The notes under the pieces were generated by a model that worked only from the letters and a program-made list of their open reading frames with translations, searched no databases and was not told where the DNA came from. From a bacterium (GTDB lineage: Bacteria > JAJRZV01), in the NCBI GenBank assembly GCA_024275095.1, contig JAJRZV010000071.1, forward strand, positions 1 through 30,208: 30,208 nucleotides of DNA, read 5' to 3'. Shown piece by piece: positions 1 through 30,208 of the stretch; positions within the stretch are counted from its first letter, which is position 1; each line of letters begins with the position of its first letter. Position numbers and translations under genes: made by a program.

Positions 1-230
1 CTTTGAGAATATGGCGGAAGGGGTTTGTGTTGCAGGGCACGCTCAACGTGTTACCCTGGACGTCCCATCCACTTTCGGACAGGACAGCGCTTCAGAACGT
101 ATTTATAAAATCAATTTCTATTTCTGAAATCTGTATGAACAACACATCTGTTCTGCAGGTGTCACGTATGCTTGAGCAGTATTTAAACACAAAAAAGTTT
201 TCATTTTTGAAGTATACTTGACAAAAAAAA
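1..230. other. 5' edge region with no recognised gene
   Basis: About 230 bases at the window edge. A 72-codon open frame beginning with TTG at position 3 runs to 221, but its translation matches no family I recognise, has no ribosome binding site and could be chance or the tail of a gene that starts outside the window. The second half is AT-rich. No tRNA-like or terminator structure was found in it. Confidence 0.4.
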
Positions 231-259
231 TTGACCTGAATTAACTTTTCGGTCATAAT
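231..259 (+). promoter_or_regulatory. Sigma-70-type promoter upstream of the speDE leader
   Basis: TTGACC (231-236) and CATAAT (254-259) are separated by 17 bases, each matching the consensus at five of six positions. Transcription would start near 266, giving a leader of about 135 bases before speD that contains a short ORF and an intrinsic terminator. A second -35-like TTGACA lies at 218-223 but has no good -10 at the right spacing. Confidence 0.6.
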
Positions 260-294
260 TACATCCTCAATCATGAAGAAGGGAGAGTATAGCT

Positions 295-327
295 ATGATT
301 TTGATGGACTTTAAGTGTGGTTGTTGA
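295..327 (+). CDS. Possible 10-residue leader peptide upstream of speD
   Basis: A short frame (MILMDFKCGC then stop) starts at an ATG preceded by a good Shine-Dalgarno AGGGAGAG about 8-10 bases upstream. It lies between the promoter at 231-259 and the terminator at 342-369, which is where an attenuation leader peptide would sit. An alternative 13-residue frame starts at 273 (MKKGEYSYDFDGL), with no ribosome binding site of its own. Two of the first four codons encode methionine, which could matter because SpeD consumes S-adenosylmethionine, but this is speculation. Either frame could be chance. Confidence 0.25.
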   Translation: MILMDFKCGC

Positions 328-341
328 TGTTTCTTTTGAAT

Positions 342-369
342 AAAAAACCCCCAATATTGGGGGTTTTTT
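342..369 (+). terminator. Intrinsic terminator in the speD leader (possible attenuator)
   Basis: A perfect 28-base palindrome: A6, CCCCC, AATATT, GGGGG, T6. It forms a C5/G5 stem extended by A/T pairs and ends in a T tract, so it can work on both strands. It lies about 80 bases after the predicted transcription start and 33 bases before the speD ATG. It therefore either ends a short transcript or attenuates speD transcription. Confidence 0.75.
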
Positions 370-402
370 ATTTTTACAAAAACTCAAGGGGGGGTGATAG
401 AA

Positions 403-840
403 ATGACGGCACTCGGAAGGCACTTGATACTTGAATTGAGGGATTGCAACCCAGAACGTCTTAACGACCTCCCCTTTATCGAACGGGTGATGCTTGAAGC
501 TGCACGGCGGGCCAATGCCACTATTCTTTCTCACCAGTTTCGTCGTTTTGAACCCCAGGGAGTCAGCGGCATTGTTATCATTGCGGAAAGTCATCTTGCC
601 ATACATACATGGCCGGAATATGGATACGCAGCAGTGGATGTATATACCTGTGGTGAAACCCTGAGACCGGAAGTGGCTGCTGCTCACCTTGTGAAAGCAC
701 TGGAATGCAGCAGGCCTTATGTTATATCCATCAAGCGAGGATTGCTTGAGGATAATACGGTAGCAAGACCCCAGGAAATCATAAGGCTGGACGAGCAAGG
801 GCTGGGCGGTGAAAAAGGTGTGGCACAAACTGTTCTTTGA
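403..840 (+). CDS. speD: S-adenosylmethionine decarboxylase proenzyme
   Basis: Decarboxylates S-adenosylmethionine to give the aminopropyl donor for polyamine synthesis. The 145-residue protein is the short prokaryotic form. The self-cleavage site is visible: E62-S63, with S63 becoming the pyruvoyl group, followed by HLAIHTWPEYG with H68, and C83 in the VYTCG motif. These positions equal those of the Thermotoga maritima enzyme. I chose the ATG at 403 because a G-rich Shine-Dalgarno (about 387-396) precedes it by about seven bases; an in-frame GTG at 394 lies inside that site. The 3' end overlaps speE by 32 bases, implying translational coupling. A promoter and terminator lie upstream. Confidence 0.96.
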   Translation: MTALGRHLILELRDCNPERLNDLPFIERVMLEAARRANATILSHQFRRFEPQGVSGIVIIAESHLAIHTWPEYGYAAVDVYTCGETLRPEVAAAHLVKALECSRPYVISIKRGLLEDNTVARPQEIIRLDEQGLGGEKGVAQTVL

Positions 841-1723
841 CTCCGTAGCCACGGGCTTCGGTTATTTCTATTCAATCAATAAAGAAGTGGCATCTGTACA
901 AACACCTTTCCAGCATGCGGAAATTTTTGAACTGGAATTCTTTGGACGTTCGTTGGTGCTTGATGGAAAGATCCAATCTACGGAGAAGGACGAGTTCATT
1001 TATCATGAAGCCCTGGTACATCCTGCTATGCTTTCGCACCCTTTTCCTCAAACAGTGCTCGTTATAGGAGGGGGAGAAGGTGCTACTCTTCGTGAGGTTC
1101 TGCGGCACGAAAGCGTTAAACAGGTGGTAATGGTGGACATTGACGAGCAGGTGGTGAACCTGTGCCGCGAACATCTGGGAATTATGCATCAGGGGAGTTT
1201 TGACGACTCGAGGGTGCAACTGGTTTTCGACGATGCACGGAAATTTCTCGAGAGAAGCAGAGACAACGAATATGACGTAATTATTATGGATTCTACAGAT
1301 CCTCTGGAGGAGGGGCCGGCTTATCTCCTTTTTACAGTCGAATTTTACAGTATCGTTGCACGTAAACTCAGCGATCAAGGCGTTATGGTAGTACAGTCTA
1401 ATTCGGCAGCAGTGGTTGAGACCGACTGTTTTACTGCACTTAATAGAACCCTTCGGGAGGTTTTCCCCCACGTGGTTGCTTATTCGGCTTTTATTCCCGC
1501 TTTTGGGTTGGACTGGGGATTCAATATGGCCTCTCGTTATCCTCTTATAAACGAACTGGAATCCACAGAGGTGATGAATCGGATGAAACGCATTAAAGGG
1601 GATTTGAGATACCTTGATGAAGTGACGTTCAACCGCATGTTTGCTTTGCCCAAAGATACACGGGAATTACTGGCCCGTGAGGATCGCATTATTCGGGACA
1701 GCCAGCCGCTTTACGTTCGATAA
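809..1723 (+). CDS. speE: Polyamine aminopropyltransferase (spermidine/thermospermine synthase family)
   Basis: Transfers the aminopropyl group of decarboxylated SAM to a polyamine acceptor. The Rossmann motif GGGEGATLREVLRH (87-100), the MVDIDEQVV strand and the catalytic DSTDP loop are present. Length, about 304 residues, is normal. Instead of the usual GPAxxLF after DSTDP it reads LEEGPAYLLFTVEFY, and it has HQGSFDD and IPAFGLDWGF. As I recall these families, such features resemble Thermus SpeE (an agmatine/triamine aminopropyltransferase) and plant ACL5 (thermospermine synthase) more than E. coli SpeE. The acceptor is therefore uncertain. The start is GTG at 809, inside speD; GTG at 818, after GGTGA, is an alternative. 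Confidence 0.93.
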   Translation: MKKVWHKLFFDSVATGFGYFYSINKEVASVQTPFQHAEIFELEFFGRSLVLDGKIQSTEKDEFIYHEALVHPAMLSHPFPQTVLVIGGGEGATLREVLRHESVKQVVMVDIDEQVVNLCREHLGIMHQGSFDDSRVQLVFDDARKFLERSRDNEYDVIIMDSTDPLEEGPAYLLFTVEFYSIVARKLSDQGVMVVQSNSAAVVETDCFTALNRTLREVFPHVVAYSAFIPAFGLDWGFNMASRYPLINELESTEVMNRMKRIKGDLRYLDEVTFNRMFALPKDTRELLAREDRIIRDSQPLYVR

Positions 1724-1786
1724 CTTCACACCTCGTTGTTGCCTTTGCTTTTGAATCCTTACGGTGTGGAGTCCGAAATTGTTGTA

Positions 1787-1806
1787 ATTACCCCAGGGGG
1801 TATTTT
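1787..1806 (+). terminator. Weak hairpin after speE
   Basis: A five-base stem TACCC/GGGTA (1789-1793 with 1798-1802) has a four-base loop and is followed by TTTT. It lies about 65 bases after the speE stop. The stem and T tract are short, so termination would be inefficient at best. Confidence 0.3.
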
Positions 1807-1865
1807 GAATAAATTTTCAGAATTTGGAACGATAGAAAACGGGGTGCTGACAGTAACGGTTTTGG

Positions 1866-1894
1866 TTGACATAAAGCATGCCCCCTTTAATAAT
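1866..1894 (+). promoter_or_regulatory. Strong sigma-70-type promoter of the cytochrome operon
   Basis: A perfect TTGACA (1866-1871) and AATAAT (1889-1894), five of six matches, are separated by 17 bases. The start would be near 1901, leaving a 5' leader of about 110 bases before the first cytochrome gene at 2013. Confidence 0.65.
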
Positions 1895-1950
1895 AACAGC
1901 CACCTGTTGATTTTTTAGAGATCAGGGCGAGCGGGAGGTGTCGGTAGAAG

Positions 1951-2012
1951 TCAAAATATTTAAATTTTGATAAATGTAAAACCTTTCCGAACCTTTACGA
2001 AGGAGTAGAGGG
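1951..2012 (+). promoter_or_regulatory. Leader of the cytochrome operon: AT-rich inverted repeat, tandem repeat and SD hairpin
   Basis: An inverted repeat TCAAAAT/ATTTTGA (1951-1957 and 1964-1970) could be an operator. Next come two near-identical decamers, ACCTTTCCGA (1981-1990) and ACCTTTACGA (1991-2000). The second CCTT can pair with AAGG at 2000-2003, part of the Shine-Dalgarno AAGGAG (2000-2005) that serves the ATG at 2013. The first decamer could compete for the same pairing. Regulatory function is inferred only from the layout. Confidence 0.3.
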
Positions 2013-2741
2013 ATGCCAGATCAGGTGAAAAGATTGAGCGTGATATTTATTCTGGTAATCAGCGCACTTGTAATAGTGCGGTATCTCCTTATTCCCCCGA
2101 CTTTTGGAAAGTTGGGACACTACAGGGCCAGAGCCTTGGAGGATGCAAAGGCGCTTCCTGTAAAGTACGCGGGTAGGGAAGCGTGTCTGGAATGCCATGA
2201 TGACGTGGGGGATGCCCTTGGAAAATCGTATCATCGAGGTCTTTCGTGTGAGGTTTGTCATGGTCCTGGAGCAAAGCATGTGAAATCTGAAGGAGATGTC
2301 GAACTGGTTGTTCCAGGAAAAAGGAAAGATTGCCTGCGTTGCCATCAATTTCTTTCGTCGAGACCTACAGGGTTTCCTCAGGTAGATCCTCTCCAGCACA
2401 ACCCTGTAAAACCCTGTATCACCTGTCACGACCCTCACGAGCCCGGGCCGCCCCGGGCTCCTGCAGATTGTTCAGGATGTCATACCACCATTGCCAAGAT
2501 AAAGGGTGTATCCCGGCATGTGTCATTAAAGTGTGAAACGTGTCATACGACAAAAGCACAGCATAAATTAGACCCCAGAAAGTTTCGGGCATCCATACCC
2601 GCAGAAAGAGAATTCTGTGGAAAATGTCATGCTAAAAAAGCAAAGGGCTCCTCTGATATTCCACAGGTTGATATTCGTCTTCACGGTGGAAGGTACCTGT
2701 GCTGGGAATGTCACAATCCTCACAATCCTCAAGGAGAGTAA
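2013..2741 (+). CDS. Octahaem c-type cytochrome, membrane anchored
   Basis: A 242-residue periplasmic electron-transfer protein. An N-terminal hydrophobic segment (about 8-27) is followed by eight CxxCH haem sites: CLECH, CEVCH, CLRCH, CITCH, CSGCH, CETCH, CGKCH and CWECH. The signal segment has no clear cleavage site, so it is probably an anchor. Start ATG has AAGGAG seven bases upstream. It heads an operon with an Fe-S protein and an NrfD-like protein directly downstream, the order found in CbcSTU-, Qrc-, Ohc- and ACIII-like quinone-linked complexes. It probably carries electrons between that membrane module and other cytochromes. A GC-rich hairpin lies inside the gene at 2439-2460. The exact partner is unknown. 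Confidence 0.9.
   Translation: MPDQVKRLSVIFILVISALVIVRYLLIPPTFGKLGHYRARALEDAKALPVKYAGREACLECHDDVGDALGKSYHRGLSCEVCHGPGAKHVKSEGDVELVVPGKRKDCLRCHQFLSSRPTGFPQVDPLQHNPVKPCITCHDPHEPGPPRAPADCSGCHTTIAKIKGVSRHVSLKCETCHTTKAQHKLDPRKFRASIPAEREFCGKCHAKKAKGSSDIPQVDIRLHGGRYLCWECHNPHNPQGE
2439..2460 (+). repeat. GC-rich intragenic hairpin in the octahaem cytochrome
   Basis: A perfect nine-base stem, GAGCCCGGG (2439-2447) with CCCGGGCTC (2452-2460), encloses a four-base loop. It lies within codons of the Pro-rich linker EPGPPRAP between haem sites four and five. It is stronger than most structures in the window and could slow translation or arise from Pro codon use. Confidence 0.4.
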
Positions 2742-2743
2742 CA

Positions 2744-3526
2744 ATGAAGAAAGAAAAGAATACCATCAAGAGGAGAGAGTTTCTGAGGAAATTGGCGGAA
2801 GGAGCTTCTGCAGCCGGGTTGCTGTGGCTGTTGCCTGAGGGTATTGCCTACGGGGTCTTTGTGTCGGAACATGCCGGTGAAAACGCCGAACACTATTACG
2901 GTATGGGGATTTATGTGGATCGGTGCATCGGCTGTGGAAAGTGTGTAAACGCGTGCAAGAACGAGAACAATGTGCCGCGCGAGCCGTTCTTTTTCCGTAC
3001 GTGGGTCGAACGGTATGTGATTTTCGAGGATGGAGAGGTAAAAGTTGATAGTCCTGCAGGGGGTGCCGAAGGGTTTCCGCCCCTGGATTCAGAAAAAACA
3101 AACAAGCCTGTGATAAAGTCGTTTTTCGTGCCCAAACTCTGCAATCACTGTGATAATCCCCCGTGTGTTCAGGTGTGCCCTGTGGGAGCCACGTTTAAAT
3201 CGCCCGAAGGGGTGGTTCTGGTTGATGCAGATTATTGCATTGGGTGCAGATACTGCATCCAGGCGTGCCCCTATGGGGCCAGGTATCTCAACCCTCAAAC
3301 AAAGACCGCGGATAAATGTACTTTCTGTTATCACCGATTGGCGCGCGGTTTCCTGCCGGCGTGCGTGGAGATCTGCCCGACAAGAGCAAGAGTGTTTGCA
3401 GACTTGAAAAAACGGAGCAATCCCCTTCAACGGCTCATGCGTCTTGCCGAGGTGCACACCCTCAAGCCTGACCTTAATACCGAACCGAAAGTGTATTATG
3501 CGAACCTGGATGGGGAGGTAAGGTAA
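2744..3526 (+). CDS. Tat-exported 4x[4Fe-4S] ferredoxin subunit (NrfC/HybA/PsrB-like)
   Basis: A 260-residue electron-transfer subunit expected on the periplasmic face. A twin-arginine signal (KRREFL at 9-14, then a hydrophobic stretch) precedes four cysteine clusters: CIGCGKCVNAC, CNHCDNPPCVQVC, CIGCRYCIQAC, and CTFC...CVEIC. All sixteen ligand cysteines are present. Such proteins link an NrfD-type quinone-interacting membrane subunit to a catalytic or cytochrome subunit. I chose ATG 2744, five bases after AAGGAGAG, over upstream in-frame starts that lack a site. The gene follows the octahaem cytochrome by two bases and abuts the NrfD-like gene. TatA/B and TatC are encoded at 14657-15723. 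No molybdopterin catalytic subunit is nearby. Confidence 0.92.
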   Translation: MKKEKNTIKRREFLRKLAEGASAAGLLWLLPEGIAYGVFVSEHAGENAEHYYGMGIYVDRCIGCGKCVNACKNENNVPREPFFFRTWVERYVIFEDGEVKVDSPAGGAEGFPPLDSEKTNKPVIKSFFVPKLCNHCDNPPCVQVCPVGATFKSPEGVVLVDADYCIGCRYCIQACPYGARYLNPQTKTADKCTFCYHRLARGFLPACVEICPTRARVFADLKKRSNPLQRLMRLAEVHTLKPDLNTEPKVYYANLDGEVR

Positions 3527-4765
3527 ATGGAACAATTGATTCATCAACTTTATTCGGCTCTCCAGAATGTAACGGGTTTCATCTATCCGAACGAGATCGA
3601 ACTTCAATGGAGCATTCTCATCGTTATATACCCGTATATTACAGGGCTCGTCGCAGGTGCTTTTATTCTCGCATCTCTAGTGAAGGTGTTTAATGTTAAA
3701 GAGGTGAGTCCTACTTACAGATTGTCTTTGCTCACAGCCCTTGCTTTTCTTATTGTAGCCCCTCTTCCGCTGCTGGCACACCTTGGGCACATGGAGCGCT
3801 CGTACGAGATATTCCTTACCCCTCACCTGAAATCAGCTATGGCCGTGTTCGGGTTTGTGTACCTGTGGTACTTGATGGTGGTTTTGCTTTTGGAAATATG
3901 GTTTGATTATCGAAAGGACATGATCGAATGGGGTAATCAGTCAAGAGGATTGAAAAAGCTCTTTTACCGGTTTCTGGTCTTGTTTTCCAAGGACACCTCT
4001 TCCGAAGCCCTCGCGTTTGATAAGAAAGCCGTAAGGGTGATCACCATAATCGGGATTCCCTCGGCGTTTTTATTACACGGTTACGTGGGATTTATATTCG
4101 GCTCGGTCAAGGCCAATCCGTGGTGGAGCAGTGTTCTTATGCCTGTGGTATTTCTTTTCTCGGCCATTGTTTCAGGAATCGCTCTTGTCCTGCTGCTTTA
4201 CATGATTGCAACAATGCTCAGGGGTGAGAAGCTGGACATGCGATGTCTGGACAGGCTCGCTGACTTCCTCTTTTATTCTATTATTGTAGATTTTTCCCTT
4301 GAAATGCTGGATTTCATACACCGCCTTTATCAATCAGAAGAATCAATAAAAATTATCTCCCAGATGGTGAGCAGCCGTTTGTTCGTCAGCCTTATAGTAA
4401 TACAGATTTTAATTGGTACGCTCGTACCGCTTGGGACCCTGTTTTTCATAAAGATTACGTCCCTGAACGAGGAGCTGCGGCGCTTGCTGTATTTTCTTTC
4501 AGCAATTCTCGTGCAGATCGGAATTTTCAGCACGCGCTGGAATGTAGTGATCGGTGGCCAGCTTTTTTCAAAAAGCTTCAGAGGGCTTACAGTGTATAAA
4601 ATGGAACTGCTTGGAGTTGAAGGATTGCTGGTTGGTATAGCCTTTCTCGTTCTCCCTTTTATAATTCTTTACGTGCTCATGCGGATTTTACCGCCGTGGT
4701 CTTCGCCCGGTCCCGGTGCTGACGAAAATTCTTCTAAACAACTGCAACCTCAGACACAACCGTGA
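3527..4765 (+). CDS. NrfD/PsrC-like integral membrane quinone-interacting subunit
   Basis: A 412-residue polytopic protein with about eight to nine hydrophobic helices. The central stretch with GIPSAFLLHGYVGFIFGS followed by NPWWSSVLMPVVFLFSAIVSG is typical of the NrfD/PsrC/HybB/ActC family, which binds quinone and passes electrons to or from the Fe-S partner. The C-terminus is a hydrophilic Pro/Gln-rich tail. The ATG directly follows the stop of the Fe-S gene. Family members with this gene order occur in Cbc-type menaquinol:cytochrome c reductases and in alternative complex III. The direction of electron flow here cannot be read from sequence. Confidence 0.88.
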   Translation: MEQLIHQLYSALQNVTGFIYPNEIELQWSILIVIYPYITGLVAGAFILASLVKVFNVKEVSPTYRLSLLTALAFLIVAPLPLLAHLGHMERSYEIFLTPHLKSAMAVFGFVYLWYLMVVLLLEIWFDYRKDMIEWGNQSRGLKKLFYRFLVLFSKDTSSEALAFDKKAVRVITIIGIPSAFLLHGYVGFIFGSVKANPWWSSVLMPVVFLFSAIVSGIALVLLLYMIATMLRGEKLDMRCLDRLADFLFYSIIVDFSLEMLDFIHRLYQSEESIKIISQMVSSRLFVSLIVIQILIGTLVPLGTLFFIKITSLNEELRRLLYFLSAILVQIGIFSTRWNVVIGGQLFSKSFRGLTVYKMELLGVEGLLVGIAFLVLPFIILYVLMRILPPWSSPGPGADENSSKQLQPQTQP

Positions 4766-4798
4766 GGAGGAGTAAATAATAATCATGTGAGGATGAAC

Positions 4799-5263
4799 AT
4801 GAATCCTCAAAACCCGGATAATCCAGAAGGAGTAGAGCAGCCGACCAGAAGATCCCTTCTCACGTGGGTTATCCTTTTTTTTACATCCCTGTCAGCTCTG
4901 ATAATAGGTGTTCCTTTACTGCGCTTTCTTTTTCCCCCTGAGAGAGTGATTGAAAAGAGGGGCAGAAAAACATTCGTTGCGCGGATAAAAGATATTCAGA
5001 AAGGTCGAGCGAAGACTGTGTTGTATGAGAACTCCCCTGTGTTGCTCATAAACTATGGGGGAAGTATCAGAGCTGTTTCTGCCATATGTACACACATGGG
5101 ATGTTTCCTGAGATGGGATGACCGCGCGGGTCAGATCAAGTGCCCCTGTCATTATGCAGCTTTTGATATAGACGGAGAGGTTCTTTCCGGTCCGCCGCCG
5201 AGACCTTTGAAAACATTCAAGGTTGAGGTGACTCACGGGAAAATATTTATAGTTAAAGATTGA
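4799..5263 (+). CDS. Rieske [2Fe-2S] protein
   Basis: A 154-residue Rieske subunit of a bc-type complex. It has a twin-arginine motif (TRRSLL, 16-21), an uncleaved membrane helix (about 23-45) and a C-terminal Rieske domain. The ligands are present in CTHMGC (C97, H99, C102) and CPCH (C115, C117, H118). After CPCH it reads YAAFD, where bc1 Rieske proteins have GSxYD. The Ser and Tyr whose hydrogen bonds raise the cluster potential are therefore Ala and Phe, suggesting a low-potential, menaquinol-type cluster. The start is uncertain: ATG 4799 follows GTGAGG by six bases, while GTG 4787 and ATG 4793 are in frame, and a stronger AGGAGGAG lies further upstream. The 3' end overlaps the cytochrome b start by one base. 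Confidence 0.93.
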   Translation: MNPQNPDNPEGVEQPTRRSLLTWVILFFTSLSALIIGVPLLRFLFPPERVIEKRGRKTFVARIKDIQKGRAKTVLYENSPVLLINYGGSIRAVSAICTHMGCFLRWDDRAGQIKCPCHYAAFDIDGEVLSGPPPRPLKTFKVEVTHGKIFIVKD

Positions 5264-6297
5264 TGACTATGATACCCGGAAATAGTCTTTTAAATAATAA
5301 TATCAGAAAAAGGGTTAAGAGCTTCTTTTCTCAACGCGTAAGAGTGGACCTGGATAATTATGTGGGAATATCACTGATTATTCTTTTCATTGTCCAGCTG
5401 CTTACAGGGCTGGGTCTGTCTCTTTATTACCAGCCTTCTCCTACGGAGGCTCACGAAAGCTTAAAATTTATAATGAATGAGCTCCCTTTTGGCTGGCTTA
5501 TCAGAAGTATCCATTACTGGGCTGCACATATGTTCCTGTTTATCGTTCTCGCCCAGCTCATCGCAAAAATGCTCAGAAGAAAGTTTTCCATGACGTACTC
5601 GAATCCCTGGATCGTTGGTTTGATTTTGAGCATTTTTGCCGCCGCCTGGTTTATCACCGGAGAACTTTTGAGCTGGAGCAACAATATTTTCTGGGAGGTT
5701 GATCTTCTGACCGGAGAACTCAATGGAATTCCATTCATAGGAAAGTACATACGGCTTTTTATACGAGGTGGAGAAGCTGTCGGATATTCCACTTTAACCC
5801 GTTTCTACGTATTCCACATTCTTTTCTTTTTACTCATATGTGTTCCACTCGGTATTTACCATGTCTATTCTGCTTTAAAGCACAGGCTTGTTACCTTTTC
5901 TGAAACTCGGGAAGGTAGAGTGCTTTCAGCGTATGTGCTCTCTATTGATACTTTGATAATCATGTTCCTCATTTTTTCTGTACTCATGGGCGTGTCCGTG
6001 TTTCTGCCTCGAGAAATTCCGGAGCTTGCAGACCCGGCCAAGGTGCCGGATGTGATCAGCATCAGCTGGTATATTTACCCTTTCTATAAATTTTACACAT
6101 TGATTCCTGCAAAAATCTTATTTCTAAATCGAGTAACAGTATTTTCTATTTGTATTCTTGTTGTTGCTGGTTTGTATTTTAGCCTGCCGTATATATATTC
6201 CTCTACGCGTAACGCATGGAAAAAAGTTGCTTATGCCTGTGTGGTGGGGTTCACGGGACTCTATGTGATAACGGTGATATGGAGATTGTTGCGATGA
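5263..6297 (+). CDS. Cytochrome b (b6/bc-type) with a missing haem ligand and no PEWY
   Basis: A 344-residue membrane subunit that should hold two b haems and quinone sites. The N-terminal half closely tracks cytochrome b6 (YYQPSPTEAHESLKFIM, FGWLIRSIHYW, STLTRFYVFH). Ligands H84, H185 and H200 are present, but the second helix-B ligand, 14 residues after H84, is Q98 (CAG, 5554-5556). The Qo-site PEWY is replaced by I267-S268-W269-Y270 (6061-6072). The b6 haem-ci cysteine position is also not Cys (about Y33). The C-terminal part resembles subunit IV but is short. Start ATG 5263 overlaps the Rieske stop. The changes suggest altered haem bH and quinol chemistry rather than a canonical Q cycle. 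Confidence 0.92.
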   Translation: MTMIPGNSLLNNNIRKRVKSFFSQRVRVDLDNYVGISLIILFIVQLLTGLGLSLYYQPSPTEAHESLKFIMNELPFGWLIRSIHYWAAHMFLFIVLAQLIAKMLRRKFSMTYSNPWIVGLILSIFAAAWFITGELLSWSNNIFWEVDLLTGELNGIPFIGKYIRLFIRGGEAVGYSTLTRFYVFHILFFLLICVPLGIYHVYSALKHRLVTFSETREGRVLSAYVLSIDTLIIMFLIFSVLMGVSVFLPREIPELADPAKVPDVISISWYIYPFYKFYTLIPAKILFLNRVTVFSICILVVAGLYFSLPYIYSSTRNAWKKVAYACVVGFTGLYVITVIWRLLR

Positions 6298-7490
6298 TAG
6301 AGTGGATGATGGCATTGGTGCTCATCGCTTCACCCTCGCCGGTGAATTCGTGCAGGACGTGTCACGGGGGTGAAAGTTACCTTGATGCGAAAAGTGTACA
6401 CGCCAAATTGTTTGGTTGTACCGAATGCCACGGAGGTGATTCATCTATCCTCACCCGCAAGGCCATGAGCCCGGCCAAAGGGTTCAAAAAAATTCGCAAC
6501 AAAAAAGATATTGCATACCTGTGTGCCCGCTGTCATTCAGATGTGGAGAAGATGCTCCCTTACGGAGAATTTATTGATGAGTTCAGAATTTACAAAACCA
6601 GCAAACACGGTGTTTTGCTTTTTCGAAAAAATGATCAAAAGGTAGCAGTATGTACGGATTGCCACAATGTCCACGACATCAAAGGAGCCGACGATCCCTC
6701 TTCGTCGGTGTATCCATTTAATGTACCCAACACGTGTGGGAAGTGTCACTCTGATGCTGAATATATGAAGGAGTATAAAATCCCTACGGACCAGTTTGAG
6801 GGTTATATCCAGAGTGAACACGGCATTCTTCGAATGCAGAAAAAGGATTTAAGGGCTCCTGGTTGTCCTGAATGTCATGGTGTCCATGGCGCGCGTCCTC
6901 CAGCGGTTAAAGAAATTCACGAAGTGTGTGGAAGGTGTCACAAAGCACAGGATGAGTATTTTAAACAAAGCCCCCATGCTAATTTCTCAGAAGCATTGAA
7001 GGGATGCGAAGGATGTCATGGTAACCACAAGATTGTAAAACCAGACCACAATATTCTTGTCAGTGAAGTTGCAGGTGAGGGCAAGGGATGCCTGGGATGT
7101 CATTCGCCTGAAAGTAAAGAGGAAAAACTAGGCAAGGAGTTGCGAGATATGCTTGTAAAGGCGGAACAGGTTGTTGGACTGGCACTCAACAACATAGAGA
7201 GGGCGCGTTCCAAAGGTTTCGAGGTGGACGAGGAGATGGTAAAGCTGAAAGAAGCACGCGGATTCGTTGTGGAGGCTCTTACGGTTATTCATTCGTTGAA
7301 CAGGGAGCTCGTGTGGGAATATACACAGGATGCTGTTGTGGCAGCGGAAGACATCAATGACCTGGTAAAGGCGAAACTTATTGAGTGGAGAGATCGGCGT
7401 GTAATGTTCGTGTTCAATATTTTTGTTTTCGCTGTTTCGGCTGTGCTCCTTTTTATACGACGACGTAGAAGGATCAGGGAGGAGGTCTGA
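6294..7490 (+). CDS. Nonahaem c-type cytochrome with C-terminal membrane anchor
   Basis: A 398-residue protein. A short hydrophobic signal (about 1-18) leads directly to nine CxxCH sites: CRTCH, CTECH, CARCH, CTDCH, CGKCH, CPECH, CGRCH, CEGCH and CLGCH. An alpha-helical stretch (about 275-360) of coiled-coil character follows, then a C-terminal helix (VMFVFNIFVFAVSAVLLF) and a basic tail, so the haem domain is periplasmic and anchored at the far end. The ATG overlaps the cytochrome b stop (ATGA), with GGAG nine bases upstream. Frames further upstream lie inside the cytochrome b gene. It probably takes the place of cytochrome c1 in this complex. That role is inferred from position. Confidence 0.9.
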   Translation: MIEWMMALVLIASPSPVNSCRTCHGGESYLDAKSVHAKLFGCTECHGGDSSILTRKAMSPAKGFKKIRNKKDIAYLCARCHSDVEKMLPYGEFIDEFRIYKTSKHGVLLFRKNDQKVAVCTDCHNVHDIKGADDPSSSVYPFNVPNTCGKCHSDAEYMKEYKIPTDQFEGYIQSEHGILRMQKKDLRAPGCPECHGVHGARPPAVKEIHEVCGRCHKAQDEYFKQSPHANFSEALKGCEGCHGNHKIVKPDHNILVSEVAGEGKGCLGCHSPESKEEKLGKELRDMLVKAEQVVGLALNNIERARSKGFEVDEEMVKLKEARGFVVEALTVIHSLNRELVWEYTQDAVVAAEDINDLVKAKLIEWRDRRVMFVFNIFVFAVSAVLLFIRRRRRIREEV

Positions 7491-8896
7491 TGGGATTTAA
7501 GAACTGGCTTTTGAGAAGAAAACTTCTGCTGAAAGTGTTGAATGTGATCGGCATTCATGTGCCTGTAGATCGCAAGGACATTCTCCATTTTTCTCCCAGG
7601 TTTCTCACCACACTTGGTGTGTTGTTTATAATCTTTATTGTAGGAGCCCTGGCGTTTTTAAAGTTCAGCACGAGCCCGTACTTTTGTGGCATGTGCCATA
7701 TTATGAAACCGTATTATCAGGCCTGGAAGAACTCTTCTCACAATTTTGTGCCATGTGTTGATTGCCACTATCCGCCAGGATTCGCAGAGGAGTTCAGAGG
7801 CAAGATCCAGGCATCTGTCCAGGTGTTTAAATACATTACGCGAACTTACAGCACGAAGCCTTATGCTGAAATAGAGGATGCCAGTTGCTTGAGAAAGGGC
7901 TGTCACAACAAGCGCCTGCTGGAAGGAAAGGTGACGTTCAAGAAGGGTATTATTTTTGATCACAAGCCTCACCTTATGCAGATCAGGCGAGGGCGGAAGC
8001 TCAGGTGCACTTCGTGCCATTCTCAAATTGTGGTCGGTTCTCACATTGCAGTGACGGAAAGTGTTTGTTTCATCTGTCATTTTAAACCGGAAAGTGACGG
8101 CTCAACCCCGAAAATTGCAAAGTGTACAATCTGTCACACACCTCCCAAAAAGGAGATTGAACTGGCGGGTATCTCTTATAACCACGAGGACTTTGTAAAC
8201 AGGGGTGTTGCGTGTACTAAATGTCATTTTAAAATCATCCAGGGCAACGGGGACGTTCCCAAGGAGATGTGTCTTACCTGTCACGGTGAACCGGAAAAAC
8301 TGGAAAAGTATAATGATCACGCACTTATTCATGACACCCACGTAACCAAGCACAAGGTGGAATGCTTCCAGTGTCATACGGATATTACCCACCGCGTTTC
8401 CACGAACATCATGGTGTTAAAAAATGATTGTTCCTCGTGTCATGCAAACATGCACGATGCCCAGAAAAATCTGTACGCGGGTACTGGCGGCAAGGGTGTG
8501 GAAAATATGCCTTCGCCCATGTTTATTGCGAAAGTGGATTGTACGGGATGTCACATAAATCCACAGTCAAACGGACATTTCTCATTTAGCGAGAGCACCA
8601 TGGAACCAGCAGAAGCTGCCTGCCTGAATTGCCACGGCACGGATTACGAAGGGGTGGTGGAAGAGTGGGAAACCACCGTTAAAGAGGAACTGAAGGCTTT
8701 CGAAAAAGTATACGCGCAGACAAAAAGAATTCTAAGGGGAAGAAAACTGACGGCGAAGCAGAAGAAAGCACTGGAAGAAGCTATTTATAATTACAACCTT
8801 GTGAAGTGGGGAAAGGGTGTCCACAACGTAGAATATGCCACTGCCCTGCTCCAGCATGCCCGGGACACGCTGCGTAAGCTTGTTAAGGGTCAGTAA
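7490..8896 (+). CDS. Dodecahaem c-type cytochrome with NapC/NrfH-like N-terminus
   Basis: A 468-residue cytochrome. One membrane helix (about 37-60) is followed by FCGMCHIMKPYYQAW, typical of the NapC/NirT/NrfH family of quinol-linked cytochromes, where CGMC is followed by the first haem. Haem sites are CGMCH, CVDCH, an unusual CLRKGCH (Cx4CH), then CTSCH, CFICH, CTICH, CTKCH, CLTCH, CFQCH, CSSCH, CTGCH and CLNCH, twelve in all. A lysine-rich helical tail (about 385-468) resembles the end of the preceding cytochrome. The ATG overlaps the preceding stop by one base, with GGAGGAGG just upstream. It is the last gene of the operon; its stop is two bases from the convergent cyclase gene. Confidence 0.9.
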   Translation: MGFKNWLLRRKLLLKVLNVIGIHVPVDRKDILHFSPRFLTTLGVLFIIFIVGALAFLKFSTSPYFCGMCHIMKPYYQAWKNSSHNFVPCVDCHYPPGFAEEFRGKIQASVQVFKYITRTYSTKPYAEIEDASCLRKGCHNKRLLEGKVTFKKGIIFDHKPHLMQIRRGRKLRCTSCHSQIVVGSHIAVTESVCFICHFKPESDGSTPKIAKCTICHTPPKKEIELAGISYNHEDFVNRGVACTKCHFKIIQGNGDVPKEMCLTCHGEPEKLEKYNDHALIHDTHVTKHKVECFQCHTDITHRVSTNIMVLKNDCSSCHANMHDAQKNLYAGTGGKGVENMPSPMFIAKVDCTGCHINPQSNGHFSFSESTMEPAEAACLNCHGTDYEGVVEEWETTVKEELKAFEKVYAQTKRILRGRKLTAKQKKALEEAIYNYNLVKWGKGVHNVEYATALLQHARDTLRKLVKGQ

Positions 8897-8898
8897 AT

Positions 8899-9684
8899 TT
8901 ATTTTACCCACGCAATCACGCGTGCCGGCGAGCCGCTTCCGCCTTTTACAGGAAGAGGAAATACACACACAAAAGCTCCGCGCGGGGGCAGATCGCCGGG
9001 AATAAAGAGATTTTCTATGATGATACGGTCGTAACCGAGTACAACTTTGTGAGCTGAAAAATCCTGAGATAGACCCGGGTCCAGGCTGAGTGTGTCTATC
9101 CCGATACCGTAAACTTTACGGCCTTTTACAAGAATTTCTGCCGCTTCTTTGCTTACGCCTGGAAAGTGCATTATGCCTTTTTCGTCCTGGTTAAGGTAGG
9201 TTTTGGGGTTTTTCCACTTTTCAGACCACCCGGTGTTCACAAGCACAAAGGAACCCCTCGGAATATGACCGTACCGGCTCTCAAATTTTTCCACGTCGGA
9301 GATGGAAAGCGCGTAATCAGATGATTGTTTTACACTGTCGCGTATGTCCAGCACGACAGCCGGACCACAAAGATGGTCAATTTCCAGTTTGTCCACCTCC
9401 CGGCCTTCTTCCAGAAAGTGTGATGGGGCATCTATGTGTGTGCCTGTGTGTTCGCTCATGGTAATGGTATGCATGGTGTATCCGTCCCGTGCGAGTGTTT
9501 TGTATTTGGTGAGTGAGAATGGAATTCCACCCGGGAAATAAGGGATGCCGTTTTCCAACGTGTGTGTAAGGTCTATCATGCGATAATCGCGTTGAAGCAC
9601 CTGCCAGGGTTCCTTGCTGGAGCAGGCGGATGCAATAGCGAGCGTTAAAATTAGCGCGAGTGCCATTAAATGTATTTTCTTCAT
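8899..9684 (-). CDS. Cyclase-family (kynurenine formamidase-like) metal-dependent hydrolase, lipoprotein
   Basis: A 261-residue member of the cyclase family (PF04199). The metal-binding motif HTGTHIDAPSHF is intact, preceded by LTHTLENGIPYFPG, which is typical of the family. The N-terminus is a lipoprotein signal ending ASAC (C21), so the enzyme is probably attached to a membrane outside the cytoplasm, unusual for a family with many cytoplasmic kynurenine formamidases. The substrate is unknown. The start is ATG 9684, overlapping the HIT gene stop by one base, rather than the TTG one codon earlier. It is the last gene of the his run and may be functionally unrelated to histidine. Confidence 0.85.
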   Translation of the reverse strand: MKKIHLMALALILTLAIASACSSKEPWQVLQRDYRMIDLTHTLENGIPYFPGGIPFSLTKYKTLARDGYTMHTITMSEHTGTHIDAPSHFLEEGREVDKLEIDHLCGPAVVLDIRDSVKQSSDYALSISDVEKFESRYGHIPRGSFVLVNTGWSEKWKNPKTYLNQDEKGIMHFPGVSKEAAEILVKGRKVYGIGIDTLSLDPGLSQDFSAHKVVLGYDRIIIENLFIPGDLPPRGAFVCVFPLPVKGGSGSPARVIAWVK

Positions 9685-10028
9685 CAAGCCATCCTCGGGT
9701 TGAGCAGTTCTCCGCCGATAACATGAAGATGAAGGTGAAACACGGTCTGACCCGCATCTTTCCCTGAATTGATGACAAGCCGATATCCGGACCTGTCCAC
9801 ACCTTTCAACTGAGCCACCTTTTTGCCGGCAAGGAGAAGTTTGCCCAGCAGGGCTGGATCGTCCGTTTCTTCGATTCCCGTGATGTGAGCCTTTGGAATG
9901 ACCAGCGTGTGTACCCGAGCCTGGGGGTTAATGTCTTCAAAGGCAAAGAAATCTTCATCTTCGTATACTTTTGTTGATTCCAGCTCGCCCCTTACGATTT
10001 TGCAAAATATGCATTCAGCAGATGCCAT
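9684..10028 (-). CDS. HIT-family (HINT-like) nucleotide-binding protein
   Basis: A 114-residue histidine triad protein. The catalytic HxHxH motif is seen as HLHLHVIGG near the C-terminus, with the N-terminal CIFCKIVRGE and INPQARVHTLVIPKAHI typical of bacterial HINT/PKCI-type proteins. These hydrolyse phosphoramidates of purine nucleotides. It lies 16 bases after hisIE and overlaps the cyclase gene by one base, so it is probably co-transcribed with the his genes. A GGAGGTG Shine-Dalgarno precedes the ATG. A role in histidine synthesis is not implied by the family. Confidence 0.93.
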   Translation of the reverse strand: MASAECIFCKIVRGELESTKVYEDEDFFAFEDINPQARVHTLVIPKAHITGIEETDDPALLGKLLLAGKKVAQLKGVDRSGYRLVINSGKDAGQTVFHLHLHVIGGELLNPRMA

Positions 10029-10044
10029 GGGTCCACCTCCTGAG

Positions 10045-10707
10045 TCAATTTTCTTTTTTTGATGATTCTTTACGCCTGCCGTATCTGCTTTTCAAGTGTT
10101 TCAGGACTTCATTGAACGGAATATCTGCCCACACAAGAGCCATGAGTATGAAAAATAAAACATCAGCGGCCTCCCATATAATTCCGTCACGGTTGCCCTG
10201 AGAGAGGGCTTCTGTGAATTCTTCTGATTCTTCTACAACCTTAGCAGATATGGCTTCGCGGCCTTTCTGAAACAGACGGGCTGTATAGGAACCCTCGGGT
10301 TTCGTTTGCTTGCGCTGGCGGAGGAGCTCCTCCAGGACTTCAAGGAACGGTGTTCCTGGAGGCTCGTTTTCACGGCGGTAAATATCTGTGAAAAAGCAGG
10401 TGGAATTGCCTGTGTGACATGCAGGGCCAGTCTGTTCTACTTCATACAGAAGCGTGTCTCCGTCACAATCCAGTTTTATCCCGACAATTTTTTGCACGTG
10501 TCCGGATGCTTCGCCCTTTTTCCACAGTTTTTTCCTGGAGCGGGACCAGTAATGAGCAAAGCCCGTTTCAAGAGTTTTGTTCAGGGCTTCTTCATTGGCG
10601 TAAGCAACCATGAGCACCTTGCCCGTCAGGTGATCCACCGCAACAACGGGCACCAGACCGTTGGAATCAAATCGTATGTTTTTTATTGTTTTGTCTGTTG
10701 AACTCAT
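10045..10707 (-). CDS. hisIE: Bifunctional phosphoribosyl-AMP cyclohydrolase / phosphoribosyl-ATP pyrophosphatase
   Basis: Carries out steps 2 and 3 of histidine synthesis. The N-terminal HisI domain (about 1-115) has the zinc and substrate motif [21 protein letters not shown] followed by NSTCFF. The C-terminal HisE domain (about 120-215) has [13 protein letters not shown] and [11 protein letters not shown]. The 220-residue length is right for the fusion. The start overlaps hisF by four bases (ATGA). A basic and acidic tail ends the protein. Confidence 0.96.
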
Positions 10708-11465
10708 AGCCTCACCACCACTCCTTTTTCTCTCAGGTACTGTTTCACTTCGCTGATGCGGAGCTCACCGAAATGGAACACACTGGCAGCCAGCACTGCG
10801 TCTGCACGTCCTTCCACAAGTCCCTCATAAAAATGGTGAAGCGTACCCACTCCGCCTGAGGCAATAACCGGGATGGTGACGCTGCTCGATACCGTACGCG
10901 TGAGTTCAATATCGTAACCTTCCTTGGTTCCGTCTCTATCCATGCTCGTGAGAAGTATTTCTCCGGCTCCCAGTTCTTCCACGCGCATGGCCCATTCCAC
11001 CGCGTCTATGCCTGTGGGACGACGGCCTCCGTGCGTGTACACCTCCCACCCACCCTCTCTGCGGCGCCTTGCATCAATGGCTACCACAATGCACTGGCTT
11101 CCGAAAATTTCGCTAGCTTTTTTCACAAGCTCTGGATTCTGGACAGCAGCGGTGTTGATGCTGACCTTATCAGCTCCTGCCAAAAGCATTTCCCTGATGT
11201 CTTCTACGGTTCGAATTCCACCCCCCACCAGTAATGGCACAAAAACCCTTTCGGCGGTACGTTGTACCACATCAACCATTGTTTTTCTGCCTTCGCTGGA
11301 AGCGGTAATGTCCAGAAAACATATCTCATCTGCACCCTCTCGATCATACAGGCTTGCACACTCTACGGGATCGCCGGCGTCCCGGATGTTGACGAACTTA
11401 ATTCCCTTAACGACCCTTCCAGCGTCTACGTCCAGACACGGGATGATGCGCTTGGCAAGAGGCAT
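10704..11465 (-). CDS. hisF: Imidazole glycerol phosphate synthase cyclase subunit
   Basis: The (beta/alpha)8 barrel that, with HisH, turns PRFAR into imidazole glycerol phosphate and AICAR. The start [21 protein letters not shown] carries the catalytic D11, and the second catalytic Asp lies in VVAIDARR near residue 130. Phosphate-binding motifs GGGIRTVED and IASGGVGT are present. The 253-residue length is standard. It starts two bases after hisA ends and overlaps hisIE by four. Confidence 0.97.
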
Positions 11466-11467
11466 GG

Positions 11468-12184
11468 TCAGCCTTCCAAGATTTTCTCGAGGGATATTTT
11501 ACCTTCATAAACCGCTTTCCCTATAACCACTCCCATGAGCTTGGGATGATTCATGGACCGCAGAATTGCAATGTCTTTCTCCGAGGCCACGCCGCCTGCA
11601 GCAATAACGGGAAAGGGCGACATGTCAAGGATGCGGCACAGCCTTTCTGTGTTGACACCCTGGAGTGTTCCATCCTTTGTGACATCCGTGTGCAGGACCG
11701 CGTGGATTGGGAAACCACTGAACATTCGAAAAGCCATGGCAGGTGTAAGCGCTTCGTCACCTGTCCATCCTGATGTTACGACTGTATTTTCACGCGTGTC
11801 TATGCTCAATATGATTTTTCCGGGGAATTCCCTGGTGATTTTTTTAAAGCGGTCAAAGGCTTTAAATGCGAAGGACGATACCATCACGTAATCTATTCCT
11901 GCATTTAAATAGTCACGTATATGGCTTTCATCTCTTAAGCCGCCGCCTGTTTGGATCTCGCATCTCACGGCCGAGCGTATGGCATTTACAACCCCGGTGT
12001 TAACGGGATGTCCCCTGAAGGCTCCGTCCAGATCAACAATGTGGATGCGACGTGCTCCGGCTTTTTCGAACCAGCGGGCAATTTCCACGGGATCACGGTC
12101 GTAAAATGTAACCCTGCTTTTTTCCCCCTGGAAGAGGCGTGCGACGCGTCCTTCGAAAATATCGATGGCCGGGATAATCAGCAC
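11468..12184 (-). CDS. hisA: ProFAR isomerase
   Basis: The 1-(5-phosphoribosyl)-5-[(phosphoribosylamino)methylideneamino]imidazole-4-carboxamide isomerase, a (beta/alpha)8 barrel homologous to His[21 protein letters not shown] supplies the N-terminal catalytic Asp (D8); VDLDGAFRG and GGGLRDE are family motifs, and [12 protein letters not shown] holds the second catalytic Asp. Length 238 is standard. It overlaps hisH by seven bases and precedes hisF by two. Confidence 0.96.
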
Positions 12185-12795
12185 GGTCCCCAGGTGATAA
12201 AGTTTTCTAAGATTTTGAGCCCCGCTTTTTGACTCTTTTCTGGGTGGAATTGAAACGCAACAACGTTATCACGTGCCATGGCCGAAGGAAAGTTAATAGT
12301 GTATTCTGTAAACGCAAGCACGTCTTCTTTGTTTGCACTTGCACAATAGTAAGAGTGAACAAAGTAGAAAAAGGTCCCATCAGGTAGATCTTTGAGGACA
12401 GGATGCTCATGTTGGAAATATACGCTGTTCCAGCCCATGTGAGGAATTTTCCCTACTCTTTCTGGAAACCGTACCACCTTTCCATAAAAATACCCGAATC
12501 CGGTGTGGTGCCCGAATTCTTCGCTTTCTTCCATAAGGAGCTGGAGTCCCAAGCATATGCCAAGAAAAGGCTTCCCTTTTTTAATAAAGTCCTGCGTTGC
12601 TTCCCACAACCCGTCCTTTTTTAAATTGTGAACCGCATCCCTGAAGGCTCCTACGCCAGGCAGTATCAGCGCATCCGCACGTAAGATGTCTTCTGCTCTT
12701 CCGCTGATGCGAACGTTGCCTCCCACCGCCTCCACGGCCTTGAGAACACTTTTAAGATTGCCCATGCCGTAATCTACAACGACGATATCTTTCAC
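12178..12795 (-). CDS. hisH: Imidazole glycerol phosphate synthase glutaminase subunit
   Basis: A class I glutamine amidotransferase supplying ammonia to HisF. The motifs are complete: VVDYGMGNLKS, LPGVGAF, the nucleophile loop GICLGLQLL, and the His-Glu pair in FHPEKS. The 205-residue length is normal. The ATG overlaps the hisB stop by four bases, and the gene overlaps hisA by seven. Partner hisF lies two genes downstream. Confidence 0.97.
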   Translation of the reverse strand: MKDIVVVDYGMGNLKSVLKAVEAVGGNVRISGRAEDILRADALILPGVGAFRDAVHNLKKDGLWEATQDFIKKGKPFLGICLGLQLLMEESEEFGHHTGFGYFYGKVVRFPERVGKIPHMGWNSVYFQHEHPVLKDLPDGTFFYFVHSYYCASANKEDVLAFTEYTINFPSAMARDNVVAFQFHPEKSQKAGLKILENFITWGPC

Positions 12796-13385
12796 TCCTC
12801 CCTCAACCTCCCTTTCGTAGATGGCACGCCTTCACTGCGGGGATCAATGCTCACGGCTTCACGAAGGGCTCTGGCAACAGATTTGAAAATACTCTCTGCT
12901 ACATGATGTGGATCACGCCCCTTTTTAGGGTAAATGTGCAGCGTGAGTTTGGCGTGTGTGGTTAAAGCGGTGAAAAAGGACTCCAGAAGAACTAAAGGGA
13001 AGTTCCCGGCGCTCAGGCTTCCAGGCTGAAAGTCAAGTATTAAGTAGGGCCTTCCACTAACATCGACAGACGAGAGTGTAAAGGCTTCATCCATTGGAAC
13101 CGCTGCCCAGCCGTATCGTTGAATTTTCTCTCTTTTCCCGAGTGCCTGGTCCAGGGCCTGGCCCAGGGTAATTCCCACGTCCTCGACCGTGTGATGAAAA
13201 TCTACGGTAACATCACCTTCTGCCTTTATCACCATGTCAAATCCTCCATGACGTGAGAAGAGTTCGAGCATGTGGTTGAAGAAGGGGATGCCGGTTTCAA
13301 TTTCATATTTTCCCTTTCCATCCAGATTGAGAGCCACCCGGATGATGGTTTCTTTAGTTTCTCGGGTTATGGTGGCGTTTCGCAT
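12792..13385 (-). CDS. hisB: Imidazoleglycerol-phosphate dehydratase
   Basis: A monofunctional 197-residue IGP dehydratase, without the HisN phosphatase domain of enterobacteria. The manganese ligands are in FHHTVEDVG and in the C-terminal DPHHVAES motif; the first metal region reads FFNHMLELFSRHGG. PMDEAF and DVSGRPYL are also present. I chose ATG 13385, preceded by AAGGAGGAG, over an in-frame ATG at 13460 whose extra 25 residues have no family counterpart. It heads the run hisB-H-A-F-IE; hisG, hisD and hisC are not in the window. Confidence 0.96.
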   Translation of the reverse strand: MRNATITRETKETIIRVALNLDGKGKYEIETGIPFFNHMLELFSRHGGFDMVIKAEGDVTVDFHHTVEDVGITLGQALDQALGKREKIQRYGWAAVPMDEAFTLSSVDVSGRPYLILDFQPGSLSAGNFPLVLLESFFTALTTHAKLTLHIYPKKGRDPHHVAESIFKSVARALREAVSIDPRSEGVPSTKGRLREE

Positions 13386-13452
13386 GCCATTCTCCTCCTT
13401 TTGTTCAGTTATAAAAGTGCAGTATTCATCTTGCCACAGTATAATAAAATAA
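13386..13452. promoter_or_regulatory. Divergent promoter region of the his run and the DUF4230 genes
   Basis: The two ATGs are only 67 bases apart. On the plus strand a perfect TATAAT (13440-13445) sits so close to the ATG at 13453 that the transcript would be nearly leaderless. Its -35 region is poor. On the minus strand TATAAC (13413-13408) is a candidate -10 for hisB, also with a weak -35. Confidence 0.35.
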
Positions 13453-14055
13453 ATGAGCAAAATTCTACGGGTATTAATAGCTCTGGGGATTGTTTTTATA
13501 AGCTACTTTGTGATCGCAAATTACCTTTCCTATCGATCTGTGACAAAGCAAACGTACGCCACTGTAAAGTTGTTTTATAAGCGGTTCAGTCCCGAAATCG
13601 CGGTGATTAAAAGAGCATATACGTTTGTAAACCGGAAAAAGCAGGCTTTGGGGATTTTCAGGCGTGAACACTTTGTAGCGGTGAATGGTGTTGTAACGGT
13701 GGGGTTCAAGCTTTCAAATATGCAGGTTGGTTTTTCGAAGAGAGATTCAGAAAAATACGTTTTAAAGGTAACTCTTCCCGCTCCAGAGGTGCTCACCGTG
13801 AGCATTAAGGAAGTGCTCGATCCCACCGGAGCCCTTGCAGCTCCTGAAGAGTACAATGCTGTCATTCAAGCGGCCATTCAGAACTTCAAAGCTCGAGCCC
13901 TCAGACCGGGCAATGTGCTTCTTGCCTACTCGGTTGTCAGGCGCCAGCTGGAGACCGTCTTTCGCGAAATTTTCCCGGCTGAACATCTTCGAATTGAATT
14001 TATTGCTCCAGGCGTGAAGTTTCAGGGGGATAAGGTCATAAAAATTAATAGATGA
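13453..14055 (+). CDS. DUF4230 family membrane-anchored protein (first of a pair)
   Basis: A 200-residue protein with one N-terminal signal or anchor helix (about 5-25) and an extracytoplasmic domain of the DUF4230 type: AVNGVVTVGFKLSNMQV, a LKVTLPAPEVLTVSI strand pattern, and a late helix with an alternating Arg/Ala face (QNFKARALRPGNVLLAYSVVRRQL). The function of DUF4230 is not known. There is no recognisable ribosome binding site; see the near-leaderless promoter. The 3' end overlaps the next gene by four bases. The second gene shares the same plan, so the two are probably an ancient tandem duplicate. Confidence 0.75.
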   Translation: MSKILRVLIALGIVFISYFVIANYLSYRSVTKQTYATVKLFYKRFSPEIAVIKRAYTFVNRKKQALGIFRREHFVAVNGVVTVGFKLSNMQVGFSKRDSEKYVLKVTLPAPEVLTVSIKEVLDPTGALAAPEEYNAVIQAAIQNFKARALRPGNVLLAYSVVRRQLETVFREIFPAEHLRIEFIAPGVKFQGDKVIKINR

Positions 14056-14681
14056 AGGTGCAAGGAAAAACATGGTCACGAATTTATATTGTACTTTTAC
14101 CTGTTCTTTTATTATGTTTTCTCGGCGTTTGGTCTGCATTTAATCATGTTCTCAAGGTTGCGGTAGAGGATCACATCCGTGAGGCAATCGTTCACTCTTC
14201 CTCTTTCTTTCATACCCTCAGGTACGGGATGGATACCACGATGTGTTTTGACCAGGAGTTGAGAAAGATATTTCCACTGTATCGGGAAAGCAATGCATTT
14301 GCCTGTTTCCGTGTAAATGCAGAGATTGTGGGAGGCTTTGATTTTTCGCGAATAGAGATAGAATCCAATGTAAGCACCTGGAAGAACCTGCTGGATCCAT
14401 TCTATCAGAAGGAAATTACTGTACGCATTCCTCCCCCTGAGGTGGTGAGTGTGAACGGCATCAGTTACGAAATGCTTTACGCCAAAAACTGGAAAGAATT
14501 TCCCTTTCTCGAAAGAGCCAGATTTTTACAGATCGTGGAAAAGCGTCTTAGGGAAAAAGCGGTGGAGATGGGTCTTTTAAAGGACACGGCAGAATATTTT
14601 GCTGCTTTTATAACTGAGCTTGGTGCAGTTTACGGTGTGCGCGTAAAGGTCGCGGTTCAGGAGGGTTCATCATCTCCTTGA
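14052..14681 (+). CDS. DUF4230-like membrane-anchored protein (second of a pair)
   Basis: A 209-residue protein with an N-terminal helix (about 10-30) and a domain that parallels its upstream neighbour: FACFRVNAEIVGGFDFSRIEI, then EITVRIPPPEVVSVNG, then a C-terminal helix. It is more divergent than the first copy, so family assignment rests on this pattern and on adjacency. The ATG overlaps the previous stop. Its end overlaps the convergent tatC by 25 bases. No function can be assigned. Confidence 0.65.
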   Translation: MKVQGKTWSRIYIVLLPVLLLCFLGVWSAFNHVLKVAVEDHIREAIVHSSSFFHTLRYGMDTTMCFDQELRKIFPLYRESNAFACFRVNAEIVGGFDFSRIEIESNVSTWKNLLDPFYQKEITVRIPPPEVVSVNGISYEMLYAKNWKEFPFLERARFLQIVEKRLREKAVEMGLLKDTAEYFAAFITELGAVYGVRVKVAVQEGSSSP

Positions 14682-15454
14682 TTTTCTTCTTTTCTGAGAA
14701 GGCCGGTGATTTTAACCCCCAGCGCCCCGATTTCGAACAATATTAAAAGAGGCACGGCCAGGCTGATCTGGGTAAAGACATCGGGCGGGGTTAATATTGC
14801 GGCAAGGGTGAACACAGCCACCGCAGCATAAGGTCTGAAACGCTTTATGTCTTCATAAGAGATTATTCCCAGTGTGCCCAGAAGAATCATAACCACGGGT
14901 GAGAGGAAGGCCACGCCGAAGGAAAAAGCCAGCGTGAATACAAATGACAGATACTCACGTATGGAAATCATGGGATTCAGAAAATTTCCAGAGAATGCTC
15001 CTATGAGAAACCGAAGTCCGTATGGGAGCACCACAAAATAAGAAAAAGCGGCACCTGTGAGAAAGAGAATTGCGGAAGGGATAAGTACTGCAATGGTGTA
15101 GACCCGTTCGTGGCGGTAAAGCCCGGGTGCTACAAAAGCCCATATTTCGTAAAGTATTATGGGAGACGAAATAAAAAAACCTGCGATAAGGCTTACTTTG
15201 AGGTATGTAAGGAAAGCCTCCGTCGGTTTGATAAAAACGACTTTTGCATCAGGGAATGATTGCTGGTAAGGTGCTACCAGCCATTTGAGAATCCATTCGG
15301 AAAAAACATACGAGCCTATGGCCGCGATGGCTACAGCAGCAAGACATACTAAAATGCGACGCCGAAGTTCTTCCAGGTGTTCTGTAAGGGGCATCTCAAG
15401 AGTATCATCATGAGCACCTGTGTCTGACCTGGTGTGAGTGGATTCGTCACTCAT
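14657..15454 (-). CDS. tatC: Sec-independent protein translocase TatC
   Basis: The 265-residue receptor component of the twin-arginine translocase, with six membrane helices. Family motifs are visible: LTEHLEELRRRIL at the N-terminus, FIKPTEAFLTYLKVS, SPIILYEIWAFVAPGLYRHER, and AILTPPDVFTQ. The N-terminus has an extra hydrophilic stretch of about 20 residues. It follows tatA/B with a four-base overlap. It would export the Fe-S (2744-3526) and Rieske (4799-5263) proteins, both with twin-arginine motifs. Its 3' end overlaps the convergent DUF4230 gene by 25 bases. Confidence 0.96.
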   Translation of the reverse strand: MSDESTHTRSDTGAHDDTLEMPLTEHLEELRRRILVCLAAVAIAAIGSYVFSEWILKWLVAPYQQSFPDAKVVFIKPTEAFLTYLKVSLIAGFFISSPIILYEIWAFVAPGLYRHERVYTIAVLIPSAILFLTGAAFSYFVVLPYGLRFLIGAFSGNFLNPMISIREYLSFVFTLAFSFGVAFLSPVVMILLGTLGIISYEDIKRFRPYAAVAVFTLAAILTPPDVFTQISLAVPLLILFEIGALGVKITGLLRKEENQGDDEPS

Positions 15455-15723
15455 TCGTTTTCAGAATCTCCGGAGTTGTCTTGGGTATTTGCAGGTGTTT
15501 CAGGTTCCTTTTTAAATTCTTCTTCCAGTTTTTTACGTTCCTCTTCCAGCGAAGCACGCAGTTCTTCGGCTTCTATTGTTTCCCTGAAGTCTTCCGCAGC
15601 TTTTCTGATTTCTCCCAACGCCCGGCCAATGGCCCTTGCAATTTGTGGGAGCCTTCGCGGCCCCACAACGAGCAGGGCAATAAGAAGTATAACCAGTATC
15701 TCCTGGAATCCGATTCCAAACAC
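15451..15723 (-). CDS. TatA/TatB family translocase protein
   Basis: A 90-residue protein. The N-terminal FGIGFQEILVILLIALLVVG helix with GPRRLP after it is the TatA/B signature. An amphipathic helix (about 25-50) and an acidic, charged tail follow. FGIGFQE and the PRRLP sequence look more TatB-like than TatA-like, but single bifunctional TatA/B proteins exist and no other copy lies here. It overlaps tatC by four bases. Confidence 0.92.
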   Translation of the reverse strand: MFGIGFQEILVILLIALLVVGPRRLPQIARAIGRALGEIRKAAEDFRETIEAEELRASLEEERKKLEEEFKKEPETPANTQDNSGDSENE

Positions 15724-15726
15724 GCG

Positions 15727-16032
15727 TCAGCGCTTCTCCAGGAGCTTTTTCAGGCGCTCCTGTTCTTCTTTTGTGAATTCTTCGGCTTTTTTCTTCGTTT
15801 CGGTGCTTTTGTCTTTGATGATTTTTTTACCTTTTTTCAGTCCAGACTTTTTGAGGTCTTCCACCGATTTCCTCAACTTTTTCACCGCCTCCTTGCTTTC
15901 ACGTGTAAACATGCTTGAGACCCATTTCCTGGGTTTGATCTCGAGTGCCCCCTTTTTCACCCGCACGTTGAAAAGGGAAAAGAAGATGACGATCAATACA
16001 ATGACTATTATGGCTCGAATGAAGGTCTTCAT
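15727..16032 (-). CDS. Small single-helix, lysine-rich coiled-coil protein at the head of the tat operon
   Basis: A 101-residue protein that I do not recognise. One N-terminal membrane helix (about 5-24) is followed by a highly charged, Lys/Glu-rich region predicted to form helices (about 45-101). Its plan (anchor, hinge, charged helix) superficially resembles TatA, but it lacks the FG and GP motifs. It sits three bases before tatA/B on the same strand, so it is probably co-transcribed and could be a Tat accessory. The start is ATG 16032; a TATAAT on the minus strand (16082-16077) is a possible -10, with no clear -35. Confidence 0.65.
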   Translation of the reverse strand: MKTFIRAIIVIVLIVIFFSLFNVRVKKGALEIKPRKWVSSMFTRESKEAVKKLRKSVEDLKKSGLKKGKKIIKDKSTETKKKAEEFTKEEQERLKKLLEKR

Positions 16033-16076
16033 CAGATAGGTATTGTGTCACTTCGGAGAGGAGAATTTCAACAAAT

Positions 16077-16082
16077 ATTATA
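16077..16082 (-). promoter_or_regulatory. Possible -10 element of the tat operon
   Basis: TATAAT reads on the minus strand about 45 bases upstream of the first tat-operon ATG. No convincing -35 lies at 16-18 bases. It falls inside the intergenic decay zone. Confidence 0.3.
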
Positions 16083-16109
16083 TTTCCCGCCGGCCCTATC
16101 CCTGATCCT

Positions 16110-16152
16110 CCCGGCGCGCAAGCAACGCGCGCGCCGGGGAGGCCTGCGCCTC
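16110..16152. repeat. Tandem GC-rich hairpins
   Basis: A perfect 10-base GC-only stem, CCCGGCGCGC (16110-16119) with GCGCGCCGGG (16129-16138), encloses a nine-base loop. It is followed at once by a second hairpin, GAGGC (16139-16143) with GCCTC (16148-16152). No T tract follows on either strand, so this is not a standard intrinsic terminator. It stands out against the AT-rich sequence around it and could be a REP-like element or a transposon scar. Confidence 0.5.
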
Positions 16153-16192
16153 TGGAAAATGCGGTTGTTGTTAAGTTTCTTCACAACACAGC

Positions 16193-16875
16193 TCACCACT
16201 GCACGCCACTCATCCTGCATATCACCACCAACAACTCTATCCACACAACATAAATAAACACATTCCCGCACTTCGCATAAAAGGTCTTTTTTCCTCTTCC
16301 CACCGTCCCTGTCAAATATCCCTCCCTGTCTATCTTCTTGTACCTGCCAGAAGGGCCCACTATCGCTGTCACCCCCTTGTTCGTGCTTCTCACAAGACAA
16401 ACTTCATTTTCTATCGCCCTCACCAACCCATATTCAAAATGCTGGATCTTGCCCCATCCCCCACCAAACCACACATCATTTGATATATTCACTATAAAAT
16501 CCGCTCCATCCTTTACAGCTTCCTGAACCCCCTCGGGAAAAAGCACCTCCCAGCAGATAAAAACACGGAGAATTTGAGCCCGTTTAAATCGAAAAATTTT
16601 CTTCCGTTCTTTTCTGCCGTAAATTCTTCCACCTGCCTCCTCTTCCCTATCATCCTGTTAATAATACCTATTCTCTTCACAAATCCTCCCAGGGGTGTGT
16701 ATTCACCAAACGGAACAAGTCTCCTCTTGCGCTCAAAGTACAGCTCTCTTCCTATCATGTACACGGCAGAGCTGTACATAACCCCGGGACCCTCATTCAA
16801 TATCGTCCCTGCAATAATTGATACGTCGTAATATAAGGTCAGCTCTTCCATGTGCCTTCTCTCTTCCTTCTTCAT
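16193..16875 (-). pseudogene. lnt: Apolipoprotein N-acyltransferase remnant (truncated, frameshifted)
   Basis: The C-terminal half of Lnt is in two frames. The upstream part (to about 16560) has YFERKRRLVPFGEYTPLGG with the catalytic-Lys motif. The downstream part (16193 onward) has ICWEVLFPEG with the catalytic-Cys motif, then NISNDVWFGG, QHFEYGLVRAIENE and VRSTNKG, ending in a membrane helix. A one-base slip in an A5 tract (16559-16563; T5 on this strand) separates them. The N-terminal membrane region and the part with the first catalytic Glu are missing: homology stops near 16870, where transposase sequence begins. It is therefore a pseudogene unless the slip is a sequencing error, and even then it is truncated. 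Confidence 0.85.
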
Positions 16876-17267
16876 ATATTGTGGATATGGATATTTACGG
16901 GACAGGAGATATGACCGGAAGCAGTGGGTGGTGGGAGCACTTTTATCAGGTGAGGGCAGGCCCATAAGTATGACGGTGGATGAGGGATCAAGAGTTGACC
17001 ATCGGGTATTTCTCGAGCGGGTGGATGAATTTCAGGGGCGATTTCCACTGGTTGGGGAGGTATGCTGGGTGGCGGACAAGGGGATAGGGACGCGAGAGGT
17101 GATAGAGGAACTGAAGAAAAGAGGATTCAAATACATATTTGGGATAATGGAAGGATATACTCAGGGATACCCTTTCGGTGGAGCAGGTTAAGGTGAGAGT
17201 GAAAGACAAAAGTTATCTCTTAAGGCTTCCGCTTAAAGGATTGCGGGTAAAGTATTCACTGCTGTGA
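16868..17267 (+). pseudogene. IS1634-like transposase remnant
   Basis: A middle fragment of a DDE transposase. GYLRDRRYDRKQWVVGALL with GEGRPISMTVDEGSRVDHRVF corresponds to the first catalytic-Asp region, and VCWVADKGIGTREVIEELKK to the second, as in the IS1634/IS4-related families. The first frame stops at 17191; from about 17163 the sequence continues in another frame (RDTLSVEQVKVRVKDKSY) to a stop at 17265. Full-length relatives are about 500 residues, so only about a quarter remains. No terminal inverted repeats were recognised. It abuts the truncated lnt, suggesting that an insertion broke that gene before decaying. Confidence 0.75.
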
Positions 17268-17715
17268 GAGTGAGACCGCCATCTTCTTTAATACCTCTGG
17301 AGAAAGAAAACTAAATAAACACCCTTTCTTTCCCGGAGAGAGAACTGTGGGGCCAAAAGGAAATCGCGTGCTCACAACACATTGATTTATAAAAACTTTT
17401 GGAATGCAACTGTAAAAAATGCTCATTCTCAAAACATTTCCTGAAACACCACCGTCTTGATGCGTGCCTACACCTGAAAATATACCTTAAAACATACCTT
17501 CATCAGAAAGGGGGATGCTTTAATTTATTAATTCTTTTTCGCGCACAGTGGACACGCGCGCTTGGATACATGCCTGGCATTCATGCCTGTGCTCGTCATG
17601 TTTTCTATCCGTCCATGCACACGGTCCACCGGAAGTGGTGCGCTTGAGGCATTTCACCTCTTATTTTTTCTTTTCCTGTGTCGCTGATGCCAATGCAGTA
17701 TTCGTCCGATTTTCC
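17268..17715. other. Gene-free decayed region
   Basis: About 450 bases between the transposase remnant and the phosphate genes. Short open frames here have no ribosome binding sites and no recognisable translation. Composition shifts from AT-rich (about 17310-17540) to mixed. It is probably the residue of the same insertion and decay that affected lnt. Only a direct octamer (CATGCCTG at about 17569 and 17581) was seen. Confidence 0.5.
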
Positions 17716-17745
17716 TTTACAAAAGAAAAGCACGCTTACCATAAT
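17716..17745 (+). promoter_or_regulatory. Promoter of the pit operon
   Basis: TTTACA (17716-17721) and CATAAT (17740-17745) are separated by 18 bases, each five of six to consensus. The start would be near 17752, about 23 bases before the ATG at 17775, with GGGAGGG in between. No Pho box was recognised. Confidence 0.5.
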
Positions 17746-17774
17746 TTCACCAGCTCATACACAGGGAGGGTATC

Positions 17775-18440
17775 ATGTCTATACTCGGCCTTTTTCGGAA
17801 GTCGCCGTTCAGGCCCATACAGGAACACATGAAAAAGATTCACGAGTGTGTGCACCTGGTAAAACCTCTTGTAGAGGCTTTTATCAGGGGAAATTATGAA
17901 GAAGTTTCCAAATTGGCAAGTGAAATTTACCAGAAAGAACACGAGGCAGACGAAATCAAAAACTCAATCAGGGATAGTCTCCCAACGAGCCTTTTCCTGC
18001 CGGTAGACAGGCGCGATCTCCTGGACGTTCTTGCTTCTCAGGATGCCATTGCTGATGTGGCGGAAGATGTGGCGGTACTGGTGAGCCTCAGGAAGTTTAC
18101 GCCTCCGGAAGACCTCTCGGACATGATTCTCGAACTCTGTGACCGGGTTGTGGCTGTATTTGAAAAGGCTTTTGAAGTGGTAGATCACCTGGACGAACTG
18201 GTTGAGACATCCTTTTCGGGAAAGGAGGCAGAAAAGGTGATCAACACAATTAACGAACTTGGGTATCTGGAATGGAAAACCGACAAGTTCCAGATGAAAA
18301 TTGCCACCAACCTTTACAGCCGCGATGATTTAAAACCTGCGGAGCTTTTGCTCCTGGATAAAATTATTCAAAAAATTGCCGATATATCTAACGCGTCGGA
18401 GCGGATGGGTAATCGTTTGAGACTGTTCCTATCGCACTGA
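17775..18440 (+). CDS. DUF47 / TIGR00153 phosphate transport accessory protein (PhoU-like)
   Basis: A 221-residue all-helical cytoplasmic protein of the DUF47 family, which is distantly related to PhoU and is usually paired with Pit transporters. Family signs are the start SILGLFRKSPFRPIQEHM, the KEHEADEIKNSIRDSLPTS segment and the LFLPVDRRDLLDVLASQD segment. It precedes pit by 12 bases. GGGAGGG lies four bases before the ATG. It is thought to modulate the transporter; direct function is not shown by sequence. Confidence 0.92.
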   Translation: MSILGLFRKSPFRPIQEHMKKIHECVHLVKPLVEAFIRGNYEEVSKLASEIYQKEHEADEIKNSIRDSLPTSLFLPVDRRDLLDVLASQDAIADVAEDVAVLVSLRKFTPPEDLSDMILELCDRVVAVFEKAFEVVDHLDELVETSFSGKEAEKVINTINELGYLEWKTDKFQMKIATNLYSRDDLKPAELLLLDKIIQKIADISNASERMGNRLRLFLSH

Positions 18441-18452
18441 GGGGGCTGAAAA

Positions 18453-19694
18453 ATGTCTATGGACCTCATTTATTACCTCGGTATCGCTGCTGCTGTGTAC
18501 ATGGCGTGGAATATTGGGGCAAATGACGTTGCCAATGCCATGGGCACGTCGGTGGGGTCGCGTGCCCTCACTCTCGTGCAGGCTGTAATTTTTGCGAGCT
18601 TGTTTGAATTTGCAGGCGCGGTGCTGGTGGGAGCTCATGTTACTCAAACCATCAGAAAGGGCATCGTGGACGTGAGCCTTTTTGCAGGCCGCCCAGATGT
18701 TCTTGCAGTGGGCATGTTTTCTGCTCTTATTGCAGCAGGCACATGGCTTTTGGCCGCCACTTACATGGGCCTGCCCGTGTCCACCACTCATTCCATTGTC
18801 GGCGCGGTGGCGGGGATCGGCCTTTTCCAGTACGGTTTTGCCGGCGTTCACTGGGGGAAAATCGGCACCATTATCCTTTCGTGGATCATCTCACCTGTCA
18901 TGGGAGCTCTCATGGGCTTCACCATGTTCACGTTTATCCGCAAGCGAATACTTGCAAGGGAAGACCCTTTGGCAGAAATAAAGAAATACTCACCCTTTTT
19001 ATTATTTGGTGTGTTTTTTATCATTTCCATGAGCGTGATATTTAAGGGTTTGAAAAACCTCAAACTTGATCTGGACTTCCGCACTGCCGCCATGTATTCA
19101 GCCGCTGTTGCTGCTGGGCTTTCCATTGTTTCCGGGGTGCTTGTGCGGCTTATCAGGCCCGGGCAGAACATTGACGAAAACCTCAAGAAAACAGAATACC
19201 TCTTTGGTTTCCTTCAGGTGCTCACTGCCTGCTACGTAGCCTTTGCTCATGGGTCCAATGACGTGGCCAATGCTGTTGGGCCGATCGCTGCCATTCAGGC
19301 TATCGTGACCACGGGCACCGTGGCCAAACACGTGGAAGTGCCGCTCTGGATTCTATCCATCGGCGGCGTTGGAATCGTGTTGGGTCTTTCTACGTGGGGG
19401 TATCGGGTAATGTTCACCATCGGCAAGCGCATAACCGACCTCACACCATCAAGGGGATTTTCAGCGGAAATCTCAGCGGCCACCATCATCCTCGTGTGCA
19501 GCAAACTGGGACTTCCCATATCCACCACTCATACAATCGTGGGGAGCGTGATCGGTGTTGGTTTTGCCCGTGGTATCGCTGCACTGGACCTCAAGGTATT
19601 GCGCAACATATTTGTATCATGGGCACTTGAAATTCCTGTCACCATTATTCTCGCCGGTGTACTTCACCACTTGATCATGGGCCTGTTCATGTAA
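18453..19694 (+). CDS. pit: Low-affinity inorganic phosphate transporter, Pit family
   Basis: A 413-residue membrane protein of about ten helices with the two inverted PiT signature repeats: NIGANDVANAMGTSVGSRALT near residue 17-37, and HGSNDVANAVGPIAA near 265-280. PVSTTHSIVGAV and PISTTHTIVGSVIG are the second pair of repeat motifs. It co-transports phosphate with a cation (H+ or Na+), probably as metal-phosphate. It directly follows the DUF47 accessory gene, with GAGGGGG before the ATG. A seven-base hairpin (19681-19701) spans the stop codon. Confidence 0.96.
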   Translation: MSMDLIYYLGIAAAVYMAWNIGANDVANAMGTSVGSRALTLVQAVIFASLFEFAGAVLVGAHVTQTIRKGIVDVSLFAGRPDVLAVGMFSALIAAGTWLLAATYMGLPVSTTHSIVGAVAGIGLFQYGFAGVHWGKIGTIILSWIISPVMGALMGFTMFTFIRKRILAREDPLAEIKKYSPFLLFGVFFIISMSVIFKGLKNLKLDLDFRTAAMYSAAVAAGLSIVSGVLVRLIRPGQNIDENLKKTEYLFGFLQVLTACYVAFAHGSNDVANAVGPIAAIQAIVTTGTVAKHVEVPLWILSIGGVGIVLGLSTWGYRVMFTIGKRITDLTPSRGFSAEISAATIILVCSKLGLPISTTHTIVGSVIGVGFARGIAALDLKVLRNIFVSWALEIPVTIILAGVLHHLIMGLFM

Positions 19695-19701
19695 AACAGG
19701 C
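19681..19701. repeat. Hairpin across the pit stop codon
   Basis: GCCTGTT (19681-19687) pairs perfectly with AACAGGC (19695-19701), leaving a seven-base loop that includes the TAA. No T tract follows, so termination is doubtful, though it lies between the convergent pit and DUF4855 genes. Confidence 0.35.
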
Positions 19702-19733
19702 AGTTCCGCAGAAACCACAACGATTGTTCGCAG

Positions 19734-20861
19734 CTAAAAAGTAATATTTCCAGGTTGTTCGGTGATCCTCGACCCTGAACGCCTGCTCAATATGAACCGG
19801 TACAGCCGCCTGTACAGGGCATCGCCGTTTCTTGCCAGAGTGTAAATTGTATAAACACCCTGGTAGTAGGGTAATATAAACGCGGTGTCAAATCCGGTCT
19901 CCTGCGCCACGGCAAGATAATCAAGCAGTTTTTGCCGGTACGCGTTATTGCTCAGCACGTTTTCGTCGAATTCAATCTCTATCCCGAGTTCGTTTCTACG
20001 GCAGAAGCTCATCGTGTCTCTCAGGTTTGCAATGGTACGCTGGTACCGTTCCTGGTAGTAATTGGGTTGAAAAAATGCGTAGTCAAAGCCGTAATCGTGC
20101 CATTGTGCTGCTTTCTGACGTGTCCACAGTTCGGTAAATTTGTAACTCTGAGCAGAAATCCAGGTAAACTCGGGTGTTCTTCCGTCAACTTCAAGCGAGT
20201 GAATATACGCAGCAATTTGCGGCAGGAGCCTTTCATCTTCTGGCACCTGCGGCCAGATGTTTTCTTCCATCCAGTAGAAACCTCGAAATTGCAGGTTGGA
20301 ATAGTACTTTTCGTTCCACGTCTTTACGAACTCATTGATGTACCACTTCACGGCAGCGAGCCTGTTAACCTGCCGGCTGAAATTCCAGCCACTGCCAAAT
20401 GCCTCCTGTCCCGGGTCAGGGTAGGGAATCATTACCATTACCCATGCGTTCAGACCGCAGGAAGCTGCGGCGTTCTGTAGAGCATCAAGCTGGTGGTCTG
20501 CATCATGGAACAACCAGTTCAGAAACCACTTCCAGTATTCCTGATTTGATGCTGCACCGGATTGCATGTAATCGTAAATGAACAGATGTTGTGGGTTTGC
20601 ACCGCTGGTTATGGCTAAAAAGAGAAAGACGTCGAACAATTGAGTGATATTTACCGGGTTCAGGTTTTCATTCACTGGGACAAGATAGGGAAGGAAATAA
20701 TCCTTGCTCCATGTACGGAGTTCACATGTTTGCTGGTCGCAATCGCTACCCGCATAAATAAGCACCATGTCGTGGCGTTCTTTAAAACTTCCACTGCTGC
20801 AACCTGAGGTGGGCGGGAGGACAACGCAACACAACAAAATCGTAATCGAAGTTTTCCACAT
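19734..20861 (-). CDS. DUF4855-like lipoprotein, putative glycosidase-type barrel
   Basis: A 375-residue protein with a lipoprotein-like signal ending TSGC (C21). The body looks like DUF4855: WNFSRQVNRLAAVKWYINEFV, RGFYWMEENIW, WISAQSYK and YGFDYAFFQPNYYQERY follow that family's order. DUF4855 proteins are believed to have a TIM-barrel fold like some glycoside hydrolases, but no activity is established to my knowledge. The glutamates in YWMEENIW and in GIEIEFDEN are candidate catalytic acids. It lies 143 bases after the MopX lipoprotein gene and is the last of the minus-strand run. Confidence 0.65.
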   Translation of the reverse strand: MWKTSITILLCCVVLPPTSGCSSGSFKERHDMVLIYAGSDCDQQTCELRTWSKDYFLPYLVPVNENLNPVNITQLFDVFLFLAITSGANPQHLFIYDYMQSGAASNQEYWKWFLNWLFHDADHQLDALQNAAASCGLNAWVMVMIPYPDPGQEAFGSGWNFSRQVNRLAAVKWYINEFVKTWNEKYYSNLQFRGFYWMEENIWPQVPEDERLLPQIAAYIHSLEVDGRTPEFTWISAQSYKFTELWTRQKAAQWHDYGFDYAFFQPNYYQERYQRTIANLRDTMSFCRRNELGIEIEFDENVLSNNAYRQKLLDYLAVAQETGFDTAFILPYYQGVYTIYTLARNGDALYRRLYRFILSRRSGSRITEQPGNITF

Positions 20862-21004
20862 TTCCAGTTCAGTCTGACATGACCAGCCGGGGCTTTCAAG
20901 ATTGTGGTGGAGTCAGCCTGAACCTGATATGTGGCATTAGAAGAAAGCATTTCGGTGGCAATATCATTGCATTGCAGATAGAAGCTCAGGGATGGTTAAG
21001 GGCG
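20862..21004. other. Spacer between the MopX lipoprotein and DUF4855 genes
   Basis: The spacer of 143 bases contains no clear promoter, terminator or small gene. An in-frame extension was not found. Both flanking genes are on the minus strand. Confidence 0.5.
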
Positions 21005-22387
21005 TTAATCTTGAATGTTGAGACCAGACCCCTGATGTACGAGGGTTGCTTTTGACTCTCCGGAAATAAAAAAGTAATTTGCGTTGTTCCACTTTAAAGG
21101 GATAACATCACCGTTGGTTACCAGTGTGTCAGATTCCCATAGCACAGAGCCGGAAGCTGCATCGAGTACGTAAAGGTGACCTTCTGTATTCAGGCATACA
21201 AGGACAAAGCGGTTGTAGAGTTTCAAAAAGAGCGGTGATGTAAAAATGCTGCCGTCCAGTTGATGTTCCCACAGGAGCGTTCCGGAAAAGTCGAGGGCTC
21301 GCACGAAGCCGTCCTCAGAAGCAAAGAAGAGTTCGGCCACACCGTCGGCATCCACGTCTCCGCTTACTGCAGCAGTATATACAGGTGCAGAAGAAGCATA
21401 GGTCCAGAGAAAGGAGAACGTGGAAAGATCACCCAGGTAAAAAGTCCAGTTAGAAGAGCCGAAAGCCGCGTAAAGTGAATTTTCGTGTTGAAGGACAAGT
21501 GGACGTGCTGTAACCGGTTCTTGCGAGCCCGTGATAAATTCTCCCTCCACCGTGCCAGAGCCGTCCAGGAGCCTGACCCTCCCCCCTGCCACGGGCACAA
21601 GTACGTGCGTTATGCCCTCGCTGTACCATACTGCCGGAGGAGCAGAGATGACCGATCCGGTCGAAAAATACCGAAGGGAGCTCTTCCCGAGTGCAGGAGC
21701 GAACATGTATATCCATCCGTAGCCACTGTTTATGTCAAATGGGTATGTATTGGCACCAATGAATAGGAATGTACCTGCAGGTGATGTGACAGCCTGGGGG
21801 GCGAAGAACTTGTTGCCTGTAATTGTTGCACTCCATTCTACGTTGAGGTTTTCGTCCATCACGAAAAGTGAACCTGTTTCTCCAAGGGCGGTGATGTAAA
21901 TGTTACCTGTTTTGTCGTCAGAGATAACCACCGGGGGCAAAGAAAAAGTTGTTCCCAGGGATTTCTCGAGAAGCGGGGGTTCAAGACCCCCGGCAGAGAG
22001 AACCCGCGCATATCCATTCTCTGTCACCGCGACCAGCTCGTCGTTACCGTCATTGTCGAGGTCCCGGGCGGTAAACAGTTCGGATTGTGCAAGTGTTTGT
22101 GACCACACAGGTGTGCCCTCATCTATAATGCCGTTACAGTTATCATCTATGCTGTTTTTCTCTTCTGCAACACCGGGATTTACACGTGGATTCGTTTCAT
22201 CGCAGTCACCGGAGGTTGTGGAATATCCGTCACCGTCGAAATCAACGTCTGGATGAAGAGCAATCCACCGGGAGCACGCTTCCTGCGAGTGATTATCGGA
22301 CCTCGGGTCACATGGGTTGTCCCACGTGAGATGGGGGTAACAACCTGCTGTGAGCAACAAAAGTATCAGCAAACTCGTTCTCACCAT
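21005..22387 (-). CDS. Lipoprotein with MopX-type metal-binding repeat and beta-propeller
   Basis: A 460-residue surface-type protein. The signal ends LTAGC (C16). Residues about 45-95 contain the acidic DFDGDGYS, GDCDETNP and DDNCNGIIDEG segments of the putative metal-binding (MopX, PF11617-type) repeat common in Myxococcota and other Deltaproteobacteria. The rest (about 95-455) has regular repeats such as DLDNDGNDELVAV, DVDADGVAELFFASEDG and SGTLLWEHQLDG, typical of FG-GAP/PQQ-like beta-propellers. Four Cys occur near the N-terminus. It overlaps the PEGA gene by seven bases. The ligand is unknown. Confidence 0.85.
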   Translation of the reverse strand: MVRTSLLILLLLTAGCYPHLTWDNPCDPRSDNHSQEACSRWIALHPDVDFDGDGYSTTSGDCDETNPRVNPGVAEEKNSIDDNCNGIIDEGTPVWSQTLAQSELFTARDLDNDGNDELVAVTENGYARVLSAGGLEPPLLEKSLGTTFSLPPVVISDDKTGNIYITALGETGSLFVMDENLNVEWSATITGNKFFAPQAVTSPAGTFLFIGANTYPFDINSGYGWIYMFAPALGKSSLRYFSTGSVISAPPAVWYSEGITHVLVPVAGGRVRLLDGSGTVEGEFITGSQEPVTARPLVLQHENSLYAAFGSSNWTFYLGDLSTFSFLWTYASSAPVYTAAVSGDVDADGVAELFFASEDGFVRALDFSGTLLWEHQLDGSIFTSPLFLKLYNRFVLVCLNTEGHLYVLDAASGSVLWESDTLVTNGDVIPLKWNNANYFFISGESKATLVHQGSGLNIQD

Positions 22388-24513
22388 GCGATCCCCACCA
22401 CGATTGTACCGGCACGAGGCTGTAAAGACAGCTCAATGTGTATCTGAGGTTTTGTGAAGTAGTAATATGCACTCACCCCCCCGCAAATCGTTGCCGCCGC
22501 GGCGAGGAAGTGGCCTGCCATATTGAAACCACTTGCAAGTTGTGCACGGTCTCTGGCTGTTGCCTTCCATTTTTCCATCTCGTTGGGAATTGTGGTGAGC
22601 CGGTAGCGGTTATTGGCATCGGCTGCGGAGGATGCGTAATGCCATGCAGCAAGGTAAAAGGACACGGCTCCGAGCAAGAGTCCGCCACCTGCAGAAGCCC
22701 ATATTGTCGCTGAGAGGCGTCGTTTCCTGAGAGCCTGTTGATACTCCACGCTGGCCTCAATAGGTGTGAAATCCAGCGCCATTTTTGCTGATTGGTACGG
22801 AAGGAGAGTGATTTTTTTCTCAACGGGCACGTACCCCTTTTTCTCGAACCTCAAGCGATGAGGACCAGCAGCAACATTTCGAAGCTGAAGAGGCGATGTG
22901 CCTGTTTTTGTGCCATCCAGAAACACAAGTGCTCCCGGAGGCCTGGTGGCAATGCTGATAGAGGCGGGATAGGGTGTGAGTGAGGCATGCACCCGTTTTC
23001 TTTCACCAGCGGCCACCCTTACCGTCATGGAAAGCGGCCGGTGAAATTCCCGGGGGTCCTTTATGAAAAGGGTGTGAGCTCCCTCTTTCACGGATATTGC
23101 AGATAGAGGAGAATTGCCTGCCAGAGCACCATCCACGTAAACGAGCGCTCCAGGCGGTTCCGTCTCTATGTCGAGAAAACTTGCTGTTTGCGATATCCCA
23201 CTTTTCAAAAACACCTTTTTCCCATTTTCTATAATTACTGTTTGTACTTTTTCCACCCCCCTGCTGTCGCTGAATGTCACGATATGAGTACCACCGGGCA
23301 GTTGTAGTCGACCTTTTTTGTCGGTTTGTATTCCATCTACCGTCACCCTGACAGCACCGGAGATGTCAAGTTCCAGCTGCCCTGAAAGAGGTGAGAGCAT
23401 TATGCTTATATTTGTTTCACGAGGAGCAATCACTGTTACACCCGGCGCATATCCGGGAAGGAAAACTTCCAGCAGGTGCGATTCCTCATCACCAATAGAA
23501 AAAACATGTGGTGAAGTACCTAAGAATTTTCCGTCCAGTAACAGGCGCGCTCCCGCGGGATGGGTGCTTACTTTCACGGTTCTTTGAACAGGCTCCATCG
23601 TTATTTTTACCGGAGTGACACGATCATTACGAACCGAAACAGTAAGACGTACGGTGTAATATCCTTCTTTAACAATGGTGAGGTGGTGAACCCCGGGTGC
23701 TACTCTTGAAATGGTAAGAGGGGTAAGGGAAGGCATACGACGTTCGTTGAAAAACACCACTGCACCGGGAGGCTCTGTTTCCACACGGATGTATCCATTC
23801 CCCTGGGGGAGCACACTCTGCACTGGCTGAAGCCTTACATGCTGGTGAACATGATATTGTTTTTTCGGTGGTTGAACATTCAGTTCGTAAGGCTCATAGC
23901 CTTCTCGACTTATGGTAATAACGTGGTTTCTGCCTTTTTCGAGTTTTATGTCAACGCGGCCTTTGCGGGGAGTAAAGTTACGTTTCCCTGTGCTTACAGA
24001 TGCATCGGCAGGGATCACGTCGAGTATAAGCAGAAAATAATTGTAAACCTGAAGAAAAGAGGTGGTTAAACGATCTACAAAAGCAGGAAGTTCATTTTCC
24101 AGCGAGGTGATGTCTGCCTGGGCCACGTGGTTCCAGGATGTGAAATTTCCGCCTGTGCACTCGAATATGCCACCTGCGAGAACATAGCGACCGTTTGCTC
24201 GGGCCAGAGTGGAAATCATCAAGGCATCTGCGCCTGTAGCCTTGCATTCTTCCACGCGGCATTTTATGTCTGCACACCCGGTGGTACTTATGCCGCTGCG
24301 CAGAAGTGCGCTTTTGATATACTGGCGCGGCAACATAACAAGCTCGTTTGTTGTTGAAAGATGTTGCTCTATTAACAGGCGCATGCGTACAGCCTGAGCT
24401 TCCACACCGGTGCTGCCCGGATATACATCCAGCAGCGCCACCCGGGGGGCTGCGGAAGCACCAGGCACCCAAACCGAAACAATCCCGGCCGCCAGCAGAA
24501 GTTTTATCTTCAT
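22381..24513 (-). CDS. PEGA-repeat envelope protein
   Basis: A 710-residue exported protein. A signal peptide (about 1-22, ending SAA) precedes a 150-residue domain (TGCADIKCRVEECKATGADALMI) that resembles the N-terminal domain of other delta-proteobacterial PEGA proteins. About six PEGA-like repeats follow, four clear ones centred on TEPPGAVVFF, THPAGARLLLDG, TEPPGALVYVDG and TRPPGALVFLDG. Near the end are two hydrophobic helices and a short strand ending in W. PEGA domains are thought to bind envelope or peptidoglycan-like surfaces. Start ATG 24513 overlaps the preceding gene by four bases; earlier in-frame ATGs lack ribosome binding sites. Confidence 0.85.
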   Translation of the reverse strand: MKIKLLLAAGIVSVWVPGASAAPRVALLDVYPGSTGVEAQAVRMRLLIEQHLSTTNELVMLPRQYIKSALLRSGISTTGCADIKCRVEECKATGADALMISTLARANGRYVLAGGIFECTGGNFTSWNHVAQADITSLENELPAFVDRLTTSFLQVYNYFLLILDVIPADASVSTGKRNFTPRKGRVDIKLEKGRNHVITISREGYEPYELNVQPPKKQYHVHQHVRLQPVQSVLPQGNGYIRVETEPPGAVVFFNERRMPSLTPLTISRVAPGVHHLTIVKEGYYTVRLTVSVRNDRVTPVKITMEPVQRTVKVSTHPAGARLLLDGKFLGTSPHVFSIGDEESHLLEVFLPGYAPGVTVIAPRETNISIMLSPLSGQLELDISGAVRVTVDGIQTDKKGRLQLPGGTHIVTFSDSRGVEKVQTVIIENGKKVFLKSGISQTASFLDIETEPPGALVYVDGALAGNSPLSAISVKEGAHTLFIKDPREFHRPLSMTVRVAAGERKRVHASLTPYPASISIATRPPGALVFLDGTKTGTSPLQLRNVAAGPHRLRFEKKGYVPVEKKITLLPYQSAKMALDFTPIEASVEYQQALRKRRLSATIWASAGGGLLLGAVSFYLAAWHYASSAADANNRYRLTTIPNEMEKWKATARDRAQLASGFNMAGHFLAAAATICGGVSAYYYFTKPQIHIELSLQPRAGTIVVGIAW

Positions 24514-25487
24514 TTGATGCACCTGAGAAAGCCTGTGCATGAATAGTATTCCTCTGCTGTGAGCGGACCTGCAAAGTACCATTTTCTCTTGCGCAGGTTT
24601 TTAAGGAGGTTTTGTATCTTTTCATGCTCTGGAACTCCACCTGCAGTGACAATGTTCTGAAGCTCGGCCCCGTAATACCCGAATATTTCTTTTAAATCTG
24701 TAACAAGGGCCTGTTCGGACCACCCGGGCGAAAGAAAAGCTTCTCCCTTCAGGTCTGTACGGTTGCTCGAAAGCACGAAGAATGCCCAGTGCAGTGTTCC
24801 ATAACCACCTGCAACAATTTCGCGGCCGATGGTGGAAGGGAGGGGGTCTGTAAGTTCTGCCCCCATAAATGCGTGCACGTATTTAATAGAATTTTTCTCC
24901 CGGAAAAAAAGTGATGGCGGCAAATCGGTGAGGTATCTGCGGGCTCTTACCGGAGGTGATTTCGTACCGCGTATCCAGTTGACAGCTTCCTCGATGCGAG
25001 CCTGCTGAATTTTCACCCGGAAAAATGAAGCAAGTTCGCGTGCCCACATGTATACACTGCGACCTTCTGCAGGCTGGAGACGACCACCCGGCGTGTCTTC
25101 TGAAAATGGATGTTTCTGGTTCATTATCCCTGCACTTGCTACAACCCTGCCTACCTCCTCCAGTACCGACGCTAGTTCCGCACCTTTCCAGCGCATATCG
25201 CGTAAATACGCCTCTGTAAAGCCATTTCGAAAGGTCAATGGCACTCTCACTCGCGGAGTCACCACTTCCATAAATTCACCTTGAGACCGGAGATTTAAAA
25301 GGGCTGCAGGGCCTGGAATTTCCTGCGAAAGAGTTGAAAGCGCTCGTGAAGGTACAGATGCGGGCCACACTCCAGCCTCGCGCGTGTCTATAAGGATTAC
25401 ATCGTATCCTTTGTGAGAAAGCAATGTAGCTGCGAGCCAGCCTTCCAGGCCCGCAGCTACAACACATACATCACAGTACGGGCTCAC
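24510..25487 (-). CDS. FAD/NAD-binding-like protein with degenerate dinucleotide motif
   Basis: A 325-residue protein whose N-terminus (CDVCVVAAGLEGWLAATLL, then DVILID) has the strand-turn-helix of a Rossmann FAD-binding domain, but GxGxxG has become AxGxEG. The remainder has no motif I recognise; GGYGTLHWAFFVL and FSEDTPGGRL are notable. It may be a relative of FAD-dependent oxidoreductases or phytoene-desaturase-like proteins that has lost the cofactor. No signal peptide is present, so it is probably cytoplasmic. It overlaps the MBL gene and the PEGA gene by four bases each, so it is translated together with them. Confidence 0.5.
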   Translation of the reverse strand: MSPYCDVCVVAAGLEGWLAATLLSHKGYDVILIDTREAGVWPASVPSRALSTLSQEIPGPAALLNLRSQGEFMEVVTPRVRVPLTFRNGFTEAYLRDMRWKGAELASVLEEVGRVVASAGIMNQKHPFSEDTPGGRLQPAEGRSVYMWARELASFFRVKIQQARIEEAVNWIRGTKSPPVRARRYLTDLPPSLFFREKNSIKYVHAFMGAELTDPLPSTIGREIVAGGYGTLHWAFFVLSSNRTDLKGEAFLSPGWSEQALVTDLKEIFGYYGAELQNIVTAGGVPEHEKIQNLLKNLRKRKWYFAGPLTAEEYYSCTGFLRCIK

Positions 25488-26170
25488 TCGAGGGTATAAC
25501 TCTCGCCGGGATTCAGAATAATGACCTCTGCTTTTCCACCCACAAGATTTTTAAACTGCTGAGGATCCTGTTTGATCACGTCGAAGGTGTTGTAATGCAT
25601 TGGAATCACCTTTTTGGGTTTCAGAAATTCTACTGCGCGTGCGGCATCTTCCACGCCCATGGTGAAGTTGCTCCCGATGGGGAGCAGTGCGAGGTCCAGT
25701 TCCTCGAGTTCTCCAATGAGTTTCATGTCGAAGAATAATGCTGTGTCACCTGCGTGGTAGATTTTTTTGCCACCCATACCGATGACAAAACCGCACGGGC
25801 TACCACCCGGGACAAGATTGCCTCCATCCACGATAGTGGATGCGTGATGGGCGACTGTCAGGCGGAGAGTACCCCACGGAAAAGAGTGTGTTCCTCCCAG
25901 ATGCATGGGATGACCGTCCGTGCCCTTGCCCTGGCAGTAGCCAACGACTTCGAAGACCGAGATGACCGGAGCGTCGTTGTTTTTGGCGATTTCCACGGCG
26001 TTACCCAGATGGTCAAAGTGTCCGTGGGTGACGAGCACAGCATTTACCTTTACGTCTGAGGGTTGAACTTTTGCCAGAGGATTGTCCGAGAGAAACGGGT
26101 CAATGATGATGCGGTGATTCCCGTCATCGAGAATGAAACAGGCGTGTCCCTGATATTCTACTTTCACCAT
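25484..26170 (-). CDS. UPF0173 metal-dependent hydrolase (MBL fold)
   Basis: A 228-residue metallo-beta-lactamase-fold protein. The two-zinc HxHxDH motif is THGHFDHLG; more ligands are in AHHAS, YHAGDTALF and IPMHYNTF. The length and the opening VKVEYQGHACFIL match the UPF0173 (YtkL-like) family. It is cytoplasmic and its substrate is unknown. GAGGAGGTG precedes the ATG by six bases. A 60-base gap separates it from the upstream DUF523 gene, the largest gap in this part of the run. Confidence 0.94.
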   Translation of the reverse strand: MVKVEYQGHACFILDDGNHRIIIDPFLSDNPLAKVQPSDVKVNAVLVTHGHFDHLGNAVEIAKNNDAPVISVFEVVGYCQGKGTDGHPMHLGGTHSFPWGTLRLTVAHHASTIVDGGNLVPGGSPCGFVIGMGGKKIYHAGDTALFFDMKLIGELEELDLALLPIGSNFTMGVEDAARAVEFLKPKKVIPMHYNTFDVIKQDPQQFKNLVGGKAEVIILNPGESYTLE

Positions 26171-26230
26171 GATTCCACCTCCTCACGAGATGTTTATATT
26201 TTTCTACTTTACGTGCACACGTTCAAACAA

Positions 26231-26716
26231 TTACCCCTGCATCATCAATAATGAGTTCTCATTGGATATCACCCTGATGCCTACTTTCTCCAGTACCACT
26301 GTAAACACGCCTTTTCCTGCATGAGCGTTTCCTTCAATGTTTACGCGTTCCACTCCACACGAGGGACTGCCTTCTTTAAGAACTGCTCCCGTCACCTCCA
26401 CGCCGCGGATGAGGTCAAGCGCTGCCCTTGCACCCATGATGAAGTGAGCCGTGACATCGTCGTGTTCGGTTACCACGCGGGCATTGCCTTTGATGACCGC
26501 TTCGCCGTCACCGCCCACAAACCACGCCTGGTGCCGTGGCACTCCGAAGCCGGCGAGCACCTCCGGACACACGGGCACGAAAGGGTAATTTCTCACGTAA
26601 TTGAGCACACGCGAGGAAAAAGCATGCCTCCCGTTATATCGACATGGCACGCCCAGCAGGCACGCACTGACGATAATTACGCCGGGTTTACCAGAGCCTC
26701 GCTTTCTTTCAACCAC
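26231..26716 (-). CDS. DUF523 family protein (TudS-like)
   Basis: A 161-residue protein with the family's SACLLGVPCRYNG start, PVCPEVLAGFGVPR and KEGSPSCG motifs. The conserved cysteines in these motifs fit a [4Fe-4S] cluster, as described for TudS thiouracil desulfidase, a member of DUF523. Desulfuration of thiolated nucleobases is a reasonable hypothesis, not a proven role here. The only in-frame start is GTG 26716, giving a 40-base overlap with purN and an N-terminal extension of about 12 residues. Confidence 0.9.
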   Translation of the reverse strand: MVERKRGSGKPGVIIVSACLLGVPCRYNGRHAFSSRVLNYVRNYPFVPVCPEVLAGFGVPRHQAWFVGGDGEAVIKGNARVVTEHDDVTAHFIMGARAALDLIRGVEVTGAVLKEGSPSCGVERVNIEGNAHAGKGVFTVVLEKVGIRVISNENSLLMMQG

Positions 26717-27330
26717 TGCACACCCTCTATGTAAACTTTGCGGCCTTCAACCTTGATGCGGCCTTCAGCAAAAAATTTCACGGCTTTACGATAAATTACA
26801 TGTTCATACTTTAAGATTCGCTGCGCAAGGGTTTCTTCGCTGTCGTCAGGGAAGACAGGTACGGCCGCCTGGATGATAACGGGACCTGTATCCACCCCTT
26901 CATCTACGAAGTGAACGGTGCACCCGGAAAAACGCACGCCATAATCAACCGCCTGTCTCTGGCCGTGGAGACCTGGAAAGGAAGGCAGTAGTGCCGGATG
27001 AATGTTCATGATTTTCAGCGGAAAGCGTTGCACAAAAGCAGCCGAAAGTATGCGCATGTAACCTGCAAGACATATGAGGTCGATTTTCCTTTTCTCAATT
27101 TCGTCGGCCACATGCATGTCGAATTCTTCGCGGGACGAGAAACCCTTGGGGTTGATGTAGAGCGCTTCAACGCCCGCTTTGCGTGCACGCTCGAGAGCAA
27201 AAGCCTGCTCCTTGTCGCTGATGACCACTGCCACATCGCCGGGAATTTCACCTTCACGGCAACCGTCAAGAATGGCCTGGAGGTTTGTTCCCCGGCCGGA
27301 GGCAAGCACTGCGATACGAATCTTCTTCAT
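26677..27330 (-). CDS. purN: Phosphoribosylglycinamide formyltransferase
   Basis: Formylates GAR in purine synthesis using 10-formyltetrahydrofolate. The motifs are VLASGRGTNLQAILDG, NIHPALLPSFPG (catalytic Asn and His) and VHFVDEGVDTGPVI (catalytic Asp). I chose ATG 27330, giving 217 residues, which overlaps the purM stop by four bases; an upstream in-frame ATG at 27390 would add 20 residues and lies inside purM. It overlaps the DUF523 gene by 40 bases. Confidence 0.97.
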   Translation of the reverse strand: MKKIRIAVLASGRGTNLQAILDGCREGEIPGDVAVVISDKEQAFALERARKAGVEALYINPKGFSSREEFDMHVADEIEKRKIDLICLAGYMRILSAAFVQRFPLKIMNIHPALLPSFPGLHGQRQAVDYGVRFSGCTVHFVDEGVDTGPVIIQAAVPVFPDDSEETLAQRILKYEHVIYRKAVKFFAEGRIKVEGRKVYIEGVQWLKESEALVNPA

Positions 27331-28349
27331 AAAATTCTCACCCCCCTCCCTTTCGTTACTTCCCCTATGAACCGGGCCTGCCATCGGCACATTTTGAGAA
27401 GTTTTTCAACATGTCCTGCGCGGGCTTTTTTCACGAATGCAATGAAGCCAACCCCCATGTTGAAGGTGCGGAACATCTCTTCTTCGTCTATCTGGCCGAT
27501 TTCCTGGATGACCCGGAACGCCCGTGGAACAGTCCATGCTTTTTTGTGTATTTCCACTCTAAATCCGCGCGGCAACACACGTGGTATGTTTTCGTAAAAA
27601 CCGCCTCCTGTAATGTGTACAAACGCCGATGCTGAGCGATTTTTCATGAGAGTCAATGCTTCTTTTACGTAAATGCGGGTGGGCTTGAGCAACACTTGTG
27701 CTACTGTTTGTTTAGAGCGGGGGAAAGGGTCGGAAATTCGGAGATTTTTTGTTTTAAAAAGGAGCTTTCGAAGAAGTGAGTAACCGTTGGAGTGAAACCC
27801 GGAAGAATGGAACCCGAGCACCAGATCACCTTCTTCCACGGGGGGCACCCGCCTGAGTTCACCTTCATCGGCAATGCCTATACAGAATCCGGCCAGCTCC
27901 ACCCGGCCTTCTTCGTAAAAGTCGGGCATCTCAGCGGTTTCTCCTCCTGCAAGTGCACAGCCAGCAAGACGACAGCCCTTTATGATTCCTTTCATTACGT
28001 CGGTGAAAATTTTTTCGTCCAGTTTGGCTGTGGAAAAGTAGTCCAGAAAGAGCACGGGTCTTGCAAAAGCACAAACCACATCGTTGACATTCATGGCTAC
28101 CAGATCAACACCCACTCCTCGAAAATCACCGGCCATGCGCGCGACGTCGAGTTTTGTACCCACCCCGTCACACGAGGCAACTATCACCGGTCGCTTGATG
28201 TTCTTGCCGGGCGTGTATGCAGAAGCAAATGGTCCGATGCCTGTGAGGGTTTTTCCAACGGAAGGGGAGGTTTTTAATCTCTTGAGGTGTCCGACGAGCC
28301 GGGCAGCCTGCTGCGTATCCACGCCGCTGTTTTTATACGTAATTCCCAT
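27327..28349 (-). CDS. purM: Phosphoribosylformylglycinamidine cyclo-ligase
   Basis: AIR synthetase of purine synthesis. MGITYKNSGVDTQQAARLVG is the expected N-terminus, followed by the nucleotide-binding SCDGVGTKLDVARMAG and the GGETAEMPDFY motif. Length is about 340 residues. I chose ATG 28349 from the conserved start MGITYK; a TTG at 28367 is in frame. No strong Shine-Dalgarno is visible. It is coupled to purN by a four-base overlap and lies 55 bases after the TPR lipoprotein gene. Confidence 0.96.
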   Translation of the reverse strand: MGITYKNSGVDTQQAARLVGHLKRLKTSPSVGKTLTGIGPFASAYTPGKNIKRPVIVASCDGVGTKLDVARMAGDFRGVGVDLVAMNVNDVVCAFARPVLFLDYFSTAKLDEKIFTDVMKGIIKGCRLAGCALAGGETAEMPDFYEEGRVELAGFCIGIADEGELRRVPPVEEGDLVLGFHSSGFHSNGYSLLRKLLFKTKNLRISDPFPRSKQTVAQVLLKPTRIYVKEALTLMKNRSASAFVHITGGGFYENIPRVLPRGFRVEIHKKAWTVPRAFRVIQEIGQIDEEEMFRTFNMGVGFIAFVKKARAGHVEKLLKMCRWQARFIGEVTKGRGVRIL

Positions 28350-28404
28350 GAACAGGGATTCTACCAATATTGTGCGGCCTTTTCAGCCTGAAAGCGCTTT
28401 CCGT

Positions 28405-30183
28405 TCAGGGTGGAGATGAAGTCGAAAAACCCTGTCTGACAGCGTTTATAAGGTCCTGGAGCAGATCCACGGTGAACGCGTTGATTTCACACAGGTCCGG
28501 CCGGTGGAATCCCACATCGGGGGTAACTGCCCGACCGCATACGGATTCCTTTTGAGGATTGAGGTTGTAATAGTTGATATACAGCAGCCTGCCGAAATCC
28601 GGGCTCTGCCAGGCAATGTAGGGAATATCTGAATCCAGCCCATCGGCAGAAATGGGGGCAGGATAGCGCGCACCCGTGATTTCCGAAGCATAAGAGTACG
28701 GTCCAACAAAGTGGGGACTATCCGTTGCCGTACCGGTGAGACACAGAAGATACATCATTTCAGCATCCAGGGAATAAGAAGGACACTCCCATTCAAACAC
28801 GAGCGTATCCTTCGAAGGATCGCTCTCGTCTGTCCACGCGGGAAGCAGTGCCCTTATGGGGGTTGGCTCACGCAGAAAAGTGCCCAGGTCAAGCTCGAAA
28901 ATATCCCCGATTACCACCGTAATAATACCCTGGAGCATCTTGACGGAAAGCGTACCCGGATCCAGAAACGAGCGGATGAACTCCACGGTAGAAGGATCCT
29001 CTATTCCCTCTATCATCATATCGAGTATTGCATCAAACATTCCTGACGCGAGAACAGTGTAGGCGACCACGGCCAGAATGGGGGCAATATCATTGACCCA
29101 GCTAATGCGCACGGAAGAGTCCCCAGAAAGGTTTTGTTCAATGTGTTGCAATGAATCGAGAAAGTTTGGAGGCAGTTCCACTTCGTACTTCACGAATTCG
29201 CCGTCCCTGACCCCTGGCATGAGAAGAGTGTTTTCCTTGTTCGGATCGTATGCCAGTACATCATCGTCCTGTGGATCAGTTTCGCTGAAGATGTATTGTA
29301 GACTCAAGCGGGCTTTTGCGAAAGCCTCTTGCATCCAGTTTGCAGCGTCGGTAAGAAGGGCCTTGCCTTCTGAAGGTTCGAAGTCCAGCAGATGCGGTTC
29401 ACTGTTGAGAATCACCGCGATAAGGTTTCGAATGGCATCCACAGAGTTTGTGGCAAGACGGTTTGACCAGTCGGAACTGTTCACGTAGTTGAGCACGGTG
29501 GTAACTGTTGAAAGTGAAATTTGGTAATCCGGTGACAGAACGATTTTCAGTAAAGCATCCAGCAACCTGAGAATAAAATCGATAAAATACACCTCTCCGA
29601 GGTCGTATTCCCCTGAAAGGTCCATCTTGAAATATACAACTCCAGCGAGATTGATTTCGTAAATAAAGTCTTCCAGGTAAAAATTCAGGGAACCCTGTTT
29701 CTCTATCAGGCTCAGGTTCTCTACTGTGTATTCAATGAAGGAGAGGAGGTTGCCGCTTAAAAGGGAAAACAGCAGCAAGTTCAACCCACTCCGGTCTCTC
29801 CCCCACGTCACGCTTTCGGGATACACTCCTTCGCTCTGGGGAGCAAGTGCAGGTGATTGAGAAGGCGTGCTTTCCACGAGGTCTCCAAGCCCCACTGTAC
29901 TGAGCAGGTTGATAAGCTGGATCATAAGTTCATTTAATTCATTGATTTTGTCGAAGATGCTGGCCAGTATAAAGCCGAAATTGGCATTGGGATTATCGGG
30001 ATCGAGGTCAAGCGCTTCCCGGAACTTGTCCATTGCTTTTCTGAAGTCATTGGCTTTCAGCGCGTTTTTTCCTGCATCTATCCGCTCCTGCACCCGTACT
30101 GAAAGCGGAGAAGTCGTATTACAAGAAAGTATAAAAATCAGAAGTATTACCCCACAAAATCGAAGGTATTTTAATTTTCTCAC
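28405..30183 (-). CDS. Large lipoprotein with N-terminal TPR repeat
   Basis: A 592-residue protein. The signal ends FILSC (C21). A tetratricopeptide-like repeat (ERIDAGKNALKANDFRKAM, then DKFREALDLDPDNPNANFG, about 33-70) follows. The remainder is rich in long hydrophobic-helical segments (about 150-290 and 370-450) and ends in a domain with cysteines near ECPS, YLLCL and SVCG. I recognise no family for this part. The start is a GTG at 30183 with no ribosome binding site and only 25 bases of window upstream, so the true start could lie beyond the edge. It reads in the same direction as purM but may be a separate unit. Confidence 0.7.
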   Translation of the reverse strand: MRKLKYLRFCGVILLIFILSCNTTSPLSVRVQERIDAGKNALKANDFRKAMDKFREALDLDPDNPNANFGFILASIFDKINELNELMIQLINLLSTVGLGDLVESTPSQSPALAPQSEGVYPESVTWGRDRSGLNLLLFSLLSGNLLSFIEYTVENLSLIEKQGSLNFYLEDFIYEINLAGVVYFKMDLSGEYDLGEVYFIDFILRLLDALLKIVLSPDYQISLSTVTTVLNYVNSSDWSNRLATNSVDAIRNLIAVILNSEPHLLDFEPSEGKALLTDAANWMQEAFAKARLSLQYIFSETDPQDDDVLAYDPNKENTLLMPGVRDGEFVKYEVELPPNFLDSLQHIEQNLSGDSSVRISWVNDIAPILAVVAYTVLASGMFDAILDMMIEGIEDPSTVEFIRSFLDPGTLSVKMLQGIITVVIGDIFELDLGTFLREPTPIRALLPAWTDESDPSKDTLVFEWECPSYSLDAEMMYLLCLTGTATDSPHFVGPYSYASEITGARYPAPISADGLDSDIPYIAWQSPDFGRLLYINYYNLNPQKESVCGRAVTPDVGFHRPDLCEINAFTVDLLQDLINAVRQGFSTSSPP

Positions 30184-30208
30184 AAATTTTATTTTGTATT
30201 AAATTGAA

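Follow-up and report, generated by a model that had tools for sequence, protein, structure and literature searches.

We propose that a tight operon of seven adjacent genes, at positions 2013 to 8896 on the + strand of a 30,208-nucleotide bacterial contig (JAJRZV010000071.1, hereafter the window), encodes a two-module inner-membrane (mena)quinol:multihaem-cytochrome c oxidoreductase whose Rieske/cytochrome b half would not bifurcate electrons. Judging from the sequences, we give this proposal about an even chance. The case centres on an unusual cytochrome b, on its relatives in other phyla and on the linkage of the two modules across bacterial genomes.

Content of the operon and of the genome

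The intergenic spacings are +2, 0, +21, -4, -4 and -1 bp in gene order. Because they all lie between -4 and +21 bp, the seven genes are likely one transcription unit, in line with the preliminary description of this DNA, which had reported a single operon with gaps and overlaps of a few bases. It had also placed a promoter upstream. A sequence matching the sigma70 consensus at 11 of 12 positions (TTGACA-17-AATAAT) is indeed present on the + strand at 1866..1894, but such matches are no more numerous in this region than in shuffled sequences, and it should be read as a consensus match only. All seven gene products were assigned by Pfam matches above gathering scores; none of the seven exceeded a curated NCBIfam cut-off.

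The first gene (2013..2741, +) codes for an octahaem c-type cytochrome of 242 residues, c8, with eight CXXCH motifs, Cytochrome_C7/Cytochrom_c3_2 matches and, according to hydropathy, an N-terminal transmembrane anchor (residues 3-32). It is followed by the gene of a Tat-exported Fe-S protein of the NrfC/PsrB/CbcT type (2744..3526, +; 260 aa; Fer4_11, 4.1e-28), which harbours an RR motif and matches the PsrB chain 2VPW_B at 1.7e-45. As its 16 Cys residues are arranged in four groups, it is expected to carry four [4Fe-4S] clusters. The third product (3527..4765, +; 412 aa; Pfam NrfD, 1.3e-37) belongs to the NrfD/PsrC family of quinone-reactive membrane subunits, both by its score (130.6 bits for a Pfam cut-off of 25.8) and by its location next to a periplasmic protein of the 4x[4Fe-4S] type. 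It is 54-72% identical to its nearest relatives. No solved chain was retrieved from the PDB with the NrfD profile even at an E value of 10, and a scan of IMG/VR with NrfD gave no matches.

The next two genes code for a Rieske [2Fe-2S] protein (4787..5263, +; 158 aa; Pfam Rieske, 3.2e-16, and alignment) and a cytochrome b (5260..6297, +; 345 aa; Pfam Cytochrome_B, 1.2e-35). The sixth product, c9 (6294..7490, +; 398 aa), has nine CXXCH motifs and Pfam c7/paired-CXXCH matches. It occupies the place of cytochrome c1 or f, co-occurs with Rieske/b in relatives and is predicted from hydropathy to have a C-terminal anchor (residues 368-390), as in c1 and f. The last product, c12 (7490..8896, +; 468 aa), contains 11 CXXCH motifs and one CX4CH. 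Pfam assigns to it a NapC/NirT-like head and c3/c7 domains, with Cytochrom_NNT above its cut-off (2.9e-12), and it has a hydropathy-predicted N-terminal anchor (residues 31-65), as in NapC. Its resemblance to the NrfH structure 2J7A (E value 2e-6) covers residues 41-101, and it scores below the cut-offs of both the NrfH (2.1e-18) and the NapC NCBIfam models. With one hydrophobic anchor each, c9 and c12 resemble membrane-anchored multihaem partners.

The gene identities first proposed agree with Pfam, and the count of 29 c haems (8 + 9 + 12, i.e. 28 CXXCH and one CX4CH) was reproduced. With all seven genes identified, no cytochrome c1, oxidase or molybdopterin subunit is encoded in the operon, as initially stated, and no COX1/haem-copper oxidase gene was found in the whole genome. 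The genome contains 428 matches to the CXXCH codon pattern and 139 to the reversed pattern used as a control, an excess of about 290. It is thus multihaem-rich and devoid of haem-copper oxidase, and periplasmic or extracellular multihaem acceptors would be a natural destination for the electrons. A second Rieske/b pair, split across two contig ends, adjoins genes for an octahaem c and FAD_binding_4 proteins; it is canonical, with four His ligands and PEWY.

The altered cytochrome b and its relatives

In alignments, the Rieske protein of the window retains the cluster ligands typical of bc complexes (CTHMGC...CPCH, for CTHxGC/CPCH). Its cytochrome b keeps both haem bL ligands, His85 and His186, and the helix-D ligand of haem bH, His201, but Gln99 replaces the helix-B bH ligand, so that the canonical four-His set reads H85, Q99, H186, H201. 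In addition, the Qo motif is ISWY instead of PEWY, with neither Glu nor Asp at its second position. A His occupies the bH ligand position in all 59 canonical cytochromes b that have this column. Misalignment of Gln99 was excluded: helix B aligns without gaps to those of spinach and Mastigocladus cytochrome b6 in the PDB search, with Gln99 on the ligand His, and the wider alignments give the same column. Nothing found exceeds 31-33% identity to the protein, which scores 115.5 bits against the ExtP model of the selenite/tellurite operon (NF040969), well under the cut-off of 290.

A bifurcating system had initially been considered; the loss of one bH ligand and of the PEWY Glu disfavours it. The H212N variant of Rhodobacter capsulatus has been called a haem bH knock-out (PMC4807273), and the Glu of the Qo motif figures among the groups suggested to accept protons (PMC9162462). 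Since bis-His ligation of bH is removed, the normal path to the Qi site should be blocked. The Rieske/b half is unlikely to perform canonical Q-cycle bifurcation and is probably a one-way electron outlet.

Alternatively, a Q cycle might persist in the Rieske/b half, haem bH being high-spin or bound by other ligands and the Qo acid having moved to another position, which we regard as improbable. The bH-packing glycines G36 and G120 are retained together with His201, and with one bH ligand still in place, haem bH could be five-coordinate or have a different second ligand. In the cd1 region, Glu135 is found where Tyr is normal and could replace the PEWY Glu. His-Lys ligation is functional in bc1 mutants (PMC4807273), and Qo-motif residues differ by lineage (PMC9162462). 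The relatives of the window's cytochrome b argue in the other direction. Joint loss of the helix-B bH His and the Qo Glu was found in 14 relatives from other phyla, namely 12 members of a clade in the phylum of genome G194 (including locus L084), one in G207 (L204) and one in G349 (L215, with a split cytochrome b). The whole-phylum list for G194 contains none of G000, G207 and G349, which means, provided that this list is complete, that the altered form spans three or more phyla. The ligand position harbours Arg, or Gln in G349, and the Qo motifs are PPWY, APWY and SPWY, the latter in the split cytochrome b of L215. Both the bH ligand and the Qo Glu are lost in all scorable relatives; in seven, the other bH ligand, His201, is replaced by Thr as well, and most have Ala in place of the packing Gly120. 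The bL ligands and glycines are kept in 15 of 15 altered cytochromes b. Neither Gln nor Arg at this position is known to ligate haem b within a bundle of membrane helices, which also speaks against a retained Q cycle.

It might also be argued that the Rieske/b pair is in decay, or serves purely as a scaffold for c9 and c12, and no longer handles quinol. The cytochrome b of the window sits on a very long end branch of the tree (3.1-6.0), and in relatives from Gemmatimonadota, Rieske proteins encoded beside NrfD modules have none of the cluster ligands. Nevertheless, we find this explanation improbable, given the intact Rieske and bL ligands in the window, the open reading frame and an AlphaFold2 model in which the fold is kept (pLDDT 80), with Foldseek matches to bc1/b6f. 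Purifying selection also counts against it: between relatives, dN/dS ranges from 0.26 to 0.43 for cytochrome b and from 0.11 to 0.50 for Rieske, and the testable co-loss relatives are under purifying selection, a test that applies to the relatives as the window's own cytochrome b has no close relative. The intact frame, the model and the selection on relatives likewise led us to judge a pseudogene unlikely.

The altered form is found in four of 386 genomes with a profile of the altered proteins, the other high-scoring matches that were scored being canonical. In the tree, the window and L215 group together (89/92), as does the Arg clade (100/100). The two groups are separate in the best tree, and 57% of bootstrap trees are compatible with the bH ligand having been lost once; the altered cytochromes b appear to represent one or two lineages. 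Their constant setting is a Rieske-b-c9-NapC-like c set rather than NrfD. A nonahaem c9 is present in all co-loss relatives, followed, where contigs allow, by a NapC-like cytochrome with 12 to 18 haems. The clusters from the phyla of G194, G207 and G349 resemble the window in their cytochrome b losses and in having c9 and a NapC-like c17/18 after Rieske/b. They differ from it in the residue at the ligand position, Arg rather than Gln except in G349, and in their permuted gene order. An NrfD module is attached only in L084, L238 and L239, and most bH-less relatives have none nearby (L204, L215, L240-L243, L245).

We found no report of a natural bH-less cytochrome b in the open-access literature searched. 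Because the Q cycle depends on two b haems and PEWY, these are treated as a signature of bc complexes. A lineage in which the Rieske cluster and haem bL persist but normal bH ligation is dropped would be a natural experiment on how a bc complex behaves when it does not bifurcate, and on the reasons for the pairing of bc-type with NrfD-type modules in multihaem-rich bacteria. It also calls for caution in genome-based bioenergetics, as not every Rieske/cytochrome b pair need be a proton-translocating complex III.

Linkage of the two modules and predicted electron routes

NrfD relatives were drawn from two sets, a domain-wide sample of 386 genomes and 80 named contigs. A Rieske/cytochrome b pair is present within the flanks of 26 of the 80 named NrfD loci (within 5 kb in 24, on the same strand in 22), and in further genomes as well. 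Where at least 8 kb is available on both sides, the proportion is 20 of 41. By chance, about 0.3 loci would be expected, with a background of about 0.24 cytochrome b matches per Mb. The Poisson p value is ~2e-41 relative to this density, and 6e-22 even at five Rieske/b loci per genome, both values overstating independence because many loci share ancestry or lineage. The preliminary description would have been refuted had the Fe-S/NrfD and Rieske/b genes never been neighbours in relatives; they often are, and with linkage so far above expectation we reject a chance neighbourhood of two ordinary complexes.

The c8-FeS-NrfD genes form a stable three-gene unit, with eight haems in the cytochrome near the window's NrfD and four further out. 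The order c8-FeS-NrfD-Rieske-cytb(-c9) is common to 11 named loci, from Fidelibacterota (L112), MAGs labelled Ignavibacteria or Bacteroidetes (L118, L124, L126, L128, L132, L136, L141, L157), an unclassified MAG (L122) and Acidobacteriota (L184); the c9 of L132 is not seen as a single frame. The first six genes of these Ignavibacteriota, Fidelibacterota and Acidobacteriota clusters are in the order of the window. Unlike the window, their cytochrome b is canonical (HHHH, PEWY) and no gene for a 12-haem NapC-like protein directly follows. A circular permutation, Rieske-cytb-c9-c18/22-c8-FeS-NrfD, is found in Zixibacteria (L164, L175), a Gemmatimonadota genome (L189) and the phylum of G194 (L084, L238, L239). 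Each module also occurs without the other.

These arrangements bear on whether the operon codes for one complex. The operon might instead encode two ordinary quinol:cytochrome complexes that are physically separate, one Cbc4-like (c8-FeS-NrfD) and one Cbc3/Ext-like (Rieske-b-c9-c12), and that are transcribed together because they supply a common multihaem pool. This is a serious contender, to which we assign somewhat less than an even chance. Most c8/c4-FeS-NrfD loci have no Rieske/b and many Rieske-b-c9 loci no NrfD, gene orders are permuted between lineages, and Geobacter has Cbc3 and Cbc4 in separate clusters (PMC11434368). This explanation fits less well with the linkage in several phyla, the order shared by 11 named loci and the tight spacing of the genes in the window. 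Conversely, the altered Rieske/b proteins may form a multi-phylum class, maintained by selection, that has abandoned the Q cycle and has neither a functional haem bH nor the Qo Glu, working here in one supercomplex in which NrfD takes over quinol chemistry and energy coupling and all electrons exit on the periplasmic side through the 29 c haems. We advance this idea tentatively and consider it rather unlikely.

For the two-module oxidoreductase that we favour, we infer the direction of electron flow, the absence of bifurcation, the hand-over between modules and the destination of the electrons. What counts against it is that NrfD genes are absent near most bH-less relatives, so that its modules are not bound to belong to a single assembly. 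In the first, CbcSTU/Cbc4-like module, quinol would be oxidized at NrfD on the periplasmic side, and electrons would pass through the four [4Fe-4S] clusters to c8. A comparable route from quinol via Fe-S to c has been suggested for NrfD complexes, CbcSTU among them (PMC11434368, PMC8076601). NrfD may couple quinol oxidation to proton movement, and any energy conservation would be left to it. The second module, Rieske-cytochrome b-c9-c12, would be a specialized Rieske/b system without a bifurcating Q cycle, because bis-His ligation of bH and the Glu of the Qo motif are lost. Electrons would leave it on the periplasmic side only, from the Rieske cluster, perhaps with haem bL, to c9 and c12 and on to periplasmic or extracellular acceptors, the simplest reading being linear quinol oxidation without charge separation. 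Reverse operation, with the multihaem cytochromes bringing external electrons to the quinone pool, seems very improbable to us. NrfD complexes of the Qrc and Nhc types reduce quinone from periplasmic cytochromes (PMC13059093, PMC8076601), and loss of bifurcation would take away forward coupling; however, Rieske proteins and NapC/NrfH-like heads such as that of c12 are usually parts of quinol-oxidizing systems.

Comparison with known systems

The initial statement that known complexes use only one of these modules does not hold. PcmABCDEFG of Geobacter metallireducens (Gmet_2117-2123), which is upregulated in DIET co-culture with M. barkeri, unites a Rieske protein and two cytochromes b with a membrane protein, a 4Fe-4S protein and a pair of tetrahaem c (PMC10989804), and the six-gene order recurs in the 11 loci described above. 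Compared by described content alone, it clusters the same kinds of proteins as the window, but it has two cytochromes b and no 8-, 9- or 12-haem c is listed. Cbc4 (CbcSTU) of Geobacter is a three-gene unit of c-type cytochrome, Fe-S and membrane proteins (PMC11434368), matching the first module in order; CbcS has four haems in contrast with the eight motifs of c8, and no Rieske/cytochrome b is attached. Cbc3 (CbcVWX) and Ext (extKLMNOPQS) share with the window a Rieske protein, a cytochrome b and multihaem c replacing c1, with 12- and 10-haem c in the Ext cluster, but have no NrfD module (PMC10989804, PMC2825233, PMC5877670). In the anammox Rieske/b complexes (Kuste4569-4574, Kustd1480-1485), hexa- or octahaem c replace c1/f (PMC12954380), and these complexes are joined to an NAD(P) oxidoreductase in place of FeS-NrfD.

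Alternative complex III and Qrc likewise have an NrfD-type subunit, an Fe-S protein and multihaem c (PMC8076601). The operon differs from them in having Rieske/b and in the absence of an ActB-type molybdopterin-like domain and of a second NrfD-like subunit. A Rieske/b pair without c1 is known in Caldithrix (PMC5317091). In the Melioribacter papers, ACIII and an NrfCD pair are described rather than this hybrid, and M. roseus has no cytochrome bc1 genes according to the 2013 paper. Hybrid NrfD and Rieske/b content is thus already known from PcmABCDEFG (PMC10989804), as is Rieske/b with multihaem c replacing c1 from Geobacter (PMC2825233, PMC5877670) and anammox bacteria (PMC12954380). What is new is how widely the fixed gene order occurs and, relative to the open-access literature searched, the cytochrome b lineage or lineages without normal bH ligation.

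Second Rieske/cytochrome b copies in Gemmatimonadota

Second Rieske/cytochrome b copies adjoin the NrfD module at three Gemmatimonadota loci (L148:17629-19498, L174:16949-18720 and L189:3067-4847). Their Rieske domains retain none of the four [2Fe-2S] ligands, other residues standing in place of the CTH and CPCH motifs. Their cytochromes b have STWV or SSWI as the Qo motif. The four haem-b His residues are kept, and dN is clearly below dS in these copies.

Relatives with bH-less cytochrome b

Proteins of ~1070 residues with 42 CXXCH motifs, including 18 doubled-CXXCH stretches, are encoded next to the Rieske/cytochrome b operons of three relatives whose cytochrome b has no helix-B His ligand of haem bH (L240:9372-12614, L241:4590-7823 and L242:2462-5653). 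At L215, a bH-less locus with a split cytochrome b, an additional N-terminal soluble stretch is present both in the Rieske protein and in the cytochrome b half that resembles subunit IV (L215:6235-6882 and 7132-8121).

Neighbours of the operon and a second Rieske/cytochrome b in the same genome

In the window, the operon converges, with a gap of only 2 bp, on a gene for a putative cyclase (PF04199; 8899-9687, - strand) whose N-terminus is lipoprotein-like. Histidine biosynthesis genes (~10045-13460, - strand), tandem DUF4230 genes (13453-14678, + strand) and, on the strand opposite to the latter, tatC (14660-15454) are also present.

The same genome codes for a second Rieske/cytochrome b, of the canonical type and accompanied by an octahaem c, divided between the ends of contigs C127 (L249:3-2112) and C120 (L250:5759-9192). 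Adjoining it are two FAD_binding_4 proteins, which by eye resemble p-cresol methylhydroxylase subunits.
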